From Ghiorsea bivora (GTDB lineage: Bacteria; Pseudomonadota; Zetaproteobacteria; Mariprofundales; Mariprofundaceae): a stretch of 64,000 nucleotides of DNA. The translations under genes and the position numbers were made by a program. The notes under the pieces are model-generated. The model ran no database searches. It worked only from the letters and a program-made list of their open reading frames with translations, and was not told where the DNA came from. Shown here piece by piece: positions 1 to 64,000 of this stretch (position 1 is the stretch's first letter; each line of letters starts with the position of its first letter). The DNA lies in the NCBI RefSeq assembly GCF_000744415.1, contig NZ_JQLW01000005.1, positions 38,650-102,649 on the forward strand, written 5' to 3'.

Positions 1-72
1 GTTGTGCCTGTGGTAGGCGTTGTGCCTGTGGTAGGCGTTGTGCCTGTGGTAGGCGTTGTGCCTGTGGTAGGC
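1..72. repeat. 18-bp tandem repeat, four copies visible
   Basis: Four exact copies of an 18-base unit (GTTGTGCCTGTGGTAGGC) start at bases 1, 19, 37 and 55; the array runs off the left edge. The unit is a multiple of three, so copy-number change keeps the minus-strand prepilin in frame. It encodes the hexapeptide Pro-Thr-Thr-Gly-Thr-Thr. A degenerate unit follows at 73. Confidence 0.97.
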
Positions 73-518
73 GTTGTTGCCACTGGTGCTGCCGCCCCTG
101 CTGAAGCAACAGTTATCCCTCCTGGCGCACTAATTGTATTACTATATATTTTTTGATTTTTCGTAACTTTTCCGGTTGCAATATCTGTAACCGTTGCTTC
201 CAATAGGTATTTATCTTGTGCCAGCACCGTACAACCAACACTTACAACCTGTCCGGCTCTAGCTGAGTTCGAATTGTCACGCAGCTGCACTGGCATTAAG
301 GCTACACAATCCGCTGCCGAGCCAATCAACAACGAAGCTTCTGTTAATAAGTTTTTCGCTAACGTCGCCCCTTCCATTCTAGCCTCACTATGACTATTTT
401 GTTTCATGGTCACCAATAATAGCTGTGCCATCGCTAACAACCCCACCGATACGATCACCATCGATATCATCGCCTCCAGCAATGTAAATCCAGACATAAC
501 TTCCTTGTTTTTTAACAT
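1..518 (-). CDS. PilV-like minor prepilin, truncated by window edge
   Basis: The reading frame starts at ATG 518 after a purine-rich Shine-Dalgarno (GGAAGAAGGG) and stays open to base 1, so the C-terminus lies outside the window. The N-terminus carries a type III prepilin signal, GFTLLEAM, followed by a hydrophobic helix; Glu is at mature position 5, as needed for N-methylation by PilD. The LLEAMISMVIVSVGLLAMAQ pattern is typical of PilV/GspI-type minor pilins. It should join the priming complex at the tip of a type IV pilus. The visible end is a low-complexity Pro-Thr-Thr-Gly-Thr-Thr repeat. The neighbour just upstream is another pseudopilin, so this is the start of a minor-pilin operon reading leftwards. 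The family is clear; the exact name is inferred. Confidence 0.85.
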   Translation of the reverse strand, partial: MLKNKEVMSGFTLLEAMISMVIVSVGLLAMAQLLLVTMKQNSHSEARMEGATLAKNLLTEASLLIGSAADCVALMPVQLRDNSNSARAGQVVSVGCTVLAQDKYLLEATVTDIATGKVTKNQKIYSNTISAPGGITVASAGAAAPVATTPTTGTTPTTGTTPTTGTTPTTGT

Positions 519-553
519 TTCCCTTCTTCCTTCACCCCTTAAAATAATATTTG

Positions 554-1138
554 TCATACTTGCTTAACCTGCACACGACCCGTTACATTGCTTACCGTTA
601 GAACAAGCTTGTGCAACACAGATGTGTCCCCTGATTTTACAAGCACTGACCATGTAGATCCTGTCACAGTCACTTGCCCACCTGATTTAAAAGCAAATGT
701 CTTTACTGCTGGCTGCGTAGCAGAGGGAACCCCTGCACTAGAGGCTTCCTGAAAACTCACATTCTCCACTGCTTCCCACACAATAGTCCCCCACACATCC
801 GTAGCAGCATCATAGGCATTCGCATTGTTTTCATCATATACCGTACTTGCAATCATTTGACTGGTCAAATCCACACCTACATATTGCGTTTCACCTGTTG
901 TTAGCGCTTTCATACGTGCCGCAACCATTGCACTTCTCAGTTTCTCAGCCGCAGCATCAACCTGTTTATCCGCACGAACAGTAGTCCACGAACCTGATGC
1001 GATTGTTACAAGAACACCCAAAATCGCAATCACCACCATCAACTCAATCAGCGTAAAACCAGCCTGCTTATAAGCTTGTGCTTGCTGCTTACATGGTGTT
1101 TCGCTTAGGTTTGGCGATATGCGTTGGTTTAAACTCAT
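554..1138 (-). CDS. GspH/FimT-family minor pseudopilin
   Basis: About 194 residues starting at ATG 1138. I chose this start because GGGAGAGGGA lies about 10 bases upstream; the longer open frame to 1195 adds only untypical residues. An unusually long basic leader of about 26 residues precedes the prepilin cleavage motif AGFTLIELMVVIAIL (cleavage after Gly, Phe+1, Glu+5) and its hydrophobic helix. The rest fits a GspH/FimT globular domain. Such proteins are low-abundance subunits that initiate type IV pilus or type II secretion pseudopilus assembly in the inner membrane. It lies 35 bases upstream of the PilV-like gene on the same strand, suggesting a fimT-pilV operon. Its start overlaps the divergent PBP1A start. 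Confidence 0.85.
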   Translation of the reverse strand: MSLNQRISPNLSETPCKQQAQAYKQAGFTLIELMVVIAILGVLVTIASGSWTTVRADKQVDAAAEKLRSAMVAARMKALTTGETQYVGVDLTSQMIASTVYDENNANAYDAATDVWGTIVWEAVENVSFQEASSAGVPSATQPAVKTFAFKSGGQVTVTGSTWSVLVKSGDTSVLHKLVLTVSNVTGRVQVKQV

Positions 1139-3488
1139 TTTAAAAATATCCCTCTCCCTAGCCTTTATTGCAGTAACCTGCATCACAGGCGGCATTTTTT
1201 ATTTCTCCCAAGGCTTACCACAGCTTAGCAATCTTTCGACCTATCAGCCACCTTTAGTTTCGCGCGTATTTAACACCCAAGGCGAACTGATTGCTGAATT
1301 TGCCGATGAACACCGCATTTTAACGCCCATGTCAGACATACCCAAATTCGTGGTCAATGCCTTTCTAGCTGCTGAAGATGAGCATTTTTACGAGCACCCT
1401 GGCATCAACCCCGCACGTATCATAGCTGCCACCATCGCAAACCTGAAAGCAGGACATACTGTTCAAGGTGCATCTACCATTACACAGCAAGTGGCTAAAA
1501 ACTTCTTACTCACCAATGAAAAAAGCTATATTCGCAAAGCCAAAGAAGCGATTTTAGCTTGGCGTATTGAGCAAAATTTCACCAAAGATGAAATTTTATA
1601 CCTTTACCTCAATCAAATTTTTCTAGGGCGAGGTTCTTATGGGGTCACTTCAGCAGCTTGGCGTTATTTTCATAAAAACCTTGATGAATTAACCTTAGGC
1701 GAAGCTGCTATGCTTGCAGGCCTACCCAAAGCACCTAGCTCTTATGCGCCACATGCCCACCCTGAGCGGGCAAAAAAACGCCGAAACACCATACTAAGGC
1801 AACTCAAACAAACAGGTTTAGCTTCAGCCAGAGATGTTAATATCGCCTTACAAGAGCCTTTGATTACGACCCCCTTACCCAAACGAAAACTGAACAATGC
1901 GTATGAAAACTTTGTAACCAAGTCACTGATTAAACAATTTGGACGCAATGCACTACGCAAACAAGGGTTAACAATCATTGTACCCTTTGATGAAACCATT
2001 GAAAACGCATCCATCAAAAGTGTGCGCGATGGTTTGTTACGCCTAGAAACAACACAGCCTTACCGTATCCCAACCCATCATAAACCTGAAACATGGGAAA
2101 CACTGCTCAGCACATGGGCAAAAGGAAGAGACGCTGAACACGATACACTTGCCAGCGACCAACTTCGCCCTGCATTGGTAAAAGACATTGCCGATGACGG
2201 CTCACTCATTGTGCATGATGGCATCAATCAATGGCAATTAAGCCCGCCAGCATGGGAATGGGATGAAAATGCAGAATACACAGAAGAACGTCCCAACCAC
2301 TGGATTATTGGCGATGAAATTTTATTACGCGGGGATGATCAAGGCGGCGTAGCCCTCACCCAGCAACCCAGCATAGAATCAGCGCTCTACAGCGTGGACT
2401 TAAAACGCGGAACTGTACTTGCCCGCGTGGGTGGTTTTGATTTTAAATTTGGCGGTTTTGACCATGTGACAGCCAAACGCCAACCAGGTTCATCCTTCAA
2501 ACCTTTCCTTTACACCACCGCCATTGAAAAAGGTTACACACCTGCCACAATCGTGATTGATGCACCCATTGTTTTTGATAGTCAATCCACCGATGATTTT
2601 TGGCGACCTGAAAACTATGGCAACCGATTTGCAGGCCCAGTCACCCTACGCAATGCTTTGGAACACTCACGCAATCTTGTCGCTATTCGTGTATTGCATG
2701 ACATTGGCATCAACACCTTTTTGCGCCGCTTACGCGATTACCCCTTTGAACAAAAATTCCCCAAACAATTGGCATTGGCTTTGGGTGTTGCCGAAGTCAC
2801 CCCTGAACATATGGTTGAAGCTTATGTGGTGATTGCCAGTGGCGGCCTCAAATATAAACCTGTTAGCATTCAACAGGTGCAAGACCGTACAGGGCAAACC
2901 CTGCACCGTGCTGTAGCAGGAAACCGCTGCCAAGTTTGTCATGTTGACCCTGTGTTGGCAGTGAATCAAACCATGCGCCCTGCAGAACGTATTGTGGATC
3001 CTGTGGATGCCTTTTTGGTGCAAAATATGATGACAGGCGTGGTTAAACGCGGCACAGCACGAAGAGCTGTTGGTCAACATTTTAAACGCCCCGCAGCTGG
3101 TAAAACAGGCACAACCAATAAACAAATTGATGCATGGTTTATGGGTTTTACACCGCAAGTGCTTACAGGTGTTTGGGTGGGCAAAGACAACCCAGCACCC
3201 ATGGGCAGAAAAGCAACAGGTGGTGGTGCGGCAGCACCTATTTGGGTGCAGGCCATGAAAGTCATGCATCAAGGTAAACCCGTTGAAGACTTTCCCGTGC
3301 CCAAAGAGGGTATTGAATGGGCTAATATTGATTACAAAACAGGTTTATTAGCTGGGCCATCAACAAAATGGCCATTCTTAGAAGCATTTAAAGAAGGAAC
3401 TGCACCGACAGAAGTTGCCACAGGTAGCAGCCCATCACAAAATAGCCCTGTGGATAATAAAAAAGATTTCTTCGATACTGAACTTTAA
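1119..3488 (+). CDS. mrcA: Penicillin-binding protein 1A, bifunctional peptidoglycan synthase
   Basis: A 789-residue class A PBP that polymerises and cross-links peptidoglycan in the periplasm. One N-terminal membrane anchor lies at about residues 7-29. The glycosyltransferase (GT51) domain shows EDEHFYEHPG, GASTITQQVAKN and RKAKEAILAWRIE. The transpeptidase domain shows the SxxK serine in QPGSSFKP, SRN in EHSRNL, and KTG in AGKTGTTN. The length is normal for PBP1A. The start at 1119 is the only ATG upstream of the membrane helix; its Shine-Dalgarno is weak, and it overlaps the start of the divergent pseudopilin gene by 20 bases. A CxVC pair occurs late in the protein (around residue 607). 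It is followed closely by ppnP. Confidence 0.96.
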   Translation: MRWFKLILKISLSLAFIAVTCITGGIFYFSQGLPQLSNLSTYQPPLVSRVFNTQGELIAEFADEHRILTPMSDIPKFVVNAFLAAEDEHFYEHPGINPARIIAATIANLKAGHTVQGASTITQQVAKNFLLTNEKSYIRKAKEAILAWRIEQNFTKDEILYLYLNQIFLGRGSYGVTSAAWRYFHKNLDELTLGEAAMLAGLPKAPSSYAPHAHPERAKKRRNTILRQLKQTGLASARDVNIALQEPLITTPLPKRKLNNAYENFVTKSLIKQFGRNALRKQGLTIIVPFDETIENASIKSVRDGLLRLETTQPYRIPTHHKPETWETLLSTWAKGRDAEHDTLASDQLRPALVKDIADDGSLIVHDGINQWQLSPPAWEWDENAEYTEERPNHWIIGDEILLRGDDQGGVALTQQPSIESALYSVDLKRGTVLARVGGFDFKFGGFDHVTAKRQPGSSFKPFLYTTAIEKGYTPATIVIDAPIVFDSQSTDDFWRPENYGNRFAGPVTLRNALEHSRNLVAIRVLHDIGINTFLRRLRDYPFEQKFPKQLALALGVAEVTPEHMVEAYVVIASGGLKYKPVSIQQVQDRTGQTLHRAVAGNRCQVCHVDPVLAVNQTMRPAERIVDPVDAFLVQNMMTGVVKRGTARRAVGQHFKRPAAGKTGTTNKQIDAWFMGFTPQVLTGVWVGKDNPAPMGRKATGGGAAAPIWVQAMKVMHQGKPVEDFPVPKEGIEWANIDYKTGLLAGPSTKWPFLEAFKEGTAPTEVATGSSPSQNSPVDNKKDFFDTEL

Positions 3489-3498
3489 GGAGATTACC

Positions 3499-3810
3499 AT
3501 GACTTACCCCAATGCAACCATCACCAAAAAAGCCAATGTTTATTATGATGGCGATGTCATCAGCCGCACCATTACCACCGAAGACGGACAAACCAAAACA
3601 CTGGGATTTATGCAAGCAGGCACTTATCATTTTAAAACATCCGCTGCCGAAATCATGGAAATTTTACATGGTGAATGCCGCGTTCGCCTTGATGGCTCAC
3701 AAGACTGGCACATTTATAGTGCAGGCGAATCGTTCAATGTGCCTGCCAACAGTGGTTTTGATATCGAAGTGGCTGATATGTTAGACTATATTTGCCATTT
3801 TGAGGATTAG
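3499..3810 (+). CDS. ppnP: Pyrimidine/purine nucleoside phosphorylase PpnP
   Basis: A 103-residue cupin-fold protein of the PpnP (YaiE, DUF1255) family, which cleaves purine and pyrimidine nucleosides with phosphate to base and ribose-1-phosphate. The whole sequence is a single beta-barrel; recognisable stretches are NVYYDGDVISRTI, GTYHFKTSAAEIMEI and ESFNVPANSGFDI. The length matches the family. The start at ATG 3499 has an ideal Shine-Dalgarno, TAAGGAG, seven bases upstream; the stop of mrcA lies within that ribosome-binding region, so the two genes are probably co-transcribed. uvrA follows 24 bases later. Confidence 0.93.
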   Translation: MTYPNATITKKANVYYDGDVISRTITTEDGQTKTLGFMQAGTYHFKTSAAEIMEILHGECRVRLDGSQDWHIYSAGESFNVPANSGFDIEVADMLDYICHFED

Positions 3811-3834
3811 ACGCACACGTTGAAAAAAGAAAAT

Positions 3835-6648
3835 ATGATTCGTGTCCAAGGGGCGCGTGTTCACAATCTGAAAAACATCAGCTTGGATATCCCACGAAAT
3901 AAACTTGTTGTCATCACGGGTGTCTCGGGTTCAGGCAAGTCATCGCTTGCATTTGATACACTTTATGCCGAAGGGCAACGCCGTTATGTGGAATCTTTAT
4001 CGGCATATGCCCGCCAGTTTTTAGGCATGATGGAACGCCCTGACGTGGATGCGATTGAAGGTTTAAGCCCTGCGATTTCGATTGAGCAGAAAACCACCAG
4101 TAAAAACCCGCGTTCAACTGTGGGTACGATTACCGAAGTTTATGATTATCTAAGACTATTGTTTGCACGGGTTGGGCAACCGCATTGTTATCAATGTGGT
4201 GAAATGATTACATCCCAGCCTGCAAGCCTGATTATCGAACAACTGGAACACCTACCCGAAAACACCAAGTTACAGCTTCTCGCGCCCATTGCTCGCAACA
4301 AAAAAGGCGAATTCAAAAAAGAAATTGAGCAAGCCATCAAAGATGGTTTTGTGCGTATTCGTATTGATGGCGAAATTATGCCGTTAGAAGATGCACCCGA
4401 TTTGGAAAAAAACATCAAACATAATATCGAATTGGTCATTGATCGATTAGTGGTCAAAAAAGGCATGCGCACTCGCCTTGCTGATTCTGTGGAAACTGCC
4501 CTTAAATATGGCGAAGGCATGTTGATTGCTTTGATTGACACCAAAGCAGATAAAGAAGAAAAATTGTTTTCAGAAAATTGTGCGTGCGCAGATTGTGGCA
4601 TTTCTTATCCTGAAATTGAGCCGCGTTTGTTTTCGTTCAACTCACCTGCTGGCGCATGTTTACAATGCGATGGTATTGGCAAACAAACCATTTTTGACCC
4701 CTGCCTTGTTGTGCCCAAACCCGAGCTCACCTTAGATGAAGGTGCAATTGCACCCTGGGGCGGCAGGGAAACGTTCATGTACAAGCAAACCATAGAAGCC
4801 GTCGCCAAGTTTATGGGCACCGATATGTTTACCCCTTTCAAAGACTTGGGTTCAGAAGCACAAAAAGCAATTCTCTATGGTACAGGGCGAAAAAAAGTTG
4901 ATTTTGTCTTTGAAACAGCCACCCAAGCGCGCACAGTCAGTCGTCCGTTTGAAGGTGTCATCCCCAACCTTGAACGCCGCTACAAAGAAACAAGCTCTGA
5001 AGATGTGCGTGAAGAGTTATCCAAGTATATCAATATGATAGATTGTCCTAAATGTGAAGGTTCGCGGTTAAACACCACCGCCCGCCACGTTTTACTGGGT
5101 GATTTGTCACTGCCCACCATTTGCAAACTTCCTTTACGTGAAACCCAACTTTGGGTGCAACAACTAAAACTTAACAAACAAGACCAAGAAATCGCTGAAA
5201 AAATCTTGGAGGAAATTGCCGCGCGTCTCGGTTTTATGATTGAAGTGGGTTTGGATTATTTAAGTTTAGACCGCACTGCAGGTACATTATCGGGTGGTGA
5301 AGCACAACGTATTCGTTTGGCAACCCAAATTGGTTCGGCATTGGTCGGCGTATTGTATATTTTGGATGAACCTTCCATTGGTTTGCATCAGCGGGATAAC
5401 GATAGGCTATTAAATACACTCAAACGTTTAAGAGACTTGGGTAATTCGGTGATTGTGGTCGAACATGATGAAGATGCTATTCGCCATGCTGATTTTATTG
5501 TGGATATGGGACCTAAAGCGGGGGAACATGGTGGTGAAATCGTTGCCCAAGGTTCACTCGCGCAGATTCTGAAGAAGAAAACACTGACTTCCGATTATTT
5601 AACAGGGCGAAAGTCCATCCAAATCCCCAAACGTCGCCCAGTGCCTAAAAAACACCCCATGTTAGGCATTACAGGTGCATCAGAACACAACCTACAAAAC
5701 GTGACTGCTGAATTTCCCATTGGTCGGTTCACATGTATCACAGGTGTTTCAGGCTCAGGAAAGTCGACCCTAACTTTAGACACTTTATACCGTGCTTTTG
5801 CCCACGCCAAAGGTTTAAAAACGGAGCGTATAGGCACACACACTGCATTGATTGGTGAAGATAAACTCGATAAAATCATCGACATCGACCAAAGCCCCAT
5901 TGGCAGAACACCCCGCTCCAATCCTGCGACTTACACAGGGCTTTTCACACCGATTCGAGAATTATTTGCCGCCGTACCTGAAGCACGTGCTCGTGGCTAT
6001 AAAATCGGGCGTTTTTCGTTTAATGTTAAAGGTGGACGCTGTGAAGCTTGCCAAGGTGACGGGCTGATTAAAGTGGAAATGCACTTTTTGCCTGATGTTT
6101 ATGTCAGTTGCGAAACATGCCAAGGCAAACGCTACAACCGCGAAACCTTGGATATTCGTTACAAAGGTAAAACCATTGATGAGGTTTTAAACCTGACCAT
6201 TGATGAAGGGTTTGAATTTTTTAGTGCCGTTCCATCATTGAAAAACCGCTTAAACACGCTGCAACAAGTGGGTTTGGGTTATATCAGGCTCGGGCAAGCA
6301 GCCACCACACTTTCAGGTGGTGAAGCACAACGCGTGAAACTGGCGAAAGAACTGGCGCGAAAAGCAACAGGTGACACATTATATATCCTTGATGAACCCA
6401 CTACTGGGCTTCACTTTGCCGATGTGGATAAACTTCTCGATGTGCTTCATTCACTGGTTGAACGCGGCAACACCATGATTGTCATTGAACACAACCTTGA
6501 TGTCATCAAAACCGCTGATTGGATTATCGACATGGGGCCAGAGGGTGGTGACAAGGGCGGGCAAGTGGTCGTCTCAGGCACACCAGAAACCGTTGCCCAA
6601 TGCAAAACATCATGGACAGGAAAATACCTCAAACCACATTTGAAGTGA
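3835..6648 (+). CDS. uvrA: UvrABC excinuclease subunit A
   Basis: A DNA damage-recognition ATPase of nucleotide excision repair, about 937 residues, the usual UvrA length. It has two ABC modules: Walker [20 protein letters not shown] near the N-terminus and [19 protein letters not shown] near residue 640, with signatures [12 protein letters not shown] and [12 protein letters not shown]. Zinc-binding pairs CxxC are seen in the first half (CYQCGEM, CACADCG, CLQCDG) and in the C-terminal half ([16 protein letters not shown]). I start at ATG 3835 because [15 protein letters not shown] aligns with family N-termini; an in-frame TTG at 3820 would add five residues. It lies directly behind ppnP. Confidence 0.96.
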
Positions 6649-6872
6649 CCAAGCGCTACAACATGATAGGTTGCGCCTGTTCTTTGAAAAGATAATTGAT
6701 TTTTACGCAAAAAACTTTTGCATCCATTTTTCATTTTGGAGCGAGCCACGGCGAAAATGAAGAGCAACACCGCAGTTTAGCCCAGCTAAATGAGGATGTT
6801 GGTTTTCGTTTTTAACGCAGGCGCAGCCCAAAAGGGATATGGTGCGGAAGTTTTTCACACTGAGGTATTGTT

Positions 6873-7640
6873 ATGCTATTTGTTGCCGTTCGCGCCGCCC
6901 GCCGCGCTGGAGACCTAATCCTTCGCCACTATGAAGATGCCGACTCGTATTCGGTTAAACAAAAACAAGACCGCGACTTTGTCACCGAGGTTGATAAACG
7001 CGCTGAAGAAATCATTATTTCTGAAATTCGCAAACATTATCCCAACCATGGCATTGTGGCTGAAGAATCTGCTCCCATTAATCCTAATGCAGACATTCAA
7101 TGGTATATCGACCCTTTGGATGGCACCACCAATTTCGTACACGGTTACCCACATTTTGCAGTGTCCATTGCTGCATGGCAAAAAGGAAAACCTTTGCTTG
7201 CTGTGATTCATGACCCTATTCGTGATGAAACTTTTGAAGCTAAGAATGGTGGCGGTGCATTTTTAAACCGTCGCCGCATGCGTGTTAGCGAATGTAAACA
7301 CGTTAAAAATGCATTGTTTGCATCGGGATTACCGCCTTATCAACGCGATGGGCTGGATGATTTCCAAAAACGCATGGATAACTGCATGCGTGCTGCTGAT
7401 GGTTATCGCCGTGGTGGTTCTGCCGCACTTGATTTGGCATATGTTGCAGCAGGTCGCATCGACGCATACTGGGAAGCAGGCCTAAAATCTTGGGATATCG
7501 CAGCAGGTGTATTACTCATCCAAGAAGCAGGTGGCATTGCCACAGGTCTTGATGGAGCAAGCATTGATTTAGAAAAAGGTGATGTGCTTGTCGGCAACGA
7601 TGCCATGCACCGTGGTTTTCAAAAGCTTATCAAGCTTTAA
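6873..7640 (+). CDS. suhB: Inositol monophosphatase family protein (SuhB-like)
   Basis: A 255-residue Mg2+-dependent phosphatase of the IMPase family. Diagnostic motifs are WYIDPLDGTTNFVHG (metal-binding Asp and Thr) and the later WDIAAGVLLIQEAGG; the upstream acidic EES supplies another metal ligand. In proteobacteria the family member SuhB hydrolyses inositol-1-phosphate and also associates with the transcription antitermination machinery. The start at ATG 6873 has TGAGG upstream. The 224 bases between uvrA and this gene hold no convincing gene or terminator. Substrate specificity cannot be read from the sequence. Confidence 0.92.
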   Translation: MLFVAVRAARRAGDLILRHYEDADSYSVKQKQDRDFVTEVDKRAEEIIISEIRKHYPNHGIVAEESAPINPNADIQWYIDPLDGTTNFVHGYPHFAVSIAAWQKGKPLLAVIHDPIRDETFEAKNGGGAFLNRRRMRVSECKHVKNALFASGLPPYQRDGLDDFQKRMDNCMRAADGYRRGGSAALDLAYVAAGRIDAYWEAGLKSWDIAAGVLLIQEAGGIATGLDGASIDLEKGDVLVGNDAMHRGFQKLIKL

Positions 7641-7641
7641 A

Positions 7642-8172
7642 TCACTTCTTTTTGGGGCGGAAGACCTTGCATTGCGCGGGGGCTGCCTCCAAATAAGGAC
7701 CTTCAATCAAATCAATACAGTAAGGCACAGCAGGAAACACAGCATTCAGGCAATCATCAATCGCCGAAGGTTTGCCTGGTAGGTTGATGATAAGCGTTTT
7801 GCCGCGAATACCTGCCGTTTGCCGTGATAAAATCGCGGTCGGTACAAACTTAAGCGATTCTTGGCGCATCAATTCACCAAATCCCGGCATCATTTTTTCA
7901 CAAACAGCTTCCGTCGCTTCTGGGGTGACATCGCGAACCGCTGGACCAGTGCCGCCAGTAGTTACAATCAAACAACAGCCTTCATCATCTGCCAATGTCT
8001 TAAGCGCGTTTTCGATTTCTATCTGTTCATCGGGAATGACACGCGATACAGCTTGCCATTCGCTGGTCAACACCCGCTCAAACCACGCAAGCATGGCAGG
8101 TCCACCCAAATCTTCATACTCGCCACGGCTGGCTCTATCTGAAACCGTAATAAATCCAATTTTTGCTTTCAT
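7642..8172 (-). CDS. mogA: Molybdopterin adenylyltransferase MogA
   Basis: Adenylates molybdopterin so that MoeA can insert molybdate. The MoCF-fold domain shows GFITVSDRASRGEYED at the N-terminus, the TTGGTGPAVRDVTPEA loop that binds molybdopterin, and NLPGKPSAI near the C-terminus. About 176 residues from ATG 8172, chosen because AAGAGGAAGAAT precedes it; the seven extra residues upstream come from a dispersed repeat. It is the last gene of the long minus-strand molybdenum-cofactor block and converges tail to tail with suhB (one base between the stop codons). MoaB is a possible alternative name; the presence of moaC, moeA and the mob genes beside it favours the MogA role. Confidence 0.92.
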   Translation of the reverse strand: MKAKIGFITVSDRASRGEYEDLGGPAMLAWFERVLTSEWQAVSRVIPDEQIEIENALKTLADDEGCCLIVTTGGTGPAVRDVTPEATEAVCEKMMPGFGELMRQESLKFVPTAILSRQTAGIRGKTLIINLPGKPSAIDDCLNAVFPAVPYCIDLIEGPYLEAAPAQCKVFRPKKK

Positions 8173-8436
8173 ATTCTTCCTCTTATCCGTCATTCCCGCG
8201 AAGGCGGAAATCCATATGCTTTACGATATCCTTATGTCATTTCCCCCAGGAAATACTCTCTGGCTTCGCCATTCACCTCATCGACCGAAGCGGAAAATCT
8301 CCAAGATGCTTCGAGTGCGAAGCCTGCCCATGGTACTACATTCAGCATGACAAACCTTTAAATGTCATTCCCCACTTGATACGGAGTCCACGCTTGTTCA
8401 ATGGATACCCACCTTCGCGGGTATAACGTATAAACA
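8173..8436. repeat. Repeat-rich intergenic spacer with REP-like palindromes
   Basis: This spacer between moeA and mogA is made of degenerate repeats. A GTCATTCCCGCGAAGGCGG-type unit lies at 8189-8214, and a decayed partner (ACCTTCGCGGGT) lies at about 8411-8422. Further TCATTCCCC fragments occur at about 8236 and 8363. The pattern ATTCCC-N8-GGGAAT matches units seen again at 11288-11359 and 13233-13252. I see no gene here. Confidence 0.75.
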
Positions 8437-9681
8437 TTAAATACCCAATTCCTCTTGGAAGTCCATATCTTGCAACAGTTGCACTTGTACCTTATCGCCT
8501 GCTTTAAGCCCTTCTGATTCCTCGGGTACCACCACAAAACCTTGGGCTATCGCCATACTCATCAATACACCACTACCTTGTGTGCCTGTGGATGTAGCCA
8601 GATAGCCTTGCTCATCTTTGCTCAAGGTCACACGCACAAAATGGGCTCTACCTTTCCTATCTTTTAAATCGTGTGACAGTTTTGCGGTGATGGTTCTGCG
8701 GCATATCTTTTCATACCCCATCATGCTTCGTAAAGCAGGTGATACAAATTCTTCAAAACACACCATGCTAGACACAGGGTTACCCGGCAATCCAAACACC
8801 ACACCGCCCTGCTTGGTTGTACCAAAAGCAAGCGGGTGGCCAGGGCGCATCGCTACGCGCCAAAAGTGCATGGTAATGCCTAATGCATCAAGCGTAGACC
8901 GCACAAAGTCATGGTGCCCTACTGAGACCCCGCCACTGGCAAGCAACACATCATATTTCAGCCCTTCTTCAAGCTTGGCTCGAAGTTGTAGCGGATTATC
9001 TTTGGCAATGCCGAGCAATGTCGCCTCAATACCCAAAGCTTTGCACTGCGCGTACAAGGCATGGGAGTTTGCATCGGGGATTTTGTTTTCATCCACTGGC
9101 TCATCCAATGCTTCCAACTCATCACCCGTAGATAAAATCGCTACACTGGGTTTCGCAAACACGGGCACTTGTTTTTGTTTCACCATAGACAAAATTGCCA
9201 GCACCCCCGGCGTGATGCTCGTGCCTTTGCTTAATACTGTTTTTTCATTTTTTAGGTTTTCGCCCATAGGTCTGATATTTGCACCTTGTTTGGGTGGGGT
9301 AAGTATCAACACATCATGCCCATCCTCTTGTGTATCTTCCACCCGAATCACCGTGTCCACACCCTCTGGCGTTGGTGCACCCGTCATGATTCTAGCTGCT
9401 CTGCCTTGTAGCACCTTGATGCTTGGCATTTGCCCTGCCCGAATATCATCCACCACTTTTAAGCGCACAGGGTTTTCAGCGCTTACAGTCTCAATATCTG
9501 CAAAGCGCACAGCATAACCATCCATCGCCGACACATCATAGGGCGGATGATTGCGGTTCGCTGCCACATCCTCAGCCAATACGCGCCTCAAACTGTCATA
9601 CAATGCGACATGCTCCACAGCCTTGCGGCTGATATGTTTTAACACTTCCGCTAAAGCATCACCTACAGATAAATAATTCAT
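8437..9681 (-). CDS. moeA: Molybdopterin molybdenumtransferase MoeA
   Basis: A 414-residue enzyme that ligates molybdate to adenylated molybdopterin, completing Mo-molybdopterin. It shows the N-terminal VAANRNHPPYDVSAMDGYAV motif, the central SILSTGDELE motif of the MoCF domain, and LASGGVSVGHHDF, FGLPGNPVSSMVCFEEFV and the C-terminal beta domain around RAHFVRV. The length is typical (about 400-410). It overlaps mobA by four bases (ATGA), so translation is coupled. Confidence 0.96.
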   Translation of the reverse strand: MNYLSVGDALAEVLKHISRKAVEHVALYDSLRRVLAEDVAANRNHPPYDVSAMDGYAVRFADIETVSAENPVRLKVVDDIRAGQMPSIKVLQGRAARIMTGAPTPEGVDTVIRVEDTQEDGHDVLILTPPKQGANIRPMGENLKNEKTVLSKGTSITPGVLAILSMVKQKQVPVFAKPSVAILSTGDELEALDEPVDENKIPDANSHALYAQCKALGIEATLLGIAKDNPLQLRAKLEEGLKYDVLLASGGVSVGHHDFVRSTLDALGITMHFWRVAMRPGHPLAFGTTKQGGVVFGLPGNPVSSMVCFEEFVSPALRSMMGYEKICRRTITAKLSHDLKDRKGRAHFVRVTLSKDEQGYLATSTGTQGSGVLMSMAIAQGFVVVPEESEGLKAGDKVQVQLLQDMDFQEELGI

Positions 9682-10256
9682 GCCTCACTCCAACCTTGTA
9701 AATCCTGCGCAGTGTCCAAGCTCACCACGCTGCGCAAGCCCGCATCATAAACAGATGCCTCATTTTCGGGTATCACCTTTGTATTCATAGCCATTAACAG
9801 ATGTTTCAAACTTCGTTTATCCGCTCGAATATTTCGCTGCATGTGTGGCAAGCTTTTGCGATGATAAAAACAACATAAGGGCTGTAAAACGCCATCCACT
9901 TTTAATGTCACAGCATCAAAATCCTCTCGATTGGTGGTCATAAACCGAACTAAACTCGGCGCTACAAAAGGCATATCCACGCCCACCACAAACAACCAAT
10001 CCGTATCCAAAGCTTCAAAGCATGCGGCAATGCCTAACATTGGCGCGCGGCTTTCAGATGTGTCTAATATTTGCAGAAGTTGGGTATCATTTCGCTTTTC
10101 TCGGCTGCTAACCACCACGCTTTGAAACAAAGGCGTGAGATTACTTTCTGCATGTTGAAGCAATGTTTTACCCTGAAACATCACCCCCGCCTTATCCCGC
10201 CTCATGCGTTTGGACTCACCACCTGCAAGAATCACTGCCGTACAATTTTTAATCAT
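9678..10256 (-). CDS. mobA: Molybdenum cofactor guanylyltransferase MobA
   Basis: Attaches GMP to Mo-molybdopterin, giving the bis-MGD cofactor used by nitrate reductases such as NasA upstream. The 192-residue protein starts with the nucleotidyltransferase signature AVILAGGESKRMRRDKA and has VVGVDMPF around the metal-binding Asp. It overlaps mobB by eight bases and moeA by four. The presence of mobA fits a molybdoenzyme of the DMSO-reductase family in the same block. Confidence 0.95.
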   Translation of the reverse strand: MIKNCTAVILAGGESKRMRRDKAGVMFQGKTLLQHAESNLTPLFQSVVVSSREKRNDTQLLQILDTSESRAPMLGIAACFEALDTDWLFVVGVDMPFVAPSLVRFMTTNREDFDAVTLKVDGVLQPLCCFYHRKSLPHMQRNIRADKRSLKHLLMAMNTKVIPENEASVYDAGLRSVVSLDTAQDLQGWSEA

Positions 10257-10746
10257 GTTTCAACCATTCTAAAACAAAGCGTGCAACTTCATCCGTGTGA
10301 TTCAAATCCAACTTAGGCACTTCCACATCCAAATCAGGCATATCGGCCACCACAGCAATCAATTCATTTATATCACAACGCAAATCCGATGACCGCGCTT
10401 GTCGCACCACTTCAATTTTAGGGCATGGCATAGACGCATAACCTTCCACCAACACCAAATCCGCATCGGGGAAGTGTGTGTCGGCTAGTTGCTGCGGTGT
10501 TTGCGCTTGTGCCACATTTTTTACCATTAACATTTGCTCAGGGCCAACCAATAATGAGCCCGATGCGCCTGCCTGTTTATGTCGCCAGCTATCTTTGCCG
10601 GGTGTATCCATTTCAAGCTGATGATGTGAATGTTTGATACTGCACACGTTCAAACCGTGCGCTGATAATTTACTAATCAACTTTTCCATCAAGGTCGTTT
10701 TCCCTGAATTGGAATAACCAACAATAGCAAGCACTGGCACTGTCAT
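10249..10746 (-). CDS. mobB: Molybdopterin-guanine dinucleotide biosynthesis adaptor MobB
   Basis: A 165-residue GTP-binding P-loop protein that interacts with MobA and aids MGD formation. Walker A is GYSNSGKTTLMEKL; further conserved stretches are SIKHSHH and DTPGKDSWRHKQAGA. The length is typical. It overlaps mobA. The 39-base spacer to moaE carries a degenerate CTCTGCGG-type dispersed sequence. Confidence 0.93.
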   Translation of the reverse strand: MTVPVLAIVGYSNSGKTTLMEKLISKLSAHGLNVCSIKHSHHQLEMDTPGKDSWRHKQAGASGSLLVGPEQMLMVKNVAQAQTPQQLADTHFPDADLVLVEGYASMPCPKIEVVRQARSSDLRCDINELIAVVADMPDLDVEVPKLDLNHTDEVARFVLEWLKHD

Positions 10747-10785
10747 ACAATAAACCTCTGCGTACTCCGCATCCTCTGCGGTTCA

Positions 10786-11265
10786 TTAAGGATGAGAAGT
10801 TACCCAAGTCTCACCATCAGGTGTTGTTTCGCGCTTCCAAATCGGCACGCGCTTTTTCAATTCATCAATCAACCATTCACATGCTTCAAACGCGGGCTTT
10901 CTATGCTCTGCACCCACCACAATTAACACGATTTGTTCACCCGCATGAACCCTCGTCACTCTATGCACCATACGCACACCCAAAATGTCAAACTTATCTA
11001 AGGCTTCATCCCGCAAGGCTTTCATCGCCTTTTCCGCCATACCTGCATATTGCTCAAAGTCGATAGAAAACACATCTCGCCCTTCTGAAAAATCACGCGC
11101 ACAACCCAAAAACGAAACAATACCACCCATGCGTTTGCAGCTTTGTTTGATGGCTTGCACTTCTTCTTCCACAGAAAAATCCGCTTCTTGAATACTAACT
11201 CCCTCGCCCTGCAAGGGACAAAGTGCCCCGAGGGTAGAGGGTTGGGGTGAGGGTGTTTTACTCAT
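10786..11265 (-). CDS. moaE: Molybdopterin synthase catalytic subunit MoaE
   Basis: With MoaD it transfers two sulfurs to precursor Z to form molybdopterin. Conserved features are GGIVSFLGCARDFSEG, EQYAGMAEKAM, VHRVTRVHAGE and HRKPAFEACEWLIDELKKR with the catalytic Lys region, then PIWKRE. About 159 residues from ATG 11265. The first 25 or so residues (SKTPSPQPSTLG...) are not family sequence; they are encoded by a dispersed repeat (about 11199-11256), so the native N-terminus was displaced or extended. Confidence 0.95.
   Translation of the reverse strand: MSKTPSPQPSTLGALCPLQGEGVSIQEADFSVEEEVQAIKQSCKRMGGIVSFLGCARDFSEGRDVFSIDFEQYAGMAEKAMKALRDEALDKFDILGVRMVHRVTRVHAGEQIVLIVVGAEHRKPAFEACEWLIDELKKRVPIWKRETTPDGETWVTSHP
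11199..11256. repeat. Dispersed repeat inside the moaE 5' end
   Basis: The stretch reads as CCCTCGCCCTGCAAGGGAC, then GAGGGTAGAGGGTTGGGG and GAGGGTG. On the minus strand it encodes PSPQPST and PLQGEG. Sequence of this composition is a widespread bacterial dispersed element whose translation often appears as PSPQPS-type peptides. Here it is fused in frame to moaE. Confidence 0.6.
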
Positions 11266-11287
11266 ACTTTTCACCACAAATACCGCC

Positions 11288-11359
11288 GTCATTCCCGCGA
11301 AGGCGGGAATCCATATTTATAAACTTGAAGTGGTGGATTCCCGCCTTCGCGGGAATGAC
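11288..11359. repeat. Inverted pair of ATTCCC-N8-GGGAAT repeat units
   Basis: Two copies of a 26-base unit face each other at 11288-11313 and 11334-11359, with a 20-base spacer. Each unit is itself palindromic (ATTCCCGCGAAGGCGGGAAT), so the pair can fold into a long hairpin. It sits just upstream of moaE on the minus strand, between it and a small gene. Confidence 0.92.
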
Positions 11360-11378
11360 AGATAAGAGAGTATTCACC

Positions 11379-11516
11379 TTAGTTATCTTCTACTATATCA
11401 AGGATGGTTTTATCAGAAAATCGACCTTGTTTAACATCATCAAGCCCACGCATAATATTTAAGGTAATTTCCTGATCTTCAACATCAATTGCTGATTCAT
11501 TTAGGTTGTTGTTCAT
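11379..11516 (-). CDS. Small acidic protein, possible antitoxin-type
   Basis: A 45-residue frame from ATG 11516 to TAA 11379, preceded by AAAGGTGTGAT. The peptide starts MNNNLNESAIDVEDQEITLN and continues with IMRGLDDVKQGRFSDKT. The GLDDVKQGR segment resembles linker/C-terminal pieces of small antitoxin proteins, but I do not recognise a family. It lies between moaD and moaE in the same direction. No toxin gene adjoins it. The function is unknown and the coding status uncertain. Confidence 0.45.
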   Translation of the reverse strand: MNNNLNESAIDVEDQEITLNIMRGLDDVKQGRFSDKTILDIVEDN

Positions 11517-11545
11517 ATCACACCTTTCGTGTCTCTGTGGTTCAT

Positions 11546-11767
11546 TTATCCGCCCGAAAATGGTGGCATCAATGCCACTTCATCACCACTTTTTAATATC
11601 AAACTCAAATCATTCACTTGCTCTTGATTCACAGCAATCAACAGTGGTTTGATGTCTGCACACCCCAGCTCTGTAATCAACGCTTCAAGGCTTTGCCCTG
11701 CCCGCACTTGCATCAGCTGCTTACCCACTTCATCTGCCACCATTCCAAAAAACAGAACCTTAATCAT
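11546..11767 (-). CDS. moaD: Molybdopterin synthase sulfur carrier subunit MoaD
   Basis: A 73-residue beta-grasp (ubiquitin-like) protein. It ends in ALMPPFSGG; the terminal Gly-Gly is adenylated and thiocarboxylated before sulfur transfer through MoaE. The N-terminus IKVLFFGMVADEVG and the length are typical. It overlaps the upstream AbrB-like gene by eight bases. moaE follows after a repeat-bearing spacer with a small frame. Confidence 0.94.
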   Translation of the reverse strand: MIKVLFFGMVADEVGKQLMQVRAGQSLEALITELGCADIKPLLIAVNQEQVNDLSLILKSGDEVALMPPFSGG

Positions 11768-11924
11768 TTAACCTCTGGCGTTCTTTATTATCCACAGTTT
11801 TCAGCACAACACAGCCATTTTCAACTGAAATATCGACAATACCGCCTACCCCACACTGCTCAAGCACCTCGTCAGGCAACACAACATACTTTTCACCATC
11901 TTGCTCAATTACTTCCAATTGCAT
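11760..11924 (-). CDS. AbrB/MazE-like small protein
   Basis: About 54 residues from ATG 11924 (AAGGGG upstream). The sequence LEVIEQDGEKYVVLPDEVLE, followed by QCGVGGIVDISVENGCVVLK, has the swapped-hairpin AbrB layout (strand, polar turn, 'v-lP-evl', then a beta pair), as in MazE/VapB-type antitoxin DNA-binding domains. An open frame continues 19 residues upstream to 11981. That part looks like the second half of a frameshifted segment described separately. No toxin gene directly follows; moaD does, with an eight-base overlap. The role is unknown. Confidence 0.6.
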   Translation of the reverse strand: MQLEVIEQDGEKYVVLPDEVLEQCGVGGIVDISVENGCVVLKTVDNKERQRLND

Positions 11925-12034
11925 GACAGCCCCTTGATTCGATGCCCTGCGGATTTCTCCTGCCGTTGACAAATCTTCCATACCCCTGCCAAGTCCTTAA
12001 ATTCCTGTGACCATCTTTTATCCATGTCACCCAC
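11925..12034 (-). pseudogene. Frameshifted antitoxin-like remnant upstream of AbrB-like gene
   Basis: From GTG 12034 or ATG 12025 (GGGGGAGG upstream) one frame reads MDKRWSQEFKDLAGVWK, then loses sense. The next frame, starting at 11981, reads DLSTAGEIRRASNQGAV and runs into the AbrB-like protein. Inserting one G after AAG at about 11979 joins them as LAGVWKDLSTAGEIRR, which resembles the C-terminal 'EFxxLAGxWxDFPxxEEIR' tail of VapB-type antitoxins. This suggests a single-base deletion in a decayed gene. The resemblance is from memory of the family. Confidence 0.45.
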
Positions 12035-12049
12035 AAAACCTCCCCCAAC

Positions 12050-12430
12050 TTACGGCTTAAAAGTCTCAAACTCTAAGGCTGTTAAAAAACGATAGTGCTT
12101 GGCATTCCCCGAAAGCAAAGATAACCCATGCTCTATGGCTGTGGCAGCAATCAAGGCATCTGCCATCAACATTTGATGACTTAAGCGCCATTCTTCCATC
12201 ATAAATAAAGCGCGCTGGCTTATGGCTTCGCTTATGGAGTAACGCTGGAAATCATAACTGTCCAAAAACCTTCGCAAAGCAACTTGTTCTGCTTTATTTC
12301 GCAAGCCTTGCACCAGTTCCATCTGTGTCACTATCGAAATCGCAGGGGGGTTCATTTGCTTAATGGCATCTCGCGCCTTTTCATTGCCCCGCATATACCA
12401 AATCAGTACATCGCTATCGATTAAACACAT
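12050..12430 (-). CDS. vapC: PIN-domain toxin VapC
   Basis: A 126-residue PIN-domain ribonuclease, the toxin of a type II toxin-antitoxin pair. Acidic catalytic residues appear in CLIDSDVLIWYMRG (Asp5), VTQMELVQGLRNKAE (Glu) and LMADALIAATAIEHGLSLL (Asp). The length matches VapC. Its ATG overlaps the last base of the antitoxin gene, so expression is coupled. The pair sits between moaC and moaD, interrupting the molybdenum-cofactor block without breaking its direction. Confidence 0.92.
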   Translation of the reverse strand: MCLIDSDVLIWYMRGNEKARDAIKQMNPPAISIVTQMELVQGLRNKAEQVALRRFLDSYDFQRYSISEAISQRALFMMEEWRLSHQMLMADALIAATAIEHGLSLLSGNAKHYRFLTALEFETFKP

Positions 12431-12657
12431 TAAAACTGGCGACCCTTACGCATATCCCGCACATATTCTGCAACATCTCGCTCATCATCTGCCCAAATAC
12501 CAAAAAAATCATCATCTTTAGATTTACTTACAGGCTCAATGCTGCTTAAACGCGCTACAGGTTTACCCCGCATACTAATGTTCACAACCTGACCTTTTGA
12601 TGCCGCACTTAGATAATCGCTTAAATGTTGGCGTAGTTCTTTCGCATTAATTTGCAT
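12430..12657 (-). CDS. Phd/YefM-family antitoxin (VapB partner)
   Basis: A 75-residue antitoxin. The N-terminal MQINAKELRQHLSDYLSAAS and GQVVNISMRGKPVARLSSI form the Phd/YefM DNA-binding fold. The acidic, Arg-rich tail (DDERDVAEYVRDMRKGRQF) should bind and neutralise VapC. It precedes the toxin with a one-base overlap, the normal order. A near-perfect palindrome just upstream (12669-12690) is the likely autoregulatory operator. Confidence 0.9.
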   Translation of the reverse strand: MQINAKELRQHLSDYLSAASKGQVVNISMRGKPVARLSSIEPVSKSKDDDFFGIWADDERDVAEYVRDMRKGRQF

Positions 12658-12668
12658 AAACCACCTCT

Positions 12669-12690
12669 AGTTCAACTTCGAAGTTAAACT
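12669..12690. promoter_or_regulatory. Palindromic operator of the vapBC-type pair
   Basis: AGTT-C-AACTTCGAAGTT-A-AACT is a 22-base palindrome with one mismatched pair; the central 12 bases (12674-12685) are perfect. It starts 12 bases upstream of the antitoxin ATG, where antitoxin/toxin complexes normally bind to repress their own promoter. Confidence 0.65.
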
Positions 12691-12734
12691 TTAAATGTTT
12701 AGAAGGTTAAATTCAAGTGTTAAAAACCAAGCAC

Positions 12735-13214
12735 TCATGTTTTTCGAATAAAATCGCCCGACTTACCACCTGTTTTTTTATCCAAACAGATATTGGTTAA
12801 AGTCATGCCTTTATCCACGGCTTTGCACATATCATAAATGGTGAGCAGGGCTGCACTCACTGCCGTCAACGCTTCCATTTCCACGCCCGTTTTCCCTTTG
12901 CATTTCACCGATACTTGCACCTTCAAACCACAAGTCTCCGTTAGCTCCGAGAAGGACACATCAATACCCGACAACATCAAAGGGTGACACATAGGAATAA
13001 AATCGGGGGTTTTTTTCGCACCCATAATTGCTGCCACATCGGCAATAGCGAGCACATCGCCTTTTTTCAGTTTACCTTGTTGGATATGTTCCAAGGTGCT
13101 TTGCAACATGTGGATTTCACCGCTTGCCACAGCAATACGTGTCGTCACTTCTTTATCAGACACATCCACCATACGCCCACGCCCTGCTTTATCGAAATGG
13201 GTTAAATCACTCAT
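12735..13214 (-). CDS. moaC: Cyclic pyranopterin monophosphate synthase MoaC
   Basis: Converts the MoaA product to cyclic pyranopterin monophosphate, the first Moco intermediate. Conserved motifs are [12 protein letters not shown] with the active-site His, and [25 protein letters not shown], followed by the Lys-rich end DKKTGGKSG. About 159 residues, typical length. Its ATG pair overlaps the modC stop (GAATGATGAG), so it is translationally coupled to the molybdate transporter. Confidence 0.96.
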
Positions 13215-13891
13215 CATTCACACTCTCTATAGATTCCCACCTGCGTGGGAATGACGATTTTTGTTACGCTTGTTAGCAGTTTCCCTTCGCGCATATGCCA
13301 ATGTTGATTCGCCAACACTTTGGCATCTTCTTTATCATGGCTGACCAACAACATGGGCACATTCAAGTCTTGCTGCAATGCCTGCAAAGCCAGTCTTAAC
13401 CTTGCCCGAATATCAGGGGCTTGGGCTGAAAAAGGTTCATCGAGCAACAATAGACTTGGCTTGCCATACAACGCTCTTGCCAATGCCACGCGCTGCGCTT
13501 CGCCTGTGGAAAGCATGGCTGGTTTTCGTTTGAGCAGCGACACCACCTCTAAGCTCTCGCACACTTGAAAAAAGCAATTTATATCTTCATCTGCTACACC
13601 AAACTTGATATTCTTTTCCACATCCAACCACGGCAAAAGCACGGCATCTGCCCAAACAAAACCAAGCTTTCTCGCTGCTGTGGGTTTTGAAAATCCTGCC
13701 GCACTATCCAGCCAAAATTTTCCACCCACTTGAATCTGACCCGTGCAATCTTGCAAACCTGCCAAACAACGCAGCAATGTGGTTTTGCCTGCTCCATTTT
13801 CACCAGAAATAACAACGCACTGTGCTTCAAAACTGGCTTGCACATCAAGTTGCAAATTGCCCAATGTCGATTGAACACGAAATTGATTCAT
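13214..13891 (-). CDS. modC: Molybdate ABC transporter ATP-binding protein
   Basis: A 225-residue ABC ATPase powering the ModAB importer. Walker A is [18 protein letters not shown]; the signature is [15 protein letters not shown]; Walker B is [10 protein letters not shown]; the switch His is in LVSHDKED. It lacks the C-terminal TOBE/Mop domain of full-length ModC (about 350 residues), so it is a short form and cannot bind regulatory molybdate there. The last residues ([13 protein letters not shown]) are encoded by a dispersed repeat at 13233-13252, so the native C-terminus has been replaced or extended. Confidence 0.88.
13233..13252. repeat. ATTCCC-N8-GGGAAT repeat unit in the modC 3' end
   Basis: ATTCCCACCTGCGTGGGAAT is a variant of the units at 8189 and 11288. 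It lies inside the coding sequence and contributes the VIPTQVGI peptide at the ModC C-terminus. Confidence 0.85.
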
Positions 13892-14553
13892 GATGCGCCA
13901 AACAAAGGTTTGCGATTGATGCTATACACCAAAGCCAACATCACAAACGAGACTGCCAACAAAATAAACGCCAGTTGCGCAGCCTCTGCCTGCTGCTGCA
14001 CTTCTACAAATTCAAACAGCGCAATGCTTGCCACTTTGGTCTCCCCTGGAATTGAGCCGCCCACCATCAATACCACGCCAAACTCGCCCATGGTATGTGC
14101 AAAAGACAACGCTGCTGCGACCAACACCCCGCCTTTGGATGCAGGTAGTATCAATTGCCATAAGCTTTGTTTGATGTTCAAACCTTGCACCTTGGCAAGC
14201 TCCAACCAGTCATTCGGAATAGCACGAAAAGCTTGCTGCATGGGTTGCACGGCAAAGGGCAAAGAATACAATACCGAAGCAATCACCATGCCCGAAAATG
14301 AAAATGCCAAAGATGAATCAAATAGGCTTTGCCATACGCTTCCCAGCCAAGAATCAGGCGCAATCAAAACCAATACATAATAACCCAACACAGTCGGTGG
14401 AAGCACCAAGGGCAATGCCACGACCACTTCCAACACCGTGCGGCCCATAAATGATTTGAATGCCAATGCATACGCCAAAGGCAACGCGATAAGCAGCAAA
14501 AGCGTTGTGGTGGTGAGCGCCAGTTGTAGTGAAATGATAAGTGGATCAATCAT
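13888..14553 (-). CDS. modB: Molybdate ABC transporter permease ModB
   Basis: A 221-residue inner-membrane permease with about five membrane helices. The EAA loop that docks the ATPase is seen in FRAIPNDWLELAKVQGLN, followed by LPASKGGVLVAAALSFAHTMGEFG, very characteristic of ModB/CysT-type permeases. It overlaps modA by eight bases and modC by four. Confidence 0.94.
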   Translation of the reverse strand: MIDPLIISLQLALTTTTLLLLIALPLAYALAFKSFMGRTVLEVVVALPLVLPPTVLGYYVLVLIAPDSWLGSVWQSLFDSSLAFSFSGMVIASVLYSLPFAVQPMQQAFRAIPNDWLELAKVQGLNIKQSLWQLILPASKGGVLVAAALSFAHTMGEFGVVLMVGGSIPGETKVASIALFEFVEVQQQAEAAQLAFILLAVSFVMLALVYSINRKPLFGAS

Positions 14554-15238
14554 CTGTTTCGTCCATTACTAACAGTTGATAAAAGCTTTCCGCTTTATCG
14601 GACAACAAAACAGCAGTGTAGGTTATGCTTGCCAAAGCACCTTGATTTGTATGCACAGGCACAAAACCTGCATCGATTAAACCTTGCTTCACCATCATGA
14701 CAGCTTGCATGGCATTTTGCGCATAGACAAGTTTGGGTTTGATGACTTGCCACAACCCTGCTTGCTCTAACACCTGCTTAGCTGCTTTACCAAACGGGGC
14801 GACCTGCGGGTTGGCAATGGCGATATGTTGGATATCCGCTTGGGGTAATTGGGCTAAGCTTATTCGGTTTTGTTTCGTATCCATCAATCCCAAATAACTA
14901 TAAGCAATGATTTTGGATGGGCGCTGAATTTTAGCAGCTATCGCTTTATCTGCGGCAATAAAAATATCGAAGGGAGCGCCTTGGCTTATTTGGTTAAATA
15001 ATCTGCCTGTTGAACCTGATACCAAACGCACTTTTATATCGTGTGTGGCTTCAAATTGTGTGCTATACGCTTTCGCTTGCTCATAAAAGCTGGATGCTAC
15101 GGCAACAGTTAAAATTTCCTGCCCATAAGACTGTGAACCACAGAGCCACAGAGATGCACATAGAACAATAGCATAAAATAGAACTTTTGTTTTTTTCTGC
15201 GTAACTCTGCGTTCTCTGTGGTGAAAAAAATAAAACAA
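14546..15238 (-). CDS. modA: Molybdate-binding periplasmic protein ModA
   Basis: A 230-residue solute-binding protein with an N-terminal signal peptide (hydrophobic core VLFYAIVLCASLWLCG, about residues 19-34). The mature part begins near EILTVAVASSF and shows VSGSTGRLFNQISQGAPFDI, the oxyanion-binding loop of ModA. It delivers molybdate (perhaps tungstate) to ModB. The first residues before the signal core are encoded by a dispersed CTCTGCGTTCTCTGTGG-type sequence, so the true start may be later. It lies two bases after moaA. Confidence 0.92.
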   Translation of the reverse strand: MFYFFHHRERRVTQKKTKVLFYAIVLCASLWLCGSQSYGQEILTVAVASSFYEQAKAYSTQFEATHDIKVRLVSGSTGRLFNQISQGAPFDIFIAADKAIAAKIQRPSKIIAYSYLGLMDTKQNRISLAQLPQADIQHIAIANPQVAPFGKAAKQVLEQAGLWQVIKPKLVYAQNAMQAVMMVKQGLIDAGFVPVHTNQGALASITYTAVLLSDKAESFYQLLVMDETDD

Positions 15239-15240
15239 AA

Positions 15241-16266
15241 CTAACCACCAATATGAATCATAGAACGTTTATCGGCTTTGCCATCAAATTCATAAATACC
15301 AATTTCAGGTTTAATCAACGCAGAGCGCAGGAACACACCCCGAATATCCGCATCACTACCACCTGCGCGAATCACATCCCGAATATTCATCTGTTTATCG
15401 GCTGGCAGACAGGAGCGAAGCCCACCATCAGAAGTTAAACGCAAGCGATTGCAACCTTCACAAAATCGCTCAGACATGGGCATAATAAAACCCACTTCAC
15501 CACGACCATCTTTGAGCGGTAAATAACGCGCTGCAGTATTGCCTGTTTGCATGGGTGAAATATCAACGCGGGCTTGCACATCATCACGCTGCAAAATCTC
15601 ATCAATGCCAATATAATGTTTATCCCAGTCCATGCCCTGCTTCATAGGCATCAGCTCAATAAAACGGATAGTTGCGCCAATTTCTGTTGCAAAATCAATC
15701 AGGCTGGGCACTTCGTTTTCATTGATACCCTTCATCAACACGGTATTCAGTTTAAGTGGGAAAAGCCCTGCATCACTCGCAGCTTGAATACCATCCAACA
15801 CAGGCTGCAATTCGCTACCTGTTAGCTTTTTAAAACGAAGGGGGTTCAAGGTGTCTAAGCTGATATTGATGCGGCTCAAGCCTGCATCTTTTAGTGCTTG
15901 CGCATATTTGGCTAAATATGTGGCATTGCTGGTCATCGCCAAATCGGTGATGCCATCAATCGCTGCAATCTGGGCAATCAGTGTGCTCAAATCTTTACGT
16001 ACCAAAGGCTCGCCACCTGTAATTCGCACTTTATTGACGCCAAGCGATGCCGCAACGCGAACAATGCGGGTAATCTCTTCAAAGCTTAGTATATGCGAGC
16101 GTGGTTCAGCTTGATAAGCATCGGCAGAAGGCCTGCAATAATCGCAGCGCATATTGCATCTATCGGTGACCGAAATGCGCAGATAATTCAGCTTGCGCCC
16201 GAAGCTATCTTGCAAACCTTGAGCATGTTCTGCCTTGGCATAAAAGGTGATGGGGACGGCGTTCAT
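15241..16266 (-). CDS. moaA: GTP 3',8-cyclase MoaA (radical SAM)
   Basis: Radical-SAM enzyme catalysing the first step of molybdenum-cofactor synthesis from GTP. The N-terminal cluster motif is CNMRCDYCRP (CxxxCxxC), after KLNYLRISVTDR. The C-terminal second [4Fe-4S] cluster is in FCEGCNRLRLTSDG with a third Cys in LRSCLP. The C-terminus ends in Gly-Gly, which MoaA requires. 341 residues, typical. It overlaps the nasA stop by four bases, linking cofactor synthesis to the nitrate reductase that uses it. Confidence 0.97.
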   Translation of the reverse strand: MNAVPITFYAKAEHAQGLQDSFGRKLNYLRISVTDRCNMRCDYCRPSADAYQAEPRSHILSFEEITRIVRVAASLGVNKVRITGGEPLVRKDLSTLIAQIAAIDGITDLAMTSNATYLAKYAQALKDAGLSRINISLDTLNPLRFKKLTGSELQPVLDGIQAASDAGLFPLKLNTVLMKGINENEVPSLIDFATEIGATIRFIELMPMKQGMDWDKHYIGIDEILQRDDVQARVDISPMQTGNTAARYLPLKDGRGEVGFIMPMSERFCEGCNRLRLTSDGGLRSCLPADKQMNIRDVIRAGGSDADIRGVFLRSALIKPEIGIYEFDGKADKRSMIHIGG

Positions 16267-18947
16267 GAACCCGACAATAGTCTTTTCATCTCAGGAACGC
16301 ACGAACCACAACCCGTGCCCGCCTTGGTACAAGCCTTGAGCGTTTCCAAATCACCACAGCCACTTTCCATGACTGCAAGCAATTCAAGCTCGCCCACATT
16401 ATGACAAGCGCAAATGATTTTACCCTTGGTGTCTTCAGTGTTGACCACGCTGCTCGGAGCAAGCAGGAATGGGCGCATATCACCCACATCCGTACCTTCC
16501 AGCATCAGTTTACGCAACCACTTGGCTTCAGAAATATCACCACCCACCCAACGCACTGCTACCAAGTGCCCATTGCTATCAATCCATGCTTTGCGATTGA
16601 TACCAAGGCGTTTATCCGAATAAGTTAACACTTCAAATGCCTGACCTTGTTCTAAAATATGGTCTAGGCGTTTGTATTGTTCATCACGCAAAGGTTGCGT
16701 ACAAGCAATATCAATAGAGGTCACAGGAAACTTTTGCCCCGCACACGCCACCACACCATACGTATACTCCACAATCATTTCACGACCCAAATCCACATGT
16801 TCACCCGCCATCAGCATCATGCCATGCCAAGCTGCTTGAAATGGTTGAATGCGCACTGCTGAATGTTTAAATTCAGGCTCTTTGGACAGAGGGTCAACTG
16901 ATGTTTTTATCAAACTATTAATACGTCCCGCCCTCGCCATCATTTTACCCCAATGCATGGGGAAGAAAATCAAACTTTTGCGGATATCTTTGCTAATTTG
17001 CGCTGGCGCAATCACTTCACCACGGCGTGATGTAATCAACACCAGGTCTTCATCTTCAATACCATATGCTTTGGCATCATCAGGATGAATTTGTACCGTA
17101 GGCACAGGAATATGCTGCATCAATTGCGGCACAGCTCCTGATTTGGTCATGGTATGCCATTGGTCGCGAATACGACCTGTGGTTAATGAAATCGGATATT
17201 CCGCATCAGTAGGCTCAGCAACAGGGATATAATCAATATCCACAAAGTGTGCTTTTTTATCTGCTGTTTCATATTGATTATCTGTGTATAAACGTTTGAT
17301 TTCGCCTGCTTTATCACCTTTTCGAAACGGCCATTGCTGCGGCCCAAATTCATCGAGCAGAGCATACGAAAGCCCTGAAATATCAATGTCTACACCTTGG
17401 GTTAAACCACAATGTTCATCAAATACATCGCCTGCTGTTTTATAGGCAAATGCTTTTGACCAATCTTGGCCAAGCTTTTCACCCAACACGATTCCGAAAT
17501 CTGCGGCAATCTTCCAATCATCACGGGATAAACCCGCTTTAGGAATAGCCTGCTGCAAATGCGTGATGCGGCGCTCAGTGTTGGTAATCGTGCCTTCTTT
17601 TTCTGCCCAACCTGAAGCAGGAAACAACACATGCGCTAGCTTGGTTGTATCTGTGGGATGATAAGCATCGGATACCATTACCAATTCTGCTTTTTTCAGT
17701 GCCGCTTCGGCGCGTTTGGCATCGGGCATAGAAATAATCGGGTTGGTGCATGCAATCCAAACGGCTTTAACTGAGCCTTCTTCCAACGCGCTAAACAATT
17801 CTGTAGCCGTGAGTCCTGGCTTGGACGGCACATCATCTACACCCCAATAATGGGCGACTTCTTTGCGGTGTTCTGGGTTGGTATATTCGCGGTGTGCAGC
17901 CAGCATATTCGCCATACCACCCACCTCACGACCACCCATAGCATTGGGCTGACCAGTCAGTGAAAATGGACCACAGCCTTCTTTGCCGACAAGCCCAGTC
18001 GCCAAATGGAGGTTGATTAATGCATTGTTTTTATCTGTGCCCGATGAAGATTGATTTAAACCCATGGTCCAAAAGGACAACGTTTTACTTTCACCAAACC
18101 ATCGCGCTGCTTGAATAATATCTTCTGGGTTTAAACCACATGTTTTTGCCGTTTCACCTAGATTAATATTTAAAGCTTTTTCCCGAACCTCAGCAAAACC
18201 AGCCGTGTATTTGGCAATATAATCTTCATCGGTAAAACCCTCTTGTAGCAACACATGTAATATCGCCTGATACAATAATACATCTGTGCCTGGTTTGAGT
18301 GGTAAGTGCAAATCAGCAATAGAGCATGTATCAGTGCGGCGCGGATCAACCACAATCACTTTTAAATCAGGATTGGCTTCCTTGGCAGCTTCTAGCCTAC
18401 GAAAGACAATAGGGTGCGCATACGCAGGATTTGCCCCTGCAATAAAGAAACAGCTGGCTTTTTCAATATCATCATAACAAGTTGGAGGCCCATCTGCGCC
18501 AAAAGCGCGTTTATAACCTGCCACAGCGGAACTCATGCAAAGCCTAGAATTGGTGTCGATATTATTGCTACCAATAAACCCTTTCATGAGTTTGTTGAAT
18601 ACATAATAATCTTCAGTGAGCAGCTGACCAGACACATAAAACGCGACCGCATCAGGCCCGTGTTCTTTAATGATGTCTGCAAACTTCTGTGCGGTATGAT
18701 TTAAAGCAGTACCCCAATCCACAGGTGCAAAAGGTGCATCCAAAGATGTACGCAACTGCGGCACCAATAAACGGTCTTTGCTGTTGACCGTGTGATGCAA
18801 TTCTCGCCCTTTCGAGCACAGCTTGCCTTGGTTGGTAGGGTGGTTTATATCACCACTCAATGAAATGATTTTCTCACCATCAGTTTCCAAACGGATGCCA
18901 CAACCTGTACCACAATAGGAACAGGCGCTATTTACAGTTGCTGTCAT
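16263..18947 (-). CDS. nasA: Assimilatory nitrate reductase catalytic subunit
   Basis: An 894-residue cytoplasmic molybdoenzyme reducing nitrate to nitrite. The N-terminus binds a [4Fe-4S] cluster through CSYCGTGCGIRL and GKLCSKGREL; the body is the bis-MGD fold. The C-terminus carries a BFD-like [2Fe-2S] domain (ICACHNVGELELL, then ACTKAGTGCGSCVPEMK), as in NADH-linked NasA enzymes. No Tat signal is present. It is followed by moaA (four-base overlap) and preceded by nirD, so nitrate and nitrite reduction are co-expressed, probably from the sigma54 promoter before nirB. Confidence 0.95.
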   Translation of the reverse strand: MTATVNSACSYCGTGCGIRLETDGEKIISLSGDINHPTNQGKLCSKGRELHHTVNSKDRLLVPQLRTSLDAPFAPVDWGTALNHTAQKFADIIKEHGPDAVAFYVSGQLLTEDYYVFNKLMKGFIGSNNIDTNSRLCMSSAVAGYKRAFGADGPPTCYDDIEKASCFFIAGANPAYAHPIVFRRLEAAKEANPDLKVIVVDPRRTDTCSIADLHLPLKPGTDVLLYQAILHVLLQEGFTDEDYIAKYTAGFAEVREKALNINLGETAKTCGLNPEDIIQAARWFGESKTLSFWTMGLNQSSSGTDKNNALINLHLATGLVGKEGCGPFSLTGQPNAMGGREVGGMANMLAAHREYTNPEHRKEVAHYWGVDDVPSKPGLTATELFSALEEGSVKAVWIACTNPIISMPDAKRAEAALKKAELVMVSDAYHPTDTTKLAHVLFPASGWAEKEGTITNTERRITHLQQAIPKAGLSRDDWKIAADFGIVLGEKLGQDWSKAFAYKTAGDVFDEHCGLTQGVDIDISGLSYALLDEFGPQQWPFRKGDKAGEIKRLYTDNQYETADKKAHFVDIDYIPVAEPTDAEYPISLTTGRIRDQWHTMTKSGAVPQLMQHIPVPTVQIHPDDAKAYGIEDEDLVLITSRRGEVIAPAQISKDIRKSLIFFPMHWGKMMARAGRINSLIKTSVDPLSKEPEFKHSAVRIQPFQAAWHGMMLMAGEHVDLGREMIVEYTYGVVACAGQKFPVTSIDIACTQPLRDEQYKRLDHILEQGQAFEVLTYSDKRLGINRKAWIDSNGHLVAVRWVGGDISEAKWLRKLMLEGTDVGDMRPFLLAPSSVVNTEDTKGKIICACHNVGELELLAVMESGCGDLETLKACTKAGTGCGSCVPEMKRLLSGS

Positions 18948-18953
18948 ATAAGC

Positions 18954-19283
18954 TTAGAGGGCTAAGAAAACAGTGCCGTTTTCAACCTTCACAGGATAAG
19001 TTTTTACACAGCCTTCATCAGGTGCGGCAACTTGCCCATCATCCAAATGGATGCGCCAGTTATGCAAGGGACACAACACATCATCACCTGAAATAATACC
19101 ATCCACCAACGGTCCATTTTTATGCGGGCAACGATTTTCCAAAGCTTTCACTCTATCATTGCTCAAACGAAACACAGCAATCACTGTGTTATCTGCACGC
19201 ACTGTACGGGCTTGCGCTGGTGGGATTTCATCCAGTTTACATACTTCAATCCATTTTGGATTTAAATCATTTTTATCTGGCAT
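18954..19283 (-). CDS. nirD: Nitrite reductase small subunit NirD (Rieske)
   Basis: A 109-residue Rieske-type [2Fe-2S] protein, the small subunit of NADH-dependent assimilatory nitrite reductase. Ligand boxes are RCPHKNGPL and CPLHNWRIHLDDG (C-x-H and C-x2-H). Its start overlaps the nirB stop by one base. Confidence 0.95.
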   Translation of the reverse strand: MPDKNDLNPKWIEVCKLDEIPPAQARTVRADNTVIAVFRLSNDRVKALENRCPHKNGPLVDGIISGDDVLCPLHNWRIHLDDGQVAAPDEGCVKTYPVKVENGTVFLAL

Positions 19284-21742
19284 TATACTGACTCCACACG
19301 AACAGGAATATCAATCGGTTTGTATTCCGTAAATTTTTCATAACCTTTATCCGCATCTTCAACACGCGCTTGCCAAGGGTCATGCGCTTGGGCATCAAGG
19401 TAAGTATGTAAACGTGCCACCAAAGCTTTTCGATTTTCAACATCATCCACTACGGTTGCTTTGATACTGTCCAAACCTACACGCTGTTGCCAAGGCGCAG
19501 TCCGCTCATTGTGGCGGCCTGTCTCACGATAGTGTTGCAAATAAGCTTTGGTAATTTCTTCAACTTCTGCTTCATTATCTACAATACAAAGTAACTCTGT
19601 CGCCACAACATGTACGCCGCCATTACCGCCTGTGCTGATTTCCCAGCCGCCTTCAACGCCAACAATACCAACATCTTTAATCGTGGCTTCTGCGCAATTT
19701 CGAGGGCAACCTGATACAGCCAATTTCACTTTGGCTGGGAACCAAATGTGGTCAAGTTGTTTCTCTAAATGAATGCCCAAAGAAGTGGAATCTTGGGTAC
19801 CAAACCTGCACCATTCTGAACCCACACAGGTTTTTACCGTACGCAATGCTTTACCATAAGCATAACCACATGCCATATCCAAATCTTTCCACATCGGTGC
19901 TAAATCTTCTTTTTTTACACCCAATAAATCGATACGTTGACCACCTGTAATTTTCACGGTGGGTACATTATATTTCTTGGCTACGGTCGCAATTTTAATC
20001 AGTTCATCTGGCGTGGTCACACCGCCATAAATACGTGGAATAACTGAAAAAGTTCCGTCTTTCTGAATATTGGCATGCATTTTTTCATTGGCGATACGCG
20101 AAGTGCGGTCGTCTTCTGAATCTTCAGGCCAAATCATGCCGATATAATAGTTAATCGCAGGGCGACAAACTTGGCAACCTTCACCTTGCCAGTCCAACAC
20201 ATTCATCACTTCACGCACCAAGGTTAACTTCTTGGTTTTAATTTGTTCTTTCACTTGTTCATGGTTCAATTCTGTGCAGCCACAAATTGGATCATGCTCA
20301 GATTCAACAAACGCCGTACCCAATGTGGATGCCAAAATCTGATCAATCAGACCCGTACAACCACCGCACGAACCACCCGCCTTGGTACAAGCTGTAATTT
20401 CTTTGCGTGTGGTAAACCCCTCTTTAACAATAGAATCCACAATATCTTTTTTACTAATGCCATTACAGCCACAAACCACTGTGTCATCACTCATCGCCGA
20501 TGCTAAATCTTCGCCTGAATGCCCCGAATCCCCCAGCCCCGATGCTGAGAATAGGATGCTAGAGCGCAGCTCGGAGATATCTTTGCCATCTTGCATCCAT
20601 TGGAAGAAAGTTGGTCCATCAGCCGTGTCACCAAACATGACCACACCTTTGATTTTATCATCTTCCAAAATCATTTTCTTGTATACGCCGCCGTGTTTAT
20701 CCAGAAGCTCAATCACATCCGCGCCCGGCGTGCCCATGAAATCGCCAGCAGAAAACACATCAATGCCTGATACTTTCAATTTGGTGGACACCACAGAACC
20801 TGTGTATGATTTTAAACCATTGCCTGTAATTTGATATGCCAACACTTTGGCTTGCTCAAATAACGGTGCAACAAGCCCGTATGCAATGCCTCTATGCTCA
20901 GCACATTCACCCACCACATACACAGATGCATCGGTAACCGTTTGCATATAATCATTAACCACAATGCCCTTGTTACAGAATAAACCACATGATTCAGCCA
21001 AAGTTTTGTTCGGGCGAATACCCACAGCCATCACCAATAAATCACAGTCTAATGTAGAACCATCTTTAAATTTCAGCCCTTCAACACGTTTGTCACCCAA
21101 CACTTCCGTGGTCAGTGTAGACATTTTAAATTTCATACCTTGTGCTTCCAGCGAGGTTTTAAGCATTTCGCCTGCAACACTATCCAACTGCATATTCATC
21201 AAAGTGTCTTGGTCGTGCATCACAGTGGCTTCCATGCCGAGGTTTAATAAACCTTTCGCAGCCTCCAGGCCCAAAAGACCACCACCAATCACAGCCGCTT
21301 TTTTATATGTTTTTGCCGCTTCAAACATTTTATCGCAATCTTCAATGTCACGGAATGCAATCACACCTTCTTTGTCGTGCCCTGGAATCGGGATAATAAA
21401 TGGATTCGAACCCGTTGCGATAATCAAGTTGTCATATTCTGCTGTGGTGCCGTCTTCTGCGGTGACCAAATTTTTGCCACGATGAATTTCCGTAACCTTC
21501 TTGCCCATATGCAATTTGATGCCGTTATCTTTATACCATTGTTCATCATTCAAGATGATATCTTCAATCGTGGTATCACCCGCAAGCACTGGAGATAACA
21601 TAATACGATTATAGTTGGGATATCTCTCCGCGCCAAAAATCGTAATTTCAAACATGTCGGGATTGGCCTTTAAAATCTCTTCAATAGCACGTACACCTGC
21701 CATGCCATTACCAATCATTACCAATTTTTTCTTATCGCTCAT
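19283..21742 (-). CDS. nirB: NADH-dependent nitrite reductase large subunit NirB
   Basis: Reduces nitrite to ammonium in the cytoplasm using NADH. About 819 residues from ATG 21742 (GAGGTTGAA upstream; the frame extends to 21766). Order of domains: FAD/NAD(P)H oxidoreductase (MIGNGMAGVRAIEEI; VIGGGLLGLEAAKGL), two BFD-like [2Fe-2S] modules (CGCNGISKKDIVD... CGGC; CGCTELNHEQV... CQVC), then the sulfite/nitrite reductase domain with the sirohaem-[4Fe-4S] ligands TCVGSEWCRFG and SGCPRNCAEA. A sigma54-type promoter lies about 55-70 bases upstream. Confidence 0.97.
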   Translation of the reverse strand: MSDKKKLVMIGNGMAGVRAIEEILKANPDMFEITIFGAERYPNYNRIMLSPVLAGDTTIEDIILNDEQWYKDNGIKLHMGKKVTEIHRGKNLVTAEDGTTAEYDNLIIATGSNPFIIPIPGHDKEGVIAFRDIEDCDKMFEAAKTYKKAAVIGGGLLGLEAAKGLLNLGMEATVMHDQDTLMNMQLDSVAGEMLKTSLEAQGMKFKMSTLTTEVLGDKRVEGLKFKDGSTLDCDLLVMAVGIRPNKTLAESCGLFCNKGIVVNDYMQTVTDASVYVVGECAEHRGIAYGLVAPLFEQAKVLAYQITGNGLKSYTGSVVSTKLKVSGIDVFSAGDFMGTPGADVIELLDKHGGVYKKMILEDDKIKGVVMFGDTADGPTFFQWMQDGKDISELRSSILFSASGLGDSGHSGEDLASAMSDDTVVCGCNGISKKDIVDSIVKEGFTTRKEITACTKAGGSCGGCTGLIDQILASTLGTAFVESEHDPICGCTELNHEQVKEQIKTKKLTLVREVMNVLDWQGEGCQVCRPAINYYIGMIWPEDSEDDRTSRIANEKMHANIQKDGTFSVIPRIYGGVTTPDELIKIATVAKKYNVPTVKITGGQRIDLLGVKKEDLAPMWKDLDMACGYAYGKALRTVKTCVGSEWCRFGTQDSTSLGIHLEKQLDHIWFPAKVKLAVSGCPRNCAEATIKDVGIVGVEGGWEISTGGNGGVHVVATELLCIVDNEAEVEEITKAYLQHYRETGRHNERTAPWQQRVGLDSIKATVVDDVENRKALVARLHTYLDAQAHDPWQARVEDADKGYEKFTEYKPIDIPVRVESV

Positions 21743-21797
21743 TTCAACCTCGCGGGCATAATTCAATTTAATATTCTTTTTGATTGCACCCTATATA

Positions 21798-21812
21798 GCA
21801 ATCTCTGTGCCT
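21798..21812 (-). promoter_or_regulatory. Sigma54 (-24/-12) promoter of nirB operon
   Basis: On the minus strand AGGCAC-AGAGA-TTGC fits the TGGCAC-N5-TTGC consensus, with the invariant GG and GC ten bases apart. It points to nirB, about 44 bases of leader. An inverted repeat GATTGC-N10-GCAATC (21782-21803) overlaps the -12 element. NtrC-type nitrogen control is the likely meaning; no clear activator site was recognised. Confidence 0.65.
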
Positions 21813-21953
21813 ACATGCTTTTTCACGTTTCAGCACACAAAAAACAGTATGACCGGCACATTAAGCTTAAAATATAGGCTATATATGCATAATAATTAAT
21901 CACACACTGACAAAAAGCCCCTTTCTTTACGGCAAACTGTTTCATTTGTAACA

Positions 21954-21969
21954 TGGCACTTGCCTTGCT
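21954..21969 (+). promoter_or_regulatory. Sigma54 (-24/-12) promoter of nitrate transporter
   Basis: TGGCAC-TTGCC-TTGCT is a full match to the sigma54 consensus, with GG at 21955-21956 and GC at 21967-21968. The transcript should start near 21980, about 65 bases before the transporter ATG. It is divergent from the nirB sigma54 promoter. Confidence 0.8.
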
Positions 21970-22044
21970 CCTAACGCAAAGTATGCAAAATCATTAATCG
22001 CAGAAATACGCGCATGCATTCAAGATAAGCGAGGAGAAAAACAC

Positions 22045-23556
22045 ATGGCCGCAACAGGTGTTGGCGTTGACCAAAGCAAAATAAACTTATTTTCCTTCAC
22101 TGGCAAAATGAAAATTCTACACATGTCATGGCTGGCGTTTTTTATCAGCTTTATGGTGTGGTTTAACTTTGCCCCCCTTCTCGCATCCATCCGTGAAACT
22201 TTTGGCCTATCCGACCAAGAAGTAAAACTTCTACTTATCTTAAACGTCTCCCTCACCATTCCTGCCCGCATCATCATTGGTATGTTGGTGGATAAATACG
22301 GGCCTAAAATTACATTCTCAGTTTTGCTTGGTTTGGGTAGTATCGTTTGCTTCTTATTCGCTTTTGCAGAAACCTACACCGAGCTTGCCACCTACCGCTT
22401 TTTATTGGGTTTTGTGGGCGCAGGTTTTGTAATTGGCATTCGCTTGGTATCAGAATGGTTTCCTGCCAAACAAGTCGGTACTGCCGAAGGTATTTATGGT
22501 GGCTGGGGCAATTTTGGTTCCGCAGGTGCTGCCATCTTATTACCTACACTGGCTGCATGGATTGGTGGGGATGATGGCTGGCGTTGGGCTGTAGCCACGA
22601 CTGGATTCTTAGCACTAGGCTTTTCAGTTGTTTTCTATTTTTCAGTGAGCAATAACCCCAAAGGTACCACCTACTTCCGCCCGAAAAACTTAGGTGCAAT
22701 GGAAGTGACCAGCAAGGGTGACTTCTTTTTATATTGCGCCATGACCGCACCCCTTTATTTAGCACTTGGTACCTTGGCTTGGAAAGTTGGCCCAGCTAAC
22801 CTTGATATTTTTTCAGCCAATATTACTTGGATGATTTACGCAGCTTTATTTGTACTCTACGCTTACCAAGTATCGAATATTTATAAAATCAATAAAGGTT
22901 TATTTGCCGCCAACGCGCGACCTGTACCTGAAATTCACCGCTACAAATTTAAGCAAGTTGCCGCCTTGAATTTTTCTTATATGATTACATTTGGTGCTGA
23001 GCTTGCCGTGATTTCCATGCTTCCTTTATTCTTCTTTGATACATTCAAAGACAGCGCAAATTTATCCGTGGCAGAAGCCGCTTTGATTGCATCGATTTTT
23101 GCAGGGTTAAATATTGTGATGCGCCCTATGGGCGGCTACTGGAGCGACAAATTTGGGCGTAAGCTCGTTTTGTCCATTACCCTGATTGGTGCCGCTGTAG
23201 GCTTTTTCTTGATGTCTCAAATCACCCCCGATTGGTCGATTCCTGCAGCTGTGGGCGTGATGGTGATTGCGGCTGTATTTGTCAACGCTGGTAATGGCGC
23301 AGTGTTTGCCGTTGTACCTTTGGTGAAGCGCCGCTTAACTGGTGGTGTTGCGGGTACAACGGGTGCATTTGGTAATGTCGGCGGGGTAACTTTCCTTACC
23401 GTCTTATCTTTTGTATCCTCAGACACCTTCTTTATGGTTATATCTGCGGCGGCATTTGCTATCTTCTTACTCGTCATGTTATTACTTGAAGAACCCAAAG
23501 GTTTTATGTACGAACAAAATGAAGATGGCAGTATTGAAAAAATAAACCTTCATTAA
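22045..23556 (+). CDS. Nitrate/nitrite MFS transporter (NarK/NasA type)
   Basis: A 503-residue major-facilitator protein with about 12 membrane helices. It carries the nitrate-porter signatures in EGIYGGWGNFGSAGAA and NAGNGAVFAVVPLVKRR followed by GGVAGTTGAFGNVGGV, which contain the Gly-rich helices and Arg residues that bind nitrate. The start has GAGGAG upstream. An N-terminal hydrophilic tail precedes helix 1. Its divergent position from nirBD-nasA and the sigma54 promoter indicate assimilatory nitrate uptake. Confidence 0.93.
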   Translation: MAATGVGVDQSKINLFSFTGKMKILHMSWLAFFISFMVWFNFAPLLASIRETFGLSDQEVKLLLILNVSLTIPARIIIGMLVDKYGPKITFSVLLGLGSIVCFLFAFAETYTELATYRFLLGFVGAGFVIGIRLVSEWFPAKQVGTAEGIYGGWGNFGSAGAAILLPTLAAWIGGDDGWRWAVATTGFLALGFSVVFYFSVSNNPKGTTYFRPKNLGAMEVTSKGDFFLYCAMTAPLYLALGTLAWKVGPANLDIFSANITWMIYAALFVLYAYQVSNIYKINKGLFAANARPVPEIHRYKFKQVAALNFSYMITFGAELAVISMLPLFFFDTFKDSANLSVAEAALIASIFAGLNIVMRPMGGYWSDKFGRKLVLSITLIGAAVGFFLMSQITPDWSIPAAVGVMVIAAVFVNAGNGAVFAVVPLVKRRLTGGVAGTTGAFGNVGGVTFLTVLSFVSSDTFFMVISAAAFAIFLLVMLLLEEPKGFMYEQNEDGSIEKINLH

Positions 23557-23582
23557 TCATAGCAGGTAAGGGCGGCAAATGA

Positions 23583-25277
23583 ATGGCAGACGTTTTACAA
23601 GTTAAAGCAGGGCAACACACCAGCGCGGGCATCAAACCCCACAATGAAGACTCCTGCGGCATTCATATTTCAAAAGGTGCAGCGCTTACGCACAAAGGCA
23701 TTGTGGCTGTAACCGCCGATGGTGTTGGCTCATCAGAAGCAGGGCGCGAAGCCAGTGAACATTGTGTTAAAGCATTCATCGATGATTACCTTAGCACCCC
23801 CATGTCTTGGAGCGTACAAACATCAGGTGAACGTATTATCAAATCATTGAATTCTTGGTTATATAATCAAGGCCAAATTCGTTATGCCTCAGAGCTAAGT
23901 TTAGCAACTACATTGGCTATTCTTATCTTGAAATCAACAACAGCACATATTTTTCATGTTGGTGACTCCCGTGTTTACCGCATCCGAAATGGAAAAATAA
24001 AGTGTCTAACCAAAGACCATCGCTTAGTGATTGATAAAAATAAAACTTATTTAGCACGTGCTATGGGTGGTGAACATGATGTTCACTTTGATTATGCCAG
24101 ACACCTTGTTGAAGTGGATGACACCTTTGTGCTCACCACAGATGGTATTCATGAATTTATTGATGATACAACCATCATGAATTTCGCTGTAGAGGGTGAT
24201 GCAGAAGCTGCCGCACAACATATCGTCAACGCAGCTTTAGAATCAGGTAGTGATGATAACCTCACAGCACAAGTTTTACGCGTGACCCAACTGCCTAACC
24301 AAGATGAAAATGAGTATTATAAAAAACTAACTGCGCTCCCCTTCCCGCCACCATTAGAACCTGGACAAGAGCTTGATGGCTACAAAGTTATTAAAGAGCT
24401 GCATACCAGCAATACCATACAAGTGTATTTGGCGGAAGACATCGAAAGCGGTGAAAACGTGGTACTTAAAACGCCTTCCGTAAACTTTGAAGATGACCCC
24501 GCTTATATCGACCGCTTCTTGCATGAAGTGTGGGTAGGCAGACGCATTGATAGCCCACATGTGTTTAAAGTATTGCAACTTAAACGTGAACGCAGCTGCA
24601 TTTATTATGTCACAGAATTTTTACAAGGGCAATCGCTCGCCCAATGGATATTAGACCATCCAAAACCCGACCTCGAAAAAGTTCGCGATATGATTGGACA
24701 AATGATTAAAGGTTTAAGGGCTTTTCACCGTAAAGAAATGGTGCATCAAGACATCAAACCTGAAAATATCATGGTTGACCAACACGGTACAATTAAAATT
24801 ATCGACTTTGGCAGCACACGTGTATCTGGTTTAGAGGAAATCCACACTCCAATCAAACAAATGCATGTGGGAGGCACAGCCAATTACATTGCACCTGAGC
24901 TGTTTGATGGTTATGAAGCTACCCCAAAAAGTGATATGTATTCATTAGCCGTAACCATTTATGAAATGCTCAGCGGTGGTCATTTTCCTTATGGTAAACT
25001 TGAAGAAGCCAAACCACACAAACATTACGATTATATTTCTGTACGCAACTACAATCAAGATGTACCCATTTGGATGGATAGAGCCATTCAAAAAGCTGTA
25101 AGCAAAAACCCTGAACGAAGATACGATTCTTTCTCAGAGTTTCAGCATGATTTATCCAACCCCAACCCTGAATTCATGAAGGCAGGTGTGCCGCTTATCG
25201 AACGTAACCCCATTGGTTTTTGGAAAGGGCTGGCTATTATCTCCATTATTTTAAATGTTATCCTTATCTTAACCTAA
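23583..25277 (+). CDS. Fused PP2C phosphatase / Ser-Thr kinase, membrane-anchored
   Basis: A 564-residue two-domain signalling protein. Residues 1-240 are a PP2C-type phosphatase (KPHNEDSCG, VTADGVGSSEAGREASE, HVGDSRVYRI, LTTDGIHEF, SDDNLTAQV; metal-binding Asp residues present). Residues about 265-530 are a Hanks-type kinase: VVLK (catalytic Lys), MVHQDIKPENIMVD (HQD instead of HRD), IIDFGSTR and GGTANYIAPE. A single C-terminal helix (GLAIISIILNVILILT) anchors it. It starts 26 bases after the nitrate transporter. Proteins with this fusion recur beside assimilatory nitrate genes in proteobacteria, so a role in nitrate-uptake control is inferred. Confidence 0.9.
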   Translation: MADVLQVKAGQHTSAGIKPHNEDSCGIHISKGAALTHKGIVAVTADGVGSSEAGREASEHCVKAFIDDYLSTPMSWSVQTSGERIIKSLNSWLYNQGQIRYASELSLATTLAILILKSTTAHIFHVGDSRVYRIRNGKIKCLTKDHRLVIDKNKTYLARAMGGEHDVHFDYARHLVEVDDTFVLTTDGIHEFIDDTTIMNFAVEGDAEAAAQHIVNAALESGSDDNLTAQVLRVTQLPNQDENEYYKKLTALPFPPPLEPGQELDGYKVIKELHTSNTIQVYLAEDIESGENVVLKTPSVNFEDDPAYIDRFLHEVWVGRRIDSPHVFKVLQLKRERSCIYYVTEFLQGQSLAQWILDHPKPDLEKVRDMIGQMIKGLRAFHRKEMVHQDIKPENIMVDQHGTIKIIDFGSTRVSGLEEIHTPIKQMHVGGTANYIAPELFDGYEATPKSDMYSLAVTIYEMLSGGHFPYGKLEEAKPHKHYDYISVRNYNQDVPIWMDRAIQKAVSKNPERRYDSFSEFQHDLSNPNPEFMKAGVPLIERNPIGFWKGLAIISIILNVILILT

Positions 25278-25548
25278 GTAAAATAACATCGGTACTAGCT
25301 GCTAACGTCTGTACAAGCCTGTACTACCTACGGTTTAAAACACCGTTAATATGTAGGCAGTTATTTATTTTTCACAGGGGTGTTGTGCTTTGAATACAAA
25401 AACACGAGTTATTCAGATAACAAAATCCTTAAAATGGATAAAAGCAATGTGAAAGTGTGCGTTGAATCCACCCTACCTAAAGCTCAAGGCAGCAACTCTT
25501 GGACGGGGTAACTCCTATACAGCTACAAAAGGCAACTTGTTTTTATGC
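25278..25548. other. Intergenic spacer between convergent operons
   Basis: No gene seen. A weak hairpin (ACGGT-TTAAAAC-ACCGT, 25330-25346) followed by a T-rich stretch (TTATTTATTTTT) could end transcription from the kinase gene. The minus-strand HPP gene ends on the right side, so the two operons converge here. Confidence 0.35.
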
Positions 25549-26238
25549 TTATTTCTTTTGGTCATAATCATTTGCTAGGTGGTATATCAGATTCAAATCA
25601 TCTTCACTTATATCAATAAACGAATCAATCTGTCGTAAAGCATGCCTAATGCCCTGATGTGACAACTTATTTTCTGAAACCTTTGACTCAGTTGCTCTGC
25701 TATCCAATTTACCAAGGCATGCAGGGTAGCGCCTACCTTTTAAGAAGAAGTTAAACAGAAAAGCAACAGAAAAAATCACTAGCACATTAATCAATACAGG
25801 TGCAATAATATATTCAAAGCCCAATGCGGTCACCGAAGAACCACTCACCACAGCGGTAAGTGCTGTAGCGCCAGCAGGTGGATGAATGCACCTCAGATAA
25901 TACATTGTAGTTACCGAAAGACCAACAGCTGCGGCTGCAGCCACATATATATCTGGAATGAGTTGGGCACAACTCACACCAATGAATGCCGACAACAGGT
26001 GACCACCGAATAACGGCCAAGGTTGTGAAAGTACCCCATGCGGCACAGCAAATAGTAGAACAGTCGCTGCACCCATTGAGGCTACTATTAAAAATGCACC
26101 ATCTCCCAGTAAAAAATAACTGATATGATAAACAATAAAAATAGCCAAAAATCCACCAACCCCAGAGAGCAGTTTCTCAGCATGGCTAGTAGGGTCAACC
26201 TCTATAGCAATAAAGTTAACTATGGATTGTAGATTCAT
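25549..26238 (-). CDS. HPP-family membrane protein
   Basis: A 229-residue protein with the HPP domain: four or five membrane helices and the name-giving motif in YLRCIHPPAGATALTAV. Other conserved parts are GDGAFLIVASMGAATVLLFA and SQPWPLFGGHLLSAFIG. The C-terminal 60 residues are hydrophilic and cytoplasmic. HPP proteins have been linked to nitrite transport in plastids and cyanobacteria. It is the last gene of the norSY-senC-orf1 operon (30 bases after orf1), suggesting a part in handling nitrogen oxides; substrate unknown. Confidence 0.85.
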   Translation of the reverse strand: MNLQSIVNFIAIEVDPTSHAEKLLSGVGGFLAIFIVYHISYFLLGDGAFLIVASMGAATVLLFAVPHGVLSQPWPLFGGHLLSAFIGVSCAQLIPDIYVAAAAAVGLSVTTMYYLRCIHPPAGATALTAVVSGSSVTALGFEYIIAPVLINVLVIFSVAFLFNFFLKGRRYPACLGKLDSRATESKVSENKLSHQGIRHALRQIDSFIDISEDDLNLIYHLANDYDQKK

Positions 26239-26268
26239 ATTTACTCCTGTAACTATCGTATTTTATCT

Positions 26269-26862
26269 CTAATGCAGGTCGTCGCCTGTAGTAATAATGG
26301 GTTGTTTCCAACTACCAAAAAACAGAAATACAACCCAAAAAAATGCAATTACCAACGCTAATATCATGGCAGCATAACCAAACTCTTCTTGTTGGTTTAC
26401 CAAGTAGTTATTACACACTCTTATGGGAGAAGATACATAAAGCCAGCCAACCACAACCAACATTGAAATGCCATTAGTCCATACAACAGCACGGGCAAAA
26501 CCCGACATACGGAACCAACTCATGCCTAGAGGAATCCCAATCAATAGCGGAATAGTGGTAAACTTTAATATTTCCCAAAGTGTCTCATTTAGTGAGGCAT
26601 CAAGCCAACGGGGTATCATCCAAAATAAGATAAACACGAGGCTAATAAAAAGCCCTGGCAAACCACCCTCATTCCAATCTTGCATCATATTCGACTTTAA
26701 ATTTCGCCCCACAAACCAACCCGCCAAAATCAAAGTTGGAATCTGTATTAACATATGGAGAATTAAAGATGACTCTAAGAAGTTTCGAATACTTGGAAAT
26801 AAAAGGACTAGAATGATCACAATCCCTATATAATAAGTACTTATTGAATTATCCCTCTCCAT
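26269..26862 (-). CDS. Membrane protein of the norSY-senC-orf1 type cluster
   Basis: A 197-residue protein with about five or six membrane helices and almost no soluble part. Recognisable stretches are PGLFISLVFILFWMIPRWLD, GMSWFRMSGFARAVVWTNG and SSPIRVCNNYLVNQQEEFG. It overlaps senC by one base. Position and size match the 'orf1' that follows norS, norY and senC in ammonia-oxidising bacteria. The function is unknown; assembly or copper delivery for the haem-copper enzyme is a guess. Confidence 0.75.
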   Translation of the reverse strand: MERDNSISTYYIGIVIILVLLFPSIRNFLESSLILHMLIQIPTLILAGWFVGRNLKSNMMQDWNEGGLPGLFISLVFILFWMIPRWLDASLNETLWEILKFTTIPLLIGIPLGMSWFRMSGFARAVVWTNGISMLVVVGWLYVSSPIRVCNNYLVNQQEEFGYAAMILALVIAFFWVVFLFFGSWKQPIITTGDDLH

Positions 26863-27461
26863 TACAAGCGCAGCACCAATTCTTTAATAATTTCTGAGTG
26901 TGGTTCTAAACTAACAATTTTATCCAATTTTACTGACTTATTCACAAAGTGAACTCCTGCATTATGCTCAAAGTCCCCCTTCTGGTCGGGTATTACTGTA
27001 ATTCCAAATGTTTCCAATAATAATTTAAGCTCTTTTTTATTTTCTACTTTCGCAACCTTCCAAAAATCAGGAATGGTTCCATATCTATCACCATAACTCT
27101 TGAGATCTTCAACCGTATCACGTGGATCAAAGCTAATGCTTATCAAGTACACATGCCTTCCTTGTAGGTATGGCGGTATTTTTTCAGCCACATATTCAAA
27201 TGTTTGACCCAGCTCATGACAAAGCGTCGAACAACGTGTATAAATAAACTCTACAAGTACATTACTCCCTTGGAAATCTTGAAGCTTAAAAAGTTCACCC
27301 CTTTGATCTCTCAAGGTTACTGGTGGAAGAGGCCTAGGCTGCTCTTCCACCAGTTTACGCCTTTCTCCTTCTGTTGTTAAAACTTTCAGGCCATCAGTCC
27401 CTACCCATAAAATACTAACTCCAATACTTAATATTATAAGAATGCTGATGACCTTGTTCAT
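26862..27461 (-). CDS. senC: SCO1/SenC-family copper chaperone
   Basis: A 199-residue thioredoxin-fold protein with an N-terminal membrane anchor (about residues 4-22). The copper site is the CxxxC in YTRCSTLCHELG plus a distal His in HNAGVHFVN. SCO proteins insert copper into the CuA centre of haem-copper enzymes. The partner here has a CuA motif (subunit II, 28889-29413), so the role is well supported. It starts one base after the norY stop. Confidence 0.92.
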   Translation of the reverse strand: MNKVISILIILSIGVSILWVGTDGLKVLTTEGERRKLVEEQPRPLPPVTLRDQRGELFKLQDFQGSNVLVEFIYTRCSTLCHELGQTFEYVAEKIPPYLQGRHVYLISISFDPRDTVEDLKSYGDRYGTIPDFWKVAKVENKKELKLLLETFGITVIPDQKGDFEHNAGVHFVNKSVKLDKIVSLEPHSEIIKELVLRL

Positions 27462-27462
27462 A

Positions 27463-28887
27463 CTATGTTCTCACAGCCTTGCCAACACGGCTTAAGAAGC
27501 TTAACACGAATATAATAACACTCAGTATCGTCAAACCTGCAAAAACTGCGCCAATCGCATCAATCATCAACCATTCTGGTTGGTGCTCTGCAAAACGACG
27601 AGGAACACTCTCCTTACCTGCCCAAAGAAAAGTTAATATAAAGCCCAATCCCCCAACAATAAATGACAGCAGGGCCGCTCGGTCTAATTTACTACCTTCA
27701 TTTTTAGTGATGTAATACATAAAACCCATAACCATTGGTACTAAACCTAGGAGTAAATAAGTATGAAAGTGACCTGGTACCCATTGGGTATTATGTAGAA
27801 CCTGATTCACCACAATTGTACCATCAACAATAGCCGGAATTGAACCCACAGCCCACCCGAAAACTGCTAAAAACAAAAGACTTACAGGCATAGACCAATT
27901 GAGACCTGAGCGATGCACATAGGTTAAGGCACCAAAAGCAGTAACAACAAGTACTGGAATACCACTCAAATATGAAATGATTTGTCCCATAACCATCATC
28001 CAAGTTGGCATAGCGAAATCCATTAATAAATGGTGAGGGTAAACAATAATCACAAACAATGTTGAGCATGTCCAAGCAAGTAAAAAGGGTTTATTAGCTT
28101 TCCATGCACGACCAGTGTAATGCGGTACAATTTCATAAACAGCAATCACACTCATATAAATAGTAGCATTGATAAACACATGGCCAAAAAAGAAAATCAT
28201 ATTCTTGCCCAGTAACGGATCAATAGTAAACTCTGGAACAAGAATATTGATAATACTAATCACTAAAACTGCTGCGCCAGAAACCAAACCCAGCACATTA
28301 ATAATTAGCACCATTGTAGAAGCAACAACCGTTGGTGGTGGTGCATCTGCAGTACTATTACCAAACAGTTGTGGCCAGCCCATCGCATTACTTATGCTGC
28401 CATACCTCTTTAGAATAGCCCACCCTGTATCTAGATGAAAAACTAGGAACCCTACCCCAATCAACAAAACACCACTTAAATACAATACCGCGGCACCTGC
28501 TTCCCATCCACCACCAGACATCGCAGGAAGAGGGTAAAGAAATGTCCATGCTGCAGCAAATCCACCCAAAAATATTGCACTGAGAATCATTACCACGCCA
28601 ACTAAAAACAATACTAAGTTTAATATAAAGATTGGAGTACTTAGCTTCACGTACTGCCCAAGAAAATACCACATGATTGATGCGCCACATATTCCCGCAA
28701 TCCCTACCATACCAATACCATGTGCCGTCATTAATTGATAAAATAGTTCGTCTGGAATAGACAATCCGCCTGACTGCGCAGTACGCATAGTTAACCCAAA
28801 CAGCATCAGAAGTAACAATACCACCCCAGCTGTTGACAAATAAACGAGAACTGAATCCTTAGCACCTTTAGAAATTATATTCTTCAC
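27463..28887 (-). CDS. norY: Haem-copper NO reductase-like catalytic subunit (NorY type)
   Basis: About 474 residues with 12 or so membrane helices. I start at GTG 28887 because GGAGGAG lies six bases upstream, overlapping the norS stop; an open frame extends further. Haem and CuB ligands are visible: His in LMTAHGIGMVG (low-spin haem), His in FFGHVFINATIY, the pair in IVYPHHLLMDF and VPGHFHTYLL. The residue four after the helix VI His is Asn, where cytochrome oxidases of types A and B have the cross-linked Tyr. Lack of that Tyr, and the neighbours norS, senC and orf1, point to the sNOR/NorSY class of NO reductases rather than an oxidase. Regulation by NsrR is likely. Confidence 0.78.
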   Translation of the reverse strand: MKNIISKGAKDSVLVYLSTAGVVLLLLMLFGLTMRTAQSGGLSIPDELFYQLMTAHGIGMVGIAGICGASIMWYFLGQYVKLSTPIFILNLVLFLVGVVMILSAIFLGGFAAAWTFLYPLPAMSGGGWEAGAAVLYLSGVLLIGVGFLVFHLDTGWAILKRYGSISNAMGWPQLFGNSTADAPPPTVVASTMVLIINVLGLVSGAAVLVISIINILVPEFTIDPLLGKNMIFFFGHVFINATIYMSVIAVYEIVPHYTGRAWKANKPFLLAWTCSTLFVIIVYPHHLLMDFAMPTWMMVMGQIISYLSGIPVLVVTAFGALTYVHRSGLNWSMPVSLLFLAVFGWAVGSIPAIVDGTIVVNQVLHNTQWVPGHFHTYLLLGLVPMVMGFMYYITKNEGSKLDRAALLSFIVGGLGFILTFLWAGKESVPRRFAEHQPEWLMIDAIGAVFAGLTILSVIIFVLSFLSRVGKAVRT

Positions 28888-28888
28888 T

Positions 28889-29413
28889 TCAGACTCCTCC
28901 ATTGCTTGTAACCGTAATTTCTTCAGACATCGTGTGATGTCCCATACCACAATATTCAAGACAGAGAATTTTATAGACCCCTGGCTTCGTAAATGTATAC
29001 GTCAACACATTGGTATACTCTGGCATCGCCTGCGTTTGAGCTATCAATGTCATTGTATCATCATATATAGCAAAACCGTGAGTCACATCAGCTGAAGTAA
29101 CATGAAATTCAACCGGTCTTCCTACCTCTATCTCCATAGGGCTAATATCCCAGTTGTATTGAGACCCTTCGATTTCTACTATTTGTATATTACCATCTGC
29201 CGACGTTGAATACGGTAACTTCTCCAATGTCAGCATACCTACTGGAACTCCTACAATAAGTATCAACCAAAATAAAATTGCCCTTATTTTTCCTGCTGGT
29301 CCCTGCACCGCTGTGGCATCTACCGCATCACCAGACTTTATGATAACGAATATAAATGCTGCTCCGAGCAGTCCCATTAGCCATATTGAAATGGCCCATG
29401 CAATATCCTGCAT
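28889..29413 (-). CDS. norS: CuA-bearing subunit II (NorS type)
   Basis: A 174-residue membrane-anchored cupredoxin. Two N-terminal helices (about residues 6-26 and 44-64) precede the periplasmic domain. The CuA ligands are complete: His112 in VTHGFAIYD and C151-LEY-C155-GMG-H159-H-T-M162. Cytochrome c or a small copper protein would donate electrons here, and NorY would reduce NO. The start has a strong AGGAGG seven bases upstream. norY follows without a gap. Confidence 0.82.
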   Translation of the reverse strand: MQDIAWAISIWLMGLLGAAFIFVIIKSGDAVDATAVQGPAGKIRAILFWLILIVGVPVGMLTLEKLPYSTSADGNIQIVEIEGSQYNWDISPMEIEVGRPVEFHVTSADVTHGFAIYDDTMTLIAQTQAMPEYTNVLTYTFTKPGVYKILCLEYCGMGHHTMSEEITVTSNGGV

Positions 29414-29426
29414 ACTTTCCTCCTAA

Positions 29427-29449
29427 TAGTTATATATTAAATACATCTT
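29427..29449 (-). promoter_or_regulatory. Possible NsrR box upstream of norS
   Basis: Minus strand reads AAGATGTATTTAATATATAA, with a left half-site that fits the NsrR consensus AAGATGYATTTN-type; the right half is degenerate. It sits 14 bases before the norS ATG, at the edge of the ribosome-binding site, where binding would block expression. Confidence 0.5.
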
Positions 29450-29496
29450 ATAGGGTAAAAAAAATACACTTTTATAATGTATAATCTCATGCCTAT

Positions 29497-29519
29497 AAGA
29501 TGTATATAGGATGCACCTT
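29497..29519. promoter_or_regulatory. NsrR-type operator, 23-bp imperfect palindrome
   Basis: AAGATGTATATAGGATGCAC followed by CTT has both half-sites (AAGATGYAT / ATGCAYCTT) in the NsrR arrangement. It lies midway between the divergent norS and nsrR genes, so the regulator could control both itself and the NO reductase operon. Confidence 0.6.
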
Positions 29520-29562
29520 ATGAAGGGTTGATAAAGATGTCAATAAAATATATGTTACATGC

Positions 29563-29958
29563 ATGCAACTAACTAAATATACAGACTACTCTTTGCGAAC
29601 TCTCCTCTATTTAGGTACTCACCAAGACCGTCTTTCGACCATTTCAGAAATAAGTAAATACCATAATATTTCTCGCAATCACTTGGTTAAAGTTGTTCAT
29701 CAACTAGGAACAAATGGGTATATATTAACCATTCGTGGAAAGAATGGAGGAATTCGTTTAGCGAGGAAACCGAATGAAATTCAGCTTAGCCAAGTTGTTA
29801 GGCTTACTGAGCCAAACATGGATATTCAGGAGTGTTTTTCCAAAGAAACAAATACATGCCCATTAATAGATGAATGTAAACTTAAGCATGTTTTCTATAG
29901 TGCTAGAGAGTCATTCATGAAAACCTTAGAGGAAAAGTATCTTAGCGACATTTTATAA
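29563..29958 (+). CDS. nsrR: Rrf2-family regulator, NsrR-like
   Basis: A 131-residue winged-helix repressor. The N-terminus MQLTKYTDYSLRTLLYLG matches NsrR proteins; the recognition region is ISEISKYHNISRNHLVKVVHQ. Three Cys for an Fe-S cluster occur in ECFSKETNTCPLIDECKLKH (spacing C-x7-C-x5-C; in E. coli NsrR it is C-x4-C-x5-C). NsrR's cluster reacts with NO, releasing DNA. The gene is divergent from norSY-senC-orf1, so it most likely senses NO and derepresses that operon. No good Shine-Dalgarno is seen. RirA or IscR are less likely given the context. Confidence 0.82.
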   Translation: MQLTKYTDYSLRTLLYLGTHQDRLSTISEISKYHNISRNHLVKVVHQLGTNGYILTIRGKNGGIRLARKPNEIQLSQVVRLTEPNMDIQECFSKETNTCPLIDECKLKHVFYSARESFMKTLEEKYLSDIL

Positions 29959-30054
29959 TCTTATGAGACTGATAGTTGTTTTCCACTACACATGAAGGTC
30001 AGTTGGTTGGACTGTATAGATTACCATCAAAAAGCCATCCCATTGGCATAAAAA

Positions 30055-30247
30055 ACCAGCCCATAATTATTCAAAAAACCACCCAGTATTTTTTTTACAC
30101 GGAATAGAGTATAGCAATGCACATCTTTCCTGTGTCCTCCAGTCCTGTACCCAGTAAACCACTCAACCTGATGGTGAAGACGTTTGACTTCATAACCTTT
30201 CAACATGAATAATACCAAGGTGGCTTTTTGAATAATTATGGGCTGGT
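30055..30247. mobile_element. 193-bp element with 29-bp terminal inverted repeats
   Basis: ACCAGCCCATAATTATTCAA plus AAAACCACC at 30055-30083 is repeated inverted at 30219-30247 with one mismatch. The 135-base interior holds no convincing gene (a short minus-strand frame crosses it). Outside the arms, a CAAAAAGCCA block is also inverted on both sides (about 30028 and 30265), so the symmetry extends further. It could be a MITE-like element, a recombinase target region, or a very long RNA hairpin. No target-site duplication was seen. The recombinase gene begins 19 bases downstream. Confidence 0.6.
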
Positions 30248-30265
30248 CTACTCAATGGTTATACG

Positions 30266-32206
30266 TTGGCTTTTTGCATGTTATTTTATATTCAACATGG
30301 TTCATCATTTCACCGTACCCTTCGAATAAGTACTATCCGCAACTATGTTAGTCGCATATCTACCCGACTATACGGCACAATTGGTGACCAAGACCTAAGA
30401 ACCTTTAATATCGAAGCTTTTGAAGACATTTACACACAAATTTTGGAGGAGGAAGATAAGTCTAGGCGAACCATTGCCCGTATTCTAAGCGAGTTTCACC
30501 ATTACTTGGTCAAAGAACATCAATGCCCCGAACTCGACAACTCGGTTCTTGGCATTTCCCACACACTCACTTCAGTTGATGCCAATATTATCAGTGTTGA
30601 TGAACTCTATAGAACCTTTACTTGCTTGAACCAAGGTGACTTGGATTTGATTCATCCTGATCTCACCACCATTGCAAAACTATTAACTACAATATCTTTC
30701 TTTTGTGGGTTGCGCCGTAGCGAAATCCTAAAACTGCGTATGATTGATGTGCATGCCTCAGTTGCACCAGAACTAATCATTCGCCCCCATGCTACACGGC
30801 GTTTAAAAACCAAAAGTTCCACTCGAAGGGTTCTTCTTTATTGCTTATTACCTAAAGAGCTACTTCAAGCATTTATGGACTGGCTTGAAAAACGAAAGCA
30901 ACAAGAACAAAATAAACCCTATTCTGAATATGTTTTCAGTATTCCTGACAAGCAATACGCATTTGTACCTGAAGAACTTATTTTTCCAGCCATTCACCGA
31001 GCACTGCGCCAAGCTACAGGAGATGAAAGCCTACGCTTTCACAGCCTAAGGCACTCATGTGCATCATGGAACATATTGCGTTTGATGTGTGCAGAGCATG
31101 GGGTTCCACAACAGTTCTTCAACCATATGCCTTTTACCAAACAGTGGCTTGAGAGCGGCACTCAGTTTAAACAAAAACTATATTTGCATCAAAAACCAAC
31201 TCGCAAACATTTATATACCATTACAGCTATGCTTGGTCATGCTAACCCAAGCATTACCCTAGAACATTATATCCATTGGTGTGATGTGCTCTTGCACCAT
31301 AACCTACAGCACCACCTAAAACCTATTGAAAAACAAATCTGGGTGAATGCCACACAAATGAAACAAGCGACAGTATATCGTATCCTTAAAAGCGGTGGTT
31401 CGGATGCACTAATCACAAGGTTACGAAAAAAACATAAAGATAAACTAGTTTATCTTCAAAAAAGAGGGGAGTTGGAATATATTGACAATAATGAAACCTA
31501 TAATGTTTACAGTAATTTATTAGATATTTGGAAACTACTTTACCTTTATAGCAAACATAGCCTAAACCTTGAAACTTTGGCTGAACGGTATGGACTAACC
31601 ACGGATGAGACGAAACAAATTGTAGCCAATGCACAAAACCTTCAAGGCCTTAAAAGCAATGATCGACACAAAAGCCCACGCATCCGCTTTATGACCTCAA
31701 ATGATGGTCGAGTCTTACTATGCCCAAGAAAACCAACCACCTATCAGGGGGATGCTCTTGCCAAAGACTTTGCGATTCGCCTAAACACACTCAAAAACGA
31801 AACACCTGAAGCATATACTTTTATGCTAGATTACTACATTCAACATTCTAGGCAAAAATCAAATGATTTAGTATTCCGAAATATCGAAAATGCGAACCGT
31901 TTTTATCAAGCATTGTTACAAATGGGGATTGTCAAAAAGCATATCATCTTCACTTGGCTCTATGGCAAAAATATAGATAAACTCAGTAATGCACAACGCA
32001 AACAACATTGGCGGAAAGGGCTTGCTCTCACCAAGCATCAAAAGTTGGGCGAAAAGAAAATCAATAACACCCGACCCCTTGGGAAATATGGGCAATTAAG
32101 CATTCGTATCCAAGATTACTTAAATAATCCATCGAACTTATCACAGTCCACCGAAGCATTTCGCTTTGTTTTCTTAGTATCCTCAATTTTCTCACAAGCT
32201 AGATAA
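30266..32206 (+). CDS. Large tyrosine recombinase, probably 5'-truncated
   Basis: A 646-residue protein counted from a TTG at 30266; the first ATG is 30278. The catalytic domain (about residues 105-345) has Arg150 in CGLRRSEILKLR, a Lys near 181-183, His259 and Arg262 in RFHSLRHSCAS, His325 in MLGHANPSI and Tyr335 in LEHYIHW, so the active site looks complete. The N-terminal part starts abruptly, right after the inverted-repeat element and without a ribosome-binding site, suggesting loss of its start. Residues 345-646 form a long C-terminal region with Tyr/Lys-rich helices that I do not recognise. No cargo gene is obvious. Confidence 0.75.
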   Translation: MAFCMLFYIQHGSSFHRTLRISTIRNYVSRISTRLYGTIGDQDLRTFNIEAFEDIYTQILEEEDKSRRTIARILSEFHHYLVKEHQCPELDNSVLGISHTLTSVDANIISVDELYRTFTCLNQGDLDLIHPDLTTIAKLLTTISFFCGLRRSEILKLRMIDVHASVAPELIIRPHATRRLKTKSSTRRVLLYCLLPKELLQAFMDWLEKRKQQEQNKPYSEYVFSIPDKQYAFVPEELIFPAIHRALRQATGDESLRFHSLRHSCASWNILRLMCAEHGVPQQFFNHMPFTKQWLESGTQFKQKLYLHQKPTRKHLYTITAMLGHANPSITLEHYIHWCDVLLHHNLQHHLKPIEKQIWVNATQMKQATVYRILKSGGSDALITRLRKKHKDKLVYLQKRGELEYIDNNETYNVYSNLLDIWKLLYLYSKHSLNLETLAERYGLTTDETKQIVANAQNLQGLKSNDRHKSPRIRFMTSNDGRVLLCPRKPTTYQGDALAKDFAIRLNTLKNETPEAYTFMLDYYIQHSRQKSNDLVFRNIENANRFYQALLQMGIVKKHIIFTWLYGKNIDKLSNAQRKQHWRKGLALTKHQKLGEKKINNTRPLGKYGQLSIRIQDYLNNPSNLSQSTEAFRFVFLVSSIFSQAR

Positions 32207-32332
32207 TAATTGTACAAACAAGCACTTTATAGTTCAAAATAGGGCTATCCTAACCATTTATAATCTCACCCATGAAGTTTGCTTGGCACATAAGTTGCAT
32301 GTTGTTCACCATCAAACACATGGGGAGAAGGT

Positions 32333-33043
32333 ATGCTAAGCATTTTAATTTTTGGTTTTTTATTAGGACTTCGACATGCCATGGAGGCAGACCATGTTGC
32401 GGCAGTGGCTTCTATGGCAACACGCAGTACATCATTAGCAGAAGGCATACGTGTAGGTGCAACTTGGGGTATAGGCCACACCCTCACATTATTATTGTTT
32501 GGCTCTATTGTAATATTCTCGCATTCACTTATTCCTGAAACCATGGCATTAGGCTTAGAGTTTACTGTCGGTATCATGTTGGTAACACTGGGCATTGATG
32601 TCATTTATAGAATGCGTAAAGAGCGCATACATTTTCACATGCATGAGCACGCTGATGGCATCAAGCATTTTCATGCTCATTCCCATGCCAATGAAGGTGC
32701 ACATAGCGACTCAGCACATGAGCATGAACATAAAAAATTCTCTTTTCGTCCATTATTTGTGGGTATGATGCACGGCATGGCAGGCTCTGCAGCCCTGATT
32801 GCCTTAACCTTACAAACAGTTGAAACCCCAGCTTTAGGCTTTGTTTATATTCTTATATTTGGTTTAGGCTCTGTGCTGGGCATGGCAATCATGGCAACGA
32901 TTATTATGATTCCTTTACGTCAATCTGCCAAACGACTAACCCATATTTATGGTCGCCTACAAACGACCATTGGTATCGCCACCCTTGGGCTTGGGCTTTA
33001 TGTCATGTATGAAATTGGCATTGTGCAAGGGCTAGTGGTTTAA
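32333..33043 (+). CDS. Nickel transporter, NicO/UreH-type
   Basis: A 236-residue membrane protein with six or so helices. GLRHAMEADHVAAVASMATR is the metal-selectivity motif of NiCoT/NicO-like permeases (HxxxxDH-type), and GMMHGMAGSAALIAL is its second-half counterpart. A His-rich cytoplasmic loop (HFHMHEHADG... HFHAHSHANEG... HEHEH) should bind nickel. GGGGAGAAGG precedes the ATG. It is convergent with the hydrogenase region and followed by tatA, so the likely job is nickel supply for the two [NiFe] hydrogenases. Confidence 0.87.
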   Translation: MLSILIFGFLLGLRHAMEADHVAAVASMATRSTSLAEGIRVGATWGIGHTLTLLLFGSIVIFSHSLIPETMALGLEFTVGIMLVTLGIDVIYRMRKERIHFHMHEHADGIKHFHAHSHANEGAHSDSAHEHEHKKFSFRPLFVGMMHGMAGSAALIALTLQTVETPALGFVYILIFGLGSVLGMAIMATIIMIPLRQSAKRLTHIYGRLQTTIGIATLGLGLYVMYEIGIVQGLVV

Positions 33044-33052
33044 GGAGCGTAT

Positions 33053-33229
33053 ATGTTTGGCTTAGGTACAACAGAGTTAATACTTATTGTCGTGATTGTT
33101 TTGCTACTATTTGGTGCGAAAAAACTACCTGCTTTGGGTGAAGGTTTAGCCAAAGGTATCAAAAACTTTCGCACCAACTTATCAGGTAACACAGATAAAT
33201 CAGACCCCGTAGAAGACAAAAAAGCCTAA
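33053..33229 (+). CDS. tatA: Twin-arginine translocase subunit TatA/TatE
   Basis: A 58-residue protein from ATG 33053, with TAAGGAG upstream. It shows the TatA layout: short N-terminus with Phe-Gly, one helix ([19 protein letters not shown]), the Phe-Gly/KLP hinge, an amphipathic helix ([16 protein letters not shown]) and a charged tail. TatA forms the pore for folded Tat substrates. tatB and tatC are not in the window. Next to the nickel transporter and hydrogenase locus, it may serve export of HoxKG through the HoxK Tat signal. Confidence 0.93.
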
Positions 33230-33252
33230 CCCTAGCATTGCATTCTATGAAA

Positions 33253-33274
33253 GCTTAATAGTCACTCATTAAGC
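33253..33274. terminator. Hairpin between convergent tatA and hypF
   Basis: GCTTAAT-AGTCACTC-ATTAAGC is a perfect 7-bp stem with an 8-base loop. Read on the minus strand it is followed by TTTC, on plus by AATATG, so the T-run is poor. The place between two convergent genes suggests a shared terminator. Confidence 0.4.
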
Positions 33275-33285
33275 AATATGGGATA

Positions 33286-35598
33286 CTAAGTTTTCGATTT
33301 TGCAAGCGCAATCACCGCCTGCCCCAAAGCAAGTCCTCCATCATTCATGGGGTAATCTCGGGGGATTAAAACATCAAAACCTTGCGTTTGGAGCTGCTGT
33401 TGAACACCCTCTAAAAGCAACCTATTTTGAAAAACACCACCACTTAATACGACTTGGCTACACTTTTTAGCACAAGCCAGTTTCACAGCTTGTTTAGAGG
33501 CTGCATAGATAACAGTTTGATGAAACTTAGCTGCAATATCCGTAGCTAAAACATTGGCTTTCAAATCATTCAACAAGGCTAACCACATCGGCTTCCATAG
33601 GATTCGCCAAACGCCATCAAGCACCTTTATTTCAACGGGATAAACCTCAGTTTTCAGGCTCAATCTTTGCTCAGCCAATACTTCCAGAGCCATGGCTGCT
33701 TGCCCTTCAAAACTGACTTTTTCAAAACAAATATCCAATGCCGCTGCCACAGCATCAAACAAACGCCCCGTGGACGAAGCCTGTGGTGAATTCAAACCCT
33801 TGTTACACATCACTTGAAGATTGGCGACTGGCTTTTGCCCAAGTTTTTGTATCAGCGGCAATGCTGAAAAGTCATGCGCCACCTTATCCCAGCCCAAAGC
33901 TTGTAGTTGCGCAAAAGCATTACGCCAAGGCTCTTTCATGGCTTGGCTTCCTCCCAACATGGGTGCTTCCTGAATACTGCCCAATCGCTTGAATGAAGCA
34001 TAGGACACATGTAGAAACTCGCCGCCCCAAAACGTGCCATCCTCCCCCATACCTAAACCATCCAAAGCAATGCCCAGCACCTCGCTACCCAACGGCAAAC
34101 CGTGCTCTGCCATACATGCCACAATATGCGCATGATGGTGCTGCACTTGGGTCAGCTTCAAACCTTGTTCTTCGGCAAGATAAGTGCCCCACTGTGTGGA
34201 AAAATAGTCTTGATGTTTATCCACTGCGATATGCGTTGGTGTAAAGTCATACAGCTGCTGATACAAAGCCAAATTCTTTTGATAGTCCTCATGCACTGCC
34301 ACATTCTCTAAATCGCCCATATGTTGCGACATAATCGCTTGCCCATACTGAAGCAAACAAAAGGTGTTTTTCAATTCACCACCCATAGCAAGCACACCAT
34401 GCGCGTTTTCAAAACCTTGGGGCAATACCAATGCAGATGGTGAAAAACCTCTGGCACGGCGCAATATGCGTGGCGCATCTGCCATCACCTTTAATACCGA
34501 ATCATCAAGACGGTTTACAATATCACGATTGTGCAACAAAAAACCATCCGCGATACCCGAAAGCCTTGCCACCGCATCATCATTATCAATACATTGCGGC
34601 TCATCACTTACATTACCTGATGTTAGCACGATGGAATGATCAAGCTTCTGCATCAATAAATGGTGCAAAGGGGTATAAGGTAGCATAAACCCTAAAGTTG
34701 ATTGATGCGGCGAAACACTATCCGCAATCGTTGAGTCTTCTTTTGCCTGCAACACCACAACTGGTGCCGCCACGCCGATCAGTGCCGCCGTATCGTCTGC
34801 TGTGATGTGCGCATATTGATGGATTTGCCCAATATCTTTTGCCATCAGTGCAAAAGGTTTATCAAATCTGCGCTTTCGTTGGCGCAGCATATTCACCGCA
34901 TGTTCATGAGTTGCATCACATGCCAAGTGAATGCCACCAATACCTTTGATGGCAACAACCAAACCTTGTTTGATTTGCCTGGCAGCTTCATCAAGCGCAT
35001 CTTCAACATCCAACACTTCACCTGTCTTATCCAGCCATAAAAGCTGTGGTCCACAATCTGGGCAGGCATTGGGTTGAGCATGAAACCGCCTGTCTTTCGG
35101 GTTTTGGTATTCTGCCAAACAGGCATCACACATGGCAAAGGCAGACATGCTGGTGTTGGCACGGTCATACGGTACTTCACGAATAATCGAAAGTCTTGGT
35201 CCACAGTGCGTGCAGTTGGTAAATGGGTATTGATAATGCCTATCCTCTTGGTTTTGCACATCAGCCAAACATTCAGCACATGTGGCCGCATCAGCAGCAA
35301 CACCCGTTGCCGTTTTACCTTGAATGCTGGTGATAATTTCAAAGCCTTTAAGATGACAGACTTTATCTAAAACTACGCTTTCAATATACTGGATTTTTGC
35401 CAACGGTGGTGCTGAGTCTTGGATGCTTTGCACAAATATATCCAACACACTTTTATCCGCCCAAGCCTGAATCAACACACCTTCCGCATCGTTCCAAACC
35501 TGCCCTTTGATATGCAAATCCTCAGCTAAGTTGGCAACAAATGGGCGAAACCCCACCCCTTGCACCACCCCACGAACACGAACTTCAATGCCAATCAT
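33286..35598 (-). CDS. hypF: Carbamoyltransferase HypF
   Basis: A 770-residue enzyme that turns carbamoyl phosphate into carbamoyl-adenylate and passes it to HypE, the source of the two CN ligands at the [NiFe] site. Domains in order: acylphosphatase (VRGVVQGVGFRPFV), two zinc-finger pairs (CAECLADVQ... CTHCG; CDACLAEYQ... CPDCG), a YrdC-like domain (VAIKGIGGIHLACDA) and a Kae1-like domain (HHHAHIVACMAEHGL; SGGVFQNRLLLEGV). The length is typical. Its ATG abuts the hoxC stop, so it is the last gene of the hydrogenase block. Confidence 0.97.
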   Translation of the reverse strand: MIGIEVRVRGVVQGVGFRPFVANLAEDLHIKGQVWNDAEGVLIQAWADKSVLDIFVQSIQDSAPPLAKIQYIESVVLDKVCHLKGFEIITSIQGKTATGVAADAATCAECLADVQNQEDRHYQYPFTNCTHCGPRLSIIREVPYDRANTSMSAFAMCDACLAEYQNPKDRRFHAQPNACPDCGPQLLWLDKTGEVLDVEDALDEAARQIKQGLVVAIKGIGGIHLACDATHEHAVNMLRQRKRRFDKPFALMAKDIGQIHQYAHITADDTAALIGVAAPVVVLQAKEDSTIADSVSPHQSTLGFMLPYTPLHHLLMQKLDHSIVLTSGNVSDEPQCIDNDDAVARLSGIADGFLLHNRDIVNRLDDSVLKVMADAPRILRRARGFSPSALVLPQGFENAHGVLAMGGELKNTFCLLQYGQAIMSQHMGDLENVAVHEDYQKNLALYQQLYDFTPTHIAVDKHQDYFSTQWGTYLAEEQGLKLTQVQHHHAHIVACMAEHGLPLGSEVLGIALDGLGMGEDGTFWGGEFLHVSYASFKRLGSIQEAPMLGGSQAMKEPWRNAFAQLQALGWDKVAHDFSALPLIQKLGQKPVANLQVMCNKGLNSPQASSTGRLFDAVAAALDICFEKVSFEGQAAMALEVLAEQRLSLKTEVYPVEIKVLDGVWRILWKPMWLALLNDLKANVLATDIAAKFHQTVIYAASKQAVKLACAKKCSQVVLSGGVFQNRLLLEGVQQQLQTQGFDVLIPRDYPMNDGGLALGQAVIALAKSKT

Positions 35599-37050
35599 TT
35601 AGTGGACAGTACACACCATGCAAGGATCAAATGAGCGCACAATATGCTGCACGGAAACAGGTGTGTCTTCGCCCTCTCGAACGGGCGCTCCCAATAGTGC
35701 TTGCTCCAGTGCGCCAAGCTGCCCGTGTATATCACGCGGGGCAAAATTCCAAGTGGTTGGCGCTATAATTTGATAGTTTAAAATACGACCATTTTTCACC
35801 TGCAACCAATGCCCAAGGCTACCGCGTGCTGCTTCCATCATGCCTGCGCCTTCAGCCTCATCAGGCATAGATGTTAAGTGGTAAAAAGGTTCATCAGGTT
35901 GCACTTCTTTGACCCACTTTTCCATTTCCACCACCACCAAAGCAAGCTCTAACAATCGGGCAACGATACGATTGCGAACATTGCCGCCAGACTCAGCAAC
36001 CAAGCTTTGAATAAGAGGATGACCATTGACAAGTTGACGCGCCAACGCCCCAACTTCAACCACATCACCGCCCAAACGCGGTGCTTTGCACCATGTATAT
36101 CCATCTTTCATATCAGGATCGGGTATGGTGACTCCCTCACGCGGATGTTTAGGCTCACTGCCATTTTTCATCCAACTGTGCGACACATCTTCCTTGATGG
36201 TTTCAGGCTGCAAGGGCGAGGCAATCCCATCTTGCCATACCCCAGCATCAAATAACTTTTTACCAGCAACGGGGTATACACCAAAGCTCATGAAATGATC
36301 TGTGGCATTGCCCATGGCTGCTAAATTCAAACTGTCTGCAATGGTTAAGAATGCACCAAAATCACTTTGCCGATGTTCATTTTGCATCACCCATGCTTGC
36401 AAATCTTTGCTGGAAGATAGATTGGCAATGTGCTCTAACTTATCACCAAACAGGGTGTTTTCTAAGAAGCTTCTAAACTGATACAATATACCCAACAACC
36501 GCACCTTTTCCACAGCAGTAATGGCCCGCGAAGTTCCACCAGGTTGAATGGATAGGGTGTGTGGCCACTTGCCCGCCAACATACCCATCATATGCATAAA
36601 TTGAGCTCTGGCAGGCAGCATATCTTTGGCAGCCGTACCCTTGACTGGGTAAAACCGTGTTTTCATGGTATCAAACCAAGGTTCATTTTGATACACATCT
36701 CGCGTAAAGTCAGGCATGAAAAACATATAAAAATGAGTGAGGTGGTCGGCCAAATTTTCATTGGCTAAAATAAGATTCGTAGCTAACTCACCATTTTTAG
36801 GCATTTGAATACCTTGTGCATCAGCAATGGCATAAGCTGCGGCAACCGATTGTGCAACAGAGCAAATACCACAAATACGCGGCACATAAGTCATAGCATC
36901 TGTTGGGTTTTTACCATGCAACATTTGTTCAAAACCACGATACATGGGCGATACCACCCAAGCATCATTAACCTGCCCGTCTTCAATATCCAACTGCACT
37001 TCCAAGTCGCCTTCAACGCGGTTAAATGGTCCAATAATTCTTCGACTCAT
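35599..37050 (-). CDS. hoxC: Regulatory (H2-sensing) hydrogenase large subunit
   Basis: A 483-residue group 2b [NiFe] large subunit. Nickel ligands are in RICGICSVAQS and the C-terminal SFDPCMVCTVH. The protein stops exactly at the His after which catalytic hydrogenases carry a cleavable extension. Absence of this peptide is characteristic of sensor hydrogenases (HoxC/HupV), which need no maturation protease. With HoxB it detects H2 and controls the kinase HoxJ. It lies between hoxB and hypF. Confidence 0.94.
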   Translation of the reverse strand: MSRRIIGPFNRVEGDLEVQLDIEDGQVNDAWVVSPMYRGFEQMLHGKNPTDAMTYVPRICGICSVAQSVAAAYAIADAQGIQMPKNGELATNLILANENLADHLTHFYMFFMPDFTRDVYQNEPWFDTMKTRFYPVKGTAAKDMLPARAQFMHMMGMLAGKWPHTLSIQPGGTSRAITAVEKVRLLGILYQFRSFLENTLFGDKLEHIANLSSSKDLQAWVMQNEHRQSDFGAFLTIADSLNLAAMGNATDHFMSFGVYPVAGKKLFDAGVWQDGIASPLQPETIKEDVSHSWMKNGSEPKHPREGVTIPDPDMKDGYTWCKAPRLGGDVVEVGALARQLVNGHPLIQSLVAESGGNVRNRIVARLLELALVVVEMEKWVKEVQPDEPFYHLTSMPDEAEGAGMMEAARGSLGHWLQVKNGRILNYQIIAPTTWNFAPRDIHGQLGALEQALLGAPVREGEDTPVSVQHIVRSFDPCMVCTVH

Positions 37051-37057
37051 AACAACC

Positions 37058-38065
37058 TCATCGTTTGTTCTTTAGGTGAATACTTGGTGCCACTTCAATA
37101 TGGTCGGCCACTGCATTTTTCTTTAATCGTTCAGGTGTTGCTGCTTTGGATAAGGATGCCAAGGCAACAAACCATGCTTTAGGCATATCTGTTGGTAAAC
37201 CCACAGGGATACCTGCAATTTTGGGTGTTTGGGTAAAATTATGCCCAGGTTCTTCAAAACCTGGTGCTGTGCAGTTAATACACGCATAGCCACCGCGAAT
37301 ACATGAACCTTCGCCATTCCAAAGCCTTGTGTTACAATCAGCATGCGCTTGCGTTCCTACACACCCCATGTGCTCCATCATACAACCCAAATCCGAGGGT
37401 TTCTCAGCACTGGCTTTAAACTCATAAAACTCATTCCGTGTGCAACCATGATGCACCAATTGGTCAGCATAACTGCGTGGCCTACCCAAGCTATCCATAT
37501 TGGCTTCGCTAAAATCACCCAAAGCAATTTCAGCCAATGTGTCTGTCACCCAGTTGGGATGGGTTGGGCAACCTGCAATATTGACCACAGGCATGTTTAC
37601 CTTGGAGCGAAAATCAGCCCCCAAAAGCCCACCTTTTTTTTCACCGTCATATTGCATACCACAAGCATCGGATGGGTTGCCACCTGCTGCGGTGATACCG
37701 CCATAAGCCGCACATGTTCCAACTGCAACAACATATTCAGCTTGTGCTGACAGTCGCTCAACCCAATGCATCATGGGTTCTCCCGTACCTGCCAACATGT
37801 GAAACTTACCCGTATTATTCGGGCCACGAATCACCGAACCTTCCAAACACAAAATATCCAGTTTAATTTTTCCAGCAGCAATATCATTTAAAATATTGGT
37901 GACTTGCAAACCTGTTTCTAAGCTTAACGATGGATGCCATAAAAGGTTGATGCCCGCCATATCCAAGCAGCCTAATACATCAGGCGACTCCGCATTCAGC
38001 AATGACATGGTACAACCACCACAGCCCCCTGATTGAAGCCATAACAAATTGAGTGGGTCGCTCAT
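37058..38065 (-). CDS. hoxB: Regulatory (H2-sensing) hydrogenase small subunit
   Basis: A 335-residue Fe-S subunit. It begins directly with LNLLWLQSGGCGGCTMSLLN, without a Tat signal, so it stays in the cytoplasm, unlike HoxK. Further cluster ligands appear in VGTCAAYGG, IAGCPTHP, HHGCTRNEFYEF, DLGCMMEHMGCVG and CIRGGYACINCTAPGF. The proximal cluster lacks the two extra Cys of HoxK. The C-terminal extension (about 50 residues) is the region that contacts the kinase in known sensors. It overlaps hoxJ by four bases. Confidence 0.94.
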   Translation of the reverse strand: MSDPLNLLWLQSGGCGGCTMSLLNAESPDVLGCLDMAGINLLWHPSLSLETGLQVTNILNDIAAGKIKLDILCLEGSVIRGPNNTGKFHMLAGTGEPMMHWVERLSAQAEYVVAVGTCAAYGGITAAGGNPSDACGMQYDGEKKGGLLGADFRSKVNMPVVNIAGCPTHPNWVTDTLAEIALGDFSEANMDSLGRPRSYADQLVHHGCTRNEFYEFKASAEKPSDLGCMMEHMGCVGTQAHADCNTRLWNGEGSCIRGGYACINCTAPGFEEPGHNFTQTPKIAGIPVGLPTDMPKAWFVALASLSKAATPERLKKNAVADHIEVAPSIHLKNKR

Positions 38066-39408
38066 GTTTCATCCGCTTGGTAAGGCAAAGCAATGGTAAA
38101 CACCGCACCACCGTCCACATGATTATCTGCCATCAAACGCCCTTCACACTGCTCTACAATCAAGCCATAGCTGATATATAAACCCAGCCCCGTGCCTTTA
38201 CCCACCTCTTTGGTGGTAAAAAAGGGATCAAATATTTTCAATTTATCCTGCTTGGAAATACCTGCACCATAATCTTTCACTGTAATCACAGCCTCATGAC
38301 CCTGCTGAAAGCAACGAACATCAATGCGAGGTTCATCTTTATCTTCCATAGCATCCAAGCTATTTTGAATCAAATTCACCAACACTTGATGCACAAACCC
38401 TTCATAACTATGGATACGCAGGTGCTCACCTTCAATGGATAATTTGGCGCGTGTTTTTGATGTTTGCGTCACCCACTTGGCAGCATTACTCACCACATCC
38501 AGCACATCAAACTCTGTTTTTTCTTCGCGATGTGAACTGGAAAAACGGCGCAAATCTTGAACAATGGTGCTGACACGCATGGTACCCTCTAAGCCACCAT
38601 CAACTAAGGATGGAATATCATCCAAAATACGGTCAATTTTTAACCGTTTGCGTAAATCCTTATCAAGCTTATCACCCAATTTCTCATGCAATGCCTCAAT
38701 ATATTCACGCAAACGATACCCATACTTCTTAATGGCAAACATATTACTATGCACAAAGCTAATCGGATTATTCAACTCATGCGCCACACCTGCTACCAAA
38801 CGCCCCAGTGATGCCATCTTTTCTGATTGCACCAGTTGCGCTTGCGCTTGCTTAAGCTCGGTATGCGTTTGGTTCAAATCATTATATGCTTTGCGCAACT
38901 CACCCACAGGGCGACCAATCAAAACCATGCCAACCAATATACCTTCATGGTCATATCGAGGTGAGCAGCGAATCACGAGGGGCGATGCCATACCTTGCGC
39001 ATCAGTCATGCAAACTTCTATTTCTTCTGTCGCACCCTTACGAATACGCTCCAAACATGTTTCAATTTTCACTTGTGAAGATTCATCAAATAATGTTGTT
39101 AGTGCAACACCAGTACAGCCACTTTCACTGCACCCTAAAAGTTGTGATAGCGCAAAATTAGACTGTTGTACGTTGCCTGATAAGTCACAAACAATCAGCA
39201 CATCCGTCATTGAAGATAAAACACCACGAATAAACTGCTGCGCCTCTTCTAACTCCGCATTTTTCTCTTCAAGTTCAACCTGATACCGCAATAAATCTGC
39301 ATACACCACATCCATTTTTTGGATCACTTCAATCCACATCTCTTCATTACCTTGTGTCATCGCATGGGTTGCGGTGTTGGTAATTTGCTGAGAAAGAGCT
39401 TGCGGCAT
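38062..39408 (-). CDS. hoxJ: Sensor histidine kinase of the H2-sensing system
   Basis: A 448-residue soluble histidine kinase. An N-terminal coiled coil (about 35-60) is followed by a PAS domain (about 60-180; [18 protein letters not shown]), a HisKA domain with the phospho-His in [18 protein letters not shown], and an HATPase domain with [19 protein letters not shown] and [11 protein letters not shown]. There are no membrane helices. It is flanked by hoxA and hoxB, as expected for HoxJ/HupT, which the HoxBC hydrogenase inhibits or releases according to H2. Confidence 0.92.
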
Positions 39409-39421
39409 GGCTATAATTTAC

Positions 39422-40915
39422 TCAACTTTCTACGACTTGCAATGTATCATCAGGTGAGTCCAAGGTTTCAACTTTTTCTAAACCATACCGTTCGAGTTTA
39501 TTGCGTAAGCCCACACGGGATAGCCCCAGTTCTTTTGCCGTTTTACTTTTATTCCAACGATTGCGAATCAATGCTTCCTTCACAATCTTAGCTTCCAAGC
39601 TATCCAATCGTTCACGCAATGAGCCCTCTTGTGTCATCAGCCAGTCTAACTCTGCTTCATCCTCTTGGGGCGCTGCTCTTAATACTTGTGGTGACAACAA
39701 CTCTGCACCCAAATAGTCACCTGTTGACATCACCAACATCCGTTTGACTTCATTTTGCAATTCACGCACATTGCCTGGCCAATGGTAAGCCTGCATACAC
39801 GCTAAAGCCTCATCGCTAAAACCTTTCACCTTTTTGCCCAATTCTCGCATCGCATCAGTCAAAACTGCTTGCGCCAACAAAGGAACATCTTGCAGGCGTT
39901 CAGACAGGGGTGGAATCATAATTTTGAATGTTGAAAGCCTATAATATAAATCTTCACGGAATCGCCCTTCACGGACTTCTTGCTCTAAATCTTTATTGGT
40001 GGCTGCAATAATACGCACATTGATTTTTTTACGTTCATTGCCACCCAATGGACGAATTTCACCTTCTTGCAGCACACGCAGTAGTTTGACTTGAAAGGCA
40101 GGCGTAGTATCACCAATCTCATCCAAGAAAATTGTACCCCCATCCGCCTCTTCAAACAAACCTATACGACTGGTGTTTGCACCCGTGAAAGCACCTTTTT
40201 TATAACCAAATAGTTCACTTTCAAGTAATTCATCAGGCAATGCAGCACAATTCTCTGCAATGAACGGTTTATCTGAGCGTAAACTCCCATAATGTAAAGC
40301 CCGCGCTGACAACTCTTTACCCACACCCGAAGCACCCATCAACAATACCGACACATCAAATGTTGCGACCTGACGAATCACATCACACACTTGGTTCATA
40401 CAGCTATCTGGCGCACGCACAATACCATAGTCCACATCATAAGAGTTTATCAGACGTTGACGAATTTCTTGTAAACCTTCTTCAACAGAAGTTGGTAACA
40501 TTTTTAGCTCTGTTGATAATTGTTGGTTTTCCCGGTGCAGTTCAAACAAACGCACAGCATTGCGTACTGTTAGCAACAAGTTATTAGGATCCCAAGGTTT
40601 GGTAATATATTGATGAATACCCGCCTCATTGATGGCGGTGATAATATCTTCAGAGTCGGTGTATCCAGAAATGATAATGCGAATCACTTCGGGGAAACGC
40701 CCTCGAACCTCTTGCAAAAATTCAACACCTGTCATCACAGGCATGCGTTGGTCAGAAATAACCACTTGAATCCACTCATCTGTCATCACCATCATGGCTT
40801 CATCAGGAGAAGTAGCGATGTGCACATCAAAATCATCTTCCAGCAAACGTTTCAGCGATTCTAAAACACGGATTTCATCATCCACCAATAAAATGGATGG
40901 TAATATTTCACTCAT
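39422..40915 (-). CDS. hoxA: NtrC-family response regulator, hydrogenase activator
   Basis: A 497-residue sigma54-dependent activator. The receiver domain has LLVDDE and phospho-acceptor Asp in VVISDQRMPVMTG. The AAA+ domain has Walker A GASGVGKELSARALHYG, the sigma54-contact loop GAFTGA, Walker B GGTIFLDEIGD and the RFREDLYYRL segment. The C-terminal Fis-type HTH is SKTAKELGLSRVGLRNKLERY. It should act at the GG-N10-GC promoters before hoxK and hoxM. It overlaps hoxX by four bases. Confidence 0.94.
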   Translation of the reverse strand: MSEILPSILLVDDEIRVLESLKRLLEDDFDVHIATSPDEAMMVMTDEWIQVVISDQRMPVMTGVEFLQEVRGRFPEVIRIIISGYTDSEDIITAINEAGIHQYITKPWDPNNLLLTVRNAVRLFELHRENQQLSTELKMLPTSVEEGLQEIRQRLINSYDVDYGIVRAPDSCMNQVCDVIRQVATFDVSVLLMGASGVGKELSARALHYGSLRSDKPFIAENCAALPDELLESELFGYKKGAFTGANTSRIGLFEEADGGTIFLDEIGDTTPAFQVKLLRVLQEGEIRPLGGNERKKINVRIIAATNKDLEQEVREGRFREDLYYRLSTFKIMIPPLSERLQDVPLLAQAVLTDAMRELGKKVKGFSDEALACMQAYHWPGNVRELQNEVKRMLVMSTGDYLGAELLSPQVLRAAPQEDEAELDWLMTQEGSLRERLDSLEAKIVKEALIRNRWNKSKTAKELGLSRVGLRNKLERYGLEKVETLDSPDDTLQVVES

Positions 40916-42615
40916 GCCGCCCTCCTTGTTTGCATTGCCCTTATGTTACGGTGACTAGCTAGTGTTAACGGGGTACGCGACTTACAGACTTTATAAACAA
41001 AGTTATATCTTGCCACATGGTAGCTAGGGTCAAAGCCATAAAAGTTCTTTTTCATGCGCCTTAGTTCTTCTTCGCGATAAACTGCCAAAGGTTTGGCAGC
41101 TTCATCTTGTTGACGTTGCTTTCTCTTCTTACGTAAAAACAACTTTAAACCTTCACTGCTCGCTAAACCTCTTGCTTTTTCCCTGACCCTAGCCTGCATA
41201 CAACCTTTTTCACCCACCATAACATCATCCACCAAGCCTAAGTCCTTGGCTTCAGCGACCCCCATAGGTAAGCGGGCTTGAGTAATTCGCTTAGCATGCG
41301 CTTCGCCGCAATACTTAGGTAATAAATAAGTCCAATATTCAGAGCCAAATAGGTTGCCCATATCTTTATAATGCGGGTTCAAAATCACATGCTCATGCGC
41401 CCAAACTTCATCAGCCGCGCGTGCTAGAAACACGCCACCAGCTCCAGCATTCCCCTGCATAGCAGAGATAACCATATGCGAAGTCGTTTGAATAATCGCT
41501 TCAGATAAATCATTCATGGCATTGATATTTGCCCATGATTCATCCGCAGGACTTTTTGCCGCCTCAATCATATTTAAATGAATACCATTGGACCAAAAGT
41601 CAGAGCCACCCATCAATACAATCACCTTGGTTTTTCGTTGCGTAGCTTCCTTATATGCCTTAAGCAAGTCTTTGCATTGCTGAGTGCTCATTGCACCATT
41701 ATAGAATGGGAAGTGGATATAGCCCACACCCATATTTTCCTCATACAAAATCTCTTGATAACCTTCACTGGATGGGACTTCGTATAAGTCCTTGCATTGC
41801 GCTTTAAATAAAAGGGTTGCTGGCAGCTTAAAGGGATGCTCCTGAGCTTTGTCTTTAACATGTCCAACCCAGATAGCACCATCCATGGTTGCCTTGCAAA
41901 CTGCAAGTCCAGACTTGGCAATAACCTCACCTGCTTTGCCCCGTAAACCCTTGGCAATGTGTGCATCATAAATCAACACTTCCCGACCAAATAATTCATC
42001 ACGCACACCTGGAAAACCATCCGCACACCTGATTTTGCGTAATACCGTTTCGGTATCATCCTGCTGCCAATTGATTCGTCGCACATTTTGCGCCATCAAA
42101 GGGCGCAGCTTTCCTTTGGCAGATAAAAGCTTTTGTTTTAAGGGTGTTGGTTTAAATTCGGAGTCTTTAAAATGTTTAACCGCTTGTTGCACAGCTTGTA
42201 CGGCGACCGTGGTCACTTCATTGCGGTAAATACTGGCTTTGGTGGCATCACGCATCTCAAATTCAATACTTGCCCAAATATCGCCCGCATCCATCTCGGC
42301 ATTGGCTTGAAGCACAGTGACACCCCAAGTTTTTTCTCTATTGATAATCGCCCAGTCCAAAGATGAAGGGCCTCTATCGCCCACAATGCCAGGGTGAACA
42401 ATCAAACATGTATGATTTTGCCAAATCGAATCGGGAATGGCTCGCTTCAAATAAGGTGCAACAATCAAGTCAGGCTGAAACAAATCAATGGCTTCTTGCG
42501 CTGTTTCATCATTGATGTCGAACTCGATGGTGACCTCATGTTTATCCTGCTGCAATGCCACAAACAGCCTTTGGGTAAGGCTATTAAAAGCGTGGGTCAG
42601 CAGCAAAATTCGCAT
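40912..42615 (-). CDS. hoxX: HoxX/HypX, CO-ligand synthesis protein
   Basis: A 567-residue two-domain protein. The N-terminal half resembles formyl-tetrahydrofolate transferases (LIVHPGIVGDRGPSSLDWAI and VTVLQANAEMDAGDIWAS). The C-terminal half is a crotonase-like domain (GNAGAGGVFLARAADEVWAH, LPMGVAEAKDLGLVDDV). HypX makes the active-site CO from formyl-THF under aerobic conditions, so its presence fits hydrogenase use in air. It lies between hypE and hoxA, as in Ralstonia. Confidence 0.93.
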   Translation of the reverse strand: MRILLLTHAFNSLTQRLFVALQQDKHEVTIEFDINDETAQEAIDLFQPDLIVAPYLKRAIPDSIWQNHTCLIVHPGIVGDRGPSSLDWAIINREKTWGVTVLQANAEMDAGDIWASIEFEMRDATKASIYRNEVTTVAVQAVQQAVKHFKDSEFKPTPLKQKLLSAKGKLRPLMAQNVRRINWQQDDTETVLRKIRCADGFPGVRDELFGREVLIYDAHIAKGLRGKAGEVIAKSGLAVCKATMDGAIWVGHVKDKAQEHPFKLPATLLFKAQCKDLYEVPSSEGYQEILYEENMGVGYIHFPFYNGAMSTQQCKDLLKAYKEATQRKTKVIVLMGGSDFWSNGIHLNMIEAAKSPADESWANINAMNDLSEAIIQTTSHMVISAMQGNAGAGGVFLARAADEVWAHEHVILNPHYKDMGNLFGSEYWTYLLPKYCGEAHAKRITQARLPMGVAEAKDLGLVDDVMVGEKGCMQARVREKARGLASSEGLKLFLRKKRKQRQQDEAAKPLAVYREEELRRMKKNFYGFDPSYHVARYNFVYKVCKSRTPLTLASHRNIRAMQTRRAA

Positions 42616-42621
42616 AGTACC

Positions 42622-43665
42622 TTAGCAAATCCTAGGTAGCTGTTCGCCAGCCAACCAATCGACAATGCGTGAGCCACCAAATGTGGTTTCCATTTGCACA
42701 AAACCGTGCTCATCTTCCACCACTTTGCCAACAATGGCTGCATGTTTACCATATTCATGGTTTTGCATCACTTTGAGCAAGGTATCCGCATGTTCAGGGG
42801 CACAAATGCAAATCAACTTACCTTCATTGGCAACATACATGGGGTCTAAACCCAACAATTCACATGCAGCTTTCACATCTTCATGCACAGGCACATCATC
42901 TTCGATTAACTGCATACCTACACCCGATTGCTGGGCAATTTCATTTAAGGTTGTAGCCAAACCACCTCGGGTCGGGTCTCTTAAACAGTGAATTTCAGGC
43001 ACAGCTTCAACCATTTCAGTAATCAAACCATTCAATGCCGCAGAATCAGATAAGATTTCAGTTTCAAACTCTAAACCTTCACGGCTAGACATAATCGCTA
43101 CACCGTGGTCGCCCATCGTGCCGCTAACCAAAATCACATCACCAGCTTGCGCCTTATCGCCTGAAATATTGACACCTTCAGGCACAACGCCAACACCCGT
43201 GGTGGTGATAAACACGCCATCACCTTTACCACGCTCAACCACTTTGGTATCACCTGTGACAATCATAACACCTGCTTTCTTCGCCGCCGCAGCCATGCTT
43301 TCCACAATACGGTTTAGGTCTGCCAATGGATAACCTTCTTCGATGATAAAACTCGCAGAAAGATAAAGTGGTTTTGCACCAGACATCGCAACATCATTGA
43401 CGGTGCCATGCACCGAGAGCGAACCAATATCACCACCTGGAAAAAATAAAGGTGAAATCACATGCCCATCACAACTCATCACCATACGCCCAGCATCCAC
43501 ATGGAACAAAGCTTGGTCGTTGCCTTGGTTGAGCAAGTCATTGTTGAAGTGTTTGACAAAAATTTCTTCAATCAACTGCGCCATGGCTCTGCCGCCACTG
43601 CCATGTACCATTTCAACTTGACCATTTTTGAGGTTAAGCTTCATAGGAAATCGTTTTTCTGCCAT
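42622..43665 (-). CDS. hypE: Hydrogenase maturation protein HypE
   Basis: A 347-residue PurM-like enzyme. It dehydrates the carbamoyl group from HypF into a thiocyanate on its C-terminal Cys; the essential end LPRIC is present. N-terminal MVHGSGGRAMAQLI and ATP-binding SVHGTVNDVAMSGAKP are typical. Met1 (43665) is slightly longer than family members; Met8 is possible. It starts two bases after the hypD stop. Confidence 0.96.
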   Translation of the reverse strand: MAEKRFPMKLNLKNGQVEMVHGSGGRAMAQLIEEIFVKHFNNDLLNQGNDQALFHVDAGRMVMSCDGHVISPLFFPGGDIGSLSVHGTVNDVAMSGAKPLYLSASFIIEEGYPLADLNRIVESMAAAAKKAGVMIVTGDTKVVERGKGDGVFITTTGVGVVPEGVNISGDKAQAGDVILVSGTMGDHGVAIMSSREGLEFETEILSDSAALNGLITEMVEAVPEIHCLRDPTRGGLATTLNEIAQQSGVGMQLIEDDVPVHEDVKAACELLGLDPMYVANEGKLICICAPEHADTLLKVMQNHEYGKHAAIVGKVVEDEHGFVQMETTFGGSRIVDWLAGEQLPRIC

Positions 43666-43667
43666 GC

Positions 43668-44837
43668 TTATGCCGCCTCTTTCTCAATCTTAATCACTTT
43701 GCCACCTTTCACATCAGGCTGGCGGAAGCGACCATACGACCAATATGCAGCACATGCGCCTTCGGATGAAACCATACATGAGCCCATTGGGTTTTCAGGC
43801 GTACACACTGTGCCAAACAATTTACAATCGGTTGGTTTTTTCACACCCCTAAGAATCGAAGGGCATTCACAACCTTTTACATCATACGCCACGATTTTAG
43901 GGACGGAGAAACGCACTTCTGCATCAAATTCAGCAAACTCTTCTTTAATCGACAATGCTGAATAAGGAACCATACCCAAACCACGCCATTCAAATTCACG
44001 GCGTAATTCAAACACTTCAGCCACCAAAGCTTGAGCTTTGAGGTTGCCTTCGCGTGTCACCACACGGGTATATTCATTTTCAACTTCGGAACGACCTTCA
44101 TTAAGCTGGCTAATCAACATCAAGGCAGATTGCATCACATCCAAAGGTTCAAATCCTGCAATCACCACAGGGCGTTGGAATTCTTCTGCAAAAAATTCAT
44201 ACGGTTCTGTACCAATCACCGAACTCACATGCGAAGGGCCAAAGAACCCGTCAATCGAAACAGCACCCATTTCACGCACTTCAGGCGACTGCAAAATATG
44301 CTGAATCGCCGCAGGTGTTAACACATGATTACAGAAAACGGTGAAATTCTTCAAGCCTTGAGCTTGCGCTTGTTTAATAGCCACAGCCGTTGGTGGCGTG
44401 GTGGTTTCAAAACCAATGGCAAAGAAAATCACTTCTTTATCGGGAAACTCACGCGCCAATTTCAAGGCATCTTGCGTAGAATACACCATGCGCACATCTG
44501 CACCCGCCGCTTTGGCTTTGAGCAGGCTTTTTCGACCAGAAGCAGGCACACGCATCATATCGCCATAGGTGCAAAGAATGGCATCATTATCTTCAACCAA
44601 AGCAATGGCATTATCAATACGCCCAATGGGCAATACACAAACAGGGCAGCCTGGACCATGCACGAATTTGACGTTCTCAGGCATCAAGTCTTGCACACCA
44701 TAACGGAAAATCGCATGGGTATGTCCACCGCAGAACTCCATCAAGTTATAAGTGCGATTGTCATCAGCTTCTTGTGCAATGGCTTTGCTAAGTTTGCGGG
44801 CTAATTTCCCATCACGGAATTCATCAACATATTTCAT
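43668..44837 (-). CDS. hypD: Hydrogenase maturation protein HypD
   Basis: A 389-residue [4Fe-4S] scaffold on which Fe(CN)2CO is assembled with HypC. Conserved motifs are MEFCGGHTHAIFRYG, HGPGCPVCVLP, FFAIGFETTTPPTA and the cluster-binding C-terminal Cys residues (KGCECPSILRG, KLFGTVCTPENPMGSCMVS, EGACAAYW). The length is normal. It overlaps hypC by four bases. Confidence 0.97.
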   Translation of the reverse strand: MKYVDEFRDGKLARKLSKAIAQEADDNRTYNLMEFCGGHTHAIFRYGVQDLMPENVKFVHGPGCPVCVLPIGRIDNAIALVEDNDAILCTYGDMMRVPASGRKSLLKAKAAGADVRMVYSTQDALKLAREFPDKEVIFFAIGFETTTPPTAVAIKQAQAQGLKNFTVFCNHVLTPAAIQHILQSPEVREMGAVSIDGFFGPSHVSSVIGTEPYEFFAEEFQRPVVIAGFEPLDVMQSALMLISQLNEGRSEVENEYTRVVTREGNLKAQALVAEVFELRREFEWRGLGMVPYSALSIKEEFAEFDAEVRFSVPKIVAYDVKGCECPSILRGVKKPTDCKLFGTVCTPENPMGSCMVSSEGACAAYWSYGRFRQPDVKGGKVIKIEKEAA

Positions 44838-45091
44838 GGTGCAACCTCAGTTGTCTCGCCTGTAAATTCTTCCATCAGCTCAACTTCATCAAACATTTCA
44901 AGTGTGCGTGCCGCTTCTTCTTCAGATATTTTGTGCAGGGCATAACCCACATGCAGCAATACATACTCATCCACTTTAACATCTTCAATCAAAGCAATGG
45001 AAATATCTTTTTTGACATTGCCTAAGGTGACGGTTGCCATATCTGTGGCTTCATCAATGGCAACAATTCTTGCTGGAATCGCTAAACACAT
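44834..45091 (-). CDS. hypC: Hydrogenase maturation chaperone HypC
   Basis: An 85-residue chaperone. The N-terminal Cys (MCLAIPARIV) binds the iron ligand set after Met removal; HVGYALHKISEEEAARTLE is the conserved C-terminal helix. It pairs with HypD. A paralogue, HoxL, lies at 50471-50788 for the membrane-bound enzyme. Confidence 0.96.
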   Translation of the reverse strand: MCLAIPARIVAIDEATDMATVTLGNVKKDISIALIEDVKVDEYVLLHVGYALHKISEEEAARTLEMFDEVELMEEFTGETTEVAP

Positions 45092-45103
45092 ATCAATGCT
45101 CCT

Positions 45104-46048
45104 TTATGCTGCTTTGGCATCTGCATCCACAGAAGCAAGCTTGGGTTGATAACCAATCATGGCGATTTGATGCGTGGCTTGAATCCATTGATACCATGTG
45201 TCCATACCTTCACCCGTGGTGGCTGATACTTGGATAATTTTAATGCTCGGATTAACGCGGCGTGCATATGCCATGCACTTCTCAACATCAAAGTTCAAAT
45301 AAGGAAGCAAATCAATTTTATTCAAAATCATCAAATCTGCGGCATAAAACATATCAGGGTATTTCAGCGGTTTATCTTCACCTTCAGTCACCGATAAAAT
45401 CGCAACCTTATGCGCTTCACCCAAATCAAATGCGGCAGGGCAAACCAAATTGCCCACATTTTCGATGAACAATACACTCTTATCTTCAGGCGCAAGTGGC
45501 TCCATGGCATGACCCACCATGTGCGCATCCAAATGGCAGCCTTTGCCCGTGTTGATTTGCAATGCTTTGACACCTGTTTCACGGATTCTATCGGCATCAT
45601 TGGCGGTTTGTTGGTCGCCCTCAATCACAGATAAAGCTAATGTACCTTTTAAGTCGGTTAATGTTTTGGTGAGCAATGTTGTTTTACCCGAGCCTGGACT
45701 TGAAACAAGGTTGAGTGCCAAAATCGCATGTTCTGCAAAATAACTGCGGTTTTCATTGGCATATTGATTGTTTTTACCCAAAATATCTTGCTCAATTTGC
45801 ACCATGCGGCTTTGACTTAAGCCAGGTGCATGAGCATGGGCTGGACCTTGTCCGTAATCATGTGTTTTATCATCATGGTGATGATGCTCATGATCGTGAG
45901 AGTGTCCTTCATGGGTGTGGTCATGGGTGTGGTCATGGGAATGGTCATGACTGTGGTCGTGTGGGTGTTCATGATCATGACTGTGGCTGTGTGCCGCTCC
46001 TTCAATGGTTGTTTCACCTTCACTGCATCCGCAAACTGTACACATCAC
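45104..46048 (-). CDS. hypB: Hydrogenase nickel incorporation GTPase HypB
   Basis: A 314-residue GTPase. The N-terminus has the high-affinity nickel motif CTVCGC, followed by a long His/Asp region (about residues 20-73) with many HDH units, a nickel store. The GTPase domain has Walker [20 protein letters not shown], the metal-binding [11 protein letters not shown] and NKIDLLPYL. It delivers nickel with HypA, whose gene it overlaps by four bases. Confidence 0.97.
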
Positions 46049-46386
46049 TCCACCTCCAATTCTTTAATCCGCAGCTCATCGCCACTGGATATTTGTAACT
46101 GATAACTACCACAAGACGGGCATGGTTCACCCCGACCTGTAATTTCAACTTCATTCATACACTGCATACACCAAGCCTGCGCTGGTAGTTCAATAATTTC
46201 CAGTGTTGAACCATCAGCAACCGAACCTTTGACCACCACATCATAACTGAACAACATGGCTTCATGTTCCACACCCGATAATACGCCAATTTCTAGCCAA
46301 ACTTTTTTAACTTTTTTAAACCCTTGTTGCTTGGCGCTATCTTCCAAAACGGTTAACACGCCTTCGCACAGTGACATTTCATGCAT
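46045..46386 (-). CDS. hypA: Hydrogenase nickel metallochaperone HypA
   Basis: A 113-residue nickel/zinc protein. The N-terminal [11 protein letters not shown] carries His2, the nickel ligand. The zinc site has two CxxC pairs, CMQC and CPSC. The length is typical. It overlaps hoxV by eight bases and hypB by four. Confidence 0.95.
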
Positions 46387-47560
46387 GGCTCACCTCTAAT
46401 TCAAATGCAACACAAGGGTCCATAGCATGAATCAATAGTTTGGCTTGTTGTTCAATGGATTTAGCATCACCTTGCAACGTTTCCAATGCTCGTTTTAACA
46501 CACCATCAGGATGGAAGTTCCACTCCGTTGGCGCAACGATTTGGTAAGTTTCAACCTTGTTTTCAGCATCCAAAACAACCCTGTGTAGCAGGCGACCACG
46601 CGCAGCTTCCACTGCACCAAAACCCGTCTTATCAGGCGCACTTCCCACCGCATCACATCTGGATTCAGACTGCATCAATGCCTTTTCTAAATCCAAATAC
46701 GTCTTGGCAAGTTCCAATAAAACCGCTGCAAAACGAGTCAGTAGACCCACGCCAAATTTCTGCTCCAATTCCACAATCAATGGGTGTGACCGTTGTCTTG
46801 CATAGGGTGTACTTTCATAAGTTTTAGCATCAATGCTTGGAGCCTGCATAAAGCCATCAGCATAATCGGATGACAAAACTTGTTCTAACCATACTGTTTC
46901 AAATGCAGGCAAGGCTTGCGTATCCGTTGAACCTGAACCCTGCCAAGCTTGTGTGACCAAGTATTGTATAAGTTGCGGTGCATTTAACTGTGTGTACTGC
47001 GCCCACAGCAAAAACTCTTCTGCTCCCTTACACTCAAAAAAAGCTTTGGGTGGCATATAAAACACCTGTTCTTTGAGCAAGGTGCCTAACTTCATGGCAA
47101 CCTTGGATGCTTTGCTTCTTGATGGTTTAACCACATCTTCACCACAAACAAAGGCTTGTTTGTTTGCATCCAAACAGGTTTCCCAATCTTTATCTAAACC
47201 CAACACTTGTTTCATCAACGCATGGTTAGCAGAAAGCCCCCTAAGCACTGGCCAATCCAAACAAATACGCCATAAATGCTCACGCATTAATTCCATACGC
47301 ACTAACTGCGCCCGTACACCACAAGCCTCACGAAACGATTCTGTTTGCATCGCTTGCTCAACCGCAAACGCCGCTGCTGAGGCTTGAGCTTTTGCGCACA
47401 AGTTAAACACCATCCCAACCTTTTGTGGTGCTTGCTTTGCATTCGTACCAGCAAGAAGCGCTTGAGCCAGTAATGGTCGTTGCGACTTCACCACTGCTTG
47501 CTGAACACCTTGGTTCGCAAGCAACAGTGAAATAGATACATTGCCTTCTAAACCCATCAA
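46379..47560 (-). CDS. hoxV: HoxV/HupK-type hydrogenase assembly protein
   Basis: A 393-residue relative of [NiFe] large subunits. The nickel-binding Cys motifs are lost: no RxCGxC near the N-terminus, and the C-terminal motif is reduced to AMDPCVAFELEV with one Cys. The conserved YQIVAPTEWNFHPDG shows its origin. HoxV/HupK is thought to act as a scaffold passing the Fe(CN)2CO unit to the membrane-bound hydrogenase. It follows the CxxCH membrane protein directly. Confidence 0.87.
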   Translation of the reverse strand: MMGLEGNVSISLLLANQGVQQAVVKSQRPLLAQALLAGTNAKQAPQKVGMVFNLCAKAQASAAAFAVEQAMQTESFREACGVRAQLVRMELMREHLWRICLDWPVLRGLSANHALMKQVLGLDKDWETCLDANKQAFVCGEDVVKPSRSKASKVAMKLGTLLKEQVFYMPPKAFFECKGAEEFLLWAQYTQLNAPQLIQYLVTQAWQGSGSTDTQALPAFETVWLEQVLSSDYADGFMQAPSIDAKTYESTPYARQRSHPLIVELEQKFGVGLLTRFAAVLLELAKTYLDLEKALMQSESRCDAVGSAPDKTGFGAVEAARGRLLHRVVLDAENKVETYQIVAPTEWNFHPDGVLKRALETLQGDAKSIEQQAKLLIHAMDPCVAFELEVSHA

Positions 47561-48310
47561 TCAATGCTCATCAATGACAGATGAATCCTCGTGTTTTCTA
47601 AACCACATCTCATATACTGAAACAAACCACATAAAGGCAAATGCTAAACCCATGCCGCTACCACCAATCATAACCAACCATGCAAACACAGGGTCAAACT
47701 TGGTTAGCCACCATGATGAAATATCCATAATTTGTGATACAAAAGGCATAGCAATTGCCGCTGACTTCAACCAAACAGGCACACTGGTCGCAAAGACAAA
47801 AATTGCGCCTACAAAGAAAAAGATAAAGGCAATACCAAACAAGTGAATATGCGAAACTCGTGTTAGCGATTTAACACTTGCACCAGTATCTTGCTTTGCG
47901 CGTTCTTTAATGTTTTCAAACTTTGTAAAATCAGGAAGACCCATGCCTGCTTCTTCAGAGTGACAGGCAATACATGTATTTTCAAACACCATTTTGGCAC
48001 CGCTGGACTCAAAAGTTGATTCTTTAGCACCATCACGAACCCATTTGATAATCGTTACCCTATCTGGCTCATCTGCCATATCTTTCATCGAACCATTCAA
48101 TTTGTTTTCAATCAATGTGCCCGTACGATTACCATAATAACTGTATACAATATCATCCACAGACAAACCAAACTTGCCATCAGCCATACCATGCGTTAAT
48201 AAAATTTGTGTGACTGCCATCAGATAGCCAATGCCAACTACACATAAGTAACTGGTAAACAATACCTTCAATGGTGTACCAATATTCGTAAGATTATAGC
48301 CTTTCATCAT
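47561..48310 (-). CDS. Membrane protein with a c-type haem motif, unknown
   Basis: A 249-residue protein I cannot assign to a named Hox/Hup family. A membrane helix at about residues 12-36 is followed by a soluble segment of about 110 residues, which carries a single haem c motif in FENTCIACHSEEAGMGLPDF. Then come three membrane helices (about 148-172, 177-195 and 203-232). A His-rich entry to the second helix (HIHLFG) could bind another cofactor. The gene lies between hoxT and hoxV with 16 and 0 bases of spacing, so it belongs to the operon. It may link hydrogenase to an electron carrier or support haem/redox steps of maturation; this is inference. Confidence 0.7.
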   Translation of the reverse strand: MMKGYNLTNIGTPLKVLFTSYLCVVGIGYLMAVTQILLTHGMADGKFGLSVDDIVYSYYGNRTGTLIENKLNGSMKDMADEPDRVTIIKWVRDGAKESTFESSGAKMVFENTCIACHSEEAGMGLPDFTKFENIKERAKQDTGASVKSLTRVSHIHLFGIAFIFFFVGAIFVFATSVPVWLKSAAIAMPFVSQIMDISSWWLTKFDPVFAWLVMIGGSGMGLAFAFMWFVSVYEMWFRKHEDSSVIDEH

Positions 48311-48326
48311 TGTGCCATACTTCCTT

Positions 48327-48935
48327 TTAAGTTTTATTTTTTACATTTCTAAAAAAACCACCGCGCAGCAATTCGCGACGCGACATGGGTTTTTCTAAAC
48401 TTTCTTTAGCTACAGCGCCTACTGTTTGCACGCCATCCAGCACCGTTTCGACCATGCTCGAACTTTCTTTACTTGCAGACTCATGTTGTTCATCCCAAGG
48501 TTCTGAGCCTAACACCTCTTTGTTTTCCGCATTGAACATACCAATAACAATCGCCTCGGCTGTTTGTACAGCCGCTTCATGGTCTACAAACTCAAACATG
48601 GGTGAAAACATGGAACAGCTCATGTATTTACCTAAGCGTTCTTCTTCTCCCACAATAAATTCAAATGAACCTGCTTCAAATGTATAACTATGCTTACTTC
48701 CTACACCATAAGTTGACCAGTCCGTATTCTCAGTAGGTAGTAACATCAGGTTCATAAACCATGGTGTAATTAACACACCTAACACATGTTGATTCCACTC
48801 ACGGAACCCCACAGCTTGCACTTTTAATTTATCATTCAATATGGGAATATCTGTCATTCGATTTACTCGAATATCATCATACAGTTGTTCCAAGTGATAC
48901 GCCGCACCCATAGGCGTTAAAGACTTGAGCTGCAT
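48327..48935 (-). CDS. hoxT: HoxT/HupJ, HybE-family hydrogenase chaperone
   Basis: A 202-residue protein. The HybE-type core is FREWNQHVLGVLITPWFMNL followed by MLLP, and FEFVDHEAAVQTAEAI. The C-terminal part (about 150-202) is a linker ending in MSRRELLRGGFFRNV, a twin-arginine-like sequence at the wrong end of the protein. HybE-type proteins help mature or proofread Tat-exported hydrogenase subunits. It lies one base after hoxR. Confidence 0.87.
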   Translation of the reverse strand: MQLKSLTPMGAAYHLEQLYDDIRVNRMTDIPILNDKLKVQAVGFREWNQHVLGVLITPWFMNLMLLPTENTDWSTYGVGSKHSYTFEAGSFEFIVGEEERLGKYMSCSMFSPMFEFVDHEAAVQTAEAIVIGMFNAENKEVLGSEPWDEQHESASKESSSMVETVLDGVQTVGAVAKESLEKPMSRRELLRGGFFRNVKNKT

Positions 48936-48936
48936 C

Positions 48937-49164
48937 TTATTTATCCCTTAACACAACCATAAAATCTTCTTTTCTTCCGTCACATTCTGGACACTTCCAA
49001 TGTTCAGGAAGTTCTGAAAAAGGTGTGCCCGGCTCAATTTGCCAGTAATCATCACCTTCATCAGGTTTATATTGGTACCAGCAAATCTTACACTCTAAAA
49101 TGGCATCATCTGCGATTTTCCCACTATCTCCACCATACGAGTTAAAAAAGGTATCATCACTCAT
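48937..49164 (-). CDS. hoxR: HoxR/HupI rubredoxin
   Basis: A 75-residue rubredoxin with the two iron-binding pairs CKIC and CPEC in ECKICWYQYKPDEGDDYW and EHWKCPECDGRKEDF. In aerobic H2 oxidisers this rubredoxin is needed for making the special proximal cluster of O2-tolerant hydrogenase. It overlaps hoxQ by eight bases. Confidence 0.95.
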   Translation of the reverse strand: MSDDTFFNSYGGDSGKIADDAILECKICWYQYKPDEGDDYWQIEPGTPFSELPEHWKCPECDGRKEDFMVVLRDK

Positions 49165-50023
49165 TATCGTAGAGTTCCATCACTTCAACAAACCTGTCAT
49201 AACTATCTCGAATATCTTCTTGGGCAGCACAAGCCACTTCAGGAATGGTACTAATTTCAAGGGTATCCAATATCAACTTATCTTCTGAGTTAAAATATTT
49301 GACCCACCATACATTTTTAGTCTCTGTACAGGCGATACGGCAATTGCCATAGCCACGAGATAAGATAACCACAGGACCTGAGCCCAACAGCTTATCCAAA
49401 AACACCAAGTCTTCTTCTGTTTGCGGCAGCAAGCTGAAATTAATAACATGCGGCTCATCACCTTCTTTCCATGTTGCAACTTTGTCATTGAGTTCTGTAA
49501 TCAATGCAGGAGCATTCATCACACGCTCGGGTAAATTTGCGGGGTCATATTCAAGTTTAGTTTTTGCTTTAACAAATGATGAATTCACCACAATTTCAGG
49601 AATACTGGCAATTTCAATAAAGTCTTTAACGATATTTCTATCAGCGTCCAAATAAATAATACGCCAAACACCTGCAAACACGGACTCTTGGATTTCAGTA
49701 CGCATTCCACCTTGATAAATTACGCTCACTTCACCATGACCTAGCATAGTGTTAACCCATGCGCGATTTTGATCATCCAAACCTGTAATATCAATCATAG
49801 TCAACTTATCATTCAATTTATAATTCTTCAGCGCATCTCGCACCAAGCGAAGCGCCTGCATACCTTCTTGAAGATTGGCAACATCCTCTGGTTCGGGCAT
49901 ATTCGACACTTCAAATACACTCATCTCATGTGGCATAGGGATAAATTCTAGCGTTTTACCATCTGTACTTTCAGGCTGTGAACCAACACCAATCATGGCA
50001 ATAGGAATATGAATATCTGTCAT
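49157..50023 (-). CDS. hoxQ: HoxQ/HupH hydrogenase maturation protein
   Basis: About 288 residues from ATG 50023 (AAGGAG upstream; the frame extends to 50068). It shows two tandem related domains: ITGLDDQNRAWVNTMLGHGE with SVFAGVWRIIYLD in the first, and FLDKLLGSGPVVILSRGYGN with NVWWVKYFNSEDK in the second. HoxQ/HupH proteins work with HoxO in assembly of the small subunit HoxK before export. It begins 11 bases after hoxO ends. Confidence 0.9.
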   Translation of the reverse strand: MTDIHIPIAMIGVGSQPESTDGKTLEFIPMPHEMSVFEVSNMPEPEDVANLQEGMQALRLVRDALKNYKLNDKLTMIDITGLDDQNRAWVNTMLGHGEVSVIYQGGMRTEIQESVFAGVWRIIYLDADRNIVKDFIEIASIPEIVVNSSFVKAKTKLEYDPANLPERVMNAPALITELNDKVATWKEGDEPHVINFSLLPQTEEDLVFLDKLLGSGPVVILSRGYGNCRIACTETKNVWWVKYFNSEDKLILDTLEISTIPEVACAAQEDIRDSYDRFVEVMELYDNE

Positions 50024-50033
50024 GTTAAGCTCC

Positions 50034-50465
50034 TTAAACTTTAGCTGGCGCGGAGCCAGGGCAAACATTATCTAAATCAAATGCAGGTGGCGGGGTTGGT
50101 GCTGTTGCCAACATGGTTTTAAACTCATCAATATATTCAAGCCAGTCCCGCACTTTTGAAATCGTACCTACATATTCACCATCACGCAGAAACACCAATG
50201 CTGGATAACCTTTAAATCGATACTTACGCTGTAATGGGCGTTCACTCTCACGGCTAATCACTGCAGGCATTAATTGACCCTCAAATACTTTCATAATTTC
50301 AGGAAGAATAATTGCCACATCATTACTTTCAGGGTAATTGTTTGCATTCTCAGTGAAAAACAACACCACATCTTTATGTTCCTTTTGAAAGTCTTGCAGC
50401 GATTCTTCTGTCAGCACGGGATAACCATGTTTCTCAATCATTTCATCAATTAATGGTGTATACAT
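50034..50465 (-). CDS. hoxO: HoxO/HupG hydrogenase small-subunit chaperone
   Basis: A 143-residue thioredoxin-fold protein of the HyaE/HupG family without catalytic Cys. Conserved parts are VVLFFTENANNYPESNDVAI and YRFKGYPALVFLRDGEYVG. Members bind the Tat signal of the hydrogenase small subunit to prevent early export, here HoxK. The C-terminal PTPPPAF tail is flexible. It starts five bases after hoxL. Confidence 0.9.
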   Translation of the reverse strand: MYTPLIDEMIEKHGYPVLTEESLQDFQKEHKDVVLFFTENANNYPESNDVAIILPEIMKVFEGQLMPAVISRESERPLQRKYRFKGYPALVFLRDGEYVGTISKVRDWLEYIDEFKTMLATAPTPPPAFDLDNVCPGSAPAKV

Positions 50466-50470
50466 TTAAA

Positions 50471-50788
50471 CTACTCCTTCGTTACTTCGGTTTGCAGATG
50501 TGGCGGAAGCTGTGGCCCTCTATCAATAATATCTGCAAATAATTCATCGATACCAGTCGCATCGCTGCCCATAGCCAAATTCACAGCCTCAAGTGCATTC
50601 GTCACCTGCAAAGCCTTATCTTCATCAACCACTTCTCGTGCAGCATCAAGAAATGTCATCACCCACGTTCCCACGGGCTGCTCACCGACAAGGCTCATAT
50701 CAATATTTTTTTGTTTCCCCATACCTTGGCAATAAGCGACATGTTCACTTAGCACCGTAACAACTTGCATTGGAATACCAAGGCACAT
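50471..50788 (-). CDS. hoxL: HoxL/HupF, HypC-like chaperone
   Basis: A 105-residue HypC paralogue. It starts with MCLGIPMQVV (the iron-ligand Cys after Met removal) and has VGTWVMTFLDAAREVVDEDKA. In Ralstonia, HoxL helps carry Fe(CN)2CO to the large subunit HoxG. It overlaps hoxM by one base. Confidence 0.93.
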   Translation of the reverse strand: MCLGIPMQVVTVLSEHVAYCQGMGKQKNIDMSLVGEQPVGTWVMTFLDAAREVVDEDKALQVTNALEAVNLAMGSDATGIDELFADIIDRGPQLPPHLQTEVTKE

Positions 50789-51495
50789 TAGCGGTATTTA
50801 TCCAAGTGGTGATCCACATCAACTTGCACTGGGCTATCACCCACCTTTGCTAACTCAGGCTCTGTCACACGAAACTCATCTGAAGCCAGGACTCTGTCAT
50901 CACCCATACGACACGCCTCAACTTCGCTTGGGCGGCCTTGTTCATAATTATTCATAGTAAGAATAGCATCTTCACTAAAATCACTGGGGACAAAAGGCTC
51001 GGCTCGCTTGGTATAGCCAATACCATTGGCATCCATAAATGCTAATGCTTGTTCAACGGCAGGCTCTATTTGTGCTTTCACAACAGGCCGCAAACTTCCA
51101 CCAAAATCTTCAATATACTCAGGCTGGACACCAATAAGGATAATTTGTTCAGGATAGTCGCCCATCATGTCTGCCAAGGCTAAAACTTCTTGGAACCCCG
51201 TTTGATGCAAACTTACTTTTTTTGCACCCATAAACTTAGGTACATCTTCATTCTCAATAATTTTTAGAGTTCCAGGCTCAAGCCCATAATCAATCGCATC
51301 AAAAACAATTAGAATGTCAGCATCTCTCACATCTTGAACCAAATATACGCCTTGCGTGCCGCCATCCAAAAGGGTTACATTTTCTGGAAACTCATAATGA
51401 CTTTGTAAATACTCAAGCGCACGTACACCAAAACCTTCATCTGCCCAAAGAATATTACCTATACCTAAGACCAAGACCTTTTTCTGTTCGCTCAC
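50788..51495 (-). CDS. hoxM: Hydrogenase large-subunit endopeptidase HoxM
   Basis: A 235-residue nickel-dependent protease that removes the C-terminal peptide of HoxG after nickel insertion. Metal ligands are the Glu in GIGNILWADEGFG, the Asp in VFDAIDYG and the His in VSLHQTGF. It is longer than the usual 160-200 residues through a C-terminal acidic extension (about 180-235). A sigma54-type promoter lies about 40-55 bases upstream, so it may start a separate accessory transcript. Confidence 0.94.
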   Translation of the reverse strand: MSEQKKVLVLGIGNILWADEGFGVRALEYLQSHYEFPENVTLLDGGTQGVYLVQDVRDADILIVFDAIDYGLEPGTLKIIENEDVPKFMGAKKVSLHQTGFQEVLALADMMGDYPEQIILIGVQPEYIEDFGGSLRPVVKAQIEPAVEQALAFMDANGIGYTKRAEPFVPSDFSEDAILTMNNYEQGRPSEVEACRMGDDRVLASDEFRVTEPELAKVGDSPVQVDVDHHLDKYR

Positions 51496-51746
51496 TCATT
51501 CCTCCATAACCAAGCATTCCACTCAAGTATATAAAGCACAGCCCCTGCCAATTCACTGAACAGGAATTATACCTTTGTTTTATTGGATTTTTTTAAGGTT
51601 CGTAAAGATAATTTAACCACAAAGTGGACACTAAATTTTCCATAGTTACCTCATGTGAATACTTAGTATCCATATAGACAATAATTCGCCACTTGTTAGC
51701 GTATATAAATACTAAAGTCGCAAATAAAGTTTGCATAAACAGTCTC
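51496..51746. other. Regulatory spacer between SEC-C gene and hoxM
   Basis: 251 bases without a gene, AT-rich, holding the hoxM sigma54 promoter at 51536-51550. The part 51600-51746 is upstream of that promoter in the minus direction, where HoxA would bind; no clear palindrome was recognised. Confidence 0.4.
51536..51550 (-). promoter_or_regulatory. Sigma54-type promoter before hoxM
   Basis: The minus strand reads TGGCAG-GGGCT-GTGC: GG and GC are separated by exactly ten bases, and both cores match. The transcript would start near 51524, about 29 bases before the hoxM ATG. HoxA is the expected activator. Confidence 0.6.
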
Positions 51747-52721
51747 TTATTGATTCAGACAACACTTTTTATATTTCTTACCACTGCCACACAAACAAGG
51801 CTCATTTCGTCCTAACTTCTTGGTGCCACGAACAACAGTCGCTGAACGCCAACCCATAGGCGAAACCCGCTCACCAGGGATCACATCTTTATCTACAATA
51901 GGCACATCCAAAGCCTCATAATCCTTACCTTTTTGCAGTAACTTCCTATCTGGGTATAGCCACCAACTCAACTCCTCAAATGGAGACTTCATAAACCCAT
52001 CAACCACATTATCCTTTAACTTTAAAGCATCCTGAAAAGGCTGAGCCAAACAATCCGCTAAAGACAGGTGGCTAAGCACAACGGGCTCTATAAGCTTATC
52101 TTCAATGGCTTGAGTAAGCTGCCGCTCCAACTCCTTAGGATGCAAGTCATATGCAATCAACGCTACAGCATCCCAAACATAACTAGGATTTCGCTCTAAC
52201 TTGTTCGTTAACAACTCACCAAGGTATTGCATCACTTCAGCCCTACTAATGACATCCTCTTTCCACAACACCATAAGCGAATCCAAAGCTCCTGCTCGAA
52301 TCCAAGGGTTTAGCTTCTGATTTTCAACCACGCTTTGAATACTTTTAATATCACCATGATACATCGAAGCAAGTAGTCGCCCTAAGGCTTCCGTTAACAC
52401 TTCACCTGTTAATGTTAATATCAATTTATTCTCAAGAGAAACAAGCCGAATAAGTTTAGAAAAAGCAGCTTTCTCTCGAAAATATGCAAGTAAAAATATT
52501 GATAAAATATGCCGTATATATGATCTTCCCTTAGCTTCAATCGATAATGGATCTTGAATAAACGCATCCATCTCATGCAGTAAATATGGTGTTAGCTCAC
52601 GTTGATTCGCAACCATTTTCTCAAAATCTTCTTGGCTCGGTGGTGCATCAACCGACATGAGTGCATTAAATAACTTTTCAATTTTTACATTCTGTTCACT
52701 GGACATCTCAACCCCTATCAA
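51747..52721 (-). CDS. DUF1186/SEC-C zinc-motif protein
   Basis: 324 residues from 52721, or 319 from the Met at 52706, which has AGGGGTTGAG upstream. The main part is helical and repeat-like, resembling DUF1186. The C-terminus has the SEC-C zinc motif RNEPCLCGSGKKYKKCC, as in SecA. No link to hydrogenase is known to me; it sits between hoxZ and hoxM, separated from hoxZ by a terminator and from hoxM by 251 bases. It may have its own promoter. The function is unknown. Confidence 0.8.
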   Translation of the reverse strand: MIGVEMSSEQNVKIEKLFNALMSVDAPPSQEDFEKMVANQRELTPYLLHEMDAFIQDPLSIEAKGRSYIRHILSIFLLAYFREKAAFSKLIRLVSLENKLILTLTGEVLTEALGRLLASMYHGDIKSIQSVVENQKLNPWIRAGALDSLMVLWKEDVISRAEVMQYLGELLTNKLERNPSYVWDAVALIAYDLHPKELERQLTQAIEDKLIEPVVLSHLSLADCLAQPFQDALKLKDNVVDGFMKSPFEELSWWLYPDRKLLQKGKDYEALDVPIVDKDVIPGERVSPMGWRSATVVRGTKKLGRNEPCLCGSGKKYKKCCLNQ

Positions 52722-52743
52722 ATAGTTCTAAACTTAAAGCATT

Positions 52744-52772
52744 AAAAAAGGCGGCATGAAAATCATGCCGCC
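52744..52772 (-). terminator. Intrinsic terminator after hoxZ
   Basis: On the minus strand GGCGGCATG-ATTTT-CATGCCGCC forms a perfect 9-bp GC-rich stem and is followed by TTTTTT. It lies 37 bases beyond the hoxZ stop, so hoxKGZ is probably one transcript, separated from the accessory genes. Confidence 0.9.
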
Positions 52773-52808
52773 CCAATTGAACATCAGGAGGAAGTTCAAA
52801 TTTTTATA

Positions 52809-53525
52809 TCAAGGGCGATTATCCTTGAACATACGCCAGCCACTAATCATGGTACTCACCATACTTTGTCGTGACATAATATCTTCACGAATCGCTGCAT
52901 AAACATGCGCCATAATAAATATGATTAAGAACCACATACCTAAGTGATGGAATGTATGCACATCTTGGCTTTGCCCAAACAACGGAATCACCCATGATGA
53001 GAACATATTATATTGCCACGAACCCATGCCCGTACCTTCACCATACAAAGCAAACCCTGTGATAATCATAAAGAATGTTCCAAACACAAACATCGTAAAC
53101 ATAGCTGCCTGCGCCAAAGGGTTATGACCCACACATTTGACAGACTCTTTTTCTAAAAAAGCGTACCAACGTGTCTCATGAATCATACCTTTAATGTGCT
53201 CCTTCGTAACAGGAGGAATAAACAATTGTTTCGCATGGTGGTTGCCCACAAATGCCCAGTATATTCTTCCCAACATACCAACAGCCAACACATAACCTGA
53301 TGCAAAGTGAGCAAAGCGAATATACCCCATCAGGTAGCTTGAACTCGGATCACCTGGCATTGTCGGCAGTGGTGCCCCAATAAAGTAGCCCGTTACACAC
53401 AAAACAGTAATTGCCAATGCATTAACCCAATGCCAAATACGTACTGGAGCTTCATACACATATACTGATTCCGTATGTTTAACGATTTCATGCGATCTAT
53501 TATTTGAAATTGATGCATCAGACAT
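52809..53525 (-). CDS. hoxZ: Hydrogenase membrane cytochrome b subunit
   Basis: A 238-residue dihaem cytochrome b with four membrane helices that anchors HoxKG and passes electrons to quinone. Haem-ligand His regions are VRIWHWVNALAI, RFAHFASGYVL and VHTFHHLGMWFLIIFIMAHVY. GTGMGSWQYNMFSSW is typical of the family. It follows hoxG after 65 bases. Confidence 0.95.
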   Translation of the reverse strand: MSDASISNNRSHEIVKHTESVYVYEAPVRIWHWVNALAITVLCVTGYFIGAPLPTMPGDPSSSYLMGYIRFAHFASGYVLAVGMLGRIYWAFVGNHHAKQLFIPPVTKEHIKGMIHETRWYAFLEKESVKCVGHNPLAQAAMFTMFVFGTFFMIITGFALYGEGTGMGSWQYNMFSSWVIPLFGQSQDVHTFHHLGMWFLIIFIMAHVYAAIREDIMSRQSMVSTMISGWRMFKDNRP

Positions 53526-53590
53526 AATCAGTTCTCCTTAAACTTTGGCAGATGGTCAAAAGACCATCTGCTAATAAATACGAGCACATA

Positions 53591-55402
53591 TTAGCGCACC
53601 TTAGCACTGACAAGCTCTTCACCTTCTTCACTCATCACATGCGTCGAACATGCAAGGCAAGGGTCGAAGCTGTGTAAGTTACGCAGAATTTCCACTGGCT
53701 CTTCAGCACGCTCAACTGGTGTACCAATCAAACACGCCTCAAAAGCACCAATGTTTCCAGCTGGATCACGCGGTGAGCCATTCCAAGTTGTTGGAACCAC
53801 ACATTGGTAATTTTCAATTTTACCATCTTTAATGCGAATCCAATGACCAAGACCGCCACGTGGAGCTGCTGCAGTACCAACACCTTTACATTCTTTAGGC
53901 CATGTAGATGGATCCCACTTCTCCATATTAGCAGTAGCTGTATCACCAGATTTAATATTATCCATGAGTCTATGCCAATCATCTACCATCATATCTGAGC
54001 AATATTGTGACTCAAGTGCACGCGCCAAAGTACGACCAATGGTTGATTGCAATATGGGTTTTGCGCCCAAATCCGTTCCTGCCAATGCATTAAATGCTGC
54101 AACACTTTTATGAACTTGGTCTTGTACATACTCAACACCTTGAGCATAAGCCAAGGTGTAACGCGACAATGGGCCAACCTCAACAGCATGCCCACGCCAG
54201 CGCGGTGCTTTAATCCATGAGTACTTCGCATTTTCATCAATTTCTTCAATGTTCGTACGCGTACCTTTAGCAGAGCTAACATCATAATTAGGATCAGTAA
54301 TGCCATCCCAAGGATGCAAACCTTTGCTTTCATCAGGATATTTATACCATGAATGGTTCACAAACTCTTGAACTTGCTCTGGATCACGTGGGTCAACTTC
54401 CATAACGTTATCCCAATTGTCATCAAGAATCACACCGCCTGGAAGTTGATCAGTAGATTTGTCATAATTGACAGTTGGGTAGGCACCATAATCCATAACA
54501 TTTTTCGCACCAAGACCACCACCCCACAATTGCTTCTTGTAGAAACTGGCAATCGCCAACACATCAGGAACATACACATTATCATTAAACGCTTTCATTT
54601 CATCAATACGTGCTTTAACGAAGTTTAATCGCTCCATATTCAATGGTGCACCAGCAGCCATATCTCCATCCATATTAATAGCACAAGGAACACCACCAAC
54701 CAAGTAGTTTGGATGTGGATTCTTACCACCAAACACGGTATGAAGCTTCACGAATTCTTTTTGTAAATCCAATGCTTCAAGGTAATGTGTTACTGCCATC
54801 AAATCTGCTTCTGGACTTAATTTGTATGCTGGATTATCCCAATATCCATTTTTAAACGGACCAAGCTGACCTGACTCAATAAATTTACGAATGCGGGTTT
54901 GCACATCTCGGAAATAGCCTGGACTAGAATTCGGATGATTAGGGCCAGTCAATTGTTGAAGCTTAGATGTGGCCTTAGGGTCTGCTTTGAGTGCATTCAC
55001 AGGGTTTACCCAGTCTAATGCATGAAGATGATAGAAATGCACCACATGGTCATGAACTTGCAATGTCTTCGCCATCATTTCACGAATCAAGAATGCATTG
55101 TATGGAATTTTAATATCTAGTGCATCTTCCACTGCGCGAACAGAGGTCAAGGCATGACAACCTGTACACACACCACAAATACGCTCCACAAATGCCCAAG
55201 CATCGCGAGGGTCACGCCCTTTAAGAATCACTTCTAAACCACGCCACATGGTTCCTGTCGAGACTGCATTGGTAATAACATTGTTTGCATCCACATTGAC
55301 TTCACAACGCATGTGTCCTTCAATGCGTGTCACAGGGTCAACAACAACACGTTGTCCACCAGTATCTAAAGTATACCCATTCGGAGTTGTTGTTACGCTC
55401 AT
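53591..55402 (-). CDS. hoxG: Membrane-bound [NiFe] uptake hydrogenase large subunit
   Basis: A 603-residue catalytic subunit oxidising H2 at the periplasmic face. The nickel ligands are C76 and C79 in [20 protein letters not shown] and C582 and C585 in [11 protein letters not shown]. Fifteen residues follow His588 ([15 protein letters not shown]) and should be cut off by HoxM. The L1 motif with [13 protein letters not shown] is of group 1d type. It overlaps the hoxK stop by one base. Confidence 0.97.
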
Positions 55403-56490
55403 TATTTGTCTCCTTGATCTGCTTTATTGGTTGCAGATTTAATTGCTGAGGCTGCTGCATGCACAGCGATTGCACCACCTACAATGGCAGCGGCGGTTCC
55501 ACCCACTTCATCGGCATTGGATTCAATACCAAACTGGTGAATCCCTGATAAACGGTCATAAAAGCTACCTTTATCCCAAAATCCATCTTCCGAACAACCA
55601 ATGCAGCCATGACCTGCTTGAATAGGGAAGGAAGTGCCTTCATTCCAGCGAATGGTTGAACATGCATTGTATGTCGTTGGACCTTTACAACCCACTTTAT
55701 ATAAGCAATAACCTTTACGCGCATATTCATCATCAAACTCTTCAACAAATTGACCTGCATCAAAATGCGGGCGGCGGTAACATTTGTCATGGATACGCTG
55801 ACTATAAAACATTTTTGGACGACCTTGGCGGTCTAAAGAAGGAATCTTGTCAAAGGTAATCATGTATGCAATAACAGCAGTCATCACCTCTGCAATTGGA
55901 GGGCAACCAGGAACTTTAATAATCGGCTTATTGGCAATACCAGGATGTTTATGTGTTGGTACAGCATGTGTTGGGTTTGGTGCAGCTGCTTGTACACAAC
56001 CCCATGATGCACATGAACCCCAAGAAATAATCGCTTTACAGTGTTTGGATACATGATTCAATTGCTCAGAGAACGGCTTGCCCGCAATAATCATGGACAT
56101 CCCATCTTGGTTTAGCGGTGCATTCCCCTCAACAGCAAGCAAGAAGTTACCATCATATTTTTTTATCGTTTCTTCAATAATTGATTCTGCCTGATGCCCT
56201 GCAGCAGCCATGATGGTATCATCATAATCAAGTGACAGCATCGAAAGAATCACATCTTTTGCCAAAGGGTGAGCTGAACGGATAAATGATTCAGAGCAAC
56301 ATGTACACTCAAGCCCATGTAACCACAACACGGGAAGCCTTGGTTTTGTTTCCATTGCATGTGCAATTTTTGGTGCAAAAGCGGGGCTCAACCCCAATGA
56401 TGCTGCCGTAAGGCTACAGTATTTCAGGAAACTACGTCGTGTAATCCCTTGTCTGCGCATCACTTCATAAAACGTTTCTATCTTTGCCAT
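55402..56490 (-). CDS. hoxK: O2-tolerant [NiFe] hydrogenase small subunit
   Basis: A 362-residue Fe-S subunit with a Tat signal, TRRSFLKYC, then a hydrophobic stretch and a likely cleavage near AHA (residue 45). The proximal cluster has six Cys: LECTCCSES gives C62, C64 and C65, and [13 protein letters not shown] gives C160 and C165. The extra C64 and C165 mark the [4Fe-3S] cluster of O2-tolerant group 1d enzymes. Distal and medial ligands appear in [25 protein letters not shown] and [14 protein letters not shown]. The C-terminal helix (about 328-350) anchors it at HoxZ. A sigma54 promoter precedes it. Confidence 0.97.
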
Positions 56491-56564
56491 AGATGCTCCT
56501 CTTTAAATTTAAACCTGACAGGAAACAGGAGAATATCTGTTGCCCATTAACAGGCTTAAATAGA

Positions 56565-56579
56565 GCAGACCTTATGCCA
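56565..56579 (-). promoter_or_regulatory. Sigma54 promoter of hoxKGZ
   Basis: Minus strand TGGCAT-AAGGT-CTGC has the -24 GG (56578-56577) and -12 GC (56566-56565) with a ten-base gap. The start would be near 56553, leaving a leader of about 63 bases before hoxK. The NtrC-type HoxA encoded in the same locus, with its GAFTGA loop, is the likely activator. Confidence 0.72.
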
Positions 56580-56960
56580 ACGCATCAATATACATAGAAA
56601 ACAACAACTTAAGCTATCTTAAATGTTTTTTAATGCCACCTTCATTTATAGTTGATGCTTGAGTATGACAACTTGGTTTACATCATCCTCCTTAAATTAC
56701 AATGCCTTTACTCCATTAAGCTTATCCCCCCCTAGCGGTCAGCAACTACAGACACCTTTCTTGTATCAAAATACACTTGGTTCAATTCATACATTTGATT
56801 GAATAAATCACCCGCCATTGCTCGAATTCGCGCTTGCTTCTCAAGCTTATAATATTTGATGTAATTCGATCGCACTCAATCTTGGACAACTTCATGATTA
56901 CCCTTGATGTTCACATCCCGTTATCACTTGAAACATCAAGGGCAAATGAAATTAATCTTA
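56580..56960. other. Upstream region of hoxK, presumed activator-binding zone
   Basis: About 380 AT-rich bases without a convincing gene. The part next to the promoter (56580-56720) is where HoxA and IHF should bind; I saw no clear site. The part near 56720-56960 may be the edge of the integrase module; no attachment-site repeat was recognised. Confidence 0.35.
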
Positions 56961-57278
56961 CTACTGATTAGGATATTCAGCGACGCGCTGCCAATCTCGA
57001 TGTCCATAATAGTCGGTAATCGTTAAGTTAATATCCAATGCCATTTTACCAGACAAACAAAACAGCTCAGATGATGATGTTGGTGCCGTACTGGTGTAAT
57101 GAACCCAAAACACCTCAACCCATAGCGCAACTGCCTCTGTGCCTGAGCGAGCTTGAGGAAAACCAAGTGCAGCTCCAAAATTAAAAATAGGTGAAGCGTG
57201 TAACGATAACATTATGCTTGCTGTCAAATCTTTCACCAATTCATAATGGTCTTGATATTTTTCTTTATATTCATTCAT
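56961..57278 (-). CDS. Unknown protein coupled to the integrase gene
   Basis: About 105 residues from ATG 57278, whose codon overlaps the integrase stop (ATGAATGA) with GAGGAG upstream, so translation is coupled. The sequence starts MNEYKEKYQDHYELVKDLT and contains FNFGAALGFPQARSGTEAVA. No membrane helix is evident, and Trp/Tyr content is high in the C-terminal half (ITDYYGHRDWQRVAEY). I do not recognise it. It could be an accessory factor of the integrated element. Confidence 0.65.
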   Translation of the reverse strand: MNEYKEKYQDHYELVKDLTASIMLSLHASPIFNFGAALGFPQARSGTEAVALWVEVFWVHYTSTAPTSSSELFCLSGKMALDINLTITDYYGHRDWQRVAEYPNQ

Positions 57279-58452
57279 GGCTGTTCTCCTCTGTACTGTG
57301 TTGCGCCAATAATCGTTCAAAAGCTGATCCATCTTGTCGAGTCAGGTTAGGGATATATCTGGAGTATGTGCGAAACAGCATCTCACTGGTGGTATGCCCC
57401 ATCTGTCTAGCAATCCATTCAGGGCTTTCACCTGCTGCTAGCCACAAGGTCGCTGCTGTATGCCGTGTTTGATAAGGTCGCCTAGCCCTTAGCCCTAAGT
57501 GTCTAAGCAGTGGATGCCAGACACGACGCGTAACATTGCGGTGCATTAAAGAACCACCCTTACTGTTGCAAAACACAAAAGGCATATCACCCGTGGCTTC
57601 TTGCTGTTGCTTTAACGCTTGAAAAACTGTCTCCGACATATCAATCGCCCGATATGAGCCATCATTCTTGGTATAAATCAGCTCATCCATCACCAAGGCT
57701 TGGCGAATAAGAATTTGTCGCCGCTCAAAGTCCACATACTGCCATTGCAGCCCATCAATTTCTGATGTTCGCATGGCTGTGAAGAAACGAACCGTATAAT
57801 AATTCTTAAAGTCAGGGCGGACATGCTTTAAAATCAACATCACTTCTTCAAGTGTAAACGGTTCAACATCCGTGCGTGGAACTTTGAGAGACTTGATTCC
57901 ATGATAAGCCGAGCTAAACTCAAACCTGTTAGCTGCTTCATTGAGTATCATGCGCAATGGCGTCATGATATGGTTAATTCGTGATGCTGACAGAGACTTT
58001 CCACTTCGGTTCTGAACTTTGGCGAGAGAAGACCGAAATGCGAGAATATCTGTTTTGGTGATGCAGCTAACGCCTTTTTCTCCAAACCATTCTAATAAAT
58101 ACTGGTCTAAAATATCTTTTACCCCAAGCTTATGGGTCTTGCGCCACTGAATACTCATTTCATCATACCAAAGTGCCGCAAACTCTTTGAATGTTGGCGA
58201 ATTTGACAGACGCGTTTGGATTCTACTTTGCTGATGTTCAAATTGTTGAACACGCGGACTATTGGGAAAATAATCAGCATAATTAAATGTTCCCAAAGTC
58301 ATCTCAGCTTCCATTTTATCCAAAACCCGCTGAAGTTTCTTACGGTTAGCGGGAGTATCCGTGAGTTGTGTATATTCCCTGCATCGCCGACCCATATATT
58401 GAAAATCAAAAAAAAGTTTTTTGTTATTACTCCGAGCTCTCACACTAGCCAT
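57271..58452 (-). CDS. Phage-type tyrosine integrase
   Basis: About 393 residues from ATG 58452 (GGGGGTG upstream). An N-terminal arm-type domain (SNNKKLFFDFQYMGRRCREY) and SAM-like core-binding domain precede the catalytic domain. It carries Arg in TAMRTSEIDGLQW, His-x-x-Arg in YQTRHTAATLW, His in MGHTTSEML and the Tyr in RTYSRYIPN. The length is typical for phage or island integrases. It overlaps the excisionase-like gene by eight bases, and its end overlaps a small unknown gene. It lies about 0.8 kb from the 3' end of tRNA-His, a common integration target. Confidence 0.93.
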   Translation of the reverse strand: MASVRARSNNKKLFFDFQYMGRRCREYTQLTDTPANRKKLQRVLDKMEAEMTLGTFNYADYFPNSPRVQQFEHQQSRIQTRLSNSPTFKEFAALWYDEMSIQWRKTHKLGVKDILDQYLLEWFGEKGVSCITKTDILAFRSSLAKVQNRSGKSLSASRINHIMTPLRMILNEAANRFEFSSAYHGIKSLKVPRTDVEPFTLEEVMLILKHVRPDFKNYYTVRFFTAMRTSEIDGLQWQYVDFERRQILIRQALVMDELIYTKNDGSYRAIDMSETVFQALKQQQEATGDMPFVFCNSKGGSLMHRNVTRRVWHPLLRHLGLRARRPYQTRHTAATLWLAAGESPEWIARQMGHTTSEMLFRTYSRYIPNLTRQDGSAFERLLAQHSTEENSHE

Positions 58453-58681
58453 GACAAACACCCCCATTCCCCATAGGGATCATATTAGCCTGAGCGTTGG
58501 ATTGACTAAACATATCCTGTTCAATCGTTTCCCAAATGTATAAAATCTTTCTGCCACCAAATGGACGAAAATAATGAACACCTTCGAGCAGCACAGAATC
58601 TTTAAGGCTGTCGCGAATCGTTCTTGGGTCATATTTTATCCTTTGTGATAGTTCTTCTGTTGTTAAGTATGTTTCATTCAT
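58445..58681 (-). CDS. Excisionase-like small DNA-binding protein
   Basis: About 78 residues from ATG 58681 (GGAG six bases upstream; a TTG at 58693 is possible). YLTTEELSQRIKYDPRTIRD fits a MerR/Xis-type winged helix, and GVHYFRPFGGRKILYIWETI fits the wing. It precedes and overlaps the integrase gene, the usual xis-int order. It should assist excision or control int expression. Confidence 0.72.
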   Translation of the reverse strand: MNETYLTTEELSQRIKYDPRTIRDSLKDSVLLEGVHYFRPFGGRKILYIWETIEQDMFSQSNAQANMIPMGNGGVCHG

Positions 58682-58703
58682 CATTGACTCCAATGTAATT
58701 AGT

Positions 58704-58796
58704 ATTCATATGAATGTTTATTTATTCATATATGAAATATTGTATCACATAATTCCTTCGTGTCAAATGTGATATTAATTATTCTTATATGAATAA
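58704..58796. promoter_or_regulatory. Repeated ATTCATAT palindromes in a divergent promoter region
   Basis: Three related palindromes lie between the xis-like and repressor-like genes: ATTCATATGAAT (58704-58715), TTCATATATGAA (58725-58736) and TTATTC-TTATAT-GAATAA (58779-58796). A GTGTCAAA / TTTGACAC inverted pair (58760-58767 and 58798-58805) also occurs; its TTGACA could be a -35 box for the plus-strand gene. This looks like a phage-type operator region. Confidence 0.6.
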
Positions 58797-58847
58797 TTTT
58801 GACACATTACTAATTAATTATAATTATGTGACTTGTTAGAGGTAACT

Positions 58848-59078
58848 ATGATTAGAATTCGATTAACTCAAATGTTGGATGACAAAGGCTTTTCTGAAAA
58901 AAGAAAAATACCGCTCAAAGAGGTAGCAAAAAAAACTGGGCTGTCACAACCTACGCTTTCGAGAATATCCAATATCCCTGGTTATAATACAAACACGGAT
59001 ACAATAAACGCATTATGTAAATACTTTGAGTGCTCTCCAGGTAAACTATTGGAATTTTATCCAGACGAACCAGAGTAG
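58848..59078 (+). CDS. Cro/CI-type (XRE) HTH regulator
   Basis: About 76 residues from ATG 58848 (AGAGGTAACT upstream). The HTH is KIPLKEVAKKTGLSQPTLSR followed by INALCKYFECSPGKLLEF, the compact HTH_26/Cro-CI form. It is divergent from the xis-int genes across an operator-like region, so it probably represses them. Confidence 0.88.
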   Translation: MIRIRLTQMLDDKGFSEKRKIPLKEVAKKTGLSQPTLSRISNIPGYNTNTDTINALCKYFECSPGKLLEFYPDEPE

Positions 59079-59289
59079 GCGTTGGAGCCTTAATTTATCA
59101 ACAATAGAGTTTAAAATTGTAGGCTAATACTCAAGTTGTTTGCTCAGGTATTATTAAAGCAATGATTTTTGGGCTCTATTAGGGCCCTGCTAAGGCCCCA
59201 GCGAAAAAGCATAAAAAAGAGCATTCTTTGACAGATGCCAAAAAACGCTATAAGTTAATGATTATAAAGAATTAAATGAGAACAGAAAC

Positions 59290-59366
59290 TGGGGTGGACG
59301 ACGGGGCTCGAACCCGCGACCACCGGCATCACAAGCCGGGGCTCTACCAACTGAGCTACGTCCACC
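59290..59366 (-). tRNA. tRNA-His (GTG)
   Basis: Cloverleaf on the minus strand: acceptor GTGGACG paired with CGTCCAC, D-arm GTAGCTCAGTTGGTAGAGC, anticodon arm CCGG-CTTGTGATG-CCGG with anticodon GTG, T-arm GCGGGTTCGAGCCCCGT. The extra 5' G (-1) and C73 of tRNA-His are present, and CCA is encoded. Confidence 0.96.
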
Positions 59367-59390
59367 ATAGTTCTTGAAACGGTTGCCGAA

Positions 59391-59467
<77 letters not shown>

Positions 59468-59498
59468 TTAATTCCAGCAGACCAAGGTTGTTTTTAAA

Positions 59499-59575
<77 letters not shown>

Positions 59576-59611
59576 ACATTTAAAACTTCTCCCAACTTTG
59601 GAAGGCGGCGA

Positions 59612-59640
59612 AACTTAGGGATTAATTACCTATCCGTCAA
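59612..59640 (-). promoter_or_regulatory. Candidate sigma70 promoter of the tRNA cluster
   Basis: On the minus strand TTGACG, a 17-base spacer and TAAGTT lie 37-65 bases upstream of tRNA-Pro. The -35 is strong and the -10 weak. Confidence 0.5.
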
Positions 59641-59716
59641 CCGCTTTTTATCCCTTGCAATATCCAGCGCGATTATGAATAGTCAGTCTCACTGATTAAT
59701 AAAGGAGAAGTTCTCT

Positions 59717-60226
59717 GTGAACAGTGCTTTTATTGCCTTGGGTGGAAACCTTGGCGATGTAAAACAAACATTCCAAACAGCTTGTGATGCATTAAAGGAA
59801 ACATGCAACATTATTGCAATATCTAAACTTTATCACACACCTGCCTTAACCATGCCAAACAGCGACCCTCAACCAGACTATTGGAATGCAGCGATTCATG
59901 TGCATACGCAACTGCCTGCCCCCACCCTACTGGCTGAACTGCATCGGATTGAAGCCTTGCATCATCGCAAACGCATTGAACACTGGGGTTCACGAACATT
60001 AGACCTTGATTTAATTACTTATGAACAGCGCATATCAACACAAGCCGACTTAAAACTACCCCATCCTGAAACACAATCTCGGCTGTTTGTCTTACAGCCA
60101 CTCATGGACATTGCGCCATTCTGGGTACATCCTGTCACTGGGGAGAGTCTCTCTACAATGATAACAAACCTTACGGATGCGGGTGAAAAGCTGCACAAAG
60201 GAGAAGCATGGCAACTTCAGCATTAA
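59717..60226 (+). CDS. folK: HPPK, folate biosynthesis pyrophosphokinase
   Basis: A 169-residue 6-hydroxymethyl-7,8-dihydropterin pyrophosphokinase, transferring pyrophosphate from ATP in the folate pathway. Motifs: FIALGGNLGDVKQTF at the N-terminus, NAAIHVHTQLP, and the signature HWGSRTLDLDLITYEQ, followed by LPHPETQSRLFVLQPL. The start is GTG 59717 with AAGGAGAAG upstream. It overlaps the next gene by 19 bases. Confidence 0.95.
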   Translation: MNSAFIALGGNLGDVKQTFQTACDALKETCNIIAISKLYHTPALTMPNSDPQPDYWNAAIHVHTQLPAPTLLAELHRIEALHHRKRIEHWGSRTLDLDLITYEQRISTQADLKLPHPETQSRLFVLQPLMDIAPFWVHPVTGESLSTMITNLTDAGEKLHKGEAWQLQH

Positions 60227-60858
60227 ACCTCAACCACATTGCTATTGAAGGTGGTATTGGTGTAGGCAAAACAACTTTAGCCCAAGGATTAGCAAACAAA
60301 CTCAATGCAAGCTTGCTGCTAGAAGACATTGATGACAACCCCTTTTTGGAGCTGTTTTATCAAGATCCTGAGCGACATGGTTTGTCCGTTCAGTTATCTT
60401 TTTTATTTTCTAGGCTCAAGCAATGGCAAAGTTTAGCCCAGCAAAACCTCTTTCAATCCATGATGATTAGTGATTATATTTTTGCCAAAGACAGGCTTTT
60501 TGCCATGACCAACTTATCTGATGAAGAATTCACCTTGTATAACCAAGTGGCGCAAGCTGTAACCATTGATTTGCCCAAACCTGACCTCGTGGTTTACTTA
60601 CAATCTTCACCTGAAGTTGCCCTTAAACGCATACAGCAACGTAATCGTAACATGGAGAAAGGTGTGAACTTGGACTACCTCAAACAAGTCACAGAGACTT
60701 TTGATAAGTTTTTCTTTCACTACCAAGAAACACCTTTATTGGTAGTCCAAACCGACCGTATTAATTTTTCTGAACACCCAGAAGCATTGGATATGTTGAT
60801 TGCACGCATCCAACACATGGGTAGAGGCACAGAATTTTGGGCTGATTACACCGATTAA
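60208..60858 (+). CDS. Deoxynucleoside kinase family protein
   Basis: A 216-residue dNK-fold kinase that phosphorylates deoxynucleosides. P-loop: IEGGIGVGKTTLAQGL; the DRLF segment in DYIFAKDRLFAMTNL; and a LID-like Arg-rich region in LKRIQQRNRNMEKG. Substrate (deoxyadenosine, deoxyguanosine or others) cannot be told. The ATG has AAAGGAGAAGC upstream, inside folK; the folK-dNK pair is common in proteobacteria. Confidence 0.88.
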   Translation: MATSALNLNHIAIEGGIGVGKTTLAQGLANKLNASLLLEDIDDNPFLELFYQDPERHGLSVQLSFLFSRLKQWQSLAQQNLFQSMMISDYIFAKDRLFAMTNLSDEEFTLYNQVAQAVTIDLPKPDLVVYLQSSPEVALKRIQQRNRNMEKGVNLDYLKQVTETFDKFFFHYQETPLLVVQTDRINFSEHPEALDMLIARIQHMGRGTEFWADYTD

Positions 60859-60863
60859 AGCAT

Positions 60864-60916
60864 TGTCTAACTTATCAAGTCACCTTTTCTTTTGACTTGC
60901 ACCATCAGCTTAGACA
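60864..60916 (+). other. Nested hairpin between dNK gene and glgP
   Basis: Inner stem CAAGTCA (60876-60882) / TGACTTG (60893-60899) and outer stem TGTCTAA (60864-60870) / TTAGACA (60910-60916) are both perfect. The structure ends 42 bases before the glgP ATG. It could be a leader element or a terminator of the folK transcript; there is no T-run after the outer stem. Confidence 0.45.
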
Positions 60917-60958
60917 GCCTGTCAGCCCTCATTTATAGGCATGATAAAGGAAACCACT

Positions 60959-63451
60959 ATGTCAAAAGCTCAACCTCACATCCGCTCCATCACTGAAGTT
61001 CCCCGCGTTGGTCAAAGCAGTGATGACTTAATCCAAGGAATACAACGTCATTTCTTGCGCACATTAGGCTTAAGCGAAGCGTGTATTTCAGATCATTATA
61101 AGTATCAAGCCTTGGCTTTAACAATCCGTGACCGCTTGATGGAAAACTGGCGCGACACCAAAGAAGCAGTGCAAGAAACCAATGGTAAACGAACTTATTA
61201 TTTGTCTTTAGAGTTTTTGATAGGCAGAGCTTTGGGCAATGCTATTTTAAACCTTGGTCTAAATGAGCAAACCACCAAAGCCTTACATGACTTAGGTATT
61301 AATTGCGAAGAAATGATTGAAGCTGAACATGATGCAGGTTTGGGCAATGGTGGTTTAGGTCGGTTGGCTGCATGTTTTATCGATAGCTGTGCTACCTTAC
61401 AACTGCCAGTGACAGGTTATGGTATTCGCTATGAATATGGCATGTTTCGTCAAAGTATTGTCAATGGTTTTCAACAAGAAGCTCCCGATCACTGGTTGCG
61501 TGAAGGTAATATCTGGGAAATGGAACGCCCTGAATATACACAGGCTGTGCATTTTGGTGGTTATTCAGAAACATACCATGATGACAATGGAAATATGCGC
61601 TTACGCTGGGTAAACACCAACGATGTATTGGCAGTACCCTTTGATACCCCCATACCAGGCTACAAAAATGGTACCGTAAACACACTACGTCTTTGGAAAT
61701 CTACTGCCACTGACGAATTTGATTTGGGTGAGTTTAATGCAGGTGATTATGCGGGGTCTGTGGCACAAAAAAATAATGCCGAACATATTTCCATGGTCTT
61801 ATACCCCAATGATAGCAACGAAAATGGTAAAGAATTACGCCTGCGCCAGCAGTATTTTTTGGCATCGGCAAGCATTAAAGATGTGATTCGCCAATGGGTG
61901 GAAGTCAATGGCGAAGATTTCACTCACTTTGCAGCTAAAAACTGTTTTCAACTCAATGATACCCACCCTACGGTATCGGTAGCCGAATTGATGCGAATTT
62001 TGATGGATGATTATTGGTTAACATGGGATGATGCATGGGAGATTACCCAAAATACCATGGCATACACCAACCATACTTTGCTTCCCGAAGCTTTGGAGCG
62101 TTGGCCCGTACATTTATTTAGCCGCTTATTGCCACGTGTATTGGATATTATTTATGAAATCAATGCCCGTTTCCTTCAAGATTTAGCAAAAAAATACCCT
62201 GGTGATGTTGCGCGCCAACGCCGTATGTCTATCATTGAAGAGAGTGATGTGCAGCAAGTGCGCATGGCATATTTGGCGATTGTTGGTTCTTTTTCAATCA
62301 ATGGTGTGGCGCAATTGCATTCAGATCTGTTGGCAGAAGGTTTATTCAATGATTTCTACCAATTATGGCCTGAAAAGTTTAACAACAAAACCAATGGTGT
62401 GACCCAACGCCGTTGGATGGCATGGTGCAATAAACCATTGAGCAAGTTGATTACAACACATATTGGTGATGGCTGGATAACCCAATTGGATGAATTAAAA
62501 CAGCTTGCACCATTGGCTGATAAACCTGCATTCCGCAAACAATGGGCTGCATGTAAACTTGAAAACAAAGAACGTTTGTCTGCTGTGGTTAAAGATGTTT
62601 GCGGGGTTGCTTTTAGCCCGACTGCTATGTTTGATATTCAGGTCAAACGTATCCATGAATACAAACGCCAGTTGTTGAATGTATTACATGTGATTCATTT
62701 GTATGACCGCATCAAACGCGGTGACACGGATAATTGGACCAATCGCTGTGTATTGATTGGGGGCAAAGCTGCACCTGGTTATTACATGGCAAAACAAATC
62801 ATCAAATTAGTGAGCAATGTTGCCGATGTGGTGAACAGTGACCCTGATGTGGGTGACAAACTTAAAATGGTTTTCTTCCCAAATTACCGTGTATCCGCGA
62901 TGGAAGTGATTGCACCTGCTGCCGATTTATCTGAGCAGATTTCAACTGCGGGCAAAGAAGCATCGGGCACGGGCAACATGAAGTTTATGATGAATGGTGC
63001 ATTAACCATTGGTACATTGGATGGTGCAAACATTGAAATTCGTGAAGAAGTTGGCGATAAAAACTTCTTCTTGTTTGGTTTAACTGCCGAAGAAGTCGAA
63101 GCCTCACGCGGTAATTATAATCCCAATACTATTATTGAAGCTGATGATGACTTTAAGCGGGTGATGAACTTGATTGAATGTGGGCATTTCAGCCAATTTG
63201 AACCGGGTTTATTTACTTCCATTACAGGGGCAATTCGTTGCAATGATGACCCATGGCTCACGGCTGCAGATTTCCGCTCATACATTGAAGCCCAACAAAA
63301 AGCATCCATGGCATATCAAGACAAAGAGCAATGGACAAAAATGAGTATTTATAACACTGCATACAGTGGCAAATTCTCAACAGACCGTACCATGCACGAT
63401 TACAATCGTGATATTTGGAAGTTGAAGCCCGTCAAACCACAAACGTCCTGA
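60959..63451 (+). CDS. glgP: Glycogen/starch phosphorylase
   Basis: About 830 residues from ATG 60959, chosen for AAAGGAA upstream (the frame reaches 60941). It removes glucose-1-phosphate from glycogen. Motifs: LSLEFLIGRALGNA, HDAGLGNGGLGRLAACF, QLNDTHPTVSVAELMR, QVKRIHEYKRQLLNVLHV and the PLP-binding EASGTGNMKFMMNGALT with the Schiff-base Lys. The length matches bacterial enzymes. No other glycogen gene is in the window. Confidence 0.96.
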   Translation: MSKAQPHIRSITEVPRVGQSSDDLIQGIQRHFLRTLGLSEACISDHYKYQALALTIRDRLMENWRDTKEAVQETNGKRTYYLSLEFLIGRALGNAILNLGLNEQTTKALHDLGINCEEMIEAEHDAGLGNGGLGRLAACFIDSCATLQLPVTGYGIRYEYGMFRQSIVNGFQQEAPDHWLREGNIWEMERPEYTQAVHFGGYSETYHDDNGNMRLRWVNTNDVLAVPFDTPIPGYKNGTVNTLRLWKSTATDEFDLGEFNAGDYAGSVAQKNNAEHISMVLYPNDSNENGKELRLRQQYFLASASIKDVIRQWVEVNGEDFTHFAAKNCFQLNDTHPTVSVAELMRILMDDYWLTWDDAWEITQNTMAYTNHTLLPEALERWPVHLFSRLLPRVLDIIYEINARFLQDLAKKYPGDVARQRRMSIIEESDVQQVRMAYLAIVGSFSINGVAQLHSDLLAEGLFNDFYQLWPEKFNNKTNGVTQRRWMAWCNKPLSKLITTHIGDGWITQLDELKQLAPLADKPAFRKQWAACKLENKERLSAVVKDVCGVAFSPTAMFDIQVKRIHEYKRQLLNVLHVIHLYDRIKRGDTDNWTNRCVLIGGKAAPGYYMAKQIIKLVSNVADVVNSDPDVGDKLKMVFFPNYRVSAMEVIAPAADLSEQISTAGKEASGTGNMKFMMNGALTIGTLDGANIEIREEVGDKNFFLFGLTAEEVEASRGNYNPNTIIEADDDFKRVMNLIECGHFSQFEPGLFTSITGAIRCNDDPWLTAADFRSYIEAQQKASMAYQDKEQWTKMSIYNTAYSGKFSTDRTMHDYNRDIWKLKPVKPQTS

Positions 63452-63492
63452 ACCAACCCCACAGGTTAAGCATAGTTAACTCAATACTTCAA

Positions 63493-63509
63493 GCAGCTTA
63501 ACAAGCTGC
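63493..63509. terminator. Hairpin between convergent glgP and GDCCVxC gene
   Basis: GCAGCTT-AAC-AAGCTGC is a perfect 7-bp stem 42 bases after the glgP stop, overlapping the end of the convergent gene. There is no T-run, so the termination role is tentative. Confidence 0.35.
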
Positions 63510-63707
63510 CTGTTGCTGTATGGGCGGGCATGGCACATCGCCATAAGAGCAGTATACACAGCAGTCCCCTACTTTGGGTTTAAGCACAACATGGCAAGCC
63601 GTACACTCATAAAACCATTGGCAAGCATCTGTTGGCATGGTTTCCTGTTTACTAAAGCCACATTCTGGGCATGTAATGGTTGAATTAGGAATAATTTCTT
63701 TTGTCAT
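63498..63707 (-). CDS. GDCCVxC-type small cysteine-rich protein
   Basis: A 69-residue protein from ATG 63707, with AAGGAG upstream. It has an N-terminal CPECG knuckle, a second pair in YECTACH, and the family hallmark GDCCVYCSYGDVPCPPIQ. Related proteins are annotated as GDCCVxC-domain (seleno)proteins and often lie near metal-handling genes. In this copy the Cys positions are all encoded by ordinary Cys codons. Function unknown; metal or thiol chemistry is likely. Confidence 0.82.
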   Translation of the reverse strand: MTKEIIPNSTITCPECGFSKQETMPTDACQWFYECTACHVVLKPKVGDCCVYCSYGDVPCPPIQQQAAC

Positions 63708-63849
63708 GATCATTCTCCTTTGATGAACCTTTGTTCCATAAAACATACAAAAACAAAGCTGTAAAAAATACCGATAAGGGTAATAAAACAACATCCAAGT
63801 AACCCACCCAAACTGAAAGAACAATACCTGCCAATAGCATAATTGCCAT
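63685..63849 (-). CDS. Possible small membrane protein upstream of GDCCVxC gene
   Basis: 54 residues from ATG 63849 to TAA 63685: MAIMLLAGIVLSVWVGYLDV continues into LLPLSVFFTALFLYVLWNKG, giving one or two membrane helices and a charged tail. The frame is open upstream (KRCADQGCIPPQVTWFWVRA) without a standard start, so the N-terminus is uncertain. It overlaps the next gene's start by 23 bases, suggesting coupling. No family assigned. Confidence 0.45.
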   Translation of the reverse strand: MAIMLLAGIVLSVWVGYLDVVLLPLSVFFTALFLYVLWNKGSSKENDHDKRNYS

Positions 63850-64000
63850 AACAGCCCGTACCCAAAACCATGTTACTTGGGGAGGTATACAACCCTGGTC
63901 AGCGCATCTTTTTTATGATTGCCCATGCTGCCAGCCGAGCCAAAACAACAAAACAAAGGACGAAACGGTTCAAAAAGCATAAAATACGATGCTAAGCCCC

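Follow-up and report, generated by a model that had tools for sequence, protein, structure and literature searches.

A membrane protein family with a c-type haem motif, recruited at least twice into hydrogenase operons of Proteobacteria

In membrane-bound hydrogenases of the hox type, the cytochrome b HoxZ is the normal electron exit, and the HoxT and HoxV proteins act in the cytoplasm. The hydrogenase cluster II (island) of Hydrogenovibrio SP-41 contains a gene called ‘elongation factor-1-alpha’, and a strain without that island carries a homologue of this gene (PMC6501319). Here we describe a gene, referred to as X, that lies in the hox operon of Ghiorsea bivora between hoxT and hoxV. The window is the whole stretch of 64,000 nucleotides of Ghiorsea DNA that was analysed, and the features of the operon and of X within it are collected in Table 1.

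Table 1. Features of X, of the hox operon and of the island boundary, with positions in the window
Feature	Position	Strand	Evidence
hoxV/hupK, NiFeSe_Hases C-terminus	46379..47560	-	Pfam, NCBIfam
X, 249-aa four-TM membrane protein, one c-type haem site, unnamed family	47561..48310	-	
TM4 of X, residues 207-236	47603..47692	-	AlphaFold2
TM3 of X, residues 179-202; D196 and W200 near predicted periplasmic end	47705..47776	-	AlphaFold2
TM2 of X, residues 146-171	47798..47875	-	AlphaFold2
HxH pair of X, H154-I-H156, start of TM2, present in haemless relatives too	47843..47851	-	
CxxCH haem c attachment site of X, CIACH, residues 113-117, TM1-TM2 loop predicted periplasmic	47960..47974	-	
TM1 of X, residues 12-41	48188..48277	-	AlphaFold2, hydropathy
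hoxT/hupJ (HybE family)	48327..48935	-	PF11939, 2.4e-48
hoxR rubredoxin, shorter than the 80-aa ORF cut-off	48938..49162	-	Translation
hoxZ cytochrome b	52809..53525	-	TIGR02125, 5.9e-72; PF01292
hoxG large subunit, group 1d type	53591..55402	-	
hoxK small subunit with Tat signal	55402..56490	-	
Integrase at the edge of the hox island	57271..58467	-	
tRNA-His, -Arg, -Pro cluster, locus of the hox island	59290..59575	-	

X starts with ATG behind an AAGGA-like site, follows hoxT after a gap of 16 bp and is itself followed by hoxV, which begins 0–3 bp past the X stop codon. HyaE/HoxO and HupH/HoxQ were also confirmed by Pfam as neighbours, and in the zetaproteobacterial order X lies inside the maturation block hoxO-Q-R-T-X-V. 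A preliminary description of this DNA had placed a 249-residue protein with four membrane helices and one CxxCH motif between hoxT and hoxV. Both the location, given the spacing and the Pfam and NCBIfam matches of the neighbours, and the architecture, given the open reading frame, the hydropathy and an AlphaFold2 model of moderate quality (pLDDT 66), hold. The zetaproteobacterial operon has a second non-classical gene, between hoxZ and hoxM (51747–52721 in the window), which encodes a fast-evolving DUF1186+SEC-C protein (60–83% identity between Ghiorsea species).

X is a genuine, maintained gene under purifying selection, because dN/dS against its relatives is 0.02–0.13, which is below that of hoxV and about that of hoxT; these values and the conservation of the protein rule out a chance open reading frame. 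The CxxCH motif is kept in 96 of 96 haem-type homologues, across which H154, H156 and D196 are 97–100% conserved. Both histidines are also present in all 11 remote relatives that we found, and D196 in 10 of them. The HxH/Asp core is more widely shared than the haem, the motif for which is missing from 10 of the same 11 proteins. Hydropathy and charge suggest that the haem loop and the HxH/Asp cluster are on the periplasmic side. The haemless relatives (L255–L263, for example L256:3302-3982) have loops rich in Met, His and Asp and an SHVHLL motif, and belong to no Pfam family; their gammaproteobacterial gene groups include DUF4198 and DUF3347, with CbiM and an ABC ATPase in L256.

No Pfam or NCBIfam model reaches its curated cut-off with X. 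Against Cytochrom_C (PF00034) X scores 16.6 bits, below the gathering cut-off of 21.3, and the weak cytochrome c profile matches cover just 25–40 residues around the haem motif; when 14 members of the family were searched against Pfam, the best hit was also weak (PccH, E = 3.5e-4). PF01292, the family of HoxZ and cytochrome b561, gives no match to X at E ≤ 1, and sequence searches of the PDB return nothing beyond short haem stretches. A Foldseek search of the PDB yields no match at E ≤ 0.001, a result of little weight because the model is moderate (pLDDT 66). No quinone or haem b site of a known type was recognised in X. One match, from Flammeovirgaceae (L010), has just the short haem segment in common with X and was rejected as a family member. 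Nor does X belong to any known cytochrome family that serves an unrelated purpose.

All eight zetaproteobacterial hox operons that can be read at the relevant site hold X between hoxT and hoxV. They represent three genera: six are from Ghiorsea (the window, G006, G007, G011, G013 and G015), one is from a second genus (G236) and one from a third (G150); the contig of G002 stops short of the site and is outside this count. The Ghiorsea orthologues, at 86–94% identity, occupy the same hox position. By contrast with the zetaproteobacterial loci, 0 of 17 non-zetaproteobacterial hydrogenase loci contain X in an HMM search with filters off; 11 of these span hoxQ–hypA, and hoxT and hoxV were both recognised in eight. 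With G473, a twelfth such locus that likewise has no X, the count for hoxQ–hypA is 0 of 12. The classic hox/hup order thus does lack X, as the preliminary description had stated, and most group 1d operons do without it, including those of close HoxG relatives at 80–86% identity. The expectation that X always sits between hoxT/hupJ and hoxV/hupK in group 1d loci is borne out by the readable zetaproteobacterial loci (8/8) but not by the non-zetaproteobacterial ones (0/12).

Three gammaproteobacteria (G528, G667 and G770) have X in a hox operon at another site, between hoxZ and hoxM. Apart from these, X is absent from the non-zetaproteobacterial hoxQ–hypA loci that were read, and the idea of a general hox accessory gene was rejected. 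Of the four genomes in the order of G667, two have a hydrogenase and an extra, hox-type copy of X in the operon; the other two have neither. The hox operons of the three gammaproteobacteria also have a HupE/UreJ gene between hoxG and hoxZ (L238:6926-7513, L239:4311-4898 and L245). Among 72,556 plasmid records searched with tblastn, the one match to X is a remnant on the Sulfurovum mangrovi plasmid NZ_CP087125.1 (L159:7880-8270), immediately upstream of hupS, in which TM1 is joined to TM3, the haem part is lost and a stop codon is present. We regard this decayed copy as a relic of X beside a campylobacterial hydrogenase.

The family extends well beyond such loci. In a profile search of 398 Pseudomonadota genomes, almost every zetaproteobacterium had it and hardly any other genome did; among 369 sampled Gammaproteobacteria, 59 carry it (a few in haemless form), and a group 1 large subunit is present in 17 of 53 carriers that were re-tested. 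Relatives at about 60% identity in gammaproteobacterial and methanotroph genomes are standalone genes, and these genomes gave no hydrogenase match in a search that had no positive control alongside. X occurs in 52 of the 63 genomes of the gammaproteobacterial order of G398, only five of which have hoxG, always on a different contig from X; the neighbours of X in this order are DUF4197, cbbO, mutY or ABC-F genes. Mariprofundus-like genomes (group g9) also have X, and no hydrogenase large subunit was found in them; two of these genomes (G023 and G075) are single contigs. Occurrence in hydrogenase-free genomes rules out that X is exclusive to genomes with a hydrogenase. Because its homologues lie mainly outside hydrogenase loci, often in genomes that have no hydrogenase, X is not a dedicated hydrogenase part, and the suggestion of a dedicated component of H2 metabolism has to be withdrawn. 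Of the proposal that X is an extra operon member for H2 metabolism, what remains plausible is an electron-transfer member, such as an electron carrier for the hydrogenase; neither a dedicated nor a general hydrogenase factor is plausible. Rather, X represents a large, widespread and undescribed family of putative proteobacterial membrane cytochromes that has no Pfam or NCBIfam model.

In a maximum-likelihood tree, the hox-embedded copies of Zetaproteobacteria and Gammaproteobacteria are far apart, each among standalone copies. Constraining them together costs 161 log units, and a single origin for all hox-embedded copies is rejected by the AU test (p = 2.7e-63), whereas a single origin of the zetaproteobacterial hox copies is not rejected (p = 0.18). 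Because the two hox-embedded clades are thus separated, X was recruited into hox operons at least twice independently, once in Zetaproteobacteria and once in some Gammaproteobacteria. The operon positions differ between the two clades as well (T-X-V and Z-X-M, respectively). The hox island probably brought the copies to G236 and G150, because their sampled sister genomes carry either the paralogue alone or a standalone copy that belongs to another clade.

The genomic site of the island in Ghiorsea bears on whether X has anything to do with H2. Beyond the tRNA cluster of the window lie folK, a deoxynucleoside-kinase-like gene and a glycogen-phosphorylase-like gene, and an IMPase gene is found at 6873–7640. 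No hydrogenase was found in Ghiorsea G010 (genome 88% complete), where glycogen phosphorylase, kinase, folK, tRNA-Pro/Arg/His, X and IMPase follow one another; in Ghiorsea G003 (85% complete), the tRNAs are followed by one patatin-like gene and then by X. This gene order shows that X alone fills the tRNA locus where the window has the island. Loci L077 and L078, from Ghiorsea without a hydrogenase, have X and no island at this tRNA site. The tree places both copies among the zetaproteobacterial hox copies. X either preceded the island and was enclosed by it or stayed behind after the island was lost, and under both histories it is kept without a hydrogenase. Retention of X where the hydrogenase is absent, at the very tRNA locus of the window island in G010 and similarly in G003, favours the view that X is a general cytochrome that stood beside the tRNA locus, was enclosed by the hox island and is merely co-transcribed, with a job unrelated to H2. 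We consider this rather unlikely, as the hoxT–X–hoxV placement is tight in eight genomes of three genera, X probably reached G150 and G236 along with the island, and the gammaproteobacterial recruitment was independent and at a different operon position.

We tentatively favour another reading of these sequences, to which we give slightly less than even weight: that X is a membrane-anchored monohaem c-type cytochrome, a general electron-transfer unit of the periplasmic face, that was recruited to H2 oxidation. TM1 would anchor the protein, with the TM1–TM2 loop holding the haem in the periplasm, and TM2–TM4 would form a bundle with the HxH pair and the Asp on the periplasmic side. X could then move electrons between a membrane donor and the periplasmic pool of c-type cytochromes; the donor might be quinol or, where X sits in a hox operon, the HoxKGZ complex. 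Recruitment to the operon would mean that this electron route is made together with the hydrogenase, in zetaproteobacterial islands and separately in some gammaproteobacteria, and HoxZ would stay the main electron exit. Haem attachment in vivo, membrane topology, the direction of electron flow and the partners are what we infer from these features, and the HxH/Asp site may hold a quinone, a haem or a metal. The two recruitments, the travel of X with the island and its hydrogenase-tracking presence in one small gammaproteobacterial order support a part for X in H2 oxidation in those genomes whose hox operon contains it.

The haemless relatives raise a different possibility, that the core, through its HxH/Asp site, binds or reduces Ni, Cu or Fe and provides the nickel or iron with which the hydrogenase is assembled. 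A Met/His-rich loop replaces the haem in eight of the ten haemless relatives, of which L256 adjoins CbiM and an ABC ATPase and L260 adjoins DUF4198, and these proteins are possibly components of metal uptake; in gammaproteobacterial hox operons, a gene of the HupE/UreJ nickel permease family lies two genes from X. The haem-type members, however, are mostly standalone and had no metal transport genes adjoining them in the loci that we read, the haem itself points to electron transfer, and the haem and haemless groups are linked by remote similarity only, such that a metal-handling role for X seems very unlikely. About as unlikely is a redox factor in oxygen-tolerant maturation of the hydrogenase, working at the membrane together with HoxR, HoxT and HoxV: X does lie within the zetaproteobacterial hoxO-Q-R-T-X-V block, directly between hoxT and hoxV, but this reading is weakened, and an electron path favoured over it, because gammaproteobacterial X adjoins the cytochrome b gene hoxZ, which it follows, outside the hoxR-T-V block; in addition, the haem and HxH pair are predicted to be periplasmic whereas HoxT and HoxV are cytoplasmic, and other operons mature their hydrogenase without X.

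Returning to X as a recruited cytochrome, a bolder form of the proposal is that the membrane-bound hydrogenase has in X a second exit beside HoxZ, linked to cytochrome c, with H2 and Fe(II) electrons sharing the periplasmic cytochrome pool of Ghiorsea. On this view, the haemless relatives would reveal the HxH core as a new redox or metal module of the membrane, to which either a haem or a metal-binding loop has been added. We regard this extended version as unlikely. The findings indicate a large, undescribed membrane cytochrome family, without a Pfam or NCBIfam model, whose members were recruited at least two times to hydrogenase operons. Should X carry electrons, H2 oxidation would be linked in a new way to respiration based on cytochrome c, in a bacterium that lives on Fe(II) as well. 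For separating a general from an H2-related role, the hydrogenase-free Ghiorsea with a lone X at the island tRNA locus offer a natural comparison.

Among known systems, class I cytochrome c domains (PF00034 and PF13442) and Haem_bd (PF14376) share the CxxCH motif with X and give its best partial profile matches; X differs from them in its four-TM architecture, its HxH core and its sub-cut-off scores. HoxZ, the cytochrome b561 hydrogenase subunit (PF01292, TIGR02125), is the membrane partner of the periplasmic hydrogenase, and X adjoins hoxZ in the three gammaproteobacteria; unlike HoxZ, X has no PF01292 match and carries a haem c site. The nearest comparison within the same genome is a zetaproteobacterial paralogue (G000:C12:41649-42350), near cca and hemN, the gene for the oxygen-independent coproporphyrinogen oxidase. 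It is 38% identical to X and has the same architecture, CxxCH and HxH, but it has another neighbourhood and belongs to another deep clade of the family. Almost all Mariprofundales have this paralogue beside a cca-like gene, usually followed by cytochrome c and hemN (L021, L022, L024 and L025). The ‘elongation factor-1-alpha’ gene of Hydrogenovibrio, compared here by gene name only, repeats the pattern of X, with one copy in a group 1d island and a homologue in an island-free strain. That name is surely wrong, and we suspect that the Hydrogenovibrio SP-41 gene is X.
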